From NCBI RefSeq assembly GCF_032463525.1, contig NZ_CP135971.1:868001-932000 (forward strand): a stretch of 64,000 bases of DNA. The letters run 5' to 3'. Both the position numbers and the translations under genes were made by a program. Numbering within the stretch: the stretch's first letter is position 1; each line of letters starts with the position of its first letter. A model generated the notes under the pieces. It saw only the letters and a program-made list of their open reading frames with translations, ran no database searches and was not told where the DNA came from. The stretch comes from Pseudomonas sp. DTU_2021_1001937_2_SI_NGA_ILE_001. Its GTDB lineage: Bacteria > Pseudomonadota > Gammaproteobacteria > Pseudomonadales > Pseudomonadaceae. This document shows, in pieces, positions 1-64,000 of this stretch.

Positions 1-1038
1 GATGCTCGGACCCAGGCTCCAGGCCTTGGCCGCCTGTGAGCCAATCTGCGAACCACGGCCTGCGGTGAAGCCCAGGAAGCCGCTGAGGCTGACGCGTGGG
101 AACAGGTCGGCGGTGGCCACGCCAATGCGGGCAGTGGCCGAAGCCAGTTGCCGCTCGGCCGCCCAGACATCCGGACGCTGGCGCAGCACCTGAGTCGGGT
201 CACCCACCGCCAGGGTCTTGGCGATGGCCGGCAGCCCGGCCGGGCTCAAGTCGACGCTCAAGGCCTCGGGGCGCTCACCCAGCAGGGTGGCGATGCGGTT
301 GCGCTGGCGCACCTGTTCGGCCTGCAGCTGCGGCACGCTGGCTTCCACCGCTGCCAGACGCGCATCGGCCCGCACCACGTCCAATTCGTTGCCGACGCCC
401 GCGTCACGCAGTTGGGTGGTCACGGCGCGCGAGTCCTGCTGGTTCTTCAGGTTGTCACGGGCAATGGCTTCGCGCAGCTGGGCACCGCGCAGTTTGCCGT
501 AGGCGTCCACCACGTCGGCGACCAGCGTCACCTGCAGTTGGTAGAGGTCCGCCTCGGCGGCCTGCTGGTCGGCGTCGCTGGCCTCCAGCTGGCGCTGGAT
601 GCGCCCGAACAGATCAACTTCCCAGGCCATGTCCAGGCCCAGGTCGTAGCGCTCGCTGTTAACCCGCTGTTCGGTCTGGCCAGGCACCTGGCCCTTGCCA
701 ACCTGGCCGCTGGCGCGGCTGGTGATCACCGGCATCGCGTCGTTGGCCACGTCGTCACGGATCGCCCGGGCCGCCTTGAGGCGGGCAAAGGCTACGCGCA
801 AGTCGCGGTTGCCGGTCAGCGACTGCTCGACCAGGCGGTTCAGCGTGGGGTCGTCGAACTGCTGCCACCAGTTGGCCGCGCTGCGGCTGCGGTCATAGGC
901 GGTTTTTGCGGCCTGGGCCTGTTCCAGTGCCAGGGGCTTGGCCGCCGGGGTGTCCGGGGTCTTGTAGTCCGGGCCGACGGCACAGGCCGCCAGCGCCAGG
1001 ACCAGCAGGCTCGGGGCGAAGAGTTTCACGGCACTCAT
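1..1038 (-). CDS. oprN: Outer-membrane efflux channel of MexEF-OprN (3' end outside the window)
   Basis: Outer-membrane factor of the OprM/NodT family, the exit duct of a tripartite RND efflux pump. The start ATG at 1038 shares one base with the mexF stop (TGATG), so the two are translationally coupled. The first 19 residues are a lipoprotein signal ending in a lipobox (LAAC, lipidated Cys19) followed by VGPDY, typical of this family. The reading frame stays open to base 1, giving about 346 residues of an expected 470 or so; the C-terminal part lies beyond the window. The alternating helical segments (for example around RQLEASDADQQAAEADLYQ) fit the periplasmic barrel. The symbol rests on the mexEF context and on the MexT-like regulator at 37-38 kb. 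An orthologous name such as ttgC-like is possible. Confidence 0.9.
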   Translation of the reverse strand, partial: MSAVKLFAPSLLVLALAACAVGPDYKTPDTPAAKPLALEQAQAAKTAYDRSRSAANWWQQFDDPTLNRLVEQSLTGNRDLRVAFARLKAARAIRDDVANDAMPVITSRASGQVGKGQVPGQTEQRVNSERYDLGLDMAWEVDLFGRIQRQLEASDADQQAAEADLYQLQVTLVADVVDAYGKLRGAQLREAIARDNLKNQQDSRAVTTQLRDAGVGNELDVVRADARLAAVEASVPQLQAEQVRQRNRIATLLGERPEALSVDLSPAGLPAIAKTLAVGDPTQVLRQRPDVWAAERQLASATARIGVATADLFPRVSLSGFLGFTAGRGSQIGSQAAKAWSLGPSI

Positions 1039-4000
1039 CAATGCGCCTCCACGGGCTGGGTCGGTTGTTGCGCGATGCGCGCGGCCTTGCGGGCTTCACG
1101 GCGCTCGACGAAGTTACGGATCAGGACATAGAACACCGGGGTCAGCAGCAGGCCGAAGAAGGTCACCCCGAGCATGCCGGAGAACACCGCCACACCCATG
1201 GCATGACGCATTTCCGCGCCCGCGCCGCTGGACAGCACCAGGGGCACCACACCCATGATGAACGCGAAGGAGGTCATCAGGATCGGCCGCAGACGCAGGC
1301 GGCAGGCTTCCAGCACCGCAGCCAGCGGATCCAGGCCCTCGGCCTGCTTGTCCTTGGCGAACTCGACGATCAGGATCGCGTTCTTGCATGCCAGGCCGAC
1401 CAGTACGATCAGGCCGATCTGGGTGAAGATGTTGTTGTCGCTGCCGGCGATGATCACCCCGGCAATCGCCGAGAGCAGGGTCATCGGTACGATGAGGATC
1501 ACGGCCAGGGGCAGGCTCCAGCTTTCGTACTGCGCGGCCAGCACCAGGAAGGCCAGCAGGACGCAGAGCGGGAAGACGAACAGCGCGGTGTTGCCGGCGA
1601 GGATCTGCTGGTAGGTCAGGTCCGTCCATTCGTAGGTCATGCCGTTGGGCAGTTCTTCCTTGAGCAGCTTGGCCATCGCCGCTTCGGCCTGGCCGGAGCT
1701 GTAGCCCGGTGCGGCGGCGCCGTTGATCTCGGCGGTGATGAAGCCGTTGTAGTGCATGACCCGGTCAGGGCCGGCGGTGTCGCTGACCTTGACGAAGGTC
1801 GCCAGTGGGATCATCTCGCCCAGGTTGTTACGCACCTTGAGCTGGCCGATCTGGTCGGCTTCCTGGCGGAACTGCTGTTCGGCCTGGACGTTGACCTGAT
1901 ACGTGCGGCCAAAGCGGTTGAAGTCGTTGGCGTACAACGAGCCCAGGTAGACCTGCAGGGTGTCGAAGATGTCGCTGATCGCCACGCCATGGGTCTTGGC
2001 CTTTTCGCGGTCGATGGCGGCGTCGACCTGCGGGACGTTCACCGTGTAGCTGGTGAACAGGCCGGCCAGTTCCGGCACGCTGCGGCTTTTGGCGATAACG
2101 TTCTGGGTTTCCTTGTACAGCGCTTCGTAGCCGAGGTTGCCACGGTCCTGCACCTGCAGACGGAAACCGCCGATGGTGCCCAGCCCCATGACCGGTGGTG
2201 GCGGGAAGATCGCCATGTAGGCGTCCTGGATCGACGCGAACTTGCCATTCAGTGCACCGGCAATGGCGTTGGCCGACAGGCTCGGGTCCTTGCGCTCATC
2301 GAAGGGCTTGAGCGTGACGAAGACGATGCCGTTGTTCGGGCTGTTGGTGAAGCCGTTGATCGACAGGCCGGGGAAGGCCACCGCGCTTTCCACGCCGGGT
2401 TGCTTGAGGGCGATGTCCGACATGCGCTTGATCACGTCTTCGGTGCGATCCAGGCTCGCGGCGTCCGGCAACTGGGCGAAGGCCACCAGGTACTGTTTGT
2501 CCTGGCTGGGAACGAAGCCGGTCGGGGTGCTGGAGAAGCCCACCCAGGTCAGCGCCATCAACCCGGCGTAGACCAGCATGGCAATGCCGCTGCGGCGGAT
2601 CACCCGTCCCACGGTGCCGACGTAAGTGTGGCTGGCCTTGACGAACATCCGGTTGAAGGGTCGGAACAGCCAGCCGCCCAGCAGCCTGTCGAGCAGGCGC
2701 GAGAAGCGGTCCTTGGGCGCATCGTGCCCCTTCAGCAGTACCGCAGCCAGCGCCGGCGACAGGGTCAGCGAGTTGAAGGCGGAGATCACCGTGGAAATGG
2801 CGATGGTCAGGGCGAACTGCTTGTAGAACTGCCCGGTAAGGCCGGAAATGAACGCCGCGGGTACGAACACCGCGCACAGCACCAGGGCGGTGGCGATGAT
2901 CGGTCCGGTCACTTCGCCCATGGCCTTGTGCGTTGCCGCCACCGGCTCCAGACCCAGCTCGATGTTTCGCTCGACGTTCTCCACCACCACGATGGCATCG
3001 TCCACCACGATACCGATGGCCAGTACCAGGCCGAACAGCGACAGGGCGTTGAACGAGAAGCCGAACAGGTGCATGACGGCAAAGGTGCCGATCAACGAGA
3101 CCGGTACGGCGGCCAGCGGAATGATCGAGGCGCGCCAGGTCTGCAGGAACAGGATCACCACCAGCACGACCAGAATCAGCGCTTCGAACAGGGTGTGGAT
3201 CACCGCCTCGATGGAGCCGCGTACGAAGATGGTCGGGTCATAGACGATCGAGTAGTCCATGCCCTGGGGGAATTCCTTCTTCAGCTCGGCCATGCGCGCC
3301 CTGACTTCGTTGGAGATGTCGATGGCGTTGGAGCCGGGGCGCTGGAAGATCGGCAGGGCCACTGCCGGCTTGTTGTCGAGCAGCGAGCGCAGGGCGTATT
3401 GATTGGAACCCAGCTCGACCCGCGCGACGTCTTTCAGGCGCGTGATCTCGCCGTTGGCGCCGGCACGAATGACGATGTTCTCGAATTCTTCCTCTGTCAC
3501 CAGGCGACCCTGGGTGTTGATCGACATCTGGAAGCTGGTGGCGTTGGGCGAGGGCGGCGCGCCCAGCTGGCCGGCGGCGACCTGGCGGTTCTGTTCGCGA
3601 ATGGCGTTGACCACGTCGGTGGCGGTCAGGTTGCGCGAGGCGGTCTTGTTCGGGTCCAGCCACACGCGCAGCGAGTAGTCGCCCATGCCGAACAACTGCA
3701 CGTCGCCCACACCGTTCAGGCGGGCCAGTTCATCCTTGATGTTGAGCACCGCGTAGTTCGACAGGTAGAGCATGTCGTAGCGGTCATCCGGCGAGGTCAG
3801 GTGCACGACCATGGTCAGGTCGGGCGAGGCCTTGTCCACCGTGATACCGATACGGGTGACTTCCTCGGGCAGCTTGGGCTCGGTGCGCGTCACGCGGTTC
3901 TGCACCTGCACCTGGGCGTTGTCCAGGTCGGTACCCAGGGCGAAGGTGATGGTCAGGGTCATCTTGCCGTCGGCGGTGGCCTGAGACGACATGTACAGCA

Positions 4001-4229
4001 TGTTCTCTACGCCGGTGATCGCCTGTTCCAGCGGCGAGGCGACGGTTTCGCCGATCACCTTGGGGTTGGCGCCGGGGAAATTGGCACGCACCACCACGGT
4101 GGGCGGCACCACTTCCGGGTATTCGCTGATCGGCAGCTTGAACAGCGAGATCGACCCGGCAATGAGGATCAGCAGCGATAGCACGGCGGCGAAGATCGGC
4201 CGTGAAATGAAAAAGGTCGAAAAATTCAT
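1038..4229 (-). CDS. mexF: RND efflux pump inner-membrane transporter MexF
   Basis: Proton-driven drug exporter of the hydrophobe/amphiphile RND family, 1063 residues, the normal full length. It begins MNFSTFFISRPIFAAVLSLL, the first transmembrane helix; RND proteins have twelve. The TM4 proton-relay region is visible as GIVVDDAIVVVENVER with the Asp-Asp pair, and conserved blocks such as IPLAAVPVSLIG and NAILIVEFAKD in the second half are present. Start ATG at 4229 lies 12 bases after the mexE stop, with a modest purine-rich site (AGGGA). In the MexEF-OprN family the known substrates are chloramphenicol, fluoroquinolones and trimethoprim; substrate range here is inferred from family membership. 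No frameshift or missing motif was seen. Confidence 0.95.
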   Translation of the reverse strand: MNFSTFFISRPIFAAVLSLLILIAGSISLFKLPISEYPEVVPPTVVVRANFPGANPKVIGETVASPLEQAITGVENMLYMSSQATADGKMTLTITFALGTDLDNAQVQVQNRVTRTEPKLPEEVTRIGITVDKASPDLTMVVHLTSPDDRYDMLYLSNYAVLNIKDELARLNGVGDVQLFGMGDYSLRVWLDPNKTASRNLTATDVVNAIREQNRQVAAGQLGAPPSPNATSFQMSINTQGRLVTEEEFENIVIRAGANGEITRLKDVARVELGSNQYALRSLLDNKPAVALPIFQRPGSNAIDISNEVRARMAELKKEFPQGMDYSIVYDPTIFVRGSIEAVIHTLFEALILVVLVVILFLQTWRASIIPLAAVPVSLIGTFAVMHLFGFSFNALSLFGLVLAIGIVVDDAIVVVENVERNIELGLEPVAATHKAMGEVTGPIIATALVLCAVFVPAAFISGLTGQFYKQFALTIAISTVISAFNSLTLSPALAAVLLKGHDAPKDRFSRLLDRLLGGWLFRPFNRMFVKASHTYVGTVGRVIRRSGIAMLVYAGLMALTWVGFSSTPTGFVPSQDKQYLVAFAQLPDAASLDRTEDVIKRMSDIALKQPGVESAVAFPGLSINGFTNSPNNGIVFVTLKPFDERKDPSLSANAIAGALNGKFASIQDAYMAIFPPPPVMGLGTIGGFRLQVQDRGNLGYEALYKETQNVIAKSRSVPELAGLFTSYTVNVPQVDAAIDREKAKTHGVAISDIFDTLQVYLGSLYANDFNRFGRTYQVNVQAEQQFRQEADQIGQLKVRNNLGEMIPLATFVKVSDTAGPDRVMHYNGFITAEINGAAAPGYSSGQAEAAMAKLLKEELPNGMTYEWTDLTYQQILAGNTALFVFPLCVLLAFLVLAAQYESWSLPLAVILIVPMTLLSAIAGVIIAGSDNNIFTQIGLIVLVGLACKNAILIVEFAKDKQAEGLDPLAAVLEACRLRLRPILMTSFAFIMGVVPLVLSSGAGAEMRHAMGVAVFSGMLGVTFFGLLLTPVFYVLIRNFVERREARKAARIAQQPTQPVEAH

Positions 4230-4241
4230 CGGTCGGGTCCC

Positions 4242-5483
4242 TTAGCCGCGCGGCGCATTGGCGCTGGCGAGCTTGACGTTGGCCTGGTTCTTGGCAGGCG
4301 TGCTGTTGCTGGCTTCGAGGGCTTCACGCTGCTGACGCAGGGCGGCGAGGGTCTTTTCGCTGGCCATCGGCATGACTTCCGGGTCAACGGGCTGGCCTGG
4401 ACGTACACGCTGCAGCCCCTTGACCACGATGGTGTCGTCCTTGGCCAGGCCGCTGCGCACGATACGCAGGCCTTCAAGCTTCGGACCCAGCTCCACCGGG
4501 CGATAGGCCGGGGTGTTGTTCTTGTCCATCACCAGCACGTACTTCTTGCCCAGGTCGGTGCCGACCGCGTCGTCCTGGATCAGCACCGCCGAGTAAGTGG
4601 CGCTGCCGACCAGCTTCAGGCGGGCATACAGGCCCGGGGTGAAGAAACCGTCGCGATTGTCGAACACGGCACGGCCACGGATGGTGCCGGTGCGCGGGTT
4701 GACCTGGTTATCGACAAAGTTCATCTGCCCCTGGTGCGGGTTGTCCGGCTCATTGGTCAGGCCCAGGTAGACCGGGGTGCTCTGGCCGCGCTGCCCCTGG
4801 CGCGCCAATTCGTTGTACTTGAGGAACACGCGCTCATCGGCATCGAAATAGGCGTACACCTTGTCGGTGGACACCACGCTGGTCAGCGGCGTGACGTCGG
4901 CGGTGACGATGTTGCCGGTGGTGATCTCGGCGCGGCTGACCCGACCACTGATCGGTGCAGTGACGCGGGTGAAGCTGAGATTCAGACGCGCCAGGTCCAG
5001 TTGCGCCTGAATGGCGGCGACGCCGGCACGGGCTTCCTGGGCCGCCGTGGTGCGCGAGTCGGCCAGCTCGGCGGAAATGGCGTTGTTGGCACGCAGGCGG
5101 TCACCGCGCTGGGCTTCGTTTTCGCTGCGATTGGCGACGGCGCGGGCTTGTTGCAACTGGGCTTCGAGGCGACGGACCTCGGCCTGGAACGGGCGTGGGT
5201 CGATCTGGAACAACAGGTCGCCTTTCTTCACCAGCGCGCCGTCGGTGAAGGCCACCTGGTCGATCTGCCCCGACACGCGTGGGCGAACTTCGACAGTCTC
5301 CGGGGCTTCCAGGCGGCCGGTGAACTCGTCCCATTCGTTGATCGGCTGTTCCAGCACCTTGGCCACGCTGACCTTGGGGGCAGCAGGCGCGACCGTGGCT
5401 TCCGGTGCACGACCGCAGGCGGTGAGCACCACCAGGGCCAAGGCGGTGAGGGGGTAACGTAAGTGTTGGAGGGACTGAGCCAT
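4242..5483 (-). CDS. mexE: RND efflux periplasmic adaptor MexE
   Basis: Membrane-fusion (HlyD-like) adaptor linking MexF to the outer-membrane channel, 413 residues. I start at ATG 5483, not at upstream in-frame codons, because this gives a signal peptide with a lipobox (LTAC) a little over 20 residues in, preceded by hydrophobic LTALALVV. The lipoyl half-motif ALVKKGDLLFQIDPRPFQAEV is followed by a coiled-coil hairpin (EAQLQQARAVANRSENEAQRG onward) and then the second lipoyl half (LSFTRVTAPISGRVSRAEITTGN). It is the first gene of a tight mexE-mexF-oprN operon. A candidate MexT site lies 79 bases upstream of the start. Confidence 0.92.
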   Translation of the reverse strand: MAQSLQHLRYPLTALALVVLTACGRAPEATVAPAAPKVSVAKVLEQPINEWDEFTGRLEAPETVEVRPRVSGQIDQVAFTDGALVKKGDLLFQIDPRPFQAEVRRLEAQLQQARAVANRSENEAQRGDRLRANNAISAELADSRTTAAQEARAGVAAIQAQLDLARLNLSFTRVTAPISGRVSRAEITTGNIVTADVTPLTSVVSTDKVYAYFDADERVFLKYNELARQGQRGQSTPVYLGLTNEPDNPHQGQMNFVDNQVNPRTGTIRGRAVFDNRDGFFTPGLYARLKLVGSATYSAVLIQDDAVGTDLGKKYVLVMDKNNTPAYRPVELGPKLEGLRIVRSGLAKDDTIVVKGLQRVRPGQPVDPEVMPMASEKTLAALRQQREALEASNSTPAKNQANVKLASANAPRG

Positions 5484-5562
5484 GGAGAATCCGCCGCAGA
5501 TTAGGTTTATTGATGGGCGGATTCTGTTGGTGGGCCCCACTATTAACGAATCGAATGGGACG

Positions 5563-5586
5563 AAGGTTATTATCGATCTGAATGAT
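5563..5586 (-). promoter_or_regulatory. Candidate MexT-binding site upstream of mexE
   Basis: Read on the minus strand, this stretch fits the MexT consensus as I recall it (ATCA-N5-GTCGAT-N4-ACYAT) at 13 of 15 fixed positions: ATCA, five bases, ATCGAT, four bases, ACCTT. It ends 79 bases before the mexE ATG. A second match occurs at the equivalent distance from mexS. The consensus is from memory; the spacing agreement is seen in the sequence. Confidence 0.5.
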
Positions 5587-5588
5587 GC

Positions 5589-5613
5589 AAGCGGCACCCT
5601 GAGGGTGCCGCTT
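5589..5613. terminator. Hairpin between the MFS gene and mexE
   Basis: A perfect 10-base stem (AAGCGGCACC paired with GGTGCCGCTT) with a 5-base loop, 45 bases past the MFS exporter stop on the minus strand. There is no strong T run on either side, so termination strength is uncertain. It separates the MFS transcript from the mexE promoter region. Confidence 0.55.
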
Positions 5614-5658
5614 CATCCTAGGCCACGAAGAACGTGACCGGCAGGGTCGAGCAGAGGC

Positions 5659-6858
5659 TCAGCGCACGGCTTCAGCCTGGTTCATCGCCGTGCCGCGTAG
5701 CGCTGCCATGTACACCAGCAGGCCCAGTAGCGCGGTGGCCGCACCGACATAACCGGTGGCGGTCCAGCCCCAGCCAGCAGCAATGGCCATGCCACCCAGC
5801 CACGGACCCAGGGCATTGGCCAGGTTGAAGGCCGCATGGTTGGACGCCGCCGCCAGGGTCTGCGCGCCCTTGGCGATGTCCATCAGCCGAGTCTGCAGCA
5901 CCGGACCCAGGGCGATCATCGAGCCGACGCAAGCGATGCCGACCAGCAGCGAGCCGATCGACTGGGCGGCGAGCGGGAAGGCCAGCAGCACGATGATCGA
6001 CCAGACCAGCACGATGCCGATGGCCCGCACGCCAAAGCGGTCGAACAACCGGCCGCCGACGATGTTGCCCAATACCGCGCCGCCGCCGAAGCTGGCCAGG
6101 GCAGCAGGAATCCAGGCCTGAGACGCCCCCGTCACCTCCAACAGGGTCGGTGCCAGGTAGCTGAACACGCAGAACATGCCGGCGAAGCCTACCGAAGCGA
6201 TCAGCAACAGCAGGCCGATCTGCGGCTTGCAGAAGGCCTTGAGTTCGTGACGAACACTGGTGGCTTCGGGTTTGGGGCCGCCGGGCAACAGCAGGTAGAC
6301 CAGCACGCTGGTCACCGCGGCGATCATCGCCACCAGCACGAAGGCGTAGCGCCAGTCGAGGATCTGCCCCAGCCAGGTGGCCAGCGGGTTGCCGATCAGC
6401 ATTGCCAGGGTCAGGCCCATCATGACCGCACTGACGGCTGCGCCGCGCTTGTGCAGCGGGCTGATCGACGCGGCTGCCAGCGCCGCGACACCGAAATAGG
6501 CGCCGTGGGGCAGGCCGCTGACGAAACGCGCGAGCATGGCGCCGTGGTAGTCGCTGACCATGGCGCTGGCCAGGTTGGCCAGGGCATAGAACAGCATCAG
6601 TGAAACCAGCAGCGCCTTGCGTGTCAGGCGGCTGCCGAGCATCGCCAGCACGGGGGCGCCGACGACGACGCCGAGGGCATAGGCGCTGATCAGATGGCCC
6701 ACCTGCTGCTCGTTGACCGCCAGACCATGGGCGACCTCGGGCAACAGGCCCATGATCACGAATTCGCTGGTGCCGATGGCGAAACTGCCCATCGACAGCG
6801 CCAGCAGAATCAGCAGCCGCAGGCCGGCGCTGGGTGGGTTGTCATTGCTGATTGACAC
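5659..6858 (-). CDS. MFS exporter, DHA1 (AraJ/YdhP-like) family
   Basis: Drug:proton antiporter-type MFS permease of 399 residues with about twelve hydrophobic segments. The N-terminus carries the family hallmark GTSEFVIMGLLPEVA in TM1, and the MFS signature between TM2 and TM3 appears as GSRLTRKALLV. The start is GTG at 6858 with a good ribosome-binding site (GAGG, seven-base spacing). Related proteins export arabinose, purine analogues or chloramphenicol, so the substrate cannot be told. It is transcribed toward mexE but separated from it by a hairpin and a likely mexE promoter, so it is probably a separate unit. No regulator sits next to it. Confidence 0.85.
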   Translation of the reverse strand: MSISNDNPPSAGLRLLILLALSMGSFAIGTSEFVIMGLLPEVAHGLAVNEQQVGHLISAYALGVVVGAPVLAMLGSRLTRKALLVSLMLFYALANLASAMVSDYHGAMLARFVSGLPHGAYFGVAALAAASISPLHKRGAAVSAVMMGLTLAMLIGNPLATWLGQILDWRYAFVLVAMIAAVTSVLVYLLLPGGPKPEATSVRHELKAFCKPQIGLLLLIASVGFAGMFCVFSYLAPTLLEVTGASQAWIPAALASFGGGAVLGNIVGGRLFDRFGVRAIGIVLVWSIIVLLAFPLAAQSIGSLLVGIACVGSMIALGPVLQTRLMDIAKGAQTLAAASNHAAFNLANALGPWLGGMAIAAGWGWTATGYVGAATALLGLLVYMAALRGTAMNQAEAVR

Positions 6859-7061
6859 GAATTGACCTCATCGGTGAAGAACGGGCAAAGGCGCATATCG
6901 GCGCCGAGGGGCGCAAACCATACGTGATCCGACCGCGCTCGTCATGCCTGAGAGCGTCCTGTCCGGATAGCGCCATGGCAGCTTCGACCGCTCTACGGCG
7001 CCGGGGTTGCGCTGCCAGGGCGCATTGGCCTGGCAGCACCGGCGTCAGCGCTTTGGCCTTC

Positions 7062-7146
7062 GTGGGAACGAGCTTGCTCGTGATGGCGGCGTCATGCTCG
7101 TGACAAATGCAGTGACCTTGCCGGCCCTTTCGCGAGCAAGCTCCAG
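7062..7146. repeat. REP/REPIN-like inverted pair in the 6859-7241 intergenic region
   Basis: The 383-base gap upstream of the MFS gene contains two facing copies of a Pseudomonas REP-type palindrome. One is around 7062-7087 (GTGGGAACGAGCTTGCTCG) and one around 7126-7146 in the opposite orientation (CGCGAGCAAGCTCC). The arms include GAGCTTGCTC or its variants, as in fluorescens-type REPs. I see no gene in the rest of the gap. Confidence 0.65.
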
Positions 7147-7241
7147 CAAGGTGCGAGGGCGCCTGCAGTCGGGGGAGGGGCCTTGCGTAGCGGTGGCCGC
7201 TCTGCTCAGAAGCGGCCACGGTGCCGGGGAGGCAGGAAGGT

Positions 7242-8834
7242 TCAGGCTGCCCGGTCGGCCTTGCGCAGCACCTTGAAACCGTGGGTGCCATCGCGGTCCA
7301 GCTGGGCGATCAGGCCGAACTCCCAGTCCAGGTAGCCCTGCATGGCTTCGCGTGGGTTGTCGGTGCCCTCGTAGGGGCGCCGGTAGCGATCGGTACGTGG
7401 TACGGCCAGGTGGCTTTCACCACTTTCCAGTGCCTTGCCTGCGGCGATCCACGCCGCCGTGCCGCCGGCCAGCACGTACACCGGCACCTGGGTCAGCGCC
7501 TGCAGGTCGATGGCGGCAAAACGCGCCAGCAGGCTGCTGCCACAGGTCACCACATAGCGCTCGGCCACTGGCAAGCGTTCCAGCGCCTGGGGCAACTGCG
7601 CACGAATCGCCCAATGTGCGCCAGGGATATGGCGCTTGACGTAGTTGGCGCTGGTGGTGAAGTCCAGCAGCACGGTGCCGGGTTCCTGCAACCAGGTTTC
7701 CAGTTGCCCGGTGCCGATCTCGGTGACCGATGGCAAGGCCGGCAAGGGGGCTTGCCAGTCGCCGCGCTCGCTGAAGTCGACCGCCGAGAGCCCGTCCAGT
7801 ACCGCCACCTCCCAGCCCATCTGCGCCAGCCATGACGCGCTCATGTTGGCCCGTACGCCGTCGTCGTCGAGCAGCACGATGCGTGCCCCACGTACGCTGG
7901 CGACGTGATCGGTCTCCTGGACCAACTGGCCGCCTGGCACCGAGCGGCTGCCCGGCAGGTGGCCGTTGGCGTATTCCTCTGGCGTGCGCACATCGAACAG
8001 GTAGGTGGTGCGCCGCGCTTCGGCCTGCCAGGCGCTCAGCGTCGTGCGGTCCAGGCGTTTCACGCCGGCCTGGTCGGCCACCGTTCTGGCGCGTCGGGCG
8101 GCGTTCTCGCGGGTATGTTCAGCCACTTCACCGAAGCGGCGTTCCTGCCCATGGGCCAGTTGCTGACCGGCGAGGGTCCAGCCGATGGTGCCGTTGCGCA
8201 GGGCAGCGACCGGGTTGGGAATACCCGCGTTGACCAGCGACTGGGTGCCGATGATGCTGCGCGTACGCCCGGCGCAGTTGACGATCACCTGGGTCTTCGG
8301 ATTCGGCGCCAGCTCGGCGACGCGCAGTACCAGCTCGGCGCCCGGCACGCTGATGCCACCGGGGATGCTCATGGTCTGGTATTCGTCGAAGCGCCGCGCA
8401 TCGAGCACCACCACGTCGGCCTGCTCATCGAGCAGTGCCTGCACCTGCTCGGCGGCCAGTGACGGGGTATGGCAGGCGCTTTCGACCAGTTCGCCGAACG
8501 CCTTGCTGGGCACGTTGACGTCGCGGAACAGCTCACCGCCTGCGGCGCGCCAGCCGGCCAGGCCACCTTCGAGCAAGGCCACGTCGCTGTAGCCCAGCGC
8601 CTGCAGGCGCTGCGCTGCCAGCTCGGCCAGACCTTCGCCGTCGTCGTACAGGGTGATGGCGGTATCGCGGCGCGGCACCCGCGCGTAGATCTCCAGCTCC
8701 AGGCGCGACAGCGGAATGTTGGCGGCGAACAGCGGATGTTCCTGGGCGAAGGGGTCTTCTTCGCGCACATCGATCAGGGCCAGTTCTTCATGGGCCAGCA
8801 GAGCCTGGCGAATATCTTGGAAACGACGGGTCAT
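7242..8834 (-). CDS. Four-domain rhodanese (sulfurtransferase)
   Basis: 530 residues with four rhodanese folds: roughly 5-105, 123-230, 260-360 and 375-470, plus a C-terminal tail of about 50 residues. Each repeat shows the LIDVR/LDAR/FDVR/LDF strand and the EGGLAGW/NGTIGW/DGLSAV/AGGTAAW end motif. The active-site cysteine is present only in domain 2 (Cys187 in CAGRTRS) and domain 4 (Cys431 in CGSSLLA). Domains 1 and 3 carry Asp-Asp-Gly sequences (YDDGEG near 63-68, LDDDGVR near 322-328) in its place. Rhodaneses move sulfane sulfur to acceptors such as cyanide, sulfite or thiols. The ATG overlaps the thiol dioxygenase stop by four bases (ATGA), so the pair is coupled and likely handles thiol oxidation products together. 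Confidence 0.9.
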   Translation of the reverse strand: MTRRFQDIRQALLAHEELALIDVREEDPFAQEHPLFAANIPLSRLELEIYARVPRRDTAITLYDDGEGLAELAAQRLQALGYSDVALLEGGLAGWRAAGGELFRDVNVPSKAFGELVESACHTPSLAAEQVQALLDEQADVVVLDARRFDEYQTMSIPGGISVPGAELVLRVAELAPNPKTQVIVNCAGRTRSIIGTQSLVNAGIPNPVAALRNGTIGWTLAGQQLAHGQERRFGEVAEHTRENAARRARTVADQAGVKRLDRTTLSAWQAEARRTTYLFDVRTPEEYANGHLPGSRSVPGGQLVQETDHVASVRGARIVLLDDDGVRANMSASWLAQMGWEVAVLDGLSAVDFSERGDWQAPLPALPSVTEIGTGQLETWLQEPGTVLLDFTTSANYVKRHIPGAHWAIRAQLPQALERLPVAERYVVTCGSSLLARFAAIDLQALTQVPVYVLAGGTAAWIAAGKALESGESHLAVPRTDRYRRPYEGTDNPREAMQGYLDWEFGLIAQLDRDGTHGFKVLRKADRAA

Positions 8835-9439
8835 GGGGCAGGATTCTCTTTGGACAGGTCCCAGATATTGGGCAGATGACGGTTGGAATAACCGGAAATG
8901 AACGGCTTCTCGCTGCCGTCGGGCAGGTACACCGCACGGCTCACGGCGCCGATGTTGGCGCCGTACACATGAATGCTGATCGACACGCGGTCGTCGAAGG
9001 CGTTGCTGACCTGGTGGATGTCACCGATGCGCGGCGACACGGCTTCCACCTGGCCGGGTTCCAGGCGCACGGCGTCGCCCTGCGGCACCAGCAGGCCCTC
9101 GGTGGTGCGCGAGTAGCCCTGGGAGTGTTCGGCGCCGCGCAGCATGCCGATCAGTCCCCAGACCCGATGGTCGTGGATCGGTGTGCGTTGGCCGGGGCCC
9201 CAGACGAAACTGACCACTGAAAAGCGCTGCCGACCATCGCCGTGCAGCAGGTACTGCTGGTAGCGCTCGGGGTCGGGCCGGGCGAGTTCATCCGGCAGCC
9301 AATCGTCATGGCTGACCAGGCTGCGCAGCAGGGCCTGGCCCTGATCGAGGAGGGCGGCTTCGTCCGCTGTGCGGTCGAGCAGTTCGGACAAGGCGGCGAT
9401 GAAATGACGCAGGCGCTCGAGGCGCGGCGGTGGGCTCAT
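8831..9439 (-). CDS. Gln-type thiol dioxygenase (3-mercaptopropionate/cysteine dioxygenase)
   Basis: Non-haem iron thiol dioxygenase of the cupin fold that converts a thiol to its sulfinate. Starting at ATG 9439 gives 202 residues and places the iron ligands at His89, His91 and His142 and the outer-sphere Tyr at 159. To my recollection this is the numbering of the P. aeruginosa enzyme, which favours this start over the GTG at 9469. The position of the cysteine-binding Arg60 of mammalian CDO is Gln62 (RYQQYL), and the crosslink Cys93 position is Gly. Both mark the bacterial Gln-type group, which prefers 3-mercaptopropionate. It is first in a two-gene operon with the rhodanese. Confidence 0.88.
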   Translation of the reverse strand: MSPPPRLERLRHFIAALSELLDRTADEAALLDQGQALLRSLVSHDDWLPDELARPDPERYQQYLLHGDGRQRFSVVSFVWGPGQRTPIHDHRVWGLIGMLRGAEHSQGYSRTTEGLLVPQGDAVRLEPGQVEAVSPRIGDIHQVSNAFDDRVSISIHVYGANIGAVSRAVYLPDGSEKPFISGYSNRHLPNIWDLSKENPAP

Positions 9440-9575
9440 TGGGGTGGCTCGCTGACGATTTACGCTCACCCTAACAAAGCGGATAAATATTCTACAAATT
9501 CAAAATAATTATAAGTAAATATGCATACTGCGCATTTAAAGCCGTCTTTCGCCGGGCTGCCGAGCGGGCATGAGC

Positions 9576-9618
9576 TTATGCCTAAAACGAATTTCACAAG
9601 CGTTTTTATGGCGTTTAG
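9576..9618 (+). promoter_or_regulatory. Shared upstream element of SsuA-like genes, copy 1
   Basis: The pattern TTATnCCTAAAAnnAATTT begins here and is followed 18 bases later by GTTTAG. The same pattern occurs at 24269-24312 ahead of another SsuA-like gene, with nearly identical spacing (37 versus 38 bases from TTAT to GTTTAG). It lies in the divergent gap between the thiol dioxygenase and the binding protein. A sulfate-starvation (CysB-type) promoter is inferred. The 9440-9759 gap is otherwise AT-rich, with no gene. Confidence 0.5.
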
Positions 9619-9759
9619 TTTGTGGCTGGGCGCTTGTTTAGATTTGAAATTCATATGCGCCATTAGCCGGACCTGGCAAGTATTCCATCCCCCTTAGCAA
9701 TCACGAGACCGCACGCGCGGATCGCAACGGTCGTGCCCATTGGGCACCTGGAGACGAAC

Positions 9760-10719
9760 GTGCGTTACTTCAAGCAACTGGCGGCTGGCATGCTGGCCGC
9801 CTCTTTCAGCCTGGCTGCGGCGGCGCAGACCCTGGTGGTCGGCGACCAGAGCTACAACACCCGCGCGGTGATGGAAGCCGCCGGTGTCCTGGACGGTTTG
9901 CCCTACGAACTGGACTGGAAGCAGTTCACCGCCGGCTCGCCGGTGGCCGAGGCGTTGAACGTCGGCAGCCTGGACCTCGGCTTACTCGGCGATGCGCCGC
10001 CGCTGTTCCTCGGTGCCCTGGGCGCGCCGATCAAGATCATCGCGGTGAGCCGGCAGAACCTCGAAGGCGTGGCCATCCTGGTGCGCAAGGATTCGAACAT
10101 CCACAGCCTGGCCGACCTGCGCGGCAAGCGCGCAGCCATCTGGAAAGGCTCGTGGAGCCAGCAACTGCTGCTGACCGCGCTGGACCGCGCCGCCGTGCCG
10201 CGTGACGCCGTTGAACTGCGTTACCTCAGCGCCCTGGATGCGTCCCATGCCCTGGACGGTGGTTCGGTAGACGTCATCGCCACCTGGGAGCCTTACGTCA
10301 CTCAACAGCAGCGTCAGGGCGCCCGGGTACTGGCCACCGCCGACGGGCTGATTCCGGCGCAGAGTTTCGTGGTTGCCAACGCCAAGGCGGTGGAGACCAA
10401 GCGAGCGCAGATCGCCGACTTCCTGCAACGCCTGAAACAGGCCCGTGAATGGGCGCTCAGTGACCCGCAACACACTGAAGCCTACGCCGATGCCTGGGCA
10501 GCACGGACCCGCGCCGACGGTGATATCGCCCGTGCCTGGTTCGCCCGCGCGCGCACCGACCTGGCGGCACTGAACCCGCAGGTGATCACCGATGCGCAAA
10601 AGACCGTGGACTTCTTCGCCAGCCTGGAGCTGATCAAGGCTTACCCGGCGGCGAGCCTGTTCGACACCTCGTTCAGTGCCGCGCTGCAGGCACCGGCCAC
10701 TGCCCAGGCCACGCGCTGA
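9760..10719 (+). CDS. SsuA-like periplasmic binding protein (aliphatic sulfonate type)
   Basis: Periplasmic substrate-binding protein of the SsuA/TauA/NMT1 group, 319 residues. I choose the GTG at 9760 because GGAG sits six bases before it and it leaves a compact signal peptide (RYFKQLAAGMLAASFSLAAAA, cut before QTLVVG). Family features include VAEALNVGSLDLGLLGDAPPLF, the SLADLRGKRAA block and VDVIATWEPYV. It lies 44 bases before an FMN monooxygenase on the same strand, the usual pairing of a sulfonate receptor with its desulfonating enzyme. No ABC permease or ATPase of the Ssu type is next to it, so it must use a shared or distant transporter. The ligand is unknown. Confidence 0.85.
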   Translation: MRYFKQLAAGMLAASFSLAAAAQTLVVGDQSYNTRAVMEAAGVLDGLPYELDWKQFTAGSPVAEALNVGSLDLGLLGDAPPLFLGALGAPIKIIAVSRQNLEGVAILVRKDSNIHSLADLRGKRAAIWKGSWSQQLLLTALDRAAVPRDAVELRYLSALDASHALDGGSVDVIATWEPYVTQQQRQGARVLATADGLIPAQSFVVANAKAVETKRAQIADFLQRLKQAREWALSDPQHTEAYADAWAARTRADGDIARAWFARARTDLAALNPQVITDAQKTVDFFASLELIKAYPAASLFDTSFSAALQAPATAQATR

Positions 10720-10763
10720 ATCGGCTGGCGCCCCCCACCACGAATTCCAAGGAAGTCATGCCC

Positions 10764-12083
10764 ATGAGCAAACGACAGATCAAACTCGGCGCCCTGACCA
10801 TGGGCTGCGGCGGCCCTGGTCGGCACAACCTGTGGCTCGACCCGGAGCTGCCGGCAGACGCCAGCGTCAATATCGATTGGTACATCGACATCGCCCGGCA
10901 GGCCGAAGCCGCGCTGTTCGACCTGATGTTCATCGTCGACAGCCAGTTCATCACCCCCGGCTCGCCGTCGCACTACCTCAACCGCCTGGAACCGCTGACC
11001 CTGCTTTCGGCCCTGGCGGTCAGCACCCGCCACATCGGCCTGGTCGGCACGCTCACCACCTCTTATAACGCGCCGTACAACGTCGCGCGTCGCCTGGCAT
11101 CGCTGGACCTGATCAGCAAGGGCCGCGCCGGCTGGAACGTGGTGACCAGCGGCGACGCCGGTACGGCGGGCAATTATGGTCTGGATGAACACTACGACTA
11201 CGACACCCGCTACAGCCGTGCCCATGAGCACGTGCAGGTGGTCCAAGGCCTGTGGCGCTCCTATGAAGACGACGCCTTTCCCCGCGACCGCCGCACCGGG
11301 CAGTTTCTCGACCCTGCCAAGTTGCATGCGCTGAACCACCAGGGAGCGCATTTCTCGGTGGTCGGCCCGCTGAACATCCAGCGTTCCCCCCAGGGCCAAC
11401 CGGTGATCTTCCAGGCCGGCGATTCCGAACAGGGTCGCGACCTGGGTGCAGCCACCGCTGACGTGGTGTTCACCCACGCTGCGAGCATCGAACAGGGCCA
11501 GGCGTTTTACCGCGATATCAAGGCGCGTGCCGCGCGGCTGGGGCGCGACCCGGAGCAATTGTTGGTGCTGCCGGGGGCAGAGATCTACGTGGGCGACAGC
11601 GATGAGCATGCCCGCGAGATCGAGCGGCATTACCACCAGGCCGATCACAGTTTCGAGCTGGCGCTCAAGGAGTTCGGGCGCAATTTCGGCTGGCACGACT
11701 TCAGCCAGTACGATCTGGACGCGCCGTTTCCGCAGCAGAGCCTGGAGTCGGCGCGCAGCAGTTTCTTCACCAACGCCAAACGCATCGCCGATCAGGCGCG
11801 GGAAAAAGGCTTCACCTTACGCCAGGCGGTGGAGTTCGGGCGGCAGTTGCGTCCGGGTGCCTTCGTGGGGTCGGCGCAGACGGTGGCGGCGAAAATGACC
11901 GAGTGGTTCGAGGCGCGGGCGCTGGATGGCTTCAATATCTACATCGGCCACCCTGGGCAGTTCCGCCGTTTTACCGATGAGGTGGTGCCGCTGCTGCAAG
12001 AGCGCGGGGTGTATCGCCAGGCCTATGAAGGCACCACCTTGCGCGAAAGCCTGGGCCTGCAAATTCCCCGCTGGCGTAACTGA
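10764..12083 (+). CDS. FMN-dependent monooxygenase, NtaA/SnaA/DszA family
   Basis: Bacterial-luciferase-like flavin monooxygenase of 439 residues, the usual length for the NtaA/DszA group. These enzymes use FMNH2 from a separate reductase to cleave C-S or C-N bonds. Motifs include the N-terminal strand QIKLGALTMGCG, the block [29 protein letters not shown] and the hinge [20 protein letters not shown] codons occur at 10758 and 10764; AAGGAA ends three bases before the first and nine before the second, so I take 10764. It is probably co-transcribed with the upstream binding protein. No flavin reductase is encoded in the window. Substrate is not predictable; an organosulfur compound is inferred from context. 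Confidence 0.85.
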   Translation: MSKRQIKLGALTMGCGGPGRHNLWLDPELPADASVNIDWYIDIARQAEAALFDLMFIVDSQFITPGSPSHYLNRLEPLTLLSALAVSTRHIGLVGTLTTSYNAPYNVARRLASLDLISKGRAGWNVVTSGDAGTAGNYGLDEHYDYDTRYSRAHEHVQVVQGLWRSYEDDAFPRDRRTGQFLDPAKLHALNHQGAHFSVVGPLNIQRSPQGQPVIFQAGDSEQGRDLGAATADVVFTHAASIEQGQAFYRDIKARAARLGRDPEQLLVLPGAEIYVGDSDEHAREIERHYHQADHSFELALKEFGRNFGWHDFSQYDLDAPFPQQSLESARSSFFTNAKRIADQAREKGFTLRQAVEFGRQLRPGAFVGSAQTVAAKMTEWFEARALDGFNIYIGHPGQFRRFTDEVVPLLQERGVYRQAYEGTTLRESLGLQIPRWRN

Positions 12084-12138
12084 AACGAGGAAAGGGGCCG
12101 CCGAAAGCTTCCCGGCTGAAGCCGGTCCTACCGGTATC

Positions 12139-12260
12139 GGCCACATATCGCGGCTGAAACCGCCGGGTAGGAGCGGCTTCAGCCGCGATATGTGGCCGCC
12201 TATTCACAACAGAAACAGTGAATTTCCTGGGGCTTTCGCGGCTAAAGCCGTTCCCACCGA
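12139..12260. repeat. REPIN-like palindromes between convergent monooxygenase genes
   Basis: The 195-base gap between two convergent genes holds a perfect 20-base inverted repeat (12139-12158 against 12178-12197). A further REP arm follows (GCTTTCGCGGCTAAAGCCG near 12232-12250). Sequence around GTGAATTTCCTGG recurs beside REP arms near 48.5 and 62.5 kb. The big hairpin probably also acts as a two-way terminator. Confidence 0.7.
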
Positions 12261-12278
12261 GCGCCACAAAGCCGCTTC

Positions 12279-13385
12279 TCAGGCCCTGCGCTGTTGCCGC
12301 TCGGCCTCGCGCTGCGCCACCAGGGCGCGGATGCGCGGGATCAGCTCCTGGCCGTATTGCACCGAGTCGGCCAGTTGATCGAAACCGCGGAACAGGAAGG
12401 TGGTCACGCCCAGGTCGTAATAGGCCAGCGCCGCTTCGGCGACCTGGTCGGGGGTGCCGACCAGCGAGGTGGAGTTGCCGGCGCCGCCACCCAGCGCGGC
12501 GATTTCGGTCCACAGCCGGGTGTCGTGGACCTTGCGCTGGCTGGCCAACTGCACCAGTCGTTCGGAGCCGACGTTGCTCTTGCCGAAGTTCTTCTCACGG
12601 CGCTTGCCCTGGCGAATGCCGATACGTTCACGGGCCTCGGCAAGAATGCGCTCGGCGCGCTCCCAGGCCTGCTCCTCGGTGGCGCCGAGGATCGGCCGCA
12701 GCGACAGACTGAAGCGGATCTGTTCCTCGCGGCCGTAACGTGCCGCCGCCTTGCGCACCTGGGCAATGCGCTCGCGTACCTGCTCCAGGGGCTCGCCCCA
12801 CATCATGTACACGTCAGCGTGCCTGGCGGCGACTTCCACCGCCGCGTCGGAGGCACCGGAGAAGTAGATCGGCAAGTGCGGCTGCTGCAGTGGCTTGACC
12901 AGGGTCAGGTTGTCTTCCACCCGGTAATGCGCTCCTTGATGGTCGAACGGCTCGTGGCGCGTCCAGGTGTTGCGCAGCACCTGCAGGTACTCGTCGGTAC
13001 GGGCATAGCGGGCATCCTTGTCGAGGAAGTCGCCGTCGCGTTGCAGGTCGCCGCTGTCGCCGCCGGTGATCACGTTGATCGAGGCCCGGCCACGGCTCAG
13101 GTGATCGAGGGTCGCGAATTGCCGCGCGGCGAAGGTCGGTGCCTGAAAACCAGGCCGGTGTGCCACCAGCAGGCCGATGCGTTCGGTCAACGCAGCCACA
13201 TAGGTGGCGAGGATCATCGAATCCGGGGCGCTGGTGTTGACCGCCAGCAACGCCTTGTCGAAACCACCGTACTCCTGGGCCTGGGCAAAGGCACGGATGA
13301 ACGGCAGGTCGATTATCGGGCCACGCGGGGCCTGGGATTCGCTGCCTTCCTGGGGGCCGATCAGGCCGATGAACTCAAGACTCAT
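12279..13385 (-). CDS. SsuD-like FMN-dependent alkanesulfonate monooxygenase
   Basis: 368-residue flavin monooxygenase closest to SsuD, which releases sulfite from alkanesulfonates with FMNH2 and oxygen. The start at ATG 13385 has AGGAG seven bases upstream; in-frame codons further up lie inside the preceding gene. Motifs: ALTERIGLLVAHRPG, GRASINVITGGD (SsuD has a very similar VNVVTGGD) and SLVGTPDQVA near the C-terminus. The region matching the SsuD active-site Cys54 (RSCEDSW) reads TSAPDSM here, so that cysteine is Ala, suggesting altered chemistry or substrate. It is the second gene of a pair with the DszA-like gene at 13411. I leave the symbol blank because orthology to ssuD is doubtful. 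Confidence 0.82.
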   Translation of the reverse strand: MSLEFIGLIGPQEGSESQAPRGPIIDLPFIRAFAQAQEYGGFDKALLAVNTSAPDSMILATYVAALTERIGLLVAHRPGFQAPTFAARQFATLDHLSRGRASINVITGGDSGDLQRDGDFLDKDARYARTDEYLQVLRNTWTRHEPFDHQGAHYRVEDNLTLVKPLQQPHLPIYFSGASDAAVEVAARHADVYMMWGEPLEQVRERIAQVRKAAARYGREEQIRFSLSLRPILGATEEQAWERAERILAEARERIGIRQGKRREKNFGKSNVGSERLVQLASQRKVHDTRLWTEIAALGGGAGNSTSLVGTPDQVAEAALAYYDLGVTTFLFRGFDQLADSVQYGQELIPRIRALVAQREAERQQRRA

Positions 13386-13410
13386 GGACTCGCTCCTTGC
13401 ATGAAAAATG

Positions 13411-14745
13411 TCAGGCCACCGCGCCCTGGGCGCGGCGCAGGGTGTTGCGATTGGTCGGTACGGCCAGGCCGAAATGCTCGCGCAGGGTCTGGCCCTGGTA
13501 CTCGCGGCGCAGCAGCCCGCGGGCCTGCAGCAGCGGCACCACCTGTTCGGTAAAGGCTTGCAGGCCGTCAGGCAGCAGCGAGTTGATGATGAAACCGTCG
13601 GCAGCGCCGTTTTCGAACCAGTACTGCAGGGCATCGGCCACCTGTTCCGGAGTGCCCACGAAGTCGCGACGTGGCTGCGAGAAACGCAGCGCCAGCTGGC
13701 GCAAGGTCAGGCCCTCGTCGCGGGCCAGTTGCTTGAGCTGGTCAGAGGTGCCCTTGTGGCTGTCATTGCCCAGGGTGCCAAGGTCCGGGAACGGCGCATC
13801 GAGGTCATGCCGGCTGAAGTCGTAGTCATTGAACGGCCGGCCCAGTGCAACCAGGGCATCTTCGATGCTGACCAGCTCGACGGCCTGCTGATAGCGATCT
13901 TCCACCTCGGCGGCATCGCGACCAACGATCGGCCGGATACCCGGCAGGATCGACAACTGTTGCGGGTCGCGGCCATGCCGTGCGGCTCTTTGCTTGAGGT
14001 CCTGGTAGTAGTCGCGGGCATCGCTGAACGACTCGGGGCTGACGAAGATCGCATCGGCGTTCTGCGCCGCGAAATGGCGGCCGTCTTCCGACACCCCGGC
14101 CTGGAAGATCACCGGCTGGCCCTGGCGCGAACGCTGGATGTTCAGCGGTCCCTTGACCTTGAAGAACTCGCCCTGGTGGCCAAGTGTGTGCAGTTTGTTC
14201 GGGTCGAAGAACTGCCCGCTGTGCTTGTCGCGGGTGAAGGCGTCGTCTTCCCAGGAGTCCCACAGGCCCTTGACCACTTCCAGGTGTTCGCGGGCGATGC
14301 GGTAGCGCACCGCATGCGGTGGGTGTTCGGCCTTGCCGAAGTTGTCGGCGGTACCCGACAGCCAGGACGTCACCACGTTCCAGCCGGCGCGGCCGCCGCT
14401 GATCAGATCCAGCGAGGCGAACTGCCGGGCGACCTGGAACGGCTCGGTGTAGCTGACCGTGACCGTGGCCACCAGGCCGATGCGCTCGGTGATCGCCGCC
14501 AGCGCCGAAAGGATCGTCAGCGGTTCGAAGCGATTGAGGTAGTGGGGGCTGGAGCGGGCATGGATGTGCAGGCTGTCGGCGATGAAGGCGAAGTCGAAGC
14601 GGGCGGCTTCGGCCAACCGGGCCTGGTGCTTGTAGAAACCGAAGTTGACGCTGGCGTCGGCCAGCGCATCGGGGTGGCGCCATTCGCCCCAGCCATGGCC
14701 GACGCCATGAATCATGGCGCCAAGGCGGATTTGTCGTGTGCTCAT
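13411..14745 (-). CDS. FMN-dependent monooxygenase, NtaA/SnaA/DszA family
   Basis: 444-residue luciferase-like monooxygenase, homologous to the one at 10764 (shared [46 protein letters not shown]). It starts [20 protein letters not shown]. It is first of a two-gene unit with the SsuD-like gene 25 bases downstream. Its promoter region holds a 47-base element that is also found upstream of the SfnB-like gene at 23.1 kb. Two-step schemes in which one enzyme opens a sulfone and the next desulfonates the product are known for dimethyl sulfone and dibenzothiophene. A similar division of labour is possible here but not shown. Confidence 0.85.
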
Positions 14746-14934
14746 CGAAGTACCTGTGGTGAAGAGGTGGGAAAGGGCTGGCGCAGGCCATCGCCAACGC
14801 GCCGCAGGGCGCGTCGAGCATGGCGTGAGTCAGAATGGGCGTTCATGCGGTGCAGGCTCCTGGCGTGGTCGGGAAAACGGCCTCCGCCAGGAAAGGGGTC
14901 GGTCTGGATTGAACTTAGCGGTGTAAGTCAGGCT

Positions 14935-14981
14935 TGTGAAAGGCTTTGTGGTTCTATGCTAATAATGAGTGATCTGAATCT
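14935..14981 (-). promoter_or_regulatory. Shared promoter element, copy A (monooxygenase pair)
   Basis: On the minus strand the order is AGATTC, twelve bases, ATTAGCATAGAACCA, then an AAAG-CTTT-ACA tail. The 23111-23157 stretch has the same layout without gaps, 37 of 47 bases identical by my count. This copy ends about 190 bases before the ATG at 14745. A common LysR-type activator (CysB or the local regulator) is inferred. The rest of the 14746-15003 gap shows no gene. Confidence 0.6.
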
Positions 14982-15003
14982 AAATTAACTAAGATTATGC
15001 GTT

Positions 15004-16626
15004 TTATGCATTTATGGCTCGACGCCCCGGAATGGCCGCGATCAGCTCGCGGGTGTAGTCACTGGCTGGCTGCTCGAACACCTGGTTGGCCGGGCCTTGT
15101 TCCACCACATGGCCCTTACGCAGCACCAGGACGTGATCGGCCATGTTTGCCACCACGGCCAGGTCGTGGGACACCAGCACATAAGCGATACCCAGTTCGC
15201 GCTGCAATTGTTCGAGCAACGCGAGGATCTGCGCCTGGACAGACACATCCAGTGCACTCACCGGTTCGTCGAGCAGCAGCAGCTCAGGTTGCAGCGCCAA
15301 CGCACGGGCGATGGCCACGCGCTGGCGCTGGCCGCCAGACAGCTCGCGGGGCAGACGGTCGAGGTATTCCACGGGCAGATGCACTCGCTTGATCAGCTCA
15401 CGCGCCGCCTGCTCCAGCGCCTCGCCCTTGAGCAGGCCAAATGACACGAGCGGTTCGACGATGCTGTCGAACACCGTGAAACGTGGGTCCAGTGCCGCGA
15501 ACGGGTTCTGCTGCACCAGTTGGATGCGCCGGCGCAGTGGGCGGAACTCGCGCCAGCCATAACCACTGACATCCTGCTGATCGAACAGCACCTGCCCATG
15601 GCTGGGTGTTTCAAGGCCCAGGGCGATACGCAATGCCGTGCTCTTGCCTGACCCGGATTCGCCGACGATCGCCAGGGTACGGCCACGATGCACCTCCAGG
15701 CTCAGGTCGTGCAGGGCCGTGAAATGGCTGTTCTGCCCCTGACTTGCGGGCAAGCGAAAGCGTTTGCCGACGCCCACCAGGCGCAGGATGGGCGGTGCCT
15801 CGCTGGGTACTGAGACGGGTCGCTGGCGGGGTATGGCGAACGCCGGTGCAGCAGCGAGCAAGGCTCGCGTGTAAGGGTGCTGGGCGTCGCCGAGAATCTG
15901 GGCTGGCGAACCCTGTTCGACCCCTTCGCCGCGCTGCATGACCAGCAGGCGGTCGGCGCGGTCGGTGGCCATGCCCAGGTCGTGGGTGATGATCAGCAGG
16001 GCAATGCCGCGCTCGGCCACCAGGCGCTGCAAATGGTCGAGGATCTTGCGCTGTACCGTGACATCCAGGGCGCTGGTTGGCTCATCGGCGATGATCAGCT
16101 GCGGGTCGCCCGCCAGAGCGATGGCGATCAGCACGCGCTGGCGCATCCCGCCAGACAGTTCATGGGGATACTGACGTGCGCGTAGCAGCGGGTCGTCGAG
16201 GCCGACCTGAGCGAGCAGTTCCAGCACGTCGGCATCCAGGCCGGCATAGCGCCGCCCGCGCGCCAGCAGCAAGGCTTCGCCGATTTGTTGGCCGACGCGC
16301 AGGGTGGGATTGAGGCTGACCATCGGGTCCTGCGGCACCAGGCCGATCATCCGCCCGCGCACCTGGCGCCAGTCGCGTTCGCTGGCCTGGGCCATTTCCC
16401 TGCCGGCGATGCGCAGCTGACCCGCGTCGATCTGTGCGTTGCCCGGCAACAGACCGAGCAGCGCATTGGCCAGGGTCGATTTGCCCGAGCCAGACTCACC
16501 GACGATGGCCAGTGTTTCCCCGGCGGCCAGGCTCAACGACAGTCGGCGCACGGCCTGCAGCCGCTGGCTGGCCACGGCATAGCTGATACTCAGGTCCTGT
16601 ACTTCGATCAAGGCTGGCGAGGTCAT
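15004..16626 (-). CDS. Fused double ATP-binding subunit of a peptide/nickel-type ABC importer
   Basis: 540-residue protein with two complete ABC ATPase domains in tandem, the DppD-DppF fusion seen in GsiA/YejF-type systems. Each half has a Walker A (GESGSGKST near 35-45 and again near 330), a signature (LSGGMRQR and LSGGQRQR) and a Walker B ([12 protein letters not shown] and [12 protein letters not shown]). I start at ATG 16626, which overlaps the stop of the permease gene by four bases; the longer frame would run into that gene. It powers import by the two permeases and the binding protein at 16.6-20.1 kb. Such importers carry oligopeptides, glutathione or nickel chelates; with sulfur genes all round, a sulfur-bearing peptide or conjugate is a reasonable guess. 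Confidence 0.93.
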
Positions 16627-17519
16627 CGGGCCTGCTCCTCGACGCTGCGCGCCAGATGGTTGAGGCTGAACACCACGGCGACCACGAACAGCCCCGGCAG
16701 CAGCGACACCCAGGGTGCGGTGATCAGGAAGTGCCGGCCATTGGCGATCAGCGTGCCCCATTCCGCTGCCGGCGGCGCGGCGCCGAAGCCGAGGAAGCTC
16801 AACCCGGCAGCGGCCAGGATCGCCGCACCGAAATCCAGCGTGGCAAGCACCGCCACCGGCCCCCAGGCGTTGGGCAGCACATGGCGCAGCAGGGTGCGGG
16901 TCCAGCTGGCGCCGCCCAGGCGCGCGGCTTCCACGTAGGGCAGGGTCTTGATGCGCAGCACCTCGGCGCGAGTGGTACGGGCGAAGCCAGGAATGATCCC
17001 GACACCGACCGCTACGGCCACCGGCACGGTACCGAAGCCGATGGCAGTGACGATGGCCAGGGCCAGAAGCAGGCCGGGCAGCGCCAGCAGCACGTCGACC
17101 AGGCGCATCAGAGCGGCATCCACACGCCCGCCGGCAAACCCGGCCAGTACGCCAAGGCTCAAGCCCCCGGCCAGGGCGATGGCCACGGCCAGCAGCGCCG
17201 CCTGCACCGAAAGCCGCGAGCCATAGACGACGCGGGTATACAGGTCGCGGCCCAGTTCATCGGTGCCGAACCAATGGGTCGCACTGGGGGCGGCGAGCTT
17301 GTCCACCGGCGATGTCGCGTAGGGGTCGAAGCTGGTCAGCAGTTGCGGCGCGGCGGCTGCCAGCAGGGCAAACGCCACCACCAGCAGGGCCAGGCTGAAG
17401 CCGGGACGACGTAGCAGTGGCGCGGCGGCCAGGACCAGGCGTCGCAGGCGTGTGCGGCGTTTCCAGGTTGCGCTGGGTGGCGCCAGGGGGGCGGGGTAGG
17501 AGCGAGTTTCGGCGGTCAT
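16623..17519 (-). CDS. ABC importer permease, DppC/GsiD type
   Basis: Inner-membrane permease of 298 residues with the BPD_transp_1 fold, about six transmembrane helices, and the N-terminal OppC-like extension (first hydrophobic helix FSLALLVVAFALLAAAAP). The EAA-type loop that docks the ATPase is visible as YVEAARLGGASWTRTLLRHVLPN. The family block HWFGTDELGRDLYTRVVYGSR is intact. Its start lies one base after the stop of the partner permease and its stop overlaps the ATPase start, so all three are translated together. Confidence 0.93.
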   Translation of the reverse strand: MTAETRSYPAPLAPPSATWKRRTRLRRLVLAAAPLLRRPGFSLALLVVAFALLAAAAPQLLTSFDPYATSPVDKLAAPSATHWFGTDELGRDLYTRVVYGSRLSVQAALLAVAIALAGGLSLGVLAGFAGGRVDAALMRLVDVLLALPGLLLALAIVTAIGFGTVPVAVAVGVGIIPGFARTTRAEVLRIKTLPYVEAARLGGASWTRTLLRHVLPNAWGPVAVLATLDFGAAILAAAGLSFLGFGAAPPAAEWGTLIANGRHFLITAPWVSLLPGLFVVAVVFSLNHLARSVEEQAR

Positions 17520-17520
17520 G

Positions 17521-18471
17521 TCAGGTCACCTTGGGAGTATGGGTGATACGTGGGTCCAGGCACGGGTAGAGCAGGTCGACGATCAGGTTGACCACCACGA
17601 AGGCCGCCGCCGAGACCGCGACCACCGCCAGCACCACCGGAATGTCCTGGCGCAGCACGGCTTCCTGGGCCAGGCGCCCGACGCCGTTGCGCGAGAAGAT
17701 GGTTTCCACCAGTACCGCGCCGGACACCGTGTTGCCCACCTGCAGGCCGACCAGGGTCAGCACCGGCAACGCGGCATTGCGCAGCCCATGGCACGCCTGC
17801 ACCTGCGCGCGGCTGAGGCCTTTGGCAAAGGCGGTGGTGATATAGGGCTCCTGCCACACGCCCTGGAAACCGCGCTGCAGCACCTGGGCATACACGGCGG
17901 CACTGGGAATCGCCAATGTCACTGCAGGCAGCACCAGGCTTTCGACGCCTTGGCTGCCGGTGGCGGGAAACCAGCCCAGGCCGAAGGCGAAGACCTGGAT
18001 CAGCAACAGGCCCATCCAGAACACCGGTACGGAAAAGCCCAGCGACGGCAGGCGCGCCAGTGCGGTCTTCAGCGGCTGCCATTGCAGGTAAGCCGTGAGG
18101 TAGGCCAGGCCGATGCCTCCCACCAGCGAGAGCAGGATGGCCAGGCCGGCCAGGGCCAGGGTCTGTGGCAGGCGCTCGGCGAGCAGTTCGCTGACCGGGC
18201 GGCCCAGCGACAGCGACTGGCCGAGGTCGCCCTGCACGGCGCGCCACAGCAAGTCGAAATACTGCTCGAACAGGCCCTTGTCCAGGCCGTAGTAGGCGCG
18301 GGCCTTGGCCAGCGCTTCGGGCGACAGGCCGTCGGCCTCCATGCCCGAGGCGCTGAGCATGATCGCCAGGGTGTCGCCTGGCAGCAGGTAGAGAATGAAA
18401 TAGCTGATGCTGTAGGCGCCCCAGAGCACCAGCAGCGCCTGGCCGATGCGGCCGATCAGGTAGCGCCTCAT
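17521..18471 (-). CDS. ABC importer permease, DppB/GsiC type
   Basis: 316-residue inner-membrane permease that begins MRRYLIGRIGQALLVLWGAY, typical of the DppB/OppB group, with the conserved LPGD periplasmic segment after TM1. The ATPase-docking loop reads YITTAFAKGLSRAQVQACHGLRN, a slightly unusual EAA loop. It forms a heterodimer with the DppC-type subunit encoded next. Its ATG overlaps the binding-protein stop by four bases. Nothing is truncated. Confidence 0.92.
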   Translation of the reverse strand: MRRYLIGRIGQALLVLWGAYSISYFILYLLPGDTLAIMLSASGMEADGLSPEALAKARAYYGLDKGLFEQYFDLLWRAVQGDLGQSLSLGRPVSELLAERLPQTLALAGLAILLSLVGGIGLAYLTAYLQWQPLKTALARLPSLGFSVPVFWMGLLLIQVFAFGLGWFPATGSQGVESLVLPAVTLAIPSAAVYAQVLQRGFQGVWQEPYITTAFAKGLSRAQVQACHGLRNAALPVLTLVGLQVGNTVSGAVLVETIFSRNGVGRLAQEAVLRQDIPVVLAVVAVSAAAFVVVNLIVDLLYPCLDPRITHTPKVT

Positions 18472-20096
18472 GGCTGGCCCACCTGGATGTCACTGAGGAA
18501 GGCGAAGCCTTCGGCGGTCCAGTGGAAGTTCTTCACCCGCGGGGCGGTGGCTGCCTGCCAGACACGCTCGTAGATCGGAAAGGCCGAGGCTTCGTCGACC
18601 AGCAGGTCCTGCAACTGGCCGTAGGCGTCGGCGCGCTGTGCATCGGCGGTGGCGGTGATGCCCTGGTCGAACAGCGCCTGGGCGCGCACCAGGGTAGCGG
18701 GTTCATAGGTGCTGGTGGCCAGGGTGGCGCTGTTGGCGGCACGCGGGTCGAGGATGGTCTGCAGGATGATCGGGTCGGCTCGGGTCATGTAGGTGGAGGT
18801 CAGGTCGTAATTGCCCGAACTGTTGCCGGCCACCCACTCGGCGCGGGTCAGCACGTTGAGTTTCAAGTCGATGCCGACCTTGCGCAGCTGGTCCTGGATC
18901 AGCACATCGCCAGCGCTTTCGGCAGGCGTGAGGTTGTAGCGCAGGGTCAGGCGCTGGCCGTTCTTGTAGCGGTAGCCGTCGGCTGCCTTGTTCCAGCCCG
19001 CGGCATCGAGCAGACGCTCGGCGCCCTGTGGGTCGTAGGCGAGCTTGGCGCTCTGCTCCTTGAAGTACGGCGTGGTCACGTCGTACACGCCGCGCACCAC
19101 CGGAAATGCGGCGTTGTAAACGGTGTGTGCGTAGCTGCTGCGGTCGATGGCTTTCTGCAGCGCCAGGCGCAGTTGCCGGTCGCCGAGCAGACGACCGTTG
19201 CGGGTGTTGGGGTAGAGGTTGAGCGCCGGACCGGGCAGGGAGCGGCTCTGGATGGTCGCGCCCTTGGACTGGAACAGCGTGGCGTCGACCTCCGAGAAGG
19301 GGTTGCGTGGCCAGAGGATGTCGGCCTTGCCCTGCAGGAACAGGCCATTGCGCACGCTTTCCTCGGGAATGTAGCGGATCTCGACGCTGTCCAGGTGGGC
19401 GGCCCCCTGGTTGCGCACGTTGGCCGAGGCCCAGGCGTAGTCGGCTCGCTTCACCAGCCGGGCGCCGACCTCCGGGGTGTAGTGCTCCAGCACGAAGGGG
19501 CCGGTGCCGATGATCTTGCCCAGCGAGCGTTCCTGGGCCGTGAGCTGGTAGGAGGCCGGGGCGAGGATCGCCAGGTTGGTGGTGGACGTGGCCTGCAGGA
19601 AACCGGCATTGGGGCGTGACAGCACCAGGCGGACGGTGAAGGTGTCGAGCACCTCGGCGTGGTCGTAGCCGGCCAGGTAGGTGGCGCCGAAGGTCGCGGG
19701 CAACTGCGTGGCAAAGGCCTTGTTGCTGTCGAAGGCGGTCTTCACCGCCTGGGCGTCGAAACGCTCGCCGTTGCTGAAGGTAACGTCCTGGCGCAGGTGG
19801 AAGGTGTAGCTCAGCGCATCGGGGCTGACCTCCCAGCGCTCGGCCAACCAGGGAATGATGCGGCCCGTTTCCGGGTCCTGGTCAGTGAGCGACTCGGCGA
19901 CGTTGCGCAGCAGCACGCGATGCTCCAGCCAATACACCTGGAACGGGTCGACGCTGACCAGGGTGGTGTTGTCGCCCCAGAAGGCGATGTTCAGGGTCTT
20001 GCTGGCCGTGCTGTCGGCCGTGGGCGAGCAACCGCCCAAGGCCAGGCCGAGGGCGCAGGCGGCGAACAGCTGCCTGACGAGACGCAGTGGGGGCAT
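18468..20096 (-). CDS. Substrate-binding lipoprotein of a peptide/nickel-type ABC importer
   Basis: SBP_bac_5 (DppA/OppA/NikA) extracytoplasmic receptor of 542 residues. Starting at ATG 20096, which has GAGGAAA about six bases upstream, gives a lipoprotein signal with a lipobox (LGGC) about 23 residues in; a start at 20111 is also open. Family blocks include VAESLTDQDPETGRIIPWLAE, the SYTFHLRQDVTFSNGE motif and the CC-side RQLRLALQKAIDRS. Ligand identity cannot be read from sequence. It is the first transport gene after the aldolase in what looks like a seven-gene operon (23052 to 15004); a GC hairpin in the 65-base gap before it may set its relative expression. Confidence 0.9.
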   Translation of the reverse strand: MPPLRLVRQLFAACALGLALGGCSPTADSTASKTLNIAFWGDNTTLVSVDPFQVYWLEHRVLLRNVAESLTDQDPETGRIIPWLAERWEVSPDALSYTFHLRQDVTFSNGERFDAQAVKTAFDSNKAFATQLPATFGATYLAGYDHAEVLDTFTVRLVLSRPNAGFLQATSTTNLAILAPASYQLTAQERSLGKIIGTGPFVLEHYTPEVGARLVKRADYAWASANVRNQGAAHLDSVEIRYIPEESVRNGLFLQGKADILWPRNPFSEVDATLFQSKGATIQSRSLPGPALNLYPNTRNGRLLGDRQLRLALQKAIDRSSYAHTVYNAAFPVVRGVYDVTTPYFKEQSAKLAYDPQGAERLLDAAGWNKAADGYRYKNGQRLTLRYNLTPAESAGDVLIQDQLRKVGIDLKLNVLTRAEWVAGNSSGNYDLTSTYMTRADPIILQTILDPRAANSATLATSTYEPATLVRAQALFDQGITATADAQRADAYGQLQDLLVDEASAFPIYERVWQAATAPRVKNFHWTAEGFAFLSDIQVGQP

Positions 20097-20118
20097 GGAA
20101 TCTTTCCTCATGGGCGCA

Positions 20119-20136
20119 GGGTGCCGGGGGGCACCC
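20119..20136 (-). promoter_or_regulatory. Intercistronic GC hairpin before the binding-protein gene
   Basis: A seven-base perfect stem (GGGTGCC against GGCACCC) with a four-base loop lies between the aldolase stop and the SBP start. There is no T run, so it is more likely an mRNA-stabilising or processing element than a terminator. Such hairpins commonly raise the level of the binding protein within importer operons. Confidence 0.4.
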
Positions 20137-20161
20137 CCCAGCAGGCATTGGGTGCGATGGA

Positions 20162-20956
20162 TCAGTGCTGGTAGTCACGGCCTTCGCGATCGAGCTGGCG
20201 GATCAACGCGTCCCAGTGGCGCTGGATGCCTTCGCCCAGACCGTCGGAAAAGCGCTTGGACTGTTCGTGAACCTTGGCGATGGCCGCTGGCGCGGCGTGC
20301 AGCAACTGGTCGTTGCCGCCGGCCTGGGCAGCCACCTGGATGTTGCAGGCGCGTTCCAGACCGTGCAGTTCCCGGAACGCATGCTCGACACTGACGCCGC
20401 CGGTGAGCAGCCCGTGGTTGCGCAAGATGAGAATGTTGCTGTCCCCCAGGTTGGCCACCAGCCGCTGCTGTTCATCCAGATCGAGGGCCACGCCTTCGTA
20501 GTCGTGGTAGGCCACACGGCTGTAGTAGGCCAGCGCATGCTGGGAGATTGGCAGCAGACCGTCGCGCTGCGCCGATACCGCCGCACCGTCACGCGTATGG
20601 GTGTGCAGCACCGCCTTGAGATCCGGACGGGCGCGGTGGATGGCACTGTGGATCACATAGCCGGCCTGGTTGATGCCCAGCCCCAGCGGGTCGTCGATGA
20701 GGGTGCCGTCGACGTCGACCTTGACCAGGTTCGACGCGGTGATTTCGTCGAACAACAGGCCGAAGGCGTTGATCAGAAAGTGCTCGTCTGGGCCGGGCAC
20801 CCGTGCAGAGAAGTGCGTGTAGATGTGGTCGGTCCAGCGCAACAGCGCGGCCAGGCGGTAGGCGGCGGCGAGCTTGACGCGCACCTCCCATTCCTCGGCG
20901 CTGACGCGGTTGCGTACGTCGAGGGTGCCGATGTCGATGGCGGTCAGTGAACTCAT
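20162..20956 (-). CDS. Class II aldolase/adducin family protein
   Basis: 264-residue protein of the class II aldolase/adducin fold (fuculose-1-phosphate aldolase, ribulose-phosphate epimerase relatives). The zinc-binding HTH is visible in AVLHTHTRDGAAVSA, with the glycine-rich RNHGLLTGG loop near the third histidine. The N-terminal VKLAAAYRLAALLRWTDHIYTHFSAR is typical of the fungal adducin-like/SgaE-like subgroup. Substrate is unknown. It sits 21 bases after the hydroxyacid dehydrogenase stop, so the two probably act on one carbon skeleton released by the upstream flavoprotein or brought in by the importer. Confidence 0.87.
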   Translation of the reverse strand: MSSLTAIDIGTLDVRNRVSAEEWEVRVKLAAAYRLAALLRWTDHIYTHFSARVPGPDEHFLINAFGLLFDEITASNLVKVDVDGTLIDDPLGLGINQAGYVIHSAIHRARPDLKAVLHTHTRDGAAVSAQRDGLLPISQHALAYYSRVAYHDYEGVALDLDEQQRLVANLGDSNILILRNHGLLTGGVSVEHAFRELHGLERACNIQVAAQAGGNDQLLHAAPAAIAKVHEQSKRFSDGLGEGIQRHWDALIRQLDREGRDYQH

Positions 20957-20977
20957 GTCGGGTCTCCGGTGGTCGGG

Positions 20978-21922
20978 TCAGTAGCCGCGTCGGGTGTCGA
21001 CCAGGTTGGCCAGGGGCGCCTGTTCGCGGTAGCGGTGGAAGTTGTCGATGAAGGCTTCGAGGAAGGCCGGGTAGCCGTCGGTGGAAATGGCCGAGGTATG
21101 CGGTGACAGGAACACGCGCGGGTGATGGTAGAGCGGATGGCCGTCGGGCAGGGGTTCCGGCTCGCTGACGTCGAGGCTGGCGCGGCCGATGCGCCCGCTG
21201 TCCAGCGCTTCGAGCAACGCCTGCTGGTCGAGCAGGCCGCCACGGGCGATGTTGATCAGGTGCAACCCGGGACGCGCATGGCTCAGCACCTGGCGATCGA
21301 TCAGGCCACGGGTAGCCGGTGTCAACGGCGCCGCCAGCACCAGGTGGTCGCTACCCGCGAACAGCTGCTGCAGGGTTTCGGCGCGCGTCACCCCAGGTTG
21401 CTCGGCGATGGCCTGGCCGGGACGGCTCAGGGCCAGAACCTGCATGCCCAGAGCCACCGCCTTGTGCGCCAGGCTCTGGCCGATGCTGCCGAAACCGAGA
21501 ATCCCCAGGGTGCGGCCGCGCACGGGTGACAGGGGGCTTAGCTGCCAGGCGGCGTCCTTGACCCACAGCCCGGGCAGTTGCTTGGCCGCGGCGAAGATCA
21601 GGGCAAGGGCGAATTCGGCGACCTGTTCGGCGTTGGCCCCGCGGCCGCTGGTCACCGGCGGGCCGTGGAATACCCAGTCCGGGTAGAAATCGATGCCCGA
21701 CGAGACCAACTGCACCCAGCGCAGGCCCCATGGCCAACCGACGGGCACCTCGTCGACCCGCTGACCGCGCACATTCAGCGGGCGCAGGATCAACACGTCG
21801 GCGGGCACATCGAGGTTCGGCTGCCCCAGGGGCAGGTCGAGGACCTGGTGGTCGACCAGGCGCTCGCGCAACCATTGGTTGGCGGCAGCATCCAGCTGGC
21901 TGGCGATCAGCGAGGCACTCAT
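20978..21922 (-). CDS. D-2-hydroxyacid dehydrogenase (NAD-binding)
   Basis: 314-residue member of the D-isomer-specific 2-hydroxyacid dehydrogenase family. The Rossmann motif is ILGFGSIGQSLAHKAVALGM. The catalytic Arg is in INIARGGLLDQ, the Glu in VSEPEPLPDGHPLY and the His in LSPHTSAIS. I start at ATG 21922, which overlaps the SfnB-like stop by four bases; an earlier GTG lies inside that gene. Such enzymes interconvert 2-keto and 2-hydroxy acids. A role in degrading the desulfurised carbon skeleton is inferred only from the operon. Confidence 0.88.
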   Translation of the reverse strand: MSASLIASQLDAAANQWLRERLVDHQVLDLPLGQPNLDVPADVLILRPLNVRGQRVDEVPVGWPWGLRWVQLVSSGIDFYPDWVFHGPPVTSGRGANAEQVAEFALALIFAAAKQLPGLWVKDAAWQLSPLSPVRGRTLGILGFGSIGQSLAHKAVALGMQVLALSRPGQAIAEQPGVTRAETLQQLFAGSDHLVLAAPLTPATRGLIDRQVLSHARPGLHLINIARGGLLDQQALLEALDSGRIGRASLDVSEPEPLPDGHPLYHHPRVFLSPHTSAISTDGYPAFLEAFIDNFHRYREQAPLANLVDTRRGY

Positions 21923-23052
21923 GCCGACACCTCTGCGAACGCGGCGCGGCCGGCCTGGCCGAACACCACGTCGTCCTGCGGGGTGTGGATGCGGCTGCAC
22001 AGCACGTCGCGGTAATGGCGCTCCAGCGGATTACGACGCGACAGACCAGGGTTGCCGGCGGCTTCGATGGCCAGTTCCACGGCCTGGATGGCGTTGTTGC
22101 ACACCAGATGCTTGATCTGCCCGGCGTGCCGCGCCTCGATCTGCCCCGCGGCGGCGGAGTCGAGCAGGCTGCGATTGGCGAACAGCAGGGTGTCGATGCG
22201 CCCCAGCACTTCCTGGAAGCGTGGCAGGCTGGCCAGTGGCGCCCCGAGGTTGGACGGTGCCCGCTGCTGCAGGAACGTTGCCAGCCAGTCTCGCGCCGCC
22301 TGGGCCACGCCGTCGTACACCGAGGGCAGCAGCACGGACATCCACAGCAGTCCTTCGGGGTCGAGTTCGGCGCGGGGTGCGCTGGCCGGGCTGACGCTCA
22401 CCGCATGGTCGAGGGGAATCAGCACGTCGTCGAAGCGCACTTCGTGGCTGCAGGTGGCGCGCATGCCCAGATGGTCCCAGTCCTCGACGATCTGAATGCC
22501 TGGGGTGTCGCGGTGGACCAGGAAGCCGCCGACCAGCGGATCGTGGTCGTCGCTGCGTCCCCACACCAGATACCAGGTCAGGCCATGGCTGCCGGTGGAG
22601 TAGATCTTGCGCCCCGACAGCCGCCAGCCTTCCGGGGTGCGCCGCGCCACGCTGGCGGGCAGGCCACCACGGGCCGGCGTGCCGAGATCGGGCTCGACAC
22701 GCAGCGCGTTGATCAGTGCGCCGTGTGCCACGGCCTCCTGGGCGACGCGGCGGCGCAGGTGCTCGGGCCAGCGCGGATCATCGTGCAGGCGGGCATGTTG
22801 CAGGTACTGCATGACCAGAATCAGCGCGCTGGCCGGGTCGCCTTTGCCGACGGCTTCGACCACCCGGCGTGCTGCAGGCAGGTCGGCGCCACCACCGCCA
22901 AGCGCACGTGGCACGCTGAAGGCCAGCAGCCCGTGGCGGCGCAACAGGTCGAAGTTGTCATGGGGAAACTGCGCGCTGCGGTCATAGCGCTCGGCGTTGG
23001 CGGCCAAGGCTTGGGTCAGCTCGGCCAGGGCGCGCGGGGAAGGGTGACTCAT
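21919..23052 (-). CDS. SfnB/DszC-like flavoprotein of the acyl-CoA dehydrogenase superfamily
   Basis: 377-residue protein with the acyl-CoA dehydrogenase fold: N-terminal helical domain (HGLLAFSVPRALGGGGADL), a middle beta domain (GWRLSGRKIYSTGS and DWDHLGMRATCSHEVRFDDV), and a C-terminal four-helix bundle. The GMRAT-type block and the lack of a clear catalytic Glu resemble SfnB, DszC and related flavin-dependent monooxygenases used for sulfur compounds rather than beta-oxidation dehydrogenases. First gene of the operon running to 15004, with a shared 47-base element ending about 60 bases upstream. It may oxygenate a thioether, sulfoxide or sulfone. Confidence 0.82.
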   Translation of the reverse strand: MSHPSPRALAELTQALAANAERYDRSAQFPHDNFDLLRRHGLLAFSVPRALGGGGADLPAARRVVEAVGKGDPASALILVMQYLQHARLHDDPRWPEHLRRRVAQEAVAHGALINALRVEPDLGTPARGGLPASVARRTPEGWRLSGRKIYSTGSHGLTWYLVWGRSDDHDPLVGGFLVHRDTPGIQIVEDWDHLGMRATCSHEVRFDDVLIPLDHAVSVSPASAPRAELDPEGLLWMSVLLPSVYDGVAQAARDWLATFLQQRAPSNLGAPLASLPRFQEVLGRIDTLLFANRSLLDSAAAGQIEARHAGQIKHLVCNNAIQAVELAIEAAGNPGLSRRNPLERHYRDVLCSRIHTPQDDVVFGQAGRAAFAEVSA

Positions 23053-23110
23053 GGGGCTTTCATCCCTGAAGTACGGTGGTTTTTAAGACCGTATTCGCAT
23101 GGATCAAAGC

Positions 23111-23157
23111 TGTAAAAGTCTTTTTGGTTCTATGCTAATTATTTGTTTTAAGAATCT
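23111..23157 (-). promoter_or_regulatory. Shared promoter element, copy B (SfnB-like operon)
   Basis: Same layout as the element at 14935-14981: AGATTC, exactly twelve bases, ATTAGCATAGAACCA, AAAG/CTTT tail, no gaps. It ends 58 bases before the ATG of the SfnB-like gene. CATAGA-like bases could serve as a -10, with no good -35, consistent with an activator-dependent promoter. Confidence 0.62.
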
Positions 23158-23229
23158 TTAAGATTTTTATATATGCAAAATTCGCATTAAATGGTGCGTG
23201 TGCCGCGTTCCCGCGCGGCACATAGGGGG

Positions 23230-24120
23230 TCAGCCCTGCAGGCGCTGCGCGGTCACCCGGCCGAACAGCTCCACCGGCTCCTGCAGATTGCCCAGGTAGC
23301 GCGGATGGAACAGCCACAGGTCGACCTGCGGTTTGAAGTCGCTGATGTTCAGCACCTCCAGCGCATCGCGATGGCGGCTGGTGTGCAGCAGCGGCTCGGG
23401 CACCAGCCCCAGGCCCTGGCCGCTGGCCACCAGGCCCAGTTGCAGTTCGGTGCCGAAGGTTTCCAGGTTGATCCCCAGGCTCAGGCCCTGTTCGCTCAAG
23501 GCGCGTTGCAGGCCGGCACGGAACCCGCAGCCGTCGGGGTTGAGCACCCAACCGCGGGTGTAGCAGTCCTTGAGCTTGCAGTTGCGCTTGCCGACGCTGC
23601 CCTTGGCTGCCACCACCTTCAGCGCCATGCGCCCGATCGACTGGCTGGCGATGCCCTCGGGGAAGATCTTGCCCGGTGGGAACAGGGCGGCAGCGGCATC
23701 CAGCTCGCCATTCTCCATGCGCGTGATCAGGCTGCTGCCCCAGCCACTGCTGACCTGGGTACGCAGGGGCGGGTAGGCTTCGCGGATCTGTGCCAGGGCG
23801 TCGAGCAGCACCACGTCGCCGAGCGTCTGCGGCATGCCCAGGCGCAGGGTGCCGGAAGGCGCACCGTCATTGGCCACCAGCTCGCGCAGTGAGTCGATCT
23901 CGCGCAGGATGGCCTTGCACTGCTCGTAGACACGCAGGCCCATGGGAGTGGGTTTGAGCGGTTTGGTATTGCGGTCGAGCAGCGTGGCCCCGAGGGCTTC
24001 CTCGAAGTTCTGTACGCGCCGGGTGATGGCCGGTTGCGTCAGTTGCAGGGCTTCGGCGGCCAGGTTGGTCGACTGGCAACGAATGACCGCCACGAAGGCG
24101 TCCATATCATCGATTTTCAT
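23230..24120 (-). CDS. LysR-type transcriptional regulator
   Basis: 296-residue LTTR with the N-terminal winged helix (DDMDAFVAVIRCQSTNLAAEALQLTQPAITRRVQNFEEALGATLL split across residues 5-50) and a periplasmic-binding-like effector domain. Start ATG 24120 is fixed by homology of MKIDDMDAF to the usual LTTR start; no strong ribosome-binding site is visible. It lies between the SfnB-like operon (same strand, downstream) and two SsuA-like genes (divergent). It is the best local candidate to read an organosulfur signal, alongside the global regulator CysB, which is not in this window. It is not MexT or CysB by sequence. Confidence 0.9.
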   Translation of the reverse strand: MKIDDMDAFVAVIRCQSTNLAAEALQLTQPAITRRVQNFEEALGATLLDRNTKPLKPTPMGLRVYEQCKAILREIDSLRELVANDGAPSGTLRLGMPQTLGDVVLLDALAQIREAYPPLRTQVSSGWGSSLITRMENGELDAAAALFPPGKIFPEGIASQSIGRMALKVVAAKGSVGKRNCKLKDCYTRGWVLNPDGCGFRAGLQRALSEQGLSLGINLETFGTELQLGLVASGQGLGLVPEPLLHTSRHRDALEVLNISDFKPQVDLWLFHPRYLGNLQEPVELFGRVTAQRLQG

Positions 24121-24268
24121 GTTCGGCGCTCGGCAAAAGGAACGGAAAAATAACGCATGCACATAATCTGCCTGAAGAATAATGCTGCCTGTATCAATTA
24201 CCAAGCCGCCCTGATAATCGTGCCTGGAGCCCTGATCTTGCGATGCATGCGATTAAATGCATATTAGG

Positions 24269-24312
24269 TTATTCCTAAAATCAATTTAATTTATTCATTG
24301 CTCCTCGTTTAG
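24269..24312 (+). promoter_or_regulatory. Shared upstream element of SsuA-like genes, copy 2
   Basis: TTATTCCTAAAATCAATTT followed by 19 bases and GTTTAG, matching the element at 9576-9618. The 5' end overlaps a short inverted repeat (TTAGG-N5-CCTAA, 24264-24278) of the kind LysR proteins bind. It lies 55 bases upstream of the ATG at 24368, in the divergent gap with the LysR gene. Confidence 0.55.
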
Positions 24313-24367
24313 AGTCGCTGCCATCCGGGGCGCAAGAAGCGCCTCGCCATAGACTTCGAGGAGCGCC

Positions 24368-25345
24368 ATGTCCATCCGTTCAAGATTGCTGAACCGCTTG
24401 TTGCCCTTTGCCGCGGCCATGCTGCTGGTCACTCAGGCGAGTGCTGCCGAGCGCCTGACCCTGCGCATCGGCGACCAGAAGGGCAACATGCGCGCCCAGC
24501 TGGAAGCTGCCGACGCCCTGCGAGACCTGCCTTATGACATTCGCTGGGCGGAGTTTCCCGCCGCCGCGCCGCTGGCCGAGGCGTTGAACGCCGGGGCCAT
24601 CGATGCGGGCATCATCGGCGATGCGCCGTTGTTGTTCGTGCTGGCGTCCGGTGCGCCGGTCAAGGCCATCGCCGTCGACAAGTCCGACCCTTATGGCACC
24701 GCACTGCTGGTGCGCCCGGATGCACCGCTGCAAACCGCTGCCGACCTCAAGGGCAAGCGTATTGCGACCGGGCGTGGCTCGATCGGCCATCATCTGGCGC
24801 TCAAGGCCCTGGACCAGGCCGGGTTGAGTGAAAAGGACGTGGAATTTCGTTTCCTGGGGCCGGTCGACGCCAAGATCGCCCTGGCCAATGGGGCAGTGGA
24901 TGCCTGGTCGACCTGGGAGCCTTATACCGCGCTGGCCGAGTTGAGCGGGCAGGGGCGAGTACTGGTCAATGGTCGTGGCCTGTCGAGTGGCAACAGCTTC
25001 CTGGCCGCCACCGACCAGGCGCTGGAAGACCCGGCACGCCGCGCCGCCTTGCAGGACTACCTCAATCGCCTGGCGGGTGCGCAGATCTGGGCCTACCAGC
25101 ATCTGGACAGCTATTCCAAGACCCTGGCGACCATCATCGGCTTTCCGCAAGACGCTGCCCGGCTGCAGTTCGAGCGCCGCCAACTGCATTGGCAGGCCAT
25201 CGATGCCAAGACGGTTGCCGAGCAACAGGACACCGCCGATTTCTACCAGGCCCATGGCCTGATGAACGAACGCCTCGACGTGGCACCGACCTTCGCCCAG
25301 GGCTTCAGCGTACCGGGCACCGGCAAAGTCGCCGCCAATCCTTGA
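24368..25345 (+). CDS. SsuA-like periplasmic binding protein
   Basis: 325-residue aliphatic-sulfonate-type receptor. Ribosome-binding site GAGGAG precedes ATG 24368 by four bases. Signal peptide of about 26 residues ends ASA before AERLTLRIGDQ. Motifs: LAEALNAGAIDAGIIGDAPLLF, TAADLKGKRIATGRGS, VDAWSTWEPYT. It is closely similar in layout to the receptor at 9760 (NMRAQLEAADALRDLPYDI against NTRAVMEAAGVLDGLPYEL). Fifteen bases separate it from the next receptor gene. No permease or ATPase follows, so it presumably docks to an Ssu/Tau-type transporter encoded elsewhere. Confidence 0.86.
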   Translation: MSIRSRLLNRLLPFAAAMLLVTQASAAERLTLRIGDQKGNMRAQLEAADALRDLPYDIRWAEFPAAAPLAEALNAGAIDAGIIGDAPLLFVLASGAPVKAIAVDKSDPYGTALLVRPDAPLQTAADLKGKRIATGRGSIGHHLALKALDQAGLSEKDVEFRFLGPVDAKIALANGAVDAWSTWEPYTALAELSGQGRVLVNGRGLSSGNSFLAATDQALEDPARRAALQDYLNRLAGAQIWAYQHLDSYSKTLATIIGFPQDAARLQFERRQLHWQAIDAKTVAEQQDTADFYQAHGLMNERLDVAPTFAQGFSVPGTGKVAANP

Positions 25346-25360
25346 TCAGGAGGTTCCGTC

Positions 25361-26317
25361 ATGACCTTTCCATCCTGGCGCCGTCTGGCGCTGACGCTGG
25401 TGCTCGGCACGCTGCTGCCGGGCCTGGTCCAGGCCGAGCAGACCCTGCGCATCGGCTACCAGAAATCCTCGACCCTGCTGACCCTGCTCAAGACCCGCGG
25501 CACTCTGGAGCAACGCCTGCAGGCGCAAGGCATACGCATCAGCTGGCACGAGTTTCCCAGCGGCCTGCCGCTGCTGGAAGCGCTCAATCTGGGCAACGTC
25601 GACTTGTCGGCAGACGTCGCCGATACCGTACCGGTGTTCGCCCAGGCCGCCGGCGCCAAGCTGACCTATTTCGCCCGGGAGACCGCCTCGCCCAGGGCCC
25701 AGGCGATTCTGCTGCCTGCCGACTCGTCGGTCCGCAGCCTGGCCGACCTCAAGGGCAAGCGCGTGGCAGTGACCAAGGCCGCCGGCAGCCATTACCTGTT
25801 GATCGAAGCACTGGCCAAGGCCGGGTTGAGCTTCAAGGACATCAGCCCGGCCTACCTGATCCCCGCCGATGGGCGGGCGGCGTTCGAGAACGGCAAGGTC
25901 GATGCCTGGGTGACCTGGGATCCTTACGTCGCCAGCGCGCAGCGCCAGCAGCAGGCGCGCATTCTTGTCGATGGCAGCGGCCTGGCCAGTTACCAGCGCT
26001 ACTACCTGGCGGGCAGTGACTACGCCAAGGCGCACCCCGATGTGCTGCAGCAGGTCTACACCGCCCTGCGCGAAACCGGCCGCTGGGCCAAGGCCGAACC
26101 GGCCGCCGCTGCCGCGATTCTCGGCCCGCTGTGGGGCAATCTGGACAGCGAGACGGTGCAACAGGCCAACGCACGACGCAGTTACGACGTGCAGCCGGTG
26201 CGGCTCGATGAATTGGCTGAGCAGCAACGCATTGCCGATGCGTTCTACCGCGAAGGGCTGTTGCCCAAGGCGGTGGACGCCCAGGCGGTGAGTGTGTTCG
26301 AAGTGCGGGCGGAGTGA
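25361..26317 (+). CDS. SsuA-like periplasmic binding protein
   Basis: 318-residue sulfonate-type receptor, the third in the window. It is closer to classical SsuA than the other two: IGYQKSSTLLTLLKTRGTLEQRL, SWHEFPSGLPLLEALNLGNVDLSADVADT, SLADLKGKRVAVTKAAGSHYLL, and VDAWVTWDPYVASAQ. The signal peptide ends near VQA before EQTLRIG. It follows the preceding receptor by 15 bases with an AGGAGG-like site, so both are in one transcript. Two adjacent receptors of different subtypes suggest uptake of two ligand classes through one permease. Confidence 0.9.
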   Translation: MTFPSWRRLALTLVLGTLLPGLVQAEQTLRIGYQKSSTLLTLLKTRGTLEQRLQAQGIRISWHEFPSGLPLLEALNLGNVDLSADVADTVPVFAQAAGAKLTYFARETASPRAQAILLPADSSVRSLADLKGKRVAVTKAAGSHYLLIEALAKAGLSFKDISPAYLIPADGRAAFENGKVDAWVTWDPYVASAQRQQQARILVDGSGLASYQRYYLAGSDYAKAHPDVLQQVYTALRETGRWAKAEPAAAAAILGPLWGNLDSETVQQANARRSYDVQPVRLDELAEQQRIADAFYREGLLPKAVDAQAVSVFEVRAE

Positions 26318-26420
26318 GCGCAGCAGGCTGCATTCATAACGGCCACTGGATGGGGGCCATTGGCCAGGATACACTCGCTCCCCTCATCATGCCGGGCATC
26401 AAATGGGTGCTAAGTCTGCT

Positions 26421-26795
26421 ATGAAAAGGATCTTCACGGTTTGCCTGGCGGTCTCTCTGATCGCCCAGGCCTCGGCCGGGCTGGCCGACTCGGCCAATGG
26501 GAAAAAGCTGTTCACCGAGCGCTGCGCCTTGTGTCACGGCGCAGACCTCAAAGGCTCCGGGCCGCTGGCCAACAAGAGCGATCCCCCTACACCGGACCTC
26601 ACCACGGCGGCCTTCAAGAAGCGTCTGCACGATTATCCTGGCGTGATTGTCGCGTCGGTCATTCTGCGCCCCAATGGCGACCTGATCCCCAGGACGCTGC
26701 GGGAAAACGGGGTCAAGGTTCCGCCACACGCCTGGACGGTGAACGATTTTCGCGACCTGAACAGCTACATGACCGGCATCATCTCAGGCCGATGA
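26421..26795 (+). CDS. Small periplasmic cytochrome c
   Basis: 124 residues when started at ATG 26421 (an in-frame ATG at 26403 is also open); signal peptide ends about residue 23 (ASAGLA). One haem-binding CALCH motif at Cys35-Cys38-His39. Where class I cytochromes carry the axial Met-Pro, this one has KVPPHAW, so the sixth ligand is not obvious: a His or no strong-field ligand is possible. The end NDFRDLNSYMTG matches the C-terminal helix of cytochrome c domains. It precedes a small membrane protein gene. The electron partner is unknown. Confidence 0.82.
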   Translation: MKRIFTVCLAVSLIAQASAGLADSANGKKLFTERCALCHGADLKGSGPLANKSDPPTPDLTTAAFKKRLHDYPGVIVASVILRPNGDLIPRTLRENGVKVPPHAWTVNDFRDLNSYMTGIISGR

Positions 26796-26864
26796 AGCTG
26801 CTTGGATCGAGGCCAATCGGCTCTCGCCGGTTCAGAGCCCGCTGACATCAAGAAGGAGTTCTAC

Positions 26865-27071
26865 ATGATCGAACTTCTGGGCGAAGTGCTGTTTCGCGCG
26901 GTCTGCTTTCCTGTCGGTTGGTTGACGCTCAGGCTGGTGACCTTTGGGAAATACCCCCCTAAAGGGACTTGGCATTCCGAGTCGCCGACAACCGAGTGGG
27001 TCACGGCAATCGGGCTGGCGGTGCTGGTCGTTGCCATGATGGCTATGTTGGGTCAGTTCGTCTTTTCCTAG
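26865..27071 (+). CDS. Small two-helix membrane protein of unknown function
   Basis: 68 residues, start ATG 26865 behind a strong AAGGAG site. Two hydrophobic segments: about 5-26 (LGEVLFRAVCFPVGWLTLRLV) and 45-66 (VTAIGLAVLVVAMMAMLGQF), joined by a polar KYPPKGTWHSESP loop. I do not recognise the family. It lies 69 bases after the cytochrome c gene on the same strand, and ends 34 bases from the convergent J-domain gene. Confidence 0.7.
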   Translation: MIELLGEVLFRAVCFPVGWLTLRLVTFGKYPPKGTWHSESPTTEWVTAIGLAVLVVAMMAMLGQFVFS

Positions 27072-27105
27072 CCTGCGTCTTTTCCGTTTGAGCGTGGCAG
27101 CTCCG

Positions 27106-28782
27106 TCATGGGAGCAGCCAGCGGATCGCCGCCAGCAGCGCAAAGCCGGCCGCGAAGAGCAGCGGTCGCTTGGCCTTGCCGGCATGGCGTAACACCCACG
27201 CCCAGCCATGCTGAATCCAGGCTGCCGGGGAGTCACCACGGGTCACCACGTCGACGAAGCGGATGCCGCCAGCCAGGGTGAGCAGCCCCATCACCACACC
27301 GAGCGGCGCATGGGTCTGGCCCCAGGCGAACACCAGTGCCGCCGGTGCCAGGCAGGGCAGCAGATGGCGCAGCAGAAGCACGCCATTGCCGTCGCGTACC
27401 AGCCCCCTTGGCAGCAGGCGCATGCTCAATATCACGTCGGTCTGTACCAGCCCCTCGGCGACCTTCGACCAGAAGATACCCACCCAGGTCATGATCCAGA
27501 CCAGCACGTAAGCCATTACGGCCGTCGCGGGCAAGATGATCCAGAAACGCTCGTCGTTCCCGTGCGCATCCAGCTTCAAGACCAGGTACAGACACAGCCA
27601 GAGCATGCCCCACAGGTAGATGCGCGCCCAGCCCCAGTGACCCTTGGGTCGCCAGGCCTGCCAGTCGGCAACATAGCGGTGTTGCAGGCGCTCGGGCAGT
27701 GACGGGTCGTCGTGGATGTGGTGCGCGAGTTCTGCGCACGCCTCCCAGTCTTCCGAGATGAAGCGATCCGCCCACTGGCGGCGCTGGCCGGGCGTTAGGT
27801 CGGCCAGCAGGAACCACGCCGCGTTGTGTCGGGCGTCCTCGGGCGGGCGAGCCAGCAGTTGGCGCAACTCAGCCTCCAGTCGAGCGCTTTCATAGCGGCG
27901 CTGGACATCGGCCCATCGCTCTGCACTGCAAGGCAGGTAGCCCTGGATTTCGTCCCAGCCGGCCAGCGTGCAGAGCTGTTCGAAGAATGTCGGCGTCCAG
28001 TGCGCGTGGTTTTCCAGCAGCTCCAGCATCTGCGCCTTGAATCGATCACGGCGGTCCAGTGGTTGCAACCATTCACTGCTCAGTGCGCGGTGCAGGCTGT
28101 ACAGGGCCTGTTCTTCCTGCTGAGCATGCAGCGCCTGGTGAGCGTGGCGCAGGGCGCGGCTGGCCAGCCGCTGCGCGAGGATTTCCATCTCTGCATACGG
28201 CAGGTATTCGGGCTGTCTTGCCGTCAGCCAGCCCAGGTAGCGATGCGCCCAGTCCAGCGCTTCGTCGTCTGCCTGGTGCAGCAGACGCTGCAGCAGGTGT
28301 TTCTGGAACGACGCTTCGAGCCCGGCAGCCTGCGCTTGTGCCAGTCCTTCGTCGAGGCCGCCGCTGAACAGGCTCTCGATGCGCAGTGGCGGGCGCGAGT
28401 CGAGTTCCTCCAGCCTCGACGGCACGCTCTGGGTGAGCGGCAGTCCGGCAGCAGGGTGCGCTTCGGAGTCGCCGCCTTGTGCCTCGTACAGCCAGGCCGG
28501 GTCCGTCTCGCCATCCATGCCGCCAAGCGCGGTTTCTGCGGCTGGGGGCACGAAGGATTGCTCGTACCCGGCATCCTTGTCGAAGAACGTCTCGGACTCC
28601 TCGAAATCGCCGTGTTCGGCACGCCAACGTGCCTGGTCCAGGGCGCGCTCGTAGGCTTCGCGCAGGCGCTGGAAGGCCTGTGGGTCTTCGTCAGGGCGGT
28701 GGGTTTTCAGCAGGCGGGCATAGGCGCGCTTGATCTGGCGTTCATCGGCGTCTGCGGCAACGCCCAGTATTTCCCAATCCAT
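27106..28782 (-). CDS. Membrane-anchored J-domain protein, HscC partner
   Basis: 558-residue protein with an N-terminal J domain (about 1-50: MDWEILGVAADADERQIKRAYARLL) and a long helical middle. The C-terminal third holds several transmembrane helices (near 395-420, 425-455, 480-515, 535-555). The HPD signature reads HRPD (residues 28-31), i.e. an Arg between His and Pro, as in the divergent J proteins paired with HscC. It lies 8 bases after the hscC stop, so the two form an operon. The J protein would recruit HscC to the inner membrane. The client is unknown. Confidence 0.82.
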   Translation of the reverse strand: MDWEILGVAADADERQIKRAYARLLKTHRPDEDPQAFQRLREAYERALDQARWRAEHGDFEESETFFDKDAGYEQSFVPPAAETALGGMDGETDPAWLYEAQGGDSEAHPAAGLPLTQSVPSRLEELDSRPPLRIESLFSGGLDEGLAQAQAAGLEASFQKHLLQRLLHQADDEALDWAHRYLGWLTARQPEYLPYAEMEILAQRLASRALRHAHQALHAQQEEQALYSLHRALSSEWLQPLDRRDRFKAQMLELLENHAHWTPTFFEQLCTLAGWDEIQGYLPCSAERWADVQRRYESARLEAELRQLLARPPEDARHNAAWFLLADLTPGQRRQWADRFISEDWEACAELAHHIHDDPSLPERLQHRYVADWQAWRPKGHWGWARIYLWGMLWLCLYLVLKLDAHGNDERFWIILPATAVMAYVLVWIMTWVGIFWSKVAEGLVQTDVILSMRLLPRGLVRDGNGVLLLRHLLPCLAPAALVFAWGQTHAPLGVVMGLLTLAGGIRFVDVVTRGDSPAAWIQHGWAWVLRHAGKAKRPLLFAAGFALLAAIRWLLP

Positions 28783-28790
28783 GGCCGGCC

Positions 28791-30482
28791 TCAGAGTCGC
28801 TGCTCAAGACGGTCGAGGCGCTCGGTCAGCAGCACACGGGCCTCGCGGATCGCTCGTTCATCCTGGCGCTCCAGCTCATGCTGGAACTGCCGGGCCAGGT
28901 CGGCAACGTACTGGCGCGTGTCACCCAGGCTTTCCTGATACAAGCGCTCCATGCGTGCCATCAGCACCGTGTTGACCTGCTGGTCGCGTGGGTGCACCTT
29001 CAGCGCGGCGAGGCTTTCCAGGCGTTGGGCGATTTCCTCGGCGCTCAGCACGCCGGGATTGTTCTCGATCACCAGCGTGCGGCGCTCGTCGGTCAGCGGG
29101 ATGTGCACCTGGGCTTCGAGCAGGCCGTTGATGTCGTAGGTGAAGCGCACTTCGAGGCTGACTTCACCGGCAGGGCGGGGCGGCACAGGTACTTCAAGTT
29201 CGCCCAGGAAAATATTGTTTTTCACCAGTCGGCTCTCGCCCTGGAAGATGCGCACCTTCACCTTCGTTTGCCCGTCGTCGACGGTGTATACGGTCTGCAC
29301 CCGGCTGACCGGCACCACGCTGTTGCGTTCGATGATCGGCAGGTACAGCCCGTAGTCGCGGCGCAGGTCATCACCGGAAGTGGTTTCGATGCCCAGGGTG
29401 TAGGGGCAGACATCGGTGAGCACCACCTCTTCGAGCGAGGCATGGCGGGCCTTGAGGGCCGCCTGGATGGCCGCCCCCTGAGCCACCACCTCGTCAGGGT
29501 TGAGCTGCATGGCCGGAATGCGCCCGAACAGGCTGGCGACCAGCCGGCGCACCAGTGGCATACGCGTGGTACCACCCACGAGCAGTACTTCGTCGAGGTC
29601 GGCGGCCTTGATGCGCGCATCGCGCAAGGCACGTTCGATCGGCGCACGCAGGCGCTCCAGGAGGGGTTGCGCGAGGCGGGCCAGATCGTTCTGCGTGATG
29701 GTCAGCGCCCATTCGCGCTCGTCTTCGCGCACCGTAAAGGTGGCCTGTAGCTGCTGGCCCAAGGCATGGCGTACGCGCTGCGCTTCACGACGCAGGCGCT
29801 GCGCCATGCTGCCGTCGCTGGCGTTCGGCAGGCCCTGGGCCTGCGGCGAAGCGCGGAAATGCTCGGCCAGCAGGTCATCGAAGTCTTCGCCACCCAGGAA
29901 GTTGTCGCCAGCACTGGCGCGCACTTCCATGACGCCTTCGAACAGTTCTAGCACCGACACGTCGAAGGTCCCGCCGCCCAGGTCGAAGACCAGGAACGTC
30001 GCTTCTTCCTTGTGATGCAGACCGTAGGCCAGGGCTGCGGCAGTCGGCTCGTTGATCAGCTTCTCGACCTTCAGCCCCGCCAGTTCGCCGGCCACTCGCG
30101 TGGCCTTGCGCTGCGCATCGCTGAAATAGGCCGGCACGCTGATCACCGCTTCGGTGACCGGCTCACCTAGGTAGCGTTCGGCGTCTTCCTTGAGGCTGCG
30201 CAACAACAGGGCAGACAGCTCTTCGGCCCGATAGGGGCGGTGACCCAGCAGGGTTTCATGGGCACTGCCCATGTGCCGCTTGAACAGCGAGGCAGTGACC
30301 TGCGGGTGGGTCTGCAGGCGCTCGCGGGCGACGTCGCCGACGATCAGATGCCCGTTGTCGTCGAGCCCGACCACGCTGGGGGTGAGTACCTTGCCCAGCG
30401 CATTGGGAATCAGCTTGGCGGTTTCGCCGCTCCATACCGCCACCAGGCTGTTGGTGGTGCCCAGGTCGATGCCGATGATCAT
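28791..30482 (-). CDS. hscC: Hsp70-family chaperone HscC
   Basis: 563-residue Hsp70 close in length to E. coli HscC (about 556) and shorter than DnaK because the lid is reduced. Start ATG 30482 has AAGGAA six bases upstream. Nucleotide-binding motifs: GIDLGTTNSLVAVW, VFDLGGGTFDVSVLE and LLVGGTTRMPLVRRL. The linker and substrate domain follow (DVCPYTLGIET, then the NGLLEAQVHIPLTDERR strand). No NEF or DnaJ-type zinc-finger partner is nearby; the J-domain gene downstream is the likely cochaperone. The role of HscC in bacteria is poorly defined; stress adaptation has been proposed. Confidence 0.9.
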   Translation of the reverse strand: MIIGIDLGTTNSLVAVWSGETAKLIPNALGKVLTPSVVGLDDNGHLIVGDVARERLQTHPQVTASLFKRHMGSAHETLLGHRPYRAEELSALLLRSLKEDAERYLGEPVTEAVISVPAYFSDAQRKATRVAGELAGLKVEKLINEPTAAALAYGLHHKEEATFLVFDLGGGTFDVSVLELFEGVMEVRASAGDNFLGGEDFDDLLAEHFRASPQAQGLPNASDGSMAQRLRREAQRVRHALGQQLQATFTVREDEREWALTITQNDLARLAQPLLERLRAPIERALRDARIKAADLDEVLLVGGTTRMPLVRRLVASLFGRIPAMQLNPDEVVAQGAAIQAALKARHASLEEVVLTDVCPYTLGIETTSGDDLRRDYGLYLPIIERNSVVPVSRVQTVYTVDDGQTKVKVRIFQGESRLVKNNIFLGELEVPVPPRPAGEVSLEVRFTYDINGLLEAQVHIPLTDERRTLVIENNPGVLSAEEIAQRLESLAALKVHPRDQQVNTVLMARMERLYQESLGDTRQYVADLARQFQHELERQDERAIREARVLLTERLDRLEQRL

Positions 30483-31025
30483 GGTCGTTCCTTGTGTGTA
30501 TCGAATGCCAGGCGATATGACCACGAAGACGCAGAGAGTATCCAGAACGGGGAAAACATTTCGGCTCGCCCCCGAACCAGTCCTTGCAAGGTCGAAATGC
30601 CGCTCGAACGTGCCCAACGGGGTAAGGGCATGGAACCAGCGTGCCGGGAGTGGGTGGGCTAGGTGACTGCTAAACCAGTTGCCTTGGACGGGCTATGGAT
30701 GTTTGAGCAGGTGGGCATTTGTGGTGTTGCCGGAGACTCACTGAACAGATCCTTGGTTTCGAAGTGACATCATTTGATGGTCGTTCATGAAATCGTCAGC
30801 TAAGGCCGTCTGAGCTGTGCTGAAATAGCCTCCCGCTCAACCAATCTCACAAGCCTTGCCCATGAGTCAGATTGAGGGGTGGAAACCGCTCTGCCGGCGT
30901 CGAAACGCTGCTCACTGCGCGTTCAAGGCAACTTCTTCGGAGTTTTCCCAGATAAACCAGTCTTGACGGGTCGGCGCACCGCGGCCCGACAACAATACGT
31001 CTTCGCATTCCGAGTACCTGGAGTC
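30483..31025. other. Divergent intergenic region, hscC to SPFH operon
   Basis: About 540 bases without a convincing gene. It must contain both outward promoters. A perfect 5-base palindromic pair (CATCA-TT-TGATG, 30768-30779) sits mid-gap and could be an operator. I found no clear sigma-32 promoter upstream of hscC, nor a metal-sensor box upstream of the SPFH operon. In-frame upstream extension of the first SPFH gene to 30879 is open but lacks a ribosome-binding site. Confidence 0.5.
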
Positions 31026-32993
31026 ATGGTGAGTACAGTCCTGGATACCCCGGATCTACACAGCAAGCCTCGCTTTCTGCAAGCGCCCGAGCAGGCAAGG
31101 CACTTGGTCCGTCTGTGTCGATTGGCACTGGCTGGTGCTGGCGGGTTATGGCTGCTGGCGCTGCTGGTTGAGCTCTTTTCACCCGATGCCCACTGGGTCC
31201 CCCTGTTACGAGTGAATGCCGCCGCACTGTTGTTGCTGGCGGCCGCGGGGCACTCAGCCTGGTTCATTGTCAAGTGGCGGGTCGAGGCACAGGGGCAGCA
31301 GCCCCTGCGCCTGGCCTTCTGGCGAAACACCGGCCAGATGCAGGACGAAGACCAGCCCCTCAGTGCCTTCGACCGTTGGTTGGCGCGCACCGGTGATGCA
31401 CTGGCCAGGTGCTCGCGGTCGATCGGCCATGACGTGTTGTGGCTGTCGGGCTGGTCGGTGTTGGCGCTGGCACTGGTCATGGGCAGTTGGCGTTTCGACC
31501 TGCCGGCACCGGCCGCTGCCACTCAGGCAAGCTGGGTGGCAGTGGGCGTCTTGCTGGCACTGGCACTTGCGCTGCTGATCGTCGAAAGGCACCTGGCCTC
31601 GGCCAGCGAGGCGGACTGGCCGGAGGCGGTTGCCTTGGCGACAGTGGTCCGCGTGGTGATTCTGGTCCAGGTGCTGTCGATTCTCTGCCTGTTTTTTGCC
31701 GATGGCGCGCGGTTGTGGCCGGCCCGTCTGGCCGTGCTGATCGGCATACTGCCTGGCCTGTTGGCGGTGGAGTTCCTGGTGCGTGCGCTGGTCGCGGCAT
31801 TCCGGCCGCAACGGGCGGAGCAGGAGCCCGCCCTGGTGGCGCGTAGCCTGATGGGGGGCATGTTGCAATGGCCGCCGAGGCCGTTGGCCGCACTGCAGGG
31901 CGAGTTGCAGCAGCGCTTCGGTATCGACCTGCAGCAGGTCTGGGCTTTCGGTTTCATGCGCCGGGCGCTGCTACCCGTGGCCGCGCTGGTGGCGCTGGTC
32001 GGCTGGCTGCTGAGCGGGGTGGTGCAGGTGCCGCTGGAGGGGCGCGGTATCTATGAGCGATTCGGCAAGCCGGTGCAGGTTTATCCGCCGGGGTTGCATG
32101 TCGGCTTGCCCTGGCCGTTCGGACGGGTGCTGGCGGTGGAGAATGGTGTCATCCACGAGCTGGCGACCTCTGGTCGCGAGATGCTGGCCGACCCAATGGC
32201 CGGTGCTGAAGGGGAGGCGCCGATGTCGGCCAACCGCTTGTGGGACGCAACCCATGCCAGCGACAACGCCCAGGTGATCGCCGGCAGCGATGACGACCGG
32301 CAGAGCTTCCAGATCGTCAACATGGATGTGCGCTTCATTTACCGCATTGGCCTGGACGATGCCTCCGCCCTGGCGGCGACCTACCACAGCGCTGAAGTCG
32401 CGCAGTTGGTACGCAGCCTGGCCAACCGCGTACTGCTGCATGATTTCGCCAACCGGACATTGGACGGCGTGCTCGGCTCAGAGCGCGAGGCCCTCAGCCG
32501 TGACATCGGCAAGGCTGTGCAGGCTGACCTCGACCGGCTGGACAGCGGCGTGCAGATCCTGGCCACTTCCGTGGAGGCCATTCACCCACCCGCTGGCGCG
32601 GCGAATGCCTACCATGGCGTGCAGGCGGCGCAGATCACCGCGCAGGCACTGATCGCCCGTGATCGCGGTCAGGCCGCCGAGCAGACCGGCCAGGCCCGCC
32701 AGAATGCCGCGCTGCTGGTCGACCAGGCCGCTGGCAGCGCCCACGAAGCCCTCGCCAAGGCCCAGGCCGCAGAACTTGGCTTCAACGCCGAGCGGTCTGC
32801 CTGGCGACAGGCCGGGGCGGCGTTCGTGCTGGAACAGTACCTTGCGCGGTTGCGCGAAGGCCTGAGCAACAGCAAGGCTTTGATCATCGACCACCGCATC
32901 AGTGCCGGACAGGCCCCGACCCTTGACCTGCGCACCTTCGCCGCGCCAGTCGATCCGGCTACCTCGAAACACAACCAGGAGCGCACCCCTTGA
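31026..32993 (+). CDS. Large SPFH (HflK-like) protein with multi-helix N-terminal domain
   Basis: 655 residues. The first 300 or so hold about six hydrophobic helices (for example LCRLALAGAGGLWLLALLVE and VLALALVMGSWRF), an extension not found in ordinary HflK. A further helix (ALLPVAALVALVGWLLSG) then leads into the SPFH/Band 7 domain (VPLEGRGIYERFGKPVQVYPPGLHVGLPWPFGRV). A coiled-coil Ala/Gln-rich tail (AQALIARDRGQAAEQTGQARQNAALL) follows. ATG 31026 or GTG 31029 are both possible behind GGAG. Its stop overlaps the next gene by four bases. SPFH proteins form ring assemblies that compartmentalise membrane proteins; here the obvious client is the metal ATPase in the operon. Confidence 0.85.
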   Translation: MVSTVLDTPDLHSKPRFLQAPEQARHLVRLCRLALAGAGGLWLLALLVELFSPDAHWVPLLRVNAAALLLLAAAGHSAWFIVKWRVEAQGQQPLRLAFWRNTGQMQDEDQPLSAFDRWLARTGDALARCSRSIGHDVLWLSGWSVLALALVMGSWRFDLPAPAAATQASWVAVGVLLALALALLIVERHLASASEADWPEAVALATVVRVVILVQVLSILCLFFADGARLWPARLAVLIGILPGLLAVEFLVRALVAAFRPQRAEQEPALVARSLMGGMLQWPPRPLAALQGELQQRFGIDLQQVWAFGFMRRALLPVAALVALVGWLLSGVVQVPLEGRGIYERFGKPVQVYPPGLHVGLPWPFGRVLAVENGVIHELATSGREMLADPMAGAEGEAPMSANRLWDATHASDNAQVIAGSDDDRQSFQIVNMDVRFIYRIGLDDASALAATYHSAEVAQLVRSLANRVLLHDFANRTLDGVLGSEREALSRDIGKAVQADLDRLDSGVQILATSVEAIHPPAGAANAYHGVQAAQITAQALIARDRGQAAEQTGQARQNAALLVDQAAGSAHEALAKAQAAELGFNAERSAWRQAGAAFVLEQYLARLREGLSNSKALIIDHRISAGQAPTLDLRTFAAPVDPATSKHNQERTP

Positions 32994-34033
32994 GCCCCCA
33001 CGCCTCTCACGCTCACGATGACCCTGCGGCCCATGACTGCGTGCATGACCATGATCACGACCATGACCATGACAGCGATCACGACGGGCCAGCGCGACCG
33101 GCCTGGCCGCGGATCCTCGGGGCCGTGCTGCTGATGCTGCTGTTGGCGGCAGTGGCCTGTTTCGTCCAAGTGCGTATGGGCGAGGCCATGGTCATCACCC
33201 GCTTCGGCAACCCGTCACGGGTGTTGCTAGAACCAGGCCTGGCCTGGCGCTGGCCGCAGCCGTTCGAGGTGGCGGTGCCGGTCGACCTGCGCCTGCGCAC
33301 CACCTCCAGTGGATTGCACGATGTCGGCACCCGCGACGGCCTGCGCATCATCGTGCAGGCCTACATCGCCTGGCAGGTGTCGCCGGACCCGCAAGATATC
33401 CAGCGCTTCATGCGCGCAGTGCAGAACCAGCCGGACGAGGCGGCGCGGCAGATCCGCACACTGGTGGGCTCGGCGCTGGAAACCACCACCAGCGGCTTCG
33501 AATTGGCGGACCTGGTCAATGTCGACCCCGGACGCGTGCGCATCGAGGCCTTCGAACAGCGGTTGCAGGCGCAAATTGCCGATCAGTTGGCCCAGACCTA
33601 TGGCATCAAGGTGGTTCAGGTAGGGATCGAACGCCTCACCCTGCCCAAGGTGACCTTGGAAGCCACCGTCGACCGCATGCGCGCCGAGCGCGAGACGATC
33701 GCCACCGAGCGCACCGCCGAAGGCAAGCGCAAGGCGGCCGAGATCCGTTCGGCGGCCGAACGGGATGCGCGAATTCTCGAAGCCGACGCCACCGTGAAGG
33801 CGGCGCAGATCCAGGCACAGTCCCAGGTGGAGGCGGCGCAGATCTACGGCAAGGCCTACGCCAGCGCGCCTGAGCTTTACAAGCTGCTGCGCTCGCTGGA
33901 CACCCTGGGCACCATCGTGACGCCCGACACTCGCCTGGTGCTGCGCACCGATGCGGCACCGTTCCGGGCGCTGGTCGACGGACCCAACCCGCCGGCGTCG
34001 CTGAGCCGCGAAGCAGGTCAAGGCCATGACTAG
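32990..34033 (+). CDS. SPFH (HflC-like) protein with His/Asp-rich N-terminus
   Basis: 347 residues starting with TTG at 32990, which overlaps the preceding stop (TTGA) and has GGAG nine bases upstream. Residues 4-32 are rich in His and Asp (HAHDDPAAHDCVHDHDHD and on), a metal-binding type tail on the cytoplasmic side. A transmembrane helix follows (ILGAVLLMLLLAAVACFVQV) and then the SPFH domain (GEAMVITRFGNPSRVLLEPGLAWRWP). The C-terminal half is a long coiled coil (RAERETIATERTAEGKRKAAEIRSAAERDAR) as in HflC. The tail is the notable feature: the ATPase at the end of the operon has one too. Confidence 0.87.
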   Translation: MSPHASHAHDDPAAHDCVHDHDHDHDHDSDHDGPARPAWPRILGAVLLMLLLAAVACFVQVRMGEAMVITRFGNPSRVLLEPGLAWRWPQPFEVAVPVDLRLRTTSSGLHDVGTRDGLRIIVQAYIAWQVSPDPQDIQRFMRAVQNQPDEAARQIRTLVGSALETTTSGFELADLVNVDPGRVRIEAFEQRLQAQIADQLAQTYGIKVVQVGIERLTLPKVTLEATVDRMRAERETIATERTAEGKRKAAEIRSAAERDARILEADATVKAAQIQAQSQVEAAQIYGKAYASAPELYKLLRSLDTLGTIVTPDTRLVLRTDAAPFRALVDGPNPPASLSREAGQGHD

Positions 34034-35051
34034 CCCGCGCCAGCCTGCCGGCCCCTGGCTGCAGTCGGCGCGGATCGGTTTCATCGCCCTGTACGCGGTG
34101 ACCGTGCTCGCCGCGCTGGGCTGGTTGTTCGGCAATGTCCGTTCGGTAGGGCCGGAAAGCCGGGCCGTGGTGCTCAGGCTGGGGGCCGAGCAGCGTATCC
34201 AGAATGCTGGCCTGCTACTGGCTTGGCCACGTCCGTTCGAACAGGTGGTGATGCTGCCTTCGGATGGTCGGGTGACCGAGCGCAAGGTGGAGCTGTTGTT
34301 GCGCTCGGACTTCGCACATAAGGCGGACTTGGGGCTTGTGCCGGCCAGCGACGCGACGGCCGGGTCCGGTTACCTGCTCACGGCCGAAGCAGGCATCGTG
34401 CAGCTTGAGGTGCGGGTGTTCTACCAGGTCGTCGAGCCGTTTGCCTTTGCCCGTCAGGGCGTCCATGTGGATCCGGCGCTGGATCGCCTGGTCGAGCGCA
34501 ATGCCGTTCAGGTCTGCGCATCCCGAGACATGGATGCGATTCTGGTCGCGCGGCCTGAACTGGTAGGCGCCGATGCGCAGATTGCCGAGCGCCGTGAGCG
34601 TCTGCGTGGCGACTTGCAACAGGGCATCAACCGCAGCCTGGCGGCGCTCAAGGCGGCAGGCGCCGACCTGGGCATCACGGTGGTACGGGTCGATGTGCAA
34701 TCTTCGCTGCCGCCCTCGGCGGTCAGCGCTTTCAATGCCGTGCTCACCGCCAGCCAGCGCGCCGAGCAAGCGGTTGCGAGCGCCCGCAACGAGGCCGCGC
34801 AACGACTGCAGCAGGCCACCCAGAATGCCGAGCGCACCGTCCAGGTCGCGCAGGCCCAGGCGCGTGAACGGCTGGCGCAAGCCAGTGCCGCCACCAGCAC
34901 CATCGTCGGCCTGGCACAGCAGCAGGACCCTGGCCTGATGCTGCGGCTGTATCGCGAACGGGTGCCCGCCATCCTGTCCCGTGCGGGCTCTGTCACCACG
35001 GTCAATCCCGAGGACAGCGGGCATTTGATCCTGCAAGGCCCCAAACCATGA
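34026..35051 (+). CDS. SPFH (HflK/HflC-like) protein
   Basis: 341 residues, ATG 34026 overlapping the previous gene by eight bases. One N-terminal transmembrane helix (IGFIALYAVTVLAALGWLFG), then an SPFH domain (VGPESRAVVLRLGAEQRIQNAGLLLAWPRPFEQVV) and a C-terminal coiled coil (AEQAVASARNEAAQRLQQATQNAERTVQVAQAQ). There is no His-rich tail. With the two upstream proteins it would make a three-component SPFH assembly, whereas the FtsH-associated HflKC complex has two subunits. No hflX, ftsH or other hfl gene is adjacent, arguing that this is not the housekeeping HflKC. Confidence 0.86.
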   Translation: MTSPRQPAGPWLQSARIGFIALYAVTVLAALGWLFGNVRSVGPESRAVVLRLGAEQRIQNAGLLLAWPRPFEQVVMLPSDGRVTERKVELLLRSDFAHKADLGLVPASDATAGSGYLLTAEAGIVQLEVRVFYQVVEPFAFARQGVHVDPALDRLVERNAVQVCASRDMDAILVARPELVGADAQIAERRERLRGDLQQGINRSLAALKAAGADLGITVVRVDVQSSLPPSAVSAFNAVLTASQRAEQAVASARNEAAQRLQQATQNAERTVQVAQAQARERLAQASAATSTIVGLAQQQDPGLMLRLYRERVPAILSRAGSVTTVNPEDSGHLILQGPKP

Positions 35052-35088
35052 ACGCCTATTCTGGCCCCTGCACCTGGAACCCCGGACG

Positions 35089-37044
35089 ATGAGCGCCCAC
35101 CATCAGCACGGTCATCACCACCACGGTCATCACCATCATGGCCATGTCCATCTCACCTCGGGTCTGCTGTCTCGGGACGAGCGCCGGCAGGCCGCACGCC
35201 AGTTGACCTTGGCTATGGTCGCCCTCGGGCTGCTGGCGCTGGGCTTGGCCTGGCAAAGCCTGGCCCCAGACCAGGAAGGCGTGGCGCAGTTGCTGTTGGG
35301 CGCTGCGTCGTTGCTGGTGGCCGTACCGGTGCTGGGCTCGGCGTGGCACAGCCTCAAGCAACCGAGCCTGCATGGCGTCACCGACCAGTTGATCGCGCTG
35401 GCCATGCTCGGCGCCTGGGCCATTGGCGACCTGACCACCGCCGCCTTGTTGCCGATCATCATGATCTTCGGGCACGTGCTCGAAGAGCGCAGCATGCTGG
35501 GCTCGCAGGAAGCCATCGACGCCCTAGGCCGCCTCACACGCAGCCAGGCGCGGCTGATCGGTGCCAACGGCGAGGTGAGCGAGGTCGACAACGCCAGCCT
35601 CAAGGCGGGGGACCGGGTAGAGGTACGAGCCGGTGACCGGGTGCCGGCCGATGGTCGTGTCCTCGAAGGCCAGGCCAGCCTCGATACCGCGCCCATCACC
35701 GGGGAGTCCTTGCCGCAGGAGGTCGCGCCGGGTGCGCCTGTGCATGCAGGCGCAATCAACCTCGATGGCTTGCTGCGCATCGAGGTGACCGCCACCGGCG
35801 AGGACTCCGCGCTGGGCAAGGTGATTGCCCTGATGCGCCGCGCAGAGCAGGCCAAGCCCCCCATCACCCGGCTGCTCGAACGCTACGCCGGGCGTTACCT
35901 GCTGCTGGTGCTGATGATCGCGGCGGCCACCTGGTTCATCACCGGCGATGCCCAGGCCATGCTGGCCGTGCTGGTGGCGGCTTGTCCGTGCGCACTGGTG
36001 CTCTCAGCCCCGGCCACAGCCATTGCCGGGGTCGCCGTTGCGGCGCGGCATGGCATTCTGATTCGTGGCTCTGCGTTTCTCGAAGAGCTGGCCGACCTGT
36101 CGTCGCTGGTGATCGACAAAACCGGCACCCTGACCCAAGGGGCACTGCACCTGCAACAGATCGTGAGCAGCCAGACCGAGGTGGCGGAGCACCAGGTGCT
36201 GCGCCTGGCTGCCAGCCTGGGCACGGCGAGCAGCCACCCGGTCAGTCGCGCCTTGGCCAAGTCCGTTCCCCGCGACCAGCACCTTGCGCTTGCCGAATTG
36301 CACGAGATGCAAGGTTTCGGTGTGGTTGCTTCGACCGAACAAGGCCAGGCCGCGCTGGGGCGTGCGGAGCTATTTGAGAAGCTGGATATCGCCTTGCCGG
36401 CGGTGCCGGAGCACGATGGCCCGATCGTTGGCCTGGCACTGCACGGACGTTTTCTCGCCTGGCTGCTGCTGGCCGACAATGTACGCCGGGAAGCGCCTGA
36501 AGCGTTGGCGCAACTGCGCGAGCTGGGGCTGCGCCGGCAGTTGCTGCTGACCGGCGACCGACGCAGCGTGGCGCAGTGGGTGGCGAGCCAGGTGGGCATC
36601 ACCCATGTGGTCGCCCAGGCGTTGCCGGAAGACAAGCTCAAGCAGGTCAATCAGGAAATCCAGGCCGGTTTCAGGCCGATGGTGGTGGGCGACGGCATCA
36701 ACGACTCGCTGGCGCTCAAGGCGGGCGTCGTGGGTGTCGCCATCGGTGCGGGCGGAACCGACATCGCCATGGCTGCGGCGGACATCGTACTGATCAATGG
36801 TGACCTGCGCCGCCTGGCCACCGGTGTGCGTCTCAGCCGCCTGTGTCGGCGGACTCTGCAATGGAATGTGCTGATCGGCCTCGGCTGGACGGTGGGAATC
36901 ATGCTGGCGGCGGCATTCGGGCTGTTGGGTGCGGCCGGCGCGATGATCGCGGCGCTGTTGCACAACCTCAGTACCTTGCTGGTGCTCGGCAATGCCGGTC
37001 GGCTGCTGCGCTACGATGAAAGGGACGAGGTACCGGTGTCGTGA
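35089..37044 (+). CDS. P1B-type heavy-metal ATPase with His-rich N-terminus
   Basis: 651-residue metal-translocating P-type ATPase. Residues 4-21 are mostly His; no CxxC heavy-metal-associated domain precedes the membrane part. Key motifs: TGES (204-207), the TM metal site Cys299-Pro300-Cys301, phosphorylated Asp343 in DKTGTLTQG, the nucleotide-binding His383-Pro384, and GDGIND near 540. The last helix reads LLHNLSTLLVLGNAGRLL: His-Asn stands where zinc/cadmium pumps have an Asp and cobalt-type pumps His-Glu. Metal and direction are therefore open. From memory it resembles the P. aeruginosa HmtA importer of copper and zinc. It ends a four-gene operon with three SPFH proteins. Confidence 0.9.
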   Translation: MSAHHQHGHHHHGHHHHGHVHLTSGLLSRDERRQAARQLTLAMVALGLLALGLAWQSLAPDQEGVAQLLLGAASLLVAVPVLGSAWHSLKQPSLHGVTDQLIALAMLGAWAIGDLTTAALLPIIMIFGHVLEERSMLGSQEAIDALGRLTRSQARLIGANGEVSEVDNASLKAGDRVEVRAGDRVPADGRVLEGQASLDTAPITGESLPQEVAPGAPVHAGAINLDGLLRIEVTATGEDSALGKVIALMRRAEQAKPPITRLLERYAGRYLLLVLMIAAATWFITGDAQAMLAVLVAACPCALVLSAPATAIAGVAVAARHGILIRGSAFLEELADLSSLVIDKTGTLTQGALHLQQIVSSQTEVAEHQVLRLAASLGTASSHPVSRALAKSVPRDQHLALAELHEMQGFGVVASTEQGQAALGRAELFEKLDIALPAVPEHDGPIVGLALHGRFLAWLLLADNVRREAPEALAQLRELGLRRQLLLTGDRRSVAQWVASQVGITHVVAQALPEDKLKQVNQEIQAGFRPMVVGDGINDSLALKAGVVGVAIGAGGTDIAMAAADIVLINGDLRRLATGVRLSRLCRRTLQWNVLIGLGWTVGIMLAAAFGLLGAAGAMIAALLHNLSTLLVLGNAGRLLRYDERDEVPVS

Positions 37045-37191
37045 GGCAGCTCACTGCTCGCATCGCGAAACCTCCCGTGATTGGGCTGCTTCAGGGGGCT
37101 GGCTCAGTAGCTGAGCACTCGCTTTGGCAGCGGCACGATGCGCTTGCTGTCCAAATACTCAGGTTTCACTGAACACCTATCGCCAATCCGA

Positions 37192-38106
37192 TCAGAGACT
37201 ATCGGGATCCCCGAAGAACATCTGAATCCGCGAGCGCAACCAGCGCTCCGCCGGGTCGTTGTCCTGGGCGCCGCGCCAGGCCATGTGCAGTTCGAAGGTC
37301 TGCGATTCCAGTGGCAGGTCTTCGGCGCGTACGCCGCCGCTGGCGGTAAGCACTTCGGCGGCGTAGTCGGGGACGGTGGCGAGGATGTCGGTGCCGGCCA
37401 GCAGGGTCGAGAGGCCATTGAACTGCGGTACGGCGAGCACCACGTGGCGTTTGCGACCGATCTTTTCCAGGTGTTCGTCGATGAATCCCGACAGGTCGCC
37501 GGCGAAGGACACCAAGGCGTGCGGGCGGTTGCAGAAGTCGTCGAGGCTCAGCGGGCCGGGCACGGTGTCGGCGCGCAGCAGTCGTGGGCGGCTGCGGCGC
37601 AGCACCTTGCGCTTGGCATTGGCGGGCAGGTCGCTGGTGTAGCTGACCCCCACGGAGATTTCGCCCGAGGCCAGCAGGGCGGGCATGAGGATGTAGTTGA
37701 CTCGGCGGATCACCAGCACGATGCCTGGTGCTTCGGAGCGCAGGCGCTTGAGCAGCGAGGGCAGCAGGGCGAATTCGACCTCGTCGGACAGGCCTATACG
37801 GAATACCGCATTGCTGGTCGCCGGGTCGAACTCGGCGGCGCGGCTCACGGCCGTGGAGATAGAGTCCAGGGCCGGGGAGAGCAGGGCGAAGATTTCCGAG
37901 GCCCGGGCGGTGGGTTCCATGCTGCGCCCGGTGCGCACGAACAGCGGGTCGTCGAACAGGCCACGCAAGCGTGACAGGGCGGCGCTGATCGCCGGCTGGC
38001 CGAGGAACAGCTTCTCGGCGGCACGGGTCACGCTGCGCTCATGCATCAGGGTTTCGAAGACGATCAGCAGGTTGAGGTCGACGCGACGCAGGTCGTTGCG
38101 GTTCAT
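37192..38106 (-). CDS. mexT: LysR-type activator MexT
   Basis: 304-residue LysR regulator, the length of P. aeruginosa MexT. The N-terminus NDLRRVDLNLLIVFETL, the helix-turn-helix ERSVTRAAEKLFLGQPAISA and the C-terminal AWRGAQDNDPAERWLRSRI match MexT as I remember it almost residue for residue. MexT activates mexEF-oprN and the neighbouring oxidoreductase gene under disulfide/electrophile stress. Start ATG 38106. It is divergent from mexS, as in P. aeruginosa, but here mexEF-oprN lies about 33 kb away. No frameshift was seen, so the protein should be functional. Confidence 0.93.
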   Translation of the reverse strand: MNRNDLRRVDLNLLIVFETLMHERSVTRAAEKLFLGQPAISAALSRLRGLFDDPLFVRTGRSMEPTARASEIFALLSPALDSISTAVSRAAEFDPATSNAVFRIGLSDEVEFALLPSLLKRLRSEAPGIVLVIRRVNYILMPALLASGEISVGVSYTSDLPANAKRKVLRRSRPRLLRADTVPGPLSLDDFCNRPHALVSFAGDLSGFIDEHLEKIGRKRHVVLAVPQFNGLSTLLAGTDILATVPDYAAEVLTASGGVRAEDLPLESQTFELHMAWRGAQDNDPAERWLRSRIQMFFGDPDSL

Positions 38107-38314
38107 ACGTGAGGACTCGGGCCTTGTATCGAGGCGCTCGCCAGGGCTTGGGCGAGGCAGGTGGGCATAGTACGGGCAAATCGGTCCGGGGTGTAGCCGT
38201 CGATTGTTGCCCGTGGCGCAAAGGACCCTGGCAGCAGACGGTTGCATTGTGGCATGTGAATGCCACAATGGCCTCCTTTCGAGGGTAGGGCGGAACCGCA
38301 CCACACCCTGACGA

Positions 38315-38338
38315 ATCAATGACAGACATGTCGACTAT
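38315..38338 (+). promoter_or_regulatory. Candidate MexT-binding site upstream of mexS
   Basis: ATCA and ACTAT at exactly the spacing of the remembered MexT consensus (ATCA-N5-GTCGAT-N4-ACYAT), though the central hexamer matches at only two of six positions; 11 of 15 overall. It ends 77 bases before the mexS ATG, almost the same as the mexE site (79 bases). It lies in the mexT-mexS divergent gap. Confidence 0.4.
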
Positions 38339-38415
38339 TAATGGCCACTGACTGGTCCTGCCGGGAAAGCCCCGATAAAGTGCAGGGCATCCTGATACAA
38401 AAGGCGAGGTTCTAA

Positions 38416-39438
38416 ATGTCCCGCATGATCCGTTTCCACCAGTTCGGCCCGGCCGAGGTGCTCAAGATCGAAGAGCACCCGGATGCGTTGCCTGCGCCCG
38501 GCGAGGTGCAGGTGCGTGTCCATGCCATCGGCGTGAGCTGGTATGACGTTCTCTGGCGGCAGAATCTGGCCAGCACGCTGGCGCGCTTGCCTGCCGGCAT
38601 CGGGCATGAGATGGCCGGTGTGGTCACGGCGGTCGGCGACGGCGTCGATGATCTGGCCGTGGGTGACCGGGTGGCCAGCTTCCCCGCTGCTGACCCCAAT
38701 CAGCATCCGGTGTATGGCGAAGTCATCGTCATGCCGCGCAATGCGCTGACGCGTTACCCCGACGTGCTGACCCCGGCGCAGGCCAGTGTCCACTACACCC
38801 CGTTGCTGGTTGCCTATTTCGCTTATGTCGACCTGGCGCGCATCAAGCCGGGCCAGACCGTCCTGATCACCGACGCCAGTCATTGCGCCGGCCCCTGCTT
38901 CGTGCAGTTGGGCAAGGCCCTGGGGGCCAAGGTGATCGCGGCGACCAAGACTGAGGACGCCCGCGACTACCTGCTGGGCCTGGGCGCCGACAAGGTAGTG
39001 GTGACCGAAGAGCAGGACCTGCTCATGGCGATCAACAAGTACACCGACAGTCGCGGTGTGGACGTGGTCTGCGACGGCATGGGTGGCCCACAGATGTCGC
39101 TGATGGGCGACGTGCTGGCGCCACGTGGCAGCCTGATCCTCTACGGCCTGCAGGGCGGCAACCAGACCCCGTTCCCGGCTTGCGCGGCGTTCCAGAAGAA
39201 CATCCAGTTCTACCTGCACTGCCTGGGCAACTTCACCGGCAAGCCGCAGTTGGGTATCGATCAGGACAACGAAGCACTGCAGCGTGCCCTGCGTGATATC
39301 AACCAGCTGACCGGCGACGGCGTGCTGCAGCCCCTGGCGATCAAGCCATTCGCATTCGAGCAGGTCGCCCAGGCGCACCGTTATATGGACGGTTGCCCGA
39401 TCGGCGGCCGCGCCGTACTGGAGCTGCCGGTCACCTGA
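38416..39438 (+). CDS. mexS: MexS-like oxidoreductase (zinc-type alcohol dehydrogenase superfamily)
   Basis: 340-residue medium-chain dehydrogenase/reductase. N-terminus MIRFHQFGPAEVLKIEEHP and the block AIGVSWYDVLWRQNL match MexS. Where true zinc alcohol dehydrogenases have GxCGTD, this has VSWYDVLW, so the catalytic zinc cysteine is absent and it behaves like a quinone reductase. The nucleotide-binding region is VLITDASHCAGPCFVQLGKALGAKVI. In P. aeruginosa loss of MexS raises MexT-dependent efflux, probably because its substrate, an electrophile, accumulates. It is divergent from mexT, with a strong terminator behind it. Confidence 0.88.
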   Translation: MSRMIRFHQFGPAEVLKIEEHPDALPAPGEVQVRVHAIGVSWYDVLWRQNLASTLARLPAGIGHEMAGVVTAVGDGVDDLAVGDRVASFPAADPNQHPVYGEVIVMPRNALTRYPDVLTPAQASVHYTPLLVAYFAYVDLARIKPGQTVLITDASHCAGPCFVQLGKALGAKVIAATKTEDARDYLLGLGADKVVVTEEQDLLMAINKYTDSRGVDVVCDGMGGPQMSLMGDVLAPRGSLILYGLQGGNQTPFPACAAFQKNIQFYLHCLGNFTGKPQLGIDQDNEALQRALRDINQLTGDGVLQPLAIKPFAFEQVAQAHRYMDGCPIGGRAVLELPVT

Positions 39439-39465
39439 CCCCTACCGATTCGCCCTGCTCACCAG

Positions 39466-39503
39466 GAACCCGGTCGCTGACAACGACCGGGTTCTTTGTT
39501 TTT
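39466..39503 (+). terminator. Rho-independent terminator after mexS
   Basis: An 11-base stem (GAACCCGGTCG paired with CGACCGGGTTC) with a seven-base loop, followed by a T-rich run (CTTTGTTTTT). It starts 27 bases past the mexS stop. Confidence 0.88.
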
Positions 39504-39776
39504 CAAACTTCCTACAAGTAATAGCGTGTATTTGTAGGAGTGTTCGCTACTCGATTAGGCGCATGTCTGACGTTTTGTCGTGCCGATAAACATATGAAAC
39601 TCCAGCACGCGCCAAGCATTATCTGACCCGGTATGTCCGGTCTGCTTCAGTCTGATACGAAGAGGCGCTGCGGGGCGCCGTGCCAAGGGCTGGGGCGATG
39701 CCGGGCCAGGTACGCAGCACAAAGCACAGCGCGTGTAATGGTTCTTCAAATGTCGTGAACATGGCGTTTAAAGAGA

Positions 39777-39804
39777 CGAAAAGGGTGATCTTTGACCCTT
39801 TTCG
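39777..39804 (+). promoter_or_regulatory. Perfect hairpin in the leader of the PP-loop gene
   Basis: A 10-base perfect stem (CGAAAAGGGT against ACCCTTTTCG) with an eight-base loop, about 130 bases upstream of the start at 39938. The minus strand has no gene to terminate here, so it may be an operator or leader hairpin. The rest of the 39504-39937 gap contains no convincing gene; a weaker inverted repeat (CCTACAA/TTGTAGG) is at 39511-39538. Confidence 0.4.
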
Positions 39805-39937
39805 CGTCGCTTGTAATCAAAAAGTCGATCCCGATAATGAGCCGTGATCTATTACTCAGGGAAAGAGCCGTGCTCAACGACAATAATGATTTCCAGCACT
39901 CTGCCGTTCCAACTTCGTGGCCTGCGGAGTTCGCATG

Positions 39938-41392
39938 ATGAGCGATCTCCATGAACAGGCGATGAACTATGTCTACCAGCAAGTTCTGCAGCGTTTGCTG
40001 GGGCACCTGAGCCGTGCCGAACGCACCGCGTTGCAGCTGTTGATCCAGCGCTTGCTGGTGGCGGCGGGCGGCGCCGAACGCATCAGTGACTTCGTCCTGC
40101 TGGTGCCCTTCGGTGGTGGCAAGGACAGTGCCTACACCCTGGCGCTGTTGCGCGCTGCGCAACTGAGCATCTGCACCCGGGCGCCAGGCACCTTCAAGCT
40201 GCGCGTCGCGACCCTGCGTCATGCGGGCCTCAGCCCGGCGGTGATGGGCAATATCCATCGGGTGTATTCGGCGTTGTTCCTGTATGACGATCCGCGGGTC
40301 GAAATGCTGGTTTTCGATGATCAGCGCACCCATGCGTTCGAGCCGGACCTGCCGTTCTCCGCCGCTGGCCGACGCCAGAACCGCGCCGACATGCTGCGTG
40401 CCGGACACCTGACGGCGGGCGACGGGCGCAGCACCTTCTGTGACAGCTGCCACCTGAACCTGGCCGATGCGTTCTACCGTGCGATGACCTGGGGGGAGGG
40501 CGTCGGGGCGGTGGCCACTGGCGACTCACGCAAGGAGCAGAAGCAGTACATCACCTGGCTGATGCGTCTGGCCCAGGCGACCGGGCAACAGAACGGGCAC
40601 TGGCGTCACCAGAGTTTTCAGGCGGTGATGCGCAGCCTTGGCAGCCTGACCCAGGCCTGGCGCCAGGAACTGTATGGCGAAGCCGAGGCCGCAAAGCCGC
40701 TTGGGCTGCCGGCCGGCAAAGCCGTAATGCCGGTACACGTGGCGGTGGGCGAGCTGTTCAATGGGCGGGCCGATGAGCACTGGGACTTGCTGACCGACTT
40801 TCTCGGCTTTCGCTTCGACGACCTGGCCCTGGCCTTCAGCGAGTCGGACTGCGCCAACCCGCTGCTGATGGCGCATCTGCAAGGCTTGCGCAGCCAATAC
40901 CTGGACGGCGGCCGGTATGCCGATGGCATTGCCAGCTACCTGCAGGACGCGCGCCGGCTGATGCGTCGCAAGCGTATGCCGGCGCGGCTGGTCGCCCAGG
41001 TGCTGGCCGCCTTCGACGGCGACGCCTGCATCCAGGCTCAGCGCGCGCTGGCCGCCGGTTTCGCCCAGCAGGCCTATGGCCTCAACGAAGCGCAACTGGT
41101 GTGCATGCTGTATTCACCGTTCGTCGATCAGGGGCAGGGGATGGAGCGCTACCTGCGTGATTGCCACCCCGGCATGCTGGTGGCACTGCCTGACCTGCAC
41201 CGCGCGTTGTCCGGCCAGCAGGTACCGGAGCAGGTCCTGCAATGGCTGATGGAAAGCAGCGCAATGAGCCTGGCCGAGCTGCAGGCGTTGTACGCCAGGC
41301 GACGCATCGACCTGGCCAGCAGCGACTCGATCATCGCGCGTATCCGCGCCGCCGACCCCGAACGCTCGCTGCAGCGCCGCGCTGTAGCCTGA
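39938..41392 (+). CDS. PP-loop ATP pyrophosphatase family protein, function unknown
   Basis: 484-residue protein with a clear N-type ATP-pyrophosphatase loop (VPFGGGKDSAYTLALL, residues 57-72). A CxxC follows (Cys168, Cys171 in FCDSCHLNLADAFYRAM), and a later TGDSRKEQKQYITW block resembles the GHxxDD segment of TtcA/TilS-like enzymes. Such enzymes adenylate a carbonyl or tRNA base for thiolation, lysidine formation or amide-bond synthesis. GGAG precedes ATGs at 39935 and 39938; I chose the second. I do not recognise a named family: it is longer than TtcA, and the C-terminal 270 residues are unassigned. A MocR-type regulator follows 71 bases downstream, suggesting an amino-acid or amine-linked substrate. 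Confidence 0.75.
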   Translation: MSDLHEQAMNYVYQQVLQRLLGHLSRAERTALQLLIQRLLVAAGGAERISDFVLLVPFGGGKDSAYTLALLRAAQLSICTRAPGTFKLRVATLRHAGLSPAVMGNIHRVYSALFLYDDPRVEMLVFDDQRTHAFEPDLPFSAAGRRQNRADMLRAGHLTAGDGRSTFCDSCHLNLADAFYRAMTWGEGVGAVATGDSRKEQKQYITWLMRLAQATGQQNGHWRHQSFQAVMRSLGSLTQAWRQELYGEAEAAKPLGLPAGKAVMPVHVAVGELFNGRADEHWDLLTDFLGFRFDDLALAFSESDCANPLLMAHLQGLRSQYLDGGRYADGIASYLQDARRLMRRKRMPARLVAQVLAAFDGDACIQAQRALAAGFAQQAYGLNEAQLVCMLYSPFVDQGQGMERYLRDCHPGMLVALPDLHRALSGQQVPEQVLQWLMESSAMSLAELQALYARRRIDLASSDSIIARIRAADPERSLQRRAVA

Positions 41393-41463
41393 ACCCGGCG
41401 TGCCCGAGCCGCCGGGCTCGGTGGCAACTGCCTGACTCATTTCCCTTTCCGGATGGCCATGCC

Positions 41464-42858
41464 ATGAAAGAAAAAGACGATTTCGCCTATCAGACGGTGT
41501 ATCGCTACCTCGTGCGCCTGATCGACGAGATGCAGACTGACTCGACCCTCAAGATGCCGTCGCTGCGCCAGCTGGCAAGGCGCCTGCGGGTATCGATCTC
41601 CACCATTCAGAGCGCCTATGGTCTGCTGGAGCAGGAAGGGCGTATCTGCTCGGTGCCCAAGTCGGGTTACTACGCCATGCCCGGCAGCTTCGACGGCGAG
41701 GCTGCCTGCCCCGGTGGCAGCCTGCTCGACCGCCTTTACCACAACGTTCGCCGACCAGGGGTGACCATGCTGTCGGGCGACGAACCGCACCTGCTGCTGT
41801 CGCTGGAAGGCGCCTTGCAGAGTACCGAACGCGAACTGATGCGCCAGTACCCGCAGCCGCTGGCCACCGGCTTCCAGCCGTTTGGCGATCTGGAACTGCG
41901 CAGCGCCCTGGCCGCGCGATACACCCGCAATGCACAGGATTGCTGGCATGCCGAGCAGGTATACGTCGGCCCGGATCTGCTGGGCATGCTCAAGATCGTC
42001 GTGCAGACCCTCAATCTGGTCGGCACCACGGTGCTGGTGGAGTCGCCTTGCACCTGGACGGTCCTGCGCCTGTTGCAGGCGCTGAACGTCCAGGTGGTCG
42101 AGCTGCCGCTGGGCGAAGATGGCAACGTGCGCCTGACCGAACTCGACCACCTGCTGCTGGAGTACCCGATCAGCCTGGCCATCCTGCCGTCCTCGTTGAA
42201 CCCGGTACGCGGCACACGGCAGAGCCTGGACAATCGCCGCGGCATGGCCCAGTTGCTCAACCGCTACGGCACCTGGGTGCTGGAGAACGACAGCCATGGC
42301 GAGCTGGCCTTCGCCGCTGCGGGGCCCTGCCTGCGCGAGCTGATCGACCCACAGCGGCTGTTGATTCTCGGCAGTTTCGACAAGGTGCTGGGGCCGGAAG
42401 CGCCCTATGGCTACCTGCTGTGCAAGCAGTTCGACGAGCGCTGGCAGGCGTACTTTCTGCTGCGCGCCTTCGACCTGCCGCCCGTGCGCCAGAAGGCCAT
42501 CGCCCGGTTGTGCAACAGCGGGCGCCTGGATGAGCATCTGGCGGAACTGCGCAGGACGCTGGAGGCGCGCATGCAACAGATGGGCGAACTGCTCGACCGC
42601 CATCTGGGCTGTTGGTTGCGTTATGAACTGCCGGTGGGCGGCAGCGGCATCTGGGCGCAGAGCCAGCAGTGCGTAGACATGCGCCAGGTCTTCGACCACC
42701 TGTTGCAACGTCGGTTGGTGATCGCGCCGGGTGAGTTGTTCAGCCTCAGTGGCTTGCATCGCCAGCACCTGCGCATCAGTTACGCGCTGGACTGGAGCCA
42801 GGACGTAGCAGGGCTGCTCATGGCGCTGGGCGAGGCGCTGCAACAGGCGCGACGCTGA
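41464..42858 (+). CDS. MocR-type regulator (GntR DNA-binding plus aminotransferase-like domain)
   Basis: 464 residues: an N-terminal GntR winged helix (about 8-75: PSLRQLARRLRVSISTIQSAYGLLEQEGR) joined to a fold-type I aminotransferase domain (about 110-460). The PLP lysine is kept in GSFDKVLGPEAPYGYL; the DYxxE-type block of catalytic enzymes appears as ENDSHGEL. MocR proteins bind PLP and an amine ligand to control a nearby gene, usually next door. Here that would be the PP-loop gene upstream or the lipoprotein gene downstream. All three genes are on one strand. Confidence 0.87.
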   Translation: MKEKDDFAYQTVYRYLVRLIDEMQTDSTLKMPSLRQLARRLRVSISTIQSAYGLLEQEGRICSVPKSGYYAMPGSFDGEAACPGGSLLDRLYHNVRRPGVTMLSGDEPHLLLSLEGALQSTERELMRQYPQPLATGFQPFGDLELRSALAARYTRNAQDCWHAEQVYVGPDLLGMLKIVVQTLNLVGTTVLVESPCTWTVLRLLQALNVQVVELPLGEDGNVRLTELDHLLLEYPISLAILPSSLNPVRGTRQSLDNRRGMAQLLNRYGTWVLENDSHGELAFAAAGPCLRELIDPQRLLILGSFDKVLGPEAPYGYLLCKQFDERWQAYFLLRAFDLPPVRQKAIARLCNSGRLDEHLAELRRTLEARMQQMGELLDRHLGCWLRYELPVGGSGIWAQSQQCVDMRQVFDHLLQRRLVIAPGELFSLSGLHRQHLRISYALDWSQDVAGLLMALGEALQQARR

Positions 42859-42955
42859 AACAGGGCCTGCCGACCGGCGGCAGTGATGGCATATTGATTC
42901 GGTGATGGCGCAATGACATATTTGCCACGTCGCCATCCACCCCATCGTGAGCATC

Positions 42956-43648
42956 ATGTTTTCCTGCAAACCACTCCTGGCAGCATGCTTGCTGCTCGGC
43001 GGTTGCAATGGAATGTCCACCGCGTTCGTCAAGGATCCCGATCAGAACCAAGCCTTTCTCGTCCACGCCGGCGGCCCGCTGTCGCTGGTGATGATGGGCA
43101 GCGCCGTGCAATGGAACGAAGACTACGCCGTCACGGTGAAGCACTTGCCGTACGTACCCGGTGCCGTGTTCCAGGGGCGTGGCGACGTGCAGTTCTTCCG
43201 CCACAAGGCCGCCCAGGCGCCGCTGTGGCGGCAGTACCGCCCCGGTGAGGAACTCACGGCGATCGGTTTCAACTCGATGTACATGCCCAGTACCGGGCGT
43301 GGTCAAGCGCTGGGCGCCATGGTGCGTCTGGATGCCAGCGATGGCGGGGTGCTGTATGCCACCCATAACGGCGCGACGGTCAAGGGCATGTCAGGTGGCC
43401 CGGTATTCGCCGACGATGGCCGTGCGGTAGGCATCAGCGTGGCCTATCTGGAGCGCAGCGACCTGGAAAGCCTCAAACGCGCCGACCTGCCACCCCAGGC
43501 CCAGGTGAGCATTTTCCTGCCCTATACGGAAATCAACCGTGAGTGGCAGCGTTTCCAGACTCAATTGCAGGCCGGCGGTCACCCAACCCCAGCGCCCGTC
43601 GGGCTCAGCGCCAGCCTGGCCGTGCAGGGCCTGCCAGTGAAGATGTAA
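42956..43648 (+). CDS. Trypsin-like serine protease lipoprotein
   Basis: 230 residues from ATG 42956 (an in-frame GTG at 42947 is also open). Signal peptide with lipobox LGGC, lipidated Cys17. The trypsin-fold triad is plausible: His63 in AVTVKHLP, Asp78 in RGDVQFFR, and Ser146 in GMSGGPVF, where the SGGP is the classic serine-protease loop. I do not know the subfamily. It should sit in the periplasm, attached to a membrane. It ends three bases from the convergent secretion-adaptor gene, with no terminator between. Confidence 0.75.
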   Translation: MFSCKPLLAACLLLGGCNGMSTAFVKDPDQNQAFLVHAGGPLSLVMMGSAVQWNEDYAVTVKHLPYVPGAVFQGRGDVQFFRHKAAQAPLWRQYRPGEELTAIGFNSMYMPSTGRGQALGAMVRLDASDGGVLYATHNGATVKGMSGGPVFADDGRAVGISVAYLERSDLESLKRADLPPQAQVSIFLPYTEINREWQRFQTQLQAGGHPTPAPVGLSASLAVQGLPVKM

Positions 43649-43651
43649 AGG

Positions 43652-44842
43652 CTAACGCTCGCGCAAGGCTTCCCCGGCACGATTCAGGGGCTTGAGCAGG
43701 TAGTCCAGCACGCTCTTCTCGCCCGTACGGATATCCACGGTGGCGACCATGCCCGGCACGATGGGAAAGGCCGTGCCGGCCTTGTTGTACAGCGCATCGT
43801 GTTCGGTGCGGATGTACACCCGGTAATAGAACACTTCCGGCTTGGCCTCGTCCTGCAGGGTGTCGGGCGAAATGCCCACCACCTTGCCGTTCAGGCTGCC
43901 GTACACCGAATAGTCATAGGCGGTGATCTTCACCTTGGCGGCCTGCTCGGGGTGGATAAAGGCGATGTCGCGGGGTGAAATCCGCGTCTCGATAAGCAGC
44001 TGTTCGTCCATCGGTACGATCTGCATCAGTTGTCCGTTGGGCGGAATCACCCCGCCGATGGTGCTCGTTTCGATGTCCTTGACGATGCCGCGCACGGGGG
44101 AACGCAGGGTCAGGCGTGACAGCGAGTCGGCTCGGCCACGCACCACTTCGGCCAGCGAGTCGGCCTCGGCGCTGGCCTTGGCCAGTTCCTGACGGGCCTG
44201 AACCATGTAATCCGAGCGCGTCTCGGTGGCCTTCAGCTCCAGCTCGGCGCGCTGGCGATTCAGGCGAATCACTTCCACCCGGCTGGAGGCACCGGCACGT
44301 GCCAGCTTCTCGGTGATCGCCAGCTCGTTGCGCACCAGGTCCAGCGAGCGCTGCAGCCCGGCCAAGGTATCTTCCAGCCCCTGACGGCGAGTCTGGTACA
44401 GCGCGGTTTCGGCACGGACCAGCTCGGGCGAGTCGTTCAAGGCTTCGGGAAAGCTGAGCGGCTGGCCACTGACCTCGGCCTGCAGGCGGCTGACGCTGGC
44501 CAGCGCAGCGCGGTACTTGGCTTCGCTTTCGCCGACGTTGGACTGGGTCTTGATCGGGTCGAGCTGCGCCAGCACGTCGCCGCGCTCGACCCGCGAACCT
44601 TCGCTGACCGTCATCCGGGTGATGATGCCGCCTTCCAGCGACTGGATGACCTGCTCTCGGGAGCTGGGCACTACCTTGCCTGTGCCGCTGGACACCTCCA
44701 CCACCTCGAACAGCGCCGCCCAGGCCAGGAAACCGGCCAGCATCAAGGCACAGACCCACACCACGCCACGCGCGCTGCGCAGGTCGGCGTCGTCGGCGCC
44801 GTCCAGGTACGACGAAGCCAGGTGGGGTAGGCTGCGGCTCAT
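43652..44842 (-). CDS. Type I secretion adaptor (HlyD/LapC-like membrane-fusion protein)
   Basis: 396 residues with one N-terminal transmembrane helix (VVWVCALMLAGFLAWAALFEVVEV), a lipoyl half (SSGTGKVVPSSREQVIQSLEGG), a long coiled coil (about 105-260) and the C-terminal HlyD beta-barrel end (PIVPGMVATVDIRTGEKSVLDYLLKPL). This is the periplasmic bridge of a type I secretion system. Its ATG overlaps the ABC transporter stop by four bases. Third gene of the secretion operon. It is encoded downstream of the giant adhesin on the same strand, so the adhesin is its likely cargo. Confidence 0.92.
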   Translation of the reverse strand: MSRSLPHLASSYLDGADDADLRSARGVVWVCALMLAGFLAWAALFEVVEVSSGTGKVVPSSREQVIQSLEGGIITRMTVSEGSRVERGDVLAQLDPIKTQSNVGESEAKYRAALASVSRLQAEVSGQPLSFPEALNDSPELVRAETALYQTRRQGLEDTLAGLQRSLDLVRNELAITEKLARAGASSRVEVIRLNRQRAELELKATETRSDYMVQARQELAKASAEADSLAEVVRGRADSLSRLTLRSPVRGIVKDIETSTIGGVIPPNGQLMQIVPMDEQLLIETRISPRDIAFIHPEQAAKVKITAYDYSVYGSLNGKVVGISPDTLQDEAKPEVFYYRVYIRTEHDALYNKAGTAFPIVPGMVATVDIRTGEKSVLDYLLKPLNRAGEALRER

Positions 44843-46998
44843 GATGGGTCTCCCGCGCCCTGGCGCAGCTGCGCCAGGGCGGTTTCACGTGGGGCATCGA
44901 TGACCACGCGCCCGTTGTCCAGCACGATGATGCGGCTCATGCGTTGCAGCACACTCAGGCGGTGGGTGGCCATGACCAGGGTGCGGCCATCGCTCCAGCG
45001 CAGCAGTTCGTCGAGCAGGCGCTTTTCCGTCACGTCGTCCAGCGCTGCCGTCGGTTCGTCGAGCAGCAGCACCTGCGGCTGGCGCAGCAGCAGGCGCGCC
45101 AGCAATAGGCTCTGGCGCTGGCCGCCGGACAGCCCCAGGCCGCCTTCCAGAATCAGGTGGTCCAGGCCTCGCGGCAGACGGCGGATGAATTCCAGCGCGC
45201 CACTGATCGACAGTGCCGCCAACAGCTCCTGGTCGCTGGCGCGTCCGGCACCGAGCATCAGGTTGTCGCGCAAGGTGCCATGGAACAACCGTGCGTGCTG
45301 TTGCAGCAGGCCTACGTCGCGGCGCAGGTCGGCCGGGTCGATATGGCCCAGGGCGATGCCGTCCAGGGTCATGTCGCCACGGGCCAGGTCCATGGTGCCG
45401 CCCAGGGCCTGCAACAGGGTCGACTTGCCGGCTCCGTTGCGGCCCAGCACGGCGATGTGTTCGCCGGGACGGATGCGCAGCTCGTCGATCAGCAGCGCCT
45501 CAGCGGCCTCCGGGCTGTAGCGCAGGGTCACGCCCTTGAAGTGGTAGTCGCCGCGAATGGCCGGCAGGTGCACACGCTGGCTGCCCTGCGGGTGATCCAC
45601 CGGCTGCTGCATCAGGTTGTTCAGGCCCTTGAGGGCGACCTTGGCCTGCTGCCAGCGGGTCAGCACCTGGTTAAGCTGCGCCATCGGCGCCATCATCCGC
45701 GAAGCCAGCATCGAGGCCGCGACCAGCGTACCGGTGGTGAGGTCACCCGCAATGACCATCGGCGCGCCGAACAGGATCACCACCGCGAACACGGCGCTCT
45801 GTACGGTCTGGGTCCAGGTCACCAGGCCGTTGGTCAGCGTACGCAGGCGCAGGCTGGTGTCTGCCGTGCTGGCGTTGTAGCGGTTCCACTGCTCTTGAAA
45901 GCGCAGCTCGGCCTGCAGCGCCTTGATGTCGTCCAGACCCTGGATGCTCTCTACCAGCATCGCGTTGCGCAGCGCCGATTCACGCATGTTGGCGTTGGCC
46001 AGGCGCGCCAGACGGCGCTGATAGAGCAGGCCGGGGGCGAGCATCAGCACCAGCGCCACCAGTGGAATCACCACCAGGGCGCCGCCGATCATCCAGAACA
46101 CCAGCAGGAACAGCAGAAAGAACGGCAGGTCGGCCAGCGCCGTGGCGGTGCTGGACGTGATCAGGTCGCGGACCTGTTCAAGCTCGCGCAATTGGGCGAT
46201 GAACGAGCCGGTGGACTTGGGCCGTACCGAATTGCGCAGGCGCAGCGCGTGGCCATAGACCAGATCGGAAACGCGCAAGTCGGCGCGCTTGCCCAGCAGG
46301 TCAGTGATGCGCAGGCGCATGATGCGCATCGTGAAGTCGAAGAGCACCGCCAGCAGCACGCCGCCGAACAGCACGTACAGAGTCGGCAGCGACTCGGCCG
46401 GGATCACCCGATCGTAGACCTGCATGGAGAACAGCACGCCGGCCATGGCCAACAGGTTGGCCACCAGCGACGCCAGCATCACATGGCCGTAGGGGCGCAG
46501 GTCACGCAGGACGATGCGCCGGAACCAATGTTCGTCATACGGCTGCACGTAGTCGTCGGTGCGCACGTCGGACAAGGGCCGGGCCGGGCGCAGGATTGCC
46601 AGGCGTATGACTCTTGCCTGCAGCTCGGCCAGGGGAATGCGTTGCTGCAGACCCTGGTCGCCCGCCAGCGCCACCCCGGCCTGTTGATCGTCCAGGCTTT
46701 GCAGCACACCGACCTGGCCGTCGTCCAGTTCGATCACCACCGGAGTGCGCCAGCGACTCAACCCGGCGCTGCCCGGGCTTTCGAACTTGATGGTCAGGCC
46801 AGCCTGGCGGGCCATCTGCCGCACCAGATCGTCGATATCGCGCTCCGGTGCCTGGCCGGCCAGGCGCACACTGTGTTCAGAGACGTCCATGCGGTAATGG
46901 CGGGCAACCAACAGAATGGCCTCCAGCCACTGGCCGTAGTCCGCTGGTACGTCGCGCCGCCCGGCTCCGGGCGGCGGCGGAATCACGGCATCGTTCAT
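44839..46998 (-). CDS. Type I secretion ABC transporter (LapB-like) with inactive C39-like domain
   Basis: 719-residue exporter: an N-terminal C39-peptidase-like domain (about 15-140), an ABC membrane domain of about six helices (170-440), and an ATPase domain. Walker A is GRNGAGKSTLLQALGG, the signature LSGGQRQSLLLARLL and Walker B QVLLLDEPTAALDD. The peptidase-like domain lacks the catalytic Cys (segment YGQWLEAILLVARHY), so it is a docking domain (CLD) as in RTX exporters. It pumps the unfolded adhesin out through the adaptor and the TolC-like channel. Confidence 0.92.
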   Translation of the reverse strand: MNDAVIPPPPGAGRRDVPADYGQWLEAILLVARHYRMDVSEHSVRLAGQAPERDIDDLVRQMARQAGLTIKFESPGSAGLSRWRTPVVIELDDGQVGVLQSLDDQQAGVALAGDQGLQQRIPLAELQARVIRLAILRPARPLSDVRTDDYVQPYDEHWFRRIVLRDLRPYGHVMLASLVANLLAMAGVLFSMQVYDRVIPAESLPTLYVLFGGVLLAVLFDFTMRIMRLRITDLLGKRADLRVSDLVYGHALRLRNSVRPKSTGSFIAQLRELEQVRDLITSSTATALADLPFFLLFLLVFWMIGGALVVIPLVALVLMLAPGLLYQRRLARLANANMRESALRNAMLVESIQGLDDIKALQAELRFQEQWNRYNASTADTSLRLRTLTNGLVTWTQTVQSAVFAVVILFGAPMVIAGDLTTGTLVAASMLASRMMAPMAQLNQVLTRWQQAKVALKGLNNLMQQPVDHPQGSQRVHLPAIRGDYHFKGVTLRYSPEAAEALLIDELRIRPGEHIAVLGRNGAGKSTLLQALGGTMDLARGDMTLDGIALGHIDPADLRRDVGLLQQHARLFHGTLRDNLMLGAGRASDQELLAALSISGALEFIRRLPRGLDHLILEGGLGLSGGQRQSLLLARLLLRQPQVLLLDEPTAALDDVTEKRLLDELLRWSDGRTLVMATHRLSVLQRMSRIIVLDNGRVVIDAPRETALAQLRQGAGDPS

Positions 46999-48434
46999 GG
47001 CAGTACCCTCACGCCTTGTACGTCGCGCTCCTGCAGGCCGAAGACCTGACGCAGGCTGCCGCTGTTGTACAGGCAGTCGATCTGCAGGCGCTGCAGGTCG
47101 GCGCGGGTGCCGGCCAGCTCGAAGCGCGACTGGTGGATTTCCTGCTCGGCGTTGAGCAGGTCGAGCAACGGTCGGGTGCCGAGGTCGAGGTATTGCCGGC
47201 CATAGAGTTCGCGGGCCTCACTGATGCTTTGCTGGCGCTGCTGCAGGGCGCGCTGGCGCAGGTCCAGGCTGCCGGTCTGCACCCGTGACTCGGCCAGCGC
47301 CTGGGTGGCTTGCAGCTGTGCGCTGTGCTCGGCGGCATCGGCGGCGCTCAATGCATGGCCGGCAGCGCGGCTGCGGGCGCGGATGGCGCCGCCCTGGTAG
47401 ATCGGCACCTCCAGGTTCAGATAGATGCCGGCCTGGGTGCGATCCATGGCGGGGTTGTTGCCGTTGTAGCTGCTGTCCAGGTAGTGGTTGACGGTGGGCT
47501 CCAGTGACAGCGTGGGCCAGGCCTCGGCACGCGCCACGGCCAGTTCGGCCTGGGCTTCGCTGCGCTGTGCCAGGGCCACCAGCACCGCCGGCAATGGCTG
47601 CCCGCTGTCGGCCGGGTGCTCGCAGGCGCGGCTGGCAGTGGCCGGGAATTGCTCTGCCACGTCTGGAGTGCTGGCCACGCCCATCAAGTGCGCCAGCGCG
47701 GCCTGCCAGCGAGCGTACTGAGCCTTGTAATCCTGCAGGGTGGCCACTGCGCCTTCGGCGCGTGACTGGGCCTGGATCAGGTCCGAGCGGGTGCTGGCGC
47801 CTAGTTCGCTGCGCTGGCGGGCCAGTTCGACGATGCTGCCCACGCCCTGGATCTGCTGGCGGGCGATGTCCATCAGGTGGCGGTAGCGCTGTACCTCGAT
47901 CCAGGCTTGGGCGGTGTCGCGGGCGACCTGGTCGATGGCCAGCAGAATCTGCGCCTGGCTGCGCGCGGCCCGTGCCTTGGACGCCGCCACGCGGTTGTCG
48001 ACCTTGCCGAAGTCATAAAGCATCTGCTTGACCGACAGGCTCAGCGCACGGGTGCTGCGATCGCCGCCGTAGCCGGTCTCGAAACCGTTACGGATGCCGC
48101 CGGTGACTTGCGGGTAATAGCCGGCCTCGGCCACCTGAATGCCTTCACCCTGTTGTTGCAGCACGGCCACCGCCTCGGCGATGGCCGGGTGCCAACTGAC
48201 CGCCTGCTGCACGGCCTGCTCAAGGCCCAGGCGTGTGGCGCTGACGTTCTGTCCGGCCGGGCGCATGGGCGTGCCGGCCTGCTGGGTCTGGCGCAACTGG
48301 CCAGGGCTGATGTCGAGCAGATTGGCGTCCTTCGGCGGTTCCTGGCCGCAGGCCGCCTGGTTGAACAGCAGCACCGCCGTCGCCAGCCAGGCGACGGAGG
48401 CGAGCCGGATGACACAGGCATCGGCTGATTTCAC
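46995..48434 (-). CDS. Type I secretion outer-membrane channel (TolC/LapE-like)
   Basis: 479-residue outer-membrane efflux protein starting with GTG 48434 (AAGGGA five bases before). A signal peptide is present (VAWLATAVLLFNQAACG). Two OEP repeats: one beginning LGLEQAVQQAVSWHPAIAEAVAVL and one around VALAQRSEAQAELAVARAEAWPTL, with the alpha-barrel segments EVPIYQGGAIRARSRAAG and TRPLLDLLNAEQEIHQSRFEL. It overlaps the ABC gene by four bases. In P. putida the lapF locus carries a matching three-gene set; the names lapHIJ are from memory and not assigned here. Confidence 0.92.
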   Translation of the reverse strand: MKSADACVIRLASVAWLATAVLLFNQAACGQEPPKDANLLDISPGQLRQTQQAGTPMRPAGQNVSATRLGLEQAVQQAVSWHPAIAEAVAVLQQQGEGIQVAEAGYYPQVTGGIRNGFETGYGGDRSTRALSLSVKQMLYDFGKVDNRVAASKARAARSQAQILLAIDQVARDTAQAWIEVQRYRHLMDIARQQIQGVGSIVELARQRSELGASTRSDLIQAQSRAEGAVATLQDYKAQYARWQAALAHLMGVASTPDVAEQFPATASRACEHPADSGQPLPAVLVALAQRSEAQAELAVARAEAWPTLSLEPTVNHYLDSSYNGNNPAMDRTQAGIYLNLEVPIYQGGAIRARSRAAGHALSAADAAEHSAQLQATQALAESRVQTGSLDLRQRALQQRQQSISEARELYGRQYLDLGTRPLLDLLNAEQEIHQSRFELAGTRADLQRLQIDCLYNSGSLRQVFGLQERDVQGVRVLP

Positions 48435-48504
48435 AGACTTCCCTTACTGTTGTGGCGTCTTCCTGGTTAAAGCCGATAGCGTTCCGTTAGGCGTCATGGG
48501 GCTC

Positions 48505-48578
48505 GGTAGGAGCGGCTTTAGCCGCGAAAGCCCCAGGAAACTCACTGCGGCCGCATCGCGGCTGAAGCCGCTCCTACC
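48505..48578. repeat. REPIN-like inverted pair between adhesin and secretion genes
   Basis: Two facing REP arms (GGTAGGAGCGGCTTTAGCCG at 48505 and its near reverse complement ending at 48578) with the internal CCAGGAAACTCACTG, the reverse of a motif seen in the REPINs near 12.2 and 62.5 kb. It lies in the 189-base gap after the adhesin stop and may also terminate that transcript. Confidence 0.75.
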
Positions 48579-48623
48579 CGGCCTAACCGAACAGTATTGG
48601 GGTCAAACCCAATTGCTGGCCCT

Positions 48624-51600
48624 TCAAACCACTTGTATGCCGGCTTGTACCCACAGGTGCCGGGTCGGATCCTCTTCGGGGGTGTACTGGATGAATTGAA
48701 GACCATCGGCCAGCTGTGTGCCATCACTCAGCCAACGGCCCTCGATCAACACGCTGTCCTGCTCGCCGCCCTTGATCAGCAGCGTGCTCTGGCCAGGTTC
48801 GGTTACGGCCACCAGGTCGGCCAGGCCCAGCGTCAATTGCACGCTGCTGGCGTCATTGAGGTCGATCACCTCGATATTGCTCAAGCGGCCTTGCAGCAGG
48901 CTGAGGTCGATGGCCGCATCGCCGCCGGCCCATAGCAGGGTGTCGGTGCCGCTGCCGCCATCGACCCGCGCGAAATCCAGGTCGCTGACGATCAGGGTGT
49001 CGTCACCGGCACCGCCCAGCAGGGTCACTGCACCGCCTTGCGAGCCGTCCAATACGTCGGCCTCATCAGTGCCACTGAGCACTTCTGCGCCGCCGGCCAG
49101 CGCCAGGTTGCCGTCGTCGTCCGCATTGGCCAAGGCCATACGGGCACTGGCGCTACCTTGCGCGTTGAGGGCGACGGTCAGGGTCGCGGTGTCGCTGCTG
49201 CCGTTGGGATGGGTGAGTTGGTAGGTAAAGGTGTCGCTGTTGCCCACCACGGCGCTGCCCAGCCCGGGCTTGAGGGTGTAGATGTAGCTGCCGTCGGCCT
49301 TGACCAGCAGGGTGCCGTAGGTGCCGGTCAGCAGGGTGCCGTTGTAGCCAGGCGTCGTGAAGGTGTTGGCGGCGGTCATCACGCTGAGCACCGTCAACGC
49401 CGACCCCAGGGTGTCCGCGGCTCCGCCACTGGTGTCGGTGAGCAGGTTGCCGGACACCGGGGTATAGCCGGTGACCACCTGCTGATTGGTGTAGGTGGCG
49501 GTGTTGACCAGGCTGACCGTCACGGTATTGAGCAGGCTGACACCGGTGACCCGCAGGTTGACCCGGTAGGTGCCGGCGGTCTGGTCGTCGATGCTCAACC
49601 CGTACTGGCCGTTGCCAAGGTTCAGCAGGGTGGCACCGGAAACGCTTTTCACCAGAACGTACTGGTTGCTGGCGTTGAGCTTGTACAGCTCGACGGTGGT
49701 GTTACCCAGCAAACTCAGCAGGTTGCTGGCACTGAGCAGCACCTTCAGGTCGCTGACGGTGTTGTTGGCCACGCTGAAGGTGTAGGCGCCATTGATCGCG
49801 CTCAGTAGCGTGGAAGCCGAGCCCAGAGTCGACGTCTCGGTGGTCACCAGGTTGCCGAGGCTGATGCGTGTCGCGGCGCTGTCGTTCACCGCATCGAGCA
49901 GCAGTGCCGGAGCAGCCAGGTTGGTATCGCTCCACACCTCGGCGGCCTGCGGGCTGTCGATGCGTACATAGAGCACCGCCGGATCGCTCAGGCCATTGGG
50001 ATGCACCAGCTGGTAGTTGAACACGTCGACCTTGCCAACGCTGCTGGCCGCACCGCTGGGCCGGTAGCTGTAGTTGCCCTGCGCGTCGATGGTCAGGGCA
50101 CCGTACAGGCCCTGCACCACGGTGCCGCTGCCAGCACTGACATAGCCCGCATTGCCATTCTGGATACGCACCACGGCGGCGTTGTCGGGGCCGGTGATAT
50201 CGACACTGCCGGTCGGACCAGGATCGGTCACCACGTTGCCGGTGATGGCCGCCCCGGCACTGCCGGTGAACTGGGTCAGGCTGTTGATATCCAGCTGCAG
50301 GTTGCTGTTGATCGTGGTCGCCACGCTGAGGCTATTGGTGGCCAGGGTCAGCCGGTACTCACCGGCCAGCAACGTCCCGGCCCTGACCTGCACCCCGGAA
50401 CCCGCCAGCACGCTGAGGTTGAGCAGGCCGCCGTTGCCGGCGTTGCCGAGGGTGACCCAGGCGCCGCTGGCGTCCTTGACCTGCAGGGTGAAGGTGGCCT
50501 GCGTGCCCAGCGACAGCAGGCCGCCATCGAGCAGGGTCAGGGTCGGGGTGGCGGTGGTGCCATTGGCCACGGTGAAGTTCACCGTGTGGTTGAGGCCCAC
50601 CCCCAGCAGCACCGGAATGCTCTCGGTGCTGTTGGTGCGGGTAGTCACCGCCGCCAGATTGACGGTGGCGGTGGCCAGGTTGTCGTTGGCCACCACCGGG
50701 CGGTCGGCGTCGATGTCCGGGGCGGTGAGGGTGACCACCGGCGACAGGTTACCGGCCCGGTCGGCCACGCTGATGCTCAGCACTTCGCCGTTGATCTGCG
50801 CGGCGTTGAGGTTGACGCTGAATCCGCCGCCTACGCCCACGGTGGCGGTGCCCAGCGTGGTGCCGGTGGCGCTCTTGACCGTGACCGTGGCGCCGACCTC
50901 GGCGTTGCCGCTCAGGGTCAGGCCGTCGGCCGAGAGTTGCAGGCCGCTGGCAGCGGCTGGCGGCGTCAGGTCCGGTGTAGTGAGCGGCAGCGCCGTGGAG
51001 ACGTTACCGGCCAGGTCCACCTGGGTGACCTGCAAAGCCTGGCCACTGACCTGGGCCGGGCTGAGTACCACCGACCAACTGCCATTCAAGGCCACTTGCG
51101 CGGTGCCGAGCTGGGTGCCGCTGGCATCACGTACCACGATACGGTCACCGGCGATGCCGGTGCCGGTGACCAGCGTACCGGTGGCATTGATCTGCACCGT
51201 GGCCGGTGCGACAGGCGGGGTGGTGTCGGGCGCGGTCACGCTGGCGATGGGTGAAAGATTGGCGCGGGCATCGCTGAGCTGCACGGTCAGCAGTTGGCCG
51301 TCGTTCTGCGCCGGGGACAGGCTGACGCTGAACTGGCCGTCGGCACCGACCACGCCCGTACCCAGCACTTGGTTGGCAGTGCCACGCACCGTGACGCTGG
51401 CGCCGACTTCACCGCGCCCGCTCAGGCTGGTACCCGCGCCAGACACGCTCAGCGCAGTGGCAATGGCCGGTGGCGTGATATCGGGCGCATTGACCGTCGC
51501 CACGACAGAGACGTTGCCGGCCGGGTCGGTCTGGCTGACCCGCAGGCTTTCGAAGTTCAGCTGGGCGCTGGACAGCAACACACTGAAGCTGCCGTCGCTG

Positions 51601-54600
51601 GCCACCAGTGCGTTACCCAGCGGCGCGCCACTGGCGCTGGTGACGAACACCCGTGCGCCGGGCTCGCCATTGCCGGTCAGTTGCAGCCCGGCGGCATTCA
51701 CCGCCAGGTTGGTCGGAGCCAGCGGCGCGGTGGTATCGGCCGCCACGAGCGTGGCTGGCAGCGAGGTGTTCGAGGCCGCGTCGGTCAGGGTCACGGTGAG
51801 CGTCTGGCCATTGGTCTGCGCACTGTTGAGGTTGATGCTGAAGGTCCCGCCGGCGCCTACCGTGCCGGTGCCCAGCTCGACACCGCTGGCGTTGACCACG
51901 CGCACGCTGGCCCCGGCTTCACCGATGCCGCTCAACAGGGTGCCCGTAGCGTTGAGCTGCAGGCTGGCAGCTGCCAGCGGTGCGGTCAGATCCGGCGCCT
52001 GAAGGGGTTGTACCGGGGACAGGTTGCCAGCCGCGTCGGCTTGCACGGCGCTGAGCAACTGGCCGTTGAGCTGCGGGCTGCTCAGGGTCACGCTGAAGGT
52101 GCCGCTGGCACTGACCGTAGCGCTGCCCAGCTCGGTGCCGAGGGCATTGCTGATCGTGACCTTGGCACCGGCCTCGCCGGTACCGGTAACCCGCGTGCCG
52201 CCAGGTTCCAGTTGCAGGTTGGCCAGCGGTGCGGGCGGGGTGCTGTCGCCAGCGGTGAGCAGGGCAGGGATCGACTCCCCGGCACTGGCGGTGCTGGCGG
52301 ACACCGACAGCAACTGGCCGTTGGTCTGCGCAGGTTGCAGGCTGACGCTGAAGGTTCCGTCGGGTTGCGTGGTAGCGCTGCCCAGCGAGGTGCCATCCTG
52401 GGCGCGCACCGTGACGGTGGTGCCAACGCTGGCCTGGCCGCTCAAGAGCGTGCCTTCGGCATTGAGCACCAGGTTCAGCGGCGCGAAAGGCGGCAGCACA
52501 GTGGGCGCCGCAAAGCTGGTGAGCGACGAGTCGTTGCCGGCGGCGTCGGTCTGGATCACGCGCAGGGCTTCGCCTTGCACCACGGCCCCGGTGAAGGTGA
52601 GGGTGAAGGTGCCATTCGCGGCCACCAGGCTTTCGCCCAGTCCAGTGCCATCGGCGCGGGTAACGCGCACCGTGGCCCCGGCCTCACCCAGACCCGACAC
52701 CTGGCTCAGGTCGTCGCTGAAGGCCAGGCTGCTGGCCAGAATGGCGTCCGGTGGCGTGGTGTCCAAGGCGGGGATGCTGGCCACGGGCGAGACATTGCCG
52801 GCAGCGTCGGTGGCCACCACGCTCAGCAAGGCACCGGTGTTCTGTGGCGGTTTCAGGGTGATGCTGAATGTGCCATCGGTGGCCGTCCCGCTGCCCAGCA
52901 AAGTCCCGTCCTGGGCACGCACGGTAACGGTGCTGCCCACCTCGGCAGTGCCTTGCAACAGCGACTCGACGGTCATGGGCGTGAGCGTTGGCGCGACGGG
53001 CGGTGTCAGGTCCGGGGCGCTCAGGGTCACCGCACTCGATGGGTTATTGGACTGATCGGTCTGGATGACGCTGAGCACCTCGCCATTCAATTGCGGGCTG
53101 TTCAACGGCACCTGGAAGCTGCCATCGGCGGCGACCTCGACGCTGCCCAGCACAGTGCCGCCGACGCTGACCCGCACCGACGCGCCGGCTTCGCCGCGGC
53201 CGCTGAGGGTCAAGCCGTCGGCACTCAACAACAACGCGGTGACCGGTGCTGGCGGTGTCACGTCCAGCGCCTGCAGCGGCGCATCGGCCGAGGTCACGCC
53301 CGCGCCGCTGATCTGCCGGACCTGCAGCAGCTCGCCATTGAGCTGCGCTTCAGTGAGCGTAAGGCTGAAAGCACCGCCGCCGCCGACCGTGACAGTTCCG
53401 AGCAGGCCGTCGTCGGGGCCGTAGACTTGCACCGTGGCTCCGGGCAGGCCGGTGCCGGTCAGGGTCAGGCCGTCGCCGTCCAACGCCAGGTCGGTTGGCG
53501 CCGCTGGCACACTGAGGTCTGGCACTTGCAAGGCGGTGGCGCTGGACTGGTTGCCGGCGGCATCGCGCTGCACCACGGTCAGGGCCTGGCCCTGCAGGGT
53601 CAGAGTGCCGAGGTCGAGACTGAAGCGCCCGTCCGCGCCCACCGGCGCGCTGCCGACCCGTGTGCTGCCATCGAACACCTCGACCGTGGCATTGGGCTCG
53701 CCATTGCCCACCAGCAACTGCCCGGCGACATCGAACTGCAGGTCGCTCACTGCCGCCGGGGGCAGCAGGTCCGGCGTGGTGAAGGGGGCTGGCACGGACA
53801 TGTTCTGCGCGGCATCCATGAGAATCACCTGCAGAACCCCGCCATCGGCGCTGCCAGGGGCCAGGCTGACACTGAAACGTCCATCGGCTCCGACCGTCGC
53901 GTTGCCTGCCGAGGTGCCGTCGGCACGCAGCACCATGACGTCGGCGTTCACTTCACCGCGGCCGCTGAGCTGCGTCCCGGCCGCATTCAGGGCCAACTCC
54001 TGGGCGGCGGCCGGAGGGGTCAGGTCCGGGGCGGTGAGGGTGCTGACCGGGCCAGGGTTGCCAGCAGCATCGACCTGGTTGACGCGCAACACCTGCAGGT
54101 CGATCTGTGCAGGTTGCAGGGTGACGCTGTAGCTGCCGTCGGCCAGGACCACGGCGCTGCCCAGCAGCACGCCGTTGGTGTTGGTCACCCGTACCGTGGC
54201 GCCGGGTTCGCCGCTGCCGGTCACCAGGGTGCCGAGCGGGTTGATGACAGGGTCTTGCAGCGCCACCGGAGGCGTGGTGTCCGGTGCGGTGAGGCTCACG
54301 GCCGGCGACAGATTACCGGCCCGGTCGCTCTGGGTGAGGCTCAGCAATTGCGCGTTGGTCTGCGCGCTGTCGAGGGTCACACTGAACGCACCGTTGTCGG
54401 CCACCGTGGTGGTACCCAGCTCACTGCCATCGGCCGCGCGTACTACCACGGTGGCGCCGCGCTCGCCCCGACCGACGATGGTCAGGCCGTCGATGGAAAT
54501 CTCCAGGTTGCTGAGGGGCAGGGGTGGGGTGGTGTCCATCGGCGTCAGGGTGGCCGGTAACGAGACATTGCCAGCCGCGTCGGTAAGGGTCACCGCCAGC

Positions 54601-57600
54601 GCCTGGCCGTCCACCGGGGCTTGCGACAGCGTGACCTGGAAGCTGCCGTCGGCGAGCACCACGCCACTGCCGAGCAGGCCGCCATTGGCATCCACCACCC
54701 TGACGGTGGCGCCGACTTCGCCAGTGCCCGACAGCACCAGGCCGGTGCCATCCAGTTGCAGGTTCGCCGCCGCCAGGGGCGCCACCAAGTCCGGGGCGGT
54801 GAGGCTTACCGCGGGGGAGACATTGCCCGCCAGGTCGGTCTGGGTCAGGCTCAGCACCTGGCCGGCCTGTTGCGCGCTGCTGAGCGTGGTGCTGAAGCGG
54901 CCATCAGCGCCCACTTGAACGCTTGCCAGGATTTGCCCACCGGCACCGAGCACTTGCACGGTGGCCAGCGGTTCACCGCTTCCGTCCAGGGTTACGCCAT
55001 CAGTGGCCAGGCGATACTCGGCCAGCGGCAAGGGCGCGGTGCTGTCGGTGGCAATCAGCTCCGCTGGCAGGGAGCTGAGGCCATTGCTCTGCGCGCTGAC
55101 CTCGAGGCGCTCACCATTGAGCTGGGCGCTGGCCAGGCTCACGCTGAAGCTGCCGTCGCCGATCACCAGCGCGCTGCCCAGTATCACGCCGCCGCTGCCG
55201 CGCACGGTCACCGTCGAGCCAGCACTGCCGGTACCGCTGAGTACCAGGCCGTCGCCGCTGAGTTGCAGGTCGGCGGGTACCGCCGGGGCCAGGTTCCCTG
55301 GGGTGGTGACGCTGGCCGCTGGCGAAACGTTGCCGGCGGCATCGCTTTGCAGCACCTCCAGCAGACTGCCGGCCTGGGCCGCTGGCGCCAGGTTGACGTT
55401 GAAACGCCCGTCCGCGCCGACGCTGGCCGAGCCGAGCAGGCTGCCGTCCGCACTGCGCACCTGTACCTGGGCACCGGGTTCGCCAAGGCCGGAGAGCACA
55501 CTGCCATCGGGCGTCACCGCCAGGGCGGTCACGGCTAGGGGCGCGGTGACGTCGGTGGCTGTGTAGAGGGCGGCGAGGGAAACATTGCCTGCGGCGTCCT
55601 GCGCGGTCACCCGCAGTACCTGGCCATTGAGTTGCGCCTGGTTGAGGTTGAGCAGGAACGTCCCGTCGGCGGCAACCACGCCACTGCCGATCACCTGGCC
55701 GGCGCCATCGCGAACGGTGATGGCGCTGCCAGCCTCGGCGGTACCGCTCAATTGCAGGCCGCTGGGGTTGAGCGCCAGATCTGCAGGTGCCAAGGGGGCG
55801 ACCAGATCCGGGGCGATGACCTGCTGCGAAGGGCCTTCGTTACCGGGCGGATCTTCCTGATTGACGGTGAGCACCTGCGCGTTGATCTGTGCGCTGCTCA
55901 GGGTCACGCTGAACGAACCATTGGCGGCCACCAGGGCACGGCCCAGTTCACTGCCATCGGCGGCCCGCACGAATACCGTGGCGCCAGGTTCGCCATTGCC
56001 GGTCACGGTCAGGCCATCGCGATTAATGACTACATTCGACAAGGCTTCCGGAGCTGTGATGTCGTCGGCGAGCACTGCCACGGCGGCAGAGGCATTGCCG
56101 GCGGCATCCACCTGAATCACTGCCAGGGTCTCGCCATTGGCCGGAGCCGGCACCAGGTTCACCGCGAACGCCCCATTGGCGGCCACCAGAGCGCTGCCCA
56201 GCAGGGTGCCGTTGGCACTGCGCACTTCGACCCGCGCGCCCGCTTCACCCTGGCCGGTCAGTTGCGAGCCGTCGAGGCTGATATCAGTGGCCGTGACCGG
56301 CGCCGGTGGCGTGCGGTCGAGGGTGGCCAGGTTCACCACCGGTGACAGATTGTCGGCTCCATCGCGCAACTGCACCTGCAGCGGCGCGCCGGTCAGCTGC
56401 GCGGCTGGCAGGGTGACCTCGAAAGTGCCGGCGGGCAGCACCACGCTGCGGGCCAACAACGTGCCTTGTGCATCGAGCACTTCCACTTGGGTGCCGGGTT
56501 CGCCCTGGCCGCTGACCAGGGTGCCGGCCAGGTTGATCGTCACCTCGGTGGGCGCTGCGGGGGGCAGAAGATCGGGGGCGGTGAGACTCACCGGCTGCGA
56601 GACGTTGCCCGCGGCATCGGTGAGGGTGACCAACAGCACCTGGCCGTCGATCTGCGCCGGCGCCAAGGCAGCCATGAAGAGGCCGCTGGCGCCGATGGTC
56701 AGGCTGCCGAGTTCGACACCCGCGGCATTCTTCACAGATAGCCGGGTGCCAGGCTCGCCGCGCCCGCTGAGCTGCGTGCCGTCACCACTCAGCACCAGGC
56801 TGACGGGGGCCAGGGGCGCGCTGGTGTCTGCTGCGCTCAGCGTGCCAGGCACCGACACCTGACCGTTGGCATCTGCGGCCACCACTTCCAGAATCTGGCC
56901 GTTGGTCTGCGGCGGATCGAGCGTCACGCTGAACAGCCCGTCGGCACCCACCGGGCCGACGCTGCCCAGTACCCCGCCACGGTCGTCGGTGACGGTAATG
57001 GTGGTGCCTGCAGTGGCCTGGCCACTGAGTTGCGTACCGTCTGCCGAGAGCACCAGCGCGGTGGGTGTGGCGATGCCCGACCCGTCCGGCCCTGCGAGGG
57101 TCACGGCGGGCAGGGTGTTGCCGGCCAGGTCGCGGGCCACCAGGCTGATTTCACTGCCTTGCCCGGCCGCCACGGGCAGGGTGAAGATGAACACGCCATC
57201 GGGTCCGATGCTGGCCGTGCCTCGGGCGACGCCGTCGACGCTGATGTCCACCAGGGTGCCGGCCTCACCGGTGCCGGAGACTTGCAGCCCGTCGGGGCTG
57301 ACCAGCAGGTTGGCGAGGGCCTCGGGCGGGGTGGTATCCGCTGCGGTGTAGGGTGCGAAGGGTGAACTGCGTCCGTCGACGCTGGCCTGCACGAGCAACT
57401 GCTCGCCATTGGTGCGAGGCGTACCCAGGTCGAGGCTGAAGCTACCGTCCGCGTTGGCGATACCGTCAACGATGAGACTGCCGTCGGCGGCGAACACTTG
57501 CACCACGGCACCGCCCTGGGTCTGGCCAGTGAGGATCTGGCCAGTGTCATCCAACGCCAGCCCGCCAGGCGCGACCGGTGGTGTCAGGTTGGGCGCGCTG

Positions 57601-60600
57601 ATACTCTCGCCGGTCGAGGCATTGGCGCTGGCGTCGGTCTGTACCACGCTGAGTGACTGACCGCCGACCTGCGGCGGGTTCAGGCTGACGCTGAAGCTGC
57701 CATCGGCTGCCACCTGGGCAGTGCCCAGAATCAGGTTGCCTGGGCTACGGACGGTGACGGTGGCGCCGGCCTCGCCGAGGCCGGTCAGCTGGTTGCCGCT
57801 GGCATTGATCAGCAGATTGCTGACCGGGTCGGGGGCGGTGACATCGGCTGCGGTCACCCAGGTTGGCGCAGAGCTGAGGGTGGTGGTGCTCTGTACCACT
57901 TGCAAGCGCTCGCCATCGAGCTGGGCGGTATTCAGGTCGAAGCTGAAGCGGCCATCCGAACCCACCGTGCCGCTGCCAATCAGCGTGCCGGTGGCATCGC
58001 GCACGCTGATGCTGGCATTGGCTACGCCACTGCCGCTGAGGGTCAGGCCGTTGCTGGCCAGGGATACATCGCCGGGCGGTGCGGGTGGCTGGATGTCGGG
58101 AGCATTGAGGGCGAATGGCGGCGACGCGTTGGATGCCGCGTCGGTCTGGACAATGCTCAACAGCTGGCCATTGACCTGGGCGGGACTCAGGCTCACTTCA
58201 AAGCGGCCGTTGCTGCCGACCAGCCCCGCGCCGAGCAGGTTGTCCTGCGCATCGAAGATCTGCACGCGCGCGCCCACTTCGCCGTTACCACTGACCTGGC
58301 TGCCGTTGGCGGAGATCACTACATTGCTGACCGGGTCGGGCGGCGTGGTGTCGACTGGGCTGATCTCGGCAGGCAACGAGGCATTGCCGGCCGGGTCTAC
58401 CTGGACCACGCTCAGCGGCTGGTCGGCAGCGGGGACCGGCGACAGGCCCACGCTGAAAGTGCCGCCCGGTTGCACGGTGTCACGCCCAAGTTCGACGCCA
58501 TTGGCGCCGCGCACGATGACGGTGGCGCCCGCCTCACCGTTACCCGTGACCTCAGTACGGTCGGCACTCAGGTCAAGGCCGGTGACAGCGGCAGGCGGCT
58601 GGGTGTCGGGCACCAGCAAAGCCGTTGCAGCGGAGGTCTGGCCGCCAGCGCTGGCGACCACCTGCAAGGTCTGGCCATTGTTTTGTACGGCGGCAAGCGT
58701 CACCGTGAAGCGCCCGTCCGCACCGACCTGCGCAGTCCCCAGTGGTGTGCCATCGCTGTCGCGTACGCTGACCGTAGAGCCCGCCTGGCCGGTGCCGCTG
58801 AGCTGCAGGCCGCTGCCGTCCAGGCTCAGGTTGGCAGGCTGCAGATCGCCCAGACTGTTCGGCGCATTGACGCCCAGGGGCGTGGAGGCATTGCCCTGGG
58901 CGTCAGTGAGGATGACCTGCAACGCCTGGCCTTGGGTCTGCGCGCTGCTCAAGGGCACCGAAAAACTGCCGGTTTCACCCACTACGGCAGTGCCCAGCAC
59001 CACGCCCTGGGCATCACGCACCGTGACCTGCGCGCCGGGCTCGCCATTGCCGCTGAGCAACAGGCCGTTGGGATTGATCGCCAGGTCGGTGGGCTGCGCC
59101 GGGGCGGTGCTGTCGTCGGCCTGCAAAGGCGTGGGGATCGATTCGGCTCCGGAGGCGTCGATGACCACCACGTCCAGGCGTTCGCCGTTGATCTGCGGGC
59201 CGCTCAACGGGATCTGGAAGGTGCCGTCGGCGCCAACCGGTCCGCTGCCCAGGACATTGCCGTTGGCGTCTCGCACTTCAACCCGGGTGCCGGGCACACC
59301 GCTGCCGGACACTTCGCGACCGCTAGCGTCAAGGCTGACATCCTGCACGGCCACCGGCCCACTGGCGTCGGGCACCTGTACTTCGATTGGCGCTGAAGGC
59401 AGGCCGGAGGCGTCGGTCTGGGTCACCGACAGCACCACGCCTTCGGCAACCGGTGAGTCGAGGTCGAGGATGAAGGTGCCGTTATCCGCGACCACGCCGC
59501 TGGCCACGACATTGCCTTGTTCATCGCGAACGGTAACCGTGGCGCCGGGCTGGCCGCGCCCGGAGATCACGCTGCCATCAGGGCTGACCACCAGGTCGCT
59601 GACGACCGGCGGCGCATCGGTGTCCGGCGCCTGCACCACTTCGTTGACGGTGCTGTTGCCAGCGCTGTCTACCGCCACGACGTTCAGCGACTCGCCACTG
59701 AGCTGCGCGGGAGCCAGGGTCACGGTAAAGGTGCCGTCTGGCCCGATCAGCGACGAGCCCAGGGTGCGCCCGGCTGCACTGCGCACGAACACACGCAGCC
59801 CGGCCAGCCCCTTACCGGTGACTGACAGCCCATCCGCGGCGACGCTCACTTCCGACAACGCCTGGGGCTGCTGCGGCGCCGTGGGCGCCTGAATAGGGCT
59901 GTTGGCGGAAACGTTGCCGGCGCTGTCGGTCAGGGTCACTTCCAACTGCTGCCCGGCGAGCTGGGCAGGGCGCAGTTCGACACTGAACTGGCCGTCCAGG
60001 CCGACCACCGCCGTGCCGACGCTATTGCCTTGGGCGTCGAGCACTCGCACCTGCGCCCCGGCTTCGCCGCGCCCGGTCAACAGGCCGCCATCGCTGCTGA
60101 TGGCCAAGCCCGTCGGTACGGCGGGCGGTGTGACATCTGCCGGGTCCGGAACGATCAACGGATCAGTGGCGGAGCTGTTCTGCGCCTGATCCGTGACATT
60201 GATGCCAAGTACTTCGCCGGTGCTCAGCGGGGTTGCGAAACTGATCGTGAAGCGGCCATCCGCTGCGGCTACGGCACTGCCCAGCAGGCTGCCGTCGGCC
60301 GCCAGAACCTTGACCGTAGCCCCCGGCTCGGCACGCCCGCTGAGGCTGCTGCGGGTGTCATCGAATTGCAGGCCGGTAGCGGCCTGGGGGGGCGTGACAT
60401 CGGGTGCGCTCAGCGAGGTCGAGGGCGAGGTTCGTCCTTGGCTATCGCTCTGGCTGACACTCAACGCCTGGCCGTCAAGCTGCGCGCTGTTCAACGTCAC
60501 ACTGAAGCTGCCATCGGCGTTCACCAGGGTGTTGCCCAGCACCTGGCCGCCGGCGCCGCGTACCGTCAGTTGCGCGCCGGGCACCCCGCGCCCCGTGAGG

Positions 60601-62129
60601 GTCAGGCCGTCCGGACTGACCGCCAGGTCGGTGGGTGCGGCAATTGCGGGGCCGGACGGCGGTGTGCTGGCAATCGGTGAAGTGTTGCCGGCGGCATCGG
60701 TCTGGCTGACGCTCAGGCCGGCAGTGGACGACTGCGAAGTGCTGAAGGTGACGGTGAAGGTGCCGTCACTGGCCACCAGCGCGCTGCCCAGCAGGCTGCC
60801 ATTGGCGGCCCGTACATTCACCGTGGCGCCCGGCTCGCCGGTGCCGGACAGGCTCGTGCCATCGGCGGCCAGTTGCAGGTTGCCGGGCGCTGCCGGGGCA
60901 GTGACATCGGCGGCGGTTAGCGAAGCGGGCAGGGACACCCTGCCGTCGGCATCGGTCTGCTGCACGCTGAGGGTTTGGCCATCGAGCTGGGCGTTGGCCA
61001 GCGGCACGCTGAAACGCCCATCGGCCCCGACCACGGCGCTCCCCAACAGGCTGCCGTCTGCCGCGCGTACGCTCACCGTAGCACCGACTTGGCCACTGCC
61101 GCTGAGCACCAGGCCATCGGCGCTCAGGGCCAAGCTGCCTGGTTGCGCGGGGGCCGCCGGGTCGCTGATGAGCACTGTGGCGGGGGCCGAAGTGTTGCCG
61201 GCCTGATCGGTCTGTTCGACGCTCAGTTGTGTGCCCGGAGGTTGTGCGCTGTTCAGCGCAACACTGAAGGTGCCGTCGTCACCCACCACGGCGGAGCCAA
61301 GCGCGGTGCCGTTGGCATCGCGTACGCTGACCGTCGCGCCTGGTTCGCCGGTACCCGTAACGGACTGGCCATCGGCGCTGGCCTGCAGATCGGCAGGAGC
61401 ATCGGGCGCGGTGGTGTCGGGGGCGCTGACCGGTGCCTGTTCGGAAGCGTTGCCTGCCGGGTCGGTCTGGTCGACGACCACTTGCTCGCCATTGGTCAGG
61501 GGCGGATTCAAGCCGATGCTGAAGTTGCCATCCGCACCGACCGGAGCAGAGCCCAGCAGGTTACCGGATGGGTCGCGCACGTTGACCGTCGAACCCGGTG
61601 TGCCGGTGCCGGTAAGGGTTTGGCCGTCGCTGGACAATGCCAGGTTGGACGGCGCGAACGGGACCGCGCTGCCACTGCCGCTGCTGCCGCCACCACCGGC
61701 CGCACTCGAAGCGGCGGCAGCCGCACCGCCAGCACCCAGCACGCCGAGGCCGGCGAAGGCGAAGGTCTGTGTCGCGCCGCTGACCACTCCGGTACTCGCG
61801 ATGAGCGTATCGAGGGACGAGACTTCGCTGAAGGTGAAGCCATTGAACGCATTCGCATCGTACTGGGCCTGCCACAGCACGCCGTCGTCGCCCTGGAACA
61901 CCAGGTCGCTGCCGATATCCTGGGCGTTGACCGTGAAGAAGTTACTGATGGTGAGCTGTTCGCCCGACTTGAGCGTCAGGATCAGGTCCTGGCCATTGCG
62001 GGCCACTGAGGCAACCTGGCCGGGAGGAATGGGCATCTGCACAACGCCGGGCTGGCTGAGCTGAACGTTGCCCCAGGGTTGAGCGGAGAGGGTGGATGAG
62101 GATTTATCGGCGACCACGATGTTGTCCAT
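48624..62129 (-). CDS. lapF: LapF/BapA-type giant repetitive adhesin
   Basis: 4501 residues. I start at ATG 62129 (AGGAG six bases upstream, then MDNIVVADKSSS), 63 bases inside the longest frame. Layout: prefix domain of about 130 residues (NVQLSQPGVVQMPIPPGQVA) with a Gly/Ala/Ser-rich linker; then 43 tandem Ig-like repeats of about 85 residues, each with a core like DGLTLSGTGEPGATVTVRD and ending ADGxFSVxL...ApDxTpP. Then come two VCBS-like modules (GNYSYRPSG and the DGSYIYTL blocks), and a C-terminal secretion region with a calcium-binding GGAGDDTLIVSD motif. LapF of P. putida mediates cell-cell adhesion in biofilms and is longer (about 6300 residues). The secretion genes downstream on the same strand are its likely exporter. 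Confidence 0.92.
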   Translation of the reverse strand: MDNIVVADKSSSTLSAQPWGNVQLSQPGVVQMPIPPGQVASVARNGQDLILTLKSGEQLTISNFFTVNAQDIGSDLVFQGDDGVLWQAQYDANAFNGFTFSEVSSLDTLIASTGVVSGATQTFAFAGLGVLGAGGAAAAASSAAGGGGSSGSGSAVPFAPSNLALSSDGQTLTGTGTPGSTVNVRDPSGNLLGSAPVGADGNFSIGLNPPLTNGEQVVVDQTDPAGNASEQAPVSAPDTTAPDAPADLQASADGQSVTGTGEPGATVSVRDANGTALGSAVVGDDGTFSVALNSAQPPGTQLSVEQTDQAGNTSAPATVLISDPAAPAQPGSLALSADGLVLSGSGQVGATVSVRAADGSLLGSAVVGADGRFSVPLANAQLDGQTLSVQQTDADGRVSLPASLTAADVTAPAAPGNLQLAADGTSLSGTGEPGATVNVRAANGSLLGSALVASDGTFTVTFSTSQSSTAGLSVSQTDAAGNTSPIASTPPSGPAIAAPTDLAVSPDGLTLTGRGVPGAQLTVRGAGGQVLGNTLVNADGSFSVTLNSAQLDGQALSVSQSDSQGRTSPSTSLSAPDVTPPQAATGLQFDDTRSSLSGRAEPGATVKVLAADGSLLGSAVAAADGRFTISFATPLSTGEVLGINVTDQAQNSSATDPLIVPDPADVTPPAVPTGLAISSDGGLLTGRGEAGAQVRVLDAQGNSVGTAVVGLDGQFSVELRPAQLAGQQLEVTLTDSAGNVSANSPIQAPTAPQQPQALSEVSVAADGLSVTGKGLAGLRVFVRSAAGRTLGSSLIGPDGTFTVTLAPAQLSGESLNVVAVDSAGNSTVNEVVQAPDTDAPPVVSDLVVSPDGSVISGRGQPGATVTVRDEQGNVVASGVVADNGTFILDLDSPVAEGVVLSVTQTDASGLPSAPIEVQVPDASGPVAVQDVSLDASGREVSGSGVPGTRVEVRDANGNVLGSGPVGADGTFQIPLSGPQINGERLDVVVIDASGAESIPTPLQADDSTAPAQPTDLAINPNGLLLSGNGEPGAQVTVRDAQGVVLGTAVVGETGSFSVPLSSAQTQGQALQVILTDAQGNASTPLGVNAPNSLGDLQPANLSLDGSGLQLSGTGQAGSTVSVRDSDGTPLGTAQVGADGRFTVTLAAVQNNGQTLQVVASAGGQTSAATALLVPDTQPPAAVTGLDLSADRTEVTGNGEAGATVIVRGANGVELGRDTVQPGGTFSVGLSPVPAADQPLSVVQVDPAGNASLPAEISPVDTTPPDPVSNVVISANGSQVSGNGEVGARVQIFDAQDNLLGAGLVGSNGRFEVSLSPAQVNGQLLSIVQTDAASNASPPFALNAPDIQPPAPPGDVSLASNGLTLSGSGVANASISVRDATGTLIGSGTVGSDGRFSFDLNTAQLDGERLQVVQSTTTLSSAPTWVTAADVTAPDPVSNLLINASGNQLTGLGEAGATVTVRSPGNLILGTAQVAADGSFSVSLNPPQVGGQSLSVVQTDASANASTGESISAPNLTPPVAPGGLALDDTGQILTGQTQGGAVVQVFAADGSLIVDGIANADGSFSLDLGTPRTNGEQLLVQASVDGRSSPFAPYTAADTTPPEALANLLVSPDGLQVSGTGEAGTLVDISVDGVARGTASIGPDGVFIFTLPVAAGQGSEISLVARDLAGNTLPAVTLAGPDGSGIATPTALVLSADGTQLSGQATAGTTITVTDDRGGVLGSVGPVGADGLFSVTLDPPQTNGQILEVVAADANGQVSVPGTLSAADTSAPLAPVSLVLSGDGTQLSGRGEPGTRLSVKNAAGVELGSLTIGASGLFMAALAPAQIDGQVLLVTLTDAAGNVSQPVSLTAPDLLPPAAPTEVTINLAGTLVSGQGEPGTQVEVLDAQGTLLARSVVLPAGTFEVTLPAAQLTGAPLQVQLRDGADNLSPVVNLATLDRTPPAPVTATDISLDGSQLTGQGEAGARVEVRSANGTLLGSALVAANGAFAVNLVPAPANGETLAVIQVDAAGNASAAVAVLADDITAPEALSNVVINRDGLTVTGNGEPGATVFVRAADGSELGRALVAANGSFSVTLSSAQINAQVLTVNQEDPPGNEGPSQQVIAPDLVAPLAPADLALNPSGLQLSGTAEAGSAITVRDGAGQVIGSGVVAADGTFLLNLNQAQLNGQVLRVTAQDAAGNVSLAALYTATDVTAPLAVTALAVTPDGSVLSGLGEPGAQVQVRSADGSLLGSASVGADGRFNVNLAPAAQAGSLLEVLQSDAAGNVSPAASVTTPGNLAPAVPADLQLSGDGLVLSGTGSAGSTVTVRGSGGVILGSALVIGDGSFSVSLASAQLNGERLEVSAQSNGLSSLPAELIATDSTAPLPLAEYRLATDGVTLDGSGEPLATVQVLGAGGQILASVQVGADGRFSTTLSSAQQAGQVLSLTQTDLAGNVSPAVSLTAPDLVAPLAAANLQLDGTGLVLSGTGEVGATVRVVDANGGLLGSGVVLADGSFQVTLSQAPVDGQALAVTLTDAAGNVSLPATLTPMDTTPPLPLSNLEISIDGLTIVGRGERGATVVVRAADGSELGTTTVADNGAFSVTLDSAQTNAQLLSLTQSDRAGNLSPAVSLTAPDTTPPVALQDPVINPLGTLVTGSGEPGATVRVTNTNGVLLGSAVVLADGSYSVTLQPAQIDLQVLRVNQVDAAGNPGPVSTLTAPDLTPPAAAQELALNAAGTQLSGRGEVNADVMVLRADGTSAGNATVGADGRFSVSLAPGSADGGVLQVILMDAAQNMSVPAPFTTPDLLPPAAVSDLQFDVAGQLLVGNGEPNATVEVFDGSTRVGSAPVGADGRFSLDLGTLTLQGQALTVVQRDAAGNQSSATALQVPDLSVPAAPTDLALDGDGLTLTGTGLPGATVQVYGPDDGLLGTVTVGGGGAFSLTLTEAQLNGELLQVRQISGAGVTSADAPLQALDVTPPAPVTALLLSADGLTLSGRGEAGASVRVSVGGTVLGSVEVAADGSFQVPLNSPQLNGEVLSVIQTDQSNNPSSAVTLSAPDLTPPVAPTLTPMTVESLLQGTAEVGSTVTVRAQDGTLLGSGTATDGTFSITLKPPQNTGALLSVVATDAAGNVSPVASIPALDTTPPDAILASSLAFSDDLSQVSGLGEAGATVRVTRADGTGLGESLVAANGTFTLTFTGAVVQGEALRVIQTDAAGNDSSLTSFAAPTVLPPFAPLNLVLNAEGTLLSGQASVGTTVTVRAQDGTSLGSATTQPDGTFSVSLQPAQTNGQLLSVSASTASAGESIPALLTAGDSTPPAPLANLQLEPGGTRVTGTGEAGAKVTISNALGTELGSATVSASGTFSVTLSSPQLNGQLLSAVQADAAGNLSPVQPLQAPDLTAPLAAASLQLNATGTLLSGIGEAGASVRVVNASGVELGTGTVGAGGTFSINLNSAQTNGQTLTVTLTDAASNTSLPATLVAADTTAPLAPTNLAVNAAGLQLTGNGEPGARVFVTSASGAPLGNALVASDGSFSVLLSSAQLNFESLRVSQTDPAGNVSVVATVNAPDITPPAIATALSVSGAGTSLSGRGEVGASVTVRGTANQVLGTGVVGADGQFSVSLSPAQNDGQLLTVQLSDARANLSPIASVTAPDTTPPVAPATVQINATGTLVTGTGIAGDRIVVRDASGTQLGTAQVALNGSWSVVLSPAQVSGQALQVTQVDLAGNVSTALPLTTPDLTPPAAASGLQLSADGLTLSGNAEVGATVTVKSATGTTLGTATVGVGGGFSVNLNAAQINGEVLSISVADRAGNLSPVVTLTAPDIDADRPVVANDNLATATVNLAAVTTRTNSTESIPVLLGVGLNHTVNFTVANGTTATPTLTLLDGGLLSLGTQATFTLQVKDASGAWVTLGNAGNGGLLNLSVLAGSGVQVRAGTLLAGEYRLTLATNSLSVATTINSNLQLDINSLTQFTGSAGAAITGNVVTDPGPTGSVDITGPDNAAVVRIQNGNAGYVSAGSGTVVQGLYGALTIDAQGNYSYRPSGAASSVGKVDVFNYQLVHPNGLSDPAVLYVRIDSPQAAEVWSDTNLAAPALLLDAVNDSAATRISLGNLVTTETSTLGSASTLLSAINGAYTFSVANNTVSDLKVLLSASNLLSLLGNTTVELYKLNASNQYVLVKSVSGATLLNLGNGQYGLSIDDQTAGTYRVNLRVTGVSLLNTVTVSLVNTATYTNQQVVTGYTPVSGNLLTDTSGGAADTLGSALTVLSVMTAANTFTTPGYNGTLLTGTYGTLLVKADGSYIYTLKPGLGSAVVGNSDTFTYQLTHPNGSSDTATLTVALNAQGSASARMALANADDDGNLALAGGAEVLSGTDEADVLDGSQGGAVTLLGGAGDDTLIVSDLDFARVDGGSGTDTLLWAGGDAAIDLSLLQGRLSNIEVIDLNDASSVQLTLGLADLVAVTEPGQSTLLIKGGEQDSVLIEGRWLSDGTQLADGLQFIQYTPEEDPTRHLWVQAGIQVV

Positions 62130-62300
62130 GACAGCTCCTGCCTTTCCTTTTGCCTGCCGCTCCAGGCTGCTCAGCGTCATGGAATCGGGCAATACGTTTG
62201 AAGGGATTCAGAAGATTCCCGTAATAGTCCTGCTGATTTAGTTGGGTATAGCAAAGGAATGGATCCTATTCTGGCGACAAACGGTCATGAGCTGGCTATT

Positions 62301-62320
62301 GGCCCGCTTTGCAGCGGGCC
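62301..62320. terminator. Hairpin upstream of the adhesin gene
   Basis: GGCCCGCT paired with AGCGGGCC around a four-base loop, followed on the plus strand by TTGTTC. No plus-strand gene ends here. On the minus strand it lies about 300 bases past the tauD stop, so it may end that transcript. The 62130-62626 stretch shows no gene and carries the adhesin promoter. Confidence 0.45.
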
Positions 62321-62499
62321 TTGTTCACCCATGAGGCCCCGCAAACACGGCGCGATACTGGCAATTGGCAACCCGAACTGCCGTTGGTCGGAATAGGTGT
62401 ATGAAAGCGTTAGGAAAAACGTTGAAACGATTCAAGTCGGGGAGGGAGCTGCCAGGGTCGATGGGAGGGGCACAGCGGGCGGGGGCTTCAATGTTAGGA

Positions 62500-62590
62500 G
62501 TAGGAACGGCTTTGGCGGCGAAGCGACCGCATGTTCACAACATATGCAGTGAATTTCCTGGCGCTTTCGCGGCTAAAGCCGCTCCTACCG
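62500..62590. repeat. REPIN-like inverted pair between tauD and the adhesin gene
   Basis: Facing REP arms near 62501-62520 (TAGGAACGGCTTTGGCGGCG) and 62565-62588 (CGCGGCTAAAGCCGCTCCTA). The internal GTGAATTTCCTGG is shared with the copies near 12.2 and 48.5 kb. The left arm is degenerate. Confidence 0.7.
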
Positions 62591-62626
62591 ACCGTCCTAT
62601 CAGCGGTTGAAACCGATCGGTCTATT

Positions 62627-63460
62627 TCAGAAAGGTGCGTCACCCAGGATGGTGGCGCGATGCATGACGCGACGCTGGGGCCGGTAGTCGTCGATGGCGA
62701 AGTGCTGGGTAATGCGATTGTCCCAGAACGCGACGTCGTCCTGCTGCCATTGCCAGCGCACGGTGAACTGCGGCTGCGCGCTGTGGCTGAACAACAGGCG
62801 CAGAATCGCATCGCTCTCGGCCTCGGACAGCTCGTTGATACGGGTGGTGAAGCCCTCGTTGACGAACAGCCCCCTGCGCCCGGTAACGGGATGAGTGCGC
62901 ACCACCGGGTGGCTGCTGGGCGGGTTGCGACGCTTGGCTTCTTCGAAACGCAAGCGGTCCTGTTCACTGACGGCGAAGCGCGATTCCGGGAAGGACTTGC
63001 TCAGATCATGGGTGGCGGTCAGGCCGTCGAGCAGGCGTTTGAGGGGTTCGGACAGCGCCTCGTAGGCCGCACTGCTGCTTGCCCAGAGCGTGTCGCCGCC
63101 GTAGGGCGGAACTTGCTTTGCGCTGAGCACGGCGCCGAGCGCCGGGGTCTTGAGGAAGCTCACGTCGGAGTGCCACAGCGCGTTGTCGCGCAGGTCGTTG
63201 CGCTCGGTATCGAGGATCAACACCTCCGGTTGCTCGGGTACGCTCGGGTAGATCGGGTGGATGTGCAGGTCGCCGAAACAGGCCGCCAGGCGTGCCTGCT
63301 GCGTCGGCTCCAGGGGCTGGTCGCGAAAGAACAGCACCTGGTGGTCGAGCAAGGCCTGGTGCAGCGCCTGGTGCGACTCGCGGCTCAACGGCTGGCGCAG
63401 GTCGATGCCCTCGACGCGGGCGCCCAATGCCGGGCTGATGGGGGTGATGATCAGACTCAT
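62627..63460 (-). CDS. tauD: Taurine dioxygenase
   Basis: 277-residue Fe(II)/2-oxoglutarate dioxygenase that hydroxylates taurine to release sulfite and aminoacetaldehyde. Iron ligands His97 and Asp99 (LWHSDVSF) and His253 (ITQHFAI), and the 2-oxoglutarate Arg268 (MHRATILGD), lie two residues from the E. coli TauD numbers (99, 101, 255, 270). Start ATG 63460; the ribosome-binding site is weak, but only this start gives [21 protein letters not shown], the TauD N-terminus. It follows tauC by 31 bases, the standard tauABCD order. A related alkylsulfonate dioxygenase cannot be excluded from sequence alone. Confidence 0.9.
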
Positions 63461-63491
63461 GGTGAGGTATCTGCCGTGTCGGTCGAAGTGT

Positions 63492-64000
63492 TCAGTGGCT
63501 GCGGCCGTGCCAGGGCACCAGCCGACGTTGCAGGGCACGCAGTCCCAGTTCCATGGCGAAGGCCACCAGGGCGATGACGAAGATCCCCAGCACCACCACA
63601 TCGGTGACCAGGAACTGTGCGGCCGACTGGACCATGAAGCCCAGGCCATTGGTGGCGGCGATCAGTTCAGCGGCCACGAGGGTCGACCAGCCCACGCCCA
63701 GGCCGATGCGAATGCCGATGAGAATGTCCGGCAGTGCCGCCGGCAGGATCACGTGGCGAATCAACTGCGCGCGGCTGGCGCCCAGCGATTGCGCGGCCCG
63801 CAGCTTGGCCGGGTCGACGTTGCGTACGCCGGTGGCCGTGGCGATGGCGATGGGCGCGAAGATCGCCAGGTAGATGAGCAGCACTTTGGACAGCTCGCCG
63901 ATGCCGAACCAGATGACGATCAGCGGCAGATAGGCCAGCGGCGGCACCGGGCGGTAGAACTCGATCAGCGGGTCGAAGATGCCCTGGGCCACCCGGTTGC
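63492..64000 (-). CDS. tauC: Taurine ABC transporter permease TauC (5' part outside the window)
   Basis: C-terminal 168 or so residues of an inner-membrane permease of the SsuC/TauC family; about 275 are expected. The frame is open to base 64000. The ATPase-docking loop is [27 protein letters not shown], and the segment [22 protein letters not shown] is typical of TauC. Being followed directly by tauD supports the taurine assignment. It could also serve the orphan receptors in the 9.7-26.3 kb island, though that is a guess. Confidence 0.9.

What the first reader, a model, noticed from the sequence alone, without database searches (positions are those of the whole stretch)
31026..37044. Three SPFH proteins in one operon with a metal ATPase
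Four overlapping or closely spaced genes encode three different stomatin/HflK-HflC-like proteins and a P1B ATPase. SPFH rings enclose membrane proteases such as FtsH; here the natural client is the pump. A dedicated SPFH cage around a metal transporter would be a new arrangement, perhaps controlling its turnover, lipid setting or metal loading.
Basis: partly seen in the sequence, partly recalled or inferred. Interest (0 to 1): 0.7.

Follow-up and report, generated by a model that had tools for sequence, protein, structure and literature searches.

The report
Metal pump with dedicated SPFH trio
Three cage-forming membrane proteins and a zinc/copper-type pump are encoded side by side and kept together wherever they were found, which suggests that the cage proteins work on the pump, although no experiment has yet tested this.

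The parts
31026..32993 (+). SPFH1: predicted six-helix CDF-fold-like N-domain (about residues 16-260), linker, membrane helix (306-329), HflK-like SPFH domain and coiled coil
   Evidence: Band_7 73.2 bits; AF2 models; Foldseek and VIA matches
31026..31835 (+). N-domain of SPFH1 (residues 1-270): YiiP/ZnT-like fold predicted, no detectable CDF sequence homology
32990..34033 (+). SPFH2: HflC-like, His-rich N-terminal tail ahead of its single predicted membrane helix
   Evidence: Band_7 115.6 bits; HflC model 109.1 bits, under its 134.4 cut-off; hydropathy; tail in 77 of 78 loci
32990..33109 (+). His-rich N-terminal tail of SPFH2 (about residues 1-40), inferred to be cytoplasmic
   Evidence: translation; conservation; absent from the genome's own HflC
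34026..35051 (+). SPFH3: HflK-like, one predicted membrane helix
   Evidence: Band_7 59.9 bits; HflK model 81.9 bits, under its 159.4 cut-off; hydropathy
35089..37044 (+). P1B ATPase: His-rich N-tail in this window, CPC membrane motif, HNLST in the last helix, intact DKTGT, TGE and GDGIND
   Evidence: TIGR01525 and TIGR01512 over cut-off; A2 alignment; alignment to solved P1B ATPases
30618..31025 (+). 5' region of the module; lacks the Zur-box-like palindrome found upstream in Pseudomonas relatives
   Evidence: best match in 550 nt upstream has 4 mismatches; no match to a second form in the whole window

Best explanation
The locus is a four-gene zinc/copper-uptake module. SHOWN by sequence: the three SPFH proteins and the HmtA-type P1B ATPase are kept together, in one order, with little intergenic space. 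INFERRED: the three SPFH proteins form a hetero-oligomeric HflK/HflC-like assembly, with the SPFH domains on the periplasmic side, dedicated to the pump. Its membrane sector, enlarged by the CDF-fold-like domain of SPFH1, holds the pump in a bounded membrane patch. SPFH1-specific periplasmic histidines and the His-rich SPFH2 tails on the cytoplasmic side bind metal on the two sides of the membrane, so that metal entering or leaving the pump is buffered locally. In most Pseudomonas relatives the module is probably switched on in zinc starvation through Zur; in this genome the Zur-box-like site is missing.
For: SPFH1 and the pump occupy the same 88 of 149 same-genus genomes, same contig and strand, 2006-2185 bp apart, with no genome having only one of them at the cut-offs used. 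SPFH2 and the pump occupy the same 11 of 398 genomes of the phylum, and all 11 pump loci have SPFH3 next to the pump. All 86 named genome or plasmid loci have SPFH2-SPFH3-pump in order on one strand and 85 of 86 also SPFH1. Copies on Rhizobium, Burkholderia, Paraburkholderia and Klebsiella plasmids keep the same four. SPFH2 has 5 or more His in its first 40 aa in 77 of 78 loci and in the first 45 aa of 112 of 120 listed homologues; the genome's HflC has no such tail. H377, H410, H520 and H530 of SPFH1 are conserved in 84-86 of 86 and are not His in the 12 HflK sequences aligned with it. SPFH1's N-domain model matches the zinc-transporter fold. A Zur-box-like site is within 1 mismatch in 71 of 73 Pseudomonas loci. 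In P. aeruginosa the cluster rises in a znuA mutant (PMC4542158 Table 2), Zur binds the PA2439 promoter in vitro (PMC8531726), and the proteins rise in zinc depletion (PMC11761036).
Against: No physical association has been tested. Co-inheritance also fits a shared task without contact. One study saw no change of hmtA mRNA on adding zinc (PMC8531726). HmtA as an importer rests on overexpression, and a review asks for confirmation (PMC10393844). The Zur-like site is absent from this window, and only 1 of 30 Burkholderiaceae loci and 0 of 6 plasmid loci came within 3 mismatches of the form tried. The fold match has no sequence support (hhalign 0.2%), Foldseek E-values for the N-domain alone are only 0.08-0.18, the CDF metal-site residues are not conserved, and the best Pfam match among the 39 N-domains is a different family, Polysacc_synt, in 4 of them at best E 0.0002. 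Deleting the trio in P. aeruginosa gave only slight phenotypes, with no metal assay among the listed methods (PMC13086221). Klebsiella SPFH2 lacks the His tail. The pump itself is His-rich in only 11 of 77 loci. The sequence of PA2435 itself was not compared.
Confidence: 0.5

Rival explanations
1. The trio is a second HflK/HflC-type FtsH adaptor. In zinc starvation it governs FtsH access to membrane proteins, above all the turnover of the pump, rather than housing the pump for transport.
For: SPFH1 and SPFH3 are HflK-like and SPFH2 HflC-like; HflK/HflC enclose FtsH (PMC12048511, passages); FtsH is a zinc peptidase, and PMC11761036 and PMC9431628 draw that link in passing.
Against: All three fall under the HflK/HflC equivalog cut-offs. 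No FtsH gene is listed in the flanks of four annotated plasmid copies, whose gene tables are incomplete. The arginine of the HflK ALRGV stretch is kept in the genome's own HflK but not in SPFH1 or SPFH3, though the paper's Arg191 does not map exactly onto it. The extra membrane domain and His features need another reason.
Confidence: 0.25
2. Shared regulation without contact: the SPFH proteins are an envelope or membrane-organising response to zinc starvation that happens to share the pump's operon.
For: Zinc-starvation regulons hold unrelated proteins (PMC9431628 Table 2 passages). Slight biofilm and virulence effects of trio deletion (PMC13086221).
Against: Exact co-occurrence in two surveys and retention of all four on plasmids of other classes are stronger than co-regulation needs.
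Confidence: 0.15
3. The pump exports metal into the periplasm, and the SPFH assembly delivers it to periplasmic client proteins; the His tail of SPFH2 feeds the pump from the cytoplasm.
For: P1B ATPases usually export (stated in PMC10393844); conserved His in SPFH2's tail and in the SPFH part of SPFH1; the Paraburkholderia sprentiae copy lies beside a copper chaperone gene and a metal ABC transporter.
Against: Overexpressed HmtA raised cell Zn and Cu (PMC10393844 citing Lewinson 2009); induction by zinc starvation fits uptake; the sprentiae neighbours recur in none of 31 other Burkholderiaceae loci, apart from one 31% GntR match.
Confidence: 0.1

Closest known systems
P. aeruginosa hmtA locus PA2434-PA2439 (PaFlo5-6-7 plus HmtA)
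   Same: SPFH trio in the locus of a P1B ATPase; database hits named P. aeruginosa are 61% identical to SPFH1 (P0034) and 76% to SPFH2 (P0149); zinc-starvation response in print
   Different: The window has no Zur-box-like site and the pump follows SPFH3 after 37 nt, whereas by numbering PA2436 lies between in P. aeruginosa; the passages seen do not describe pump and trio as an obligate unit or the SPFH1 N-domain
HflK-HflC cage of FtsH (E. coli)
   Same: SPFH domains, coiled coils and HflK/HflC-like pairing
   Different: Three proteins instead of two, a six-helix extra membrane domain, a His-rich tail and a pump in the operon; under the equivalog cut-offs; the genome has its own hflK-hflC elsewhere
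Stomatin domes around aquaporin-1 and urea transporter-B
   Same: An SPFH assembly enclosing a transporter in a membrane patch (PMC12407830, abstract and section 8)
   Different: One SPFH protein, eukaryotic; here three SPFH genes share an operon with the presumed client
Bacterial SPFH-NfeD pairs such as QmcA-YbbJ
   Same: An SPFH protein encoded with a membrane partner (PMC13086221 introduction passage; 8z5g)
   Different: The partner there is NfeD, here a P-type ATPase
CDF zinc transporters (YiiP, ZnT)
   Same: Predicted six-helix fold of the SPFH1 N-domain
   Different: No sequence homology and no DD-HD metal site found; fused to an SPFH domain
P1B ATPases ZntA (4umv) and 7qbz
   Same: Catalytic motifs; CPC as in ZntA; last-helix His as in 7qbz
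   Different: ZntA's last-helix Asp is replaced by His; 7qbz has SPC where this has CPC; HN in place of HE

Membership tests
SPFH / Band_7 superfamily | Band_7 domain over the Pfam cut-off | tested here: met
   All three proteins
HflK/HflC, FtsH modulators | NCBIfam equivalog cut-offs for HflK or HflC | tested here: not met
   SPFH1 63.1 of 159.4, SPFH2 109.1 of 134.4, SPFH3 81.9 of 159.4 bits
HflK/HflC, FtsH modulators | Conserved FtsH contact | tested here: inconclusive
   ALR arginine kept in own HflK, not in SPFH1/SPFH3; numbering does not match the paper's Arg191
HflK/HflC, FtsH modulators | Binding to FtsH | not testable with these tools
   Needs pull-down
Heavy-metal P1B ATPase | TIGR01525/TIGR01512 over cut-off and catalytic motifs | tested here: met
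   523.7 of 346.25 and 484.1 of 313.5 bits; DKTGT, TGE, GDGIND
ZntA-type (P1B-2) exporter | ZntA equivalog cut-off and last-helix Asp | tested here: not met
   285.2 of 1240 bits; Asp position is His
HmtA importer of P. aeruginosa | Orthology to PA2435 | tested here: inconclusive
   Locus order and named SPFH1/SPFH2 hits agree; PA2435 sequence not compared
HmtA importer of P. aeruginosa | Inward transport of Zn and Cu | not testable with these tools
   Only literature passages
Zur regulon | Zur-box-like palindrome upstream | tested here: not met
   Absent in this window, though within 1 mismatch in 71 of 73 Pseudomonas loci
CDF transporters | CDF six-helix fold | tested here: met
CDF transporters | CDF sequence profile | tested here: not met
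   hhalign probability 0.2% against 31 CDF sequences, split-CDF control 100%; no Pfam family for the window domain at E <= 10
CDF transporters | DD-HD metal site | tested here: not met
   The CDF consensus keeps a D and H...D; the N-domain conserves no His or Asp in its helices 2 and 5; judged by helix order, no residue-level superposition

The most novel reading that the evidence does not exclude
A bacterial SPFH chamber made of three dedicated subunits encloses a P1B metal pump, and one subunit has absorbed a zinc-transporter-fold membrane domain that no longer transports but lines the chamber's membrane sector. Periplasmic His sites and a ring of cytoplasmic His-rich tails make the chamber a metal-channelling compartment. 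As far as the searches show, it would be the first bacterial SPFH assembly described as dedicated to a transporter rather than a protease, and it is encoded as a cassette that also travels on plasmids.
Probability: 0.3. Interest if true: 0.85.

Novelty: new variant of a known kind. Interest (0 to 1): 0.62.

Why it matters
What bacterial SPFH proteins do beyond FtsH is an open question, and eukaryotic stomatin was only recently seen enclosing transporters. A cassette in which three SPFH genes stay with one metal pump gives a genetically simple system in which to ask what an SPFH enclosure does for a transporter. It may also help explain why HmtA appears unusual among P1B ATPases, and it predicts a metal phenotype for the PaFlo5-6-7 deletion strain, which already exists.

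Tried and rejected
Zur box in the window: looked for with two consensus forms, not found at the module; one search gave three 2-mismatch matches elsewhere in the window and none at 1 or 0. Whole-genome Zur-like sites exist elsewhere, but with up to 2 mismatches the reversed-pattern control gives as many matches or more (32 against 38 over both strands), so only the 1-mismatch palindromes are worth anything.

Mobility scars at the module's ends: short imperfect repeats only, nothing that clearly brackets the module, and G+C like the surroundings. Sigma-70 promoter scan of 30400-37400: 0 found.

Shared metal genes around the module in Burkholderiaceae: the P. sprentiae neighbours are in 0 of 31 other loci, apart from one 31% GntR match.

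CDF homology of the SPFH1 N-domain by Pfam (25 of 39 matched families shown, so a single weak Cation_efflux hit could be hidden) and by hhalign: none seen. Free-standing relatives of the N-domain: the search with A5 gave 5 proteins; one is named as an SPFH protein and the others were not examined individually.

Paper searches for SPFH with P-type ATPase/HflK/operon (0 papers), HflK with HmtA (3, 2 listed), SPFH with metal and P-type ATPase (4), CDF with SPFH/HflK (first 15 of 177 seen) and SPFH with encapsulate/transporter/operon (4) showed, in titles and abstract starts, no description of the obligate unit or of the fusion. The library lacks most subscription journals.

Own errors corrected: one search scanned the wrong strand for minus-strand G loci (redone, where a motif check of orientation held for 72 of 74 loci); one search used wrong-strand HflK translations (redone).
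Full report
Observation. SPFH2 starts at a TTG after an AGGAG, and most of the relatives start with the same kind of tail, which supports that start. Band_7 is over cut-off in all three, and the ATPase is a heavy-metal P1B ATPase. The genome (5.66 Mb, two contigs) has six Band_7 matches in all: these three, the housekeeping hflK-hflC pair near 4.35 Mb, and one more at 3.77 Mb.

Linkage. SPFH1 was found at E <= 1e-40 in 88 of 149 same-genus genomes and the ATPase at E <= 1e-140 in 88 of 149 (same handles, 20 of the 61 misses listed each time). The two sets are identical, always on the same contig and strand, 2006 to 2185 bp apart, median 2128 (for G034, where SPFH1 matches in two adjoining pieces, the nearer piece was used). 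In 398 genomes across the phylum the ATPase (E <= 1e-130) and SPFH2 (E <= 1e-60) were found in the same 11. All ATPase matches listed there had E of 1e-259 or lower, so there were no borderline cases, and SPFH3 adjoins the ATPase in all 11 loci. A class-level sample found SPFH1 (E <= 1e-15) only in the window's own genome, 1 of 274, so the module is patchy. With six plasmid loci, out of 10 plasmid hits, all 86 show SPFH2-SPFH3-ATPase in order on one strand and 85 also SPFH1; L041 shows no SPFH1 match, and five loci (L061, L076, L098, L101 and L103) show split or contig-cut matches. With starts chosen by script, SPFH2/SPFH3 overlap in 72 of 78 loci and SPFH3/ATPase in 57 of 77 (loci whose ORF the script could not resolve were dropped, 8 for SPFH2 and 9 for the ATPase). 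Pairwise distances of the four proteins correlate at r 0.89-0.97 over 29 non-redundant loci. Genomes are related by descent, so these counts are not independent events, but the plasmid copies in Rhizobium, Burkholderia, Paraburkholderia and Klebsiella show that the four travel together.

SPFH2 tail. 77 of 78 loci have at least 5 His in the first 40 residues; the exception is Klebsiella. Among 120 listed database homologues 112 have at least 5 in the first 45, and six of the other eight start inside or next to the membrane helix. SPFH1 and SPFH3 have no such tail in any of 85 and 86 loci, and the ATPase has one in only 11 of 77. The genome's own HflC begins directly with its membrane helix. By HflK/HflC topology (recalled) this tail faces the cytoplasm.

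ATPase. Catalytic motifs are intact. The metal path is mixed: CPC as in ZntA and the copper efflux ATPase 3rfu, while the last helix reads HNLST where ZntA has DTGAT and 7qbz HEGST. H625 and N626 are invariant in the five-member alignment and H625 in 77 of 78. This fits a metal choice unlike plain Zn/Cd or Cu exporters (inference).

Regulation. A palindrome of the form TGTTATATCGTAACG lies upstream of SPFH1 within 1 mismatch of a degenerate consensus in 71 of 73 Pseudomonas loci (24 unnamed same-genus, 49 named), and at 2 mismatches in the other two; in 1480 mononucleotide shuffles 2 reached 1 mismatch. The consensus was drawn up on these loci, so only the shuffle contrast counts. In Burkholderiaceae the site is mostly not seen: with the form TGTTATANNATAACA 1 of 30 loci, and 0 of 6 plasmid loci, came within 3 mismatches. 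The window's upstream region has at best 4 mismatches, so this genome's copy seems to have lost the site, although its closest relative, G127, keeps one.

What is in print. In P. aeruginosa PA2434, PA2435 and PA2437-2439 rise 5.6 to 14.4-fold in a znuA mutant (PMC4542158, Table 2 passage); Zur binds the PA2439 promoter in vitro, yet hmtA mRNA did not respond to added zinc (PMC8531726, passages); the proteins are higher on zinc depletion, significantly for some (PMC11761036, passages); N-acetylcysteine raises PA2437-2439 by 0.6-0.8 log2 units (PMC9431628, passages). PMC13086221 (outline, passages, section 3.3) deleted the trio as PaFlo5-6-7 and reports no change of growth in rich medium, about 20% less biofilm and some attenuation in moth larvae. 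In it the terms HmtA, P-type and ATPase have no occurrence, and no metal assay appears among its listed methods. It reports this operon in only two of ten reference Pseudomonas species, suggests horizontal transfer of the operon, and states an absence of conserved operon organisation for PaFlo genes in general; the present survey shows strict conservation of this locus where it occurs. Stomatin domes enclosing AQP1 and UT-B (PMC12407830, abstract and section 8) are the precedent for an SPFH assembly around a transporter.

Judgement. The genetic unit is established. Function in zinc/copper uptake is likely by regulation and by the P. aeruginosa literature. Enclosure of the pump is the most economical reading of the anatomy but remains inference; an FtsH-adaptor reading is the main rival. 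The case is a new variant of the SPFH kind, with a noteworthy fused membrane domain.

Noticed in passing
window 27106-30617 (-): An Hsp70 of the DnaK/HscA-like kind and a J-domain protein, which by eye has membrane helices, lie divergently upstream of the module.
   Followed up: no
L141 (G000:C1:3690000-3699500), site near 3694770: A Zur-box-like palindrome with one mismatch lies just upstream of an ORF that looks by eye like a COG0523/CobW GTPase, so the genome may keep a Zur regulon although the module here lacks the site.
   Followed up: partly
L042 and L065: Paraburkholderia sp. BL21I4N1 carries two divergent copies of the four-gene module.
   Followed up: no
L076 and L098: In P. lactucae and P. 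kitaguniensis the SPFH3 match (and in L076 also the ATPase match) is split into two pieces, perhaps breaks or assembly errors.
   Followed up: no
L036 (Klebsiella aerogenes plasmid pYD-K10_1): The module sits on a conjugative plasmid near a Tn3 transposase, and its SPFH2 lacks the His-rich tail.
   Followed up: partly
G034:C1:934964-936873: SPFH1 matches in two adjoining pieces in one same-genus genome, as if N-domain and SPFH part were separate frames.
   Followed up: no
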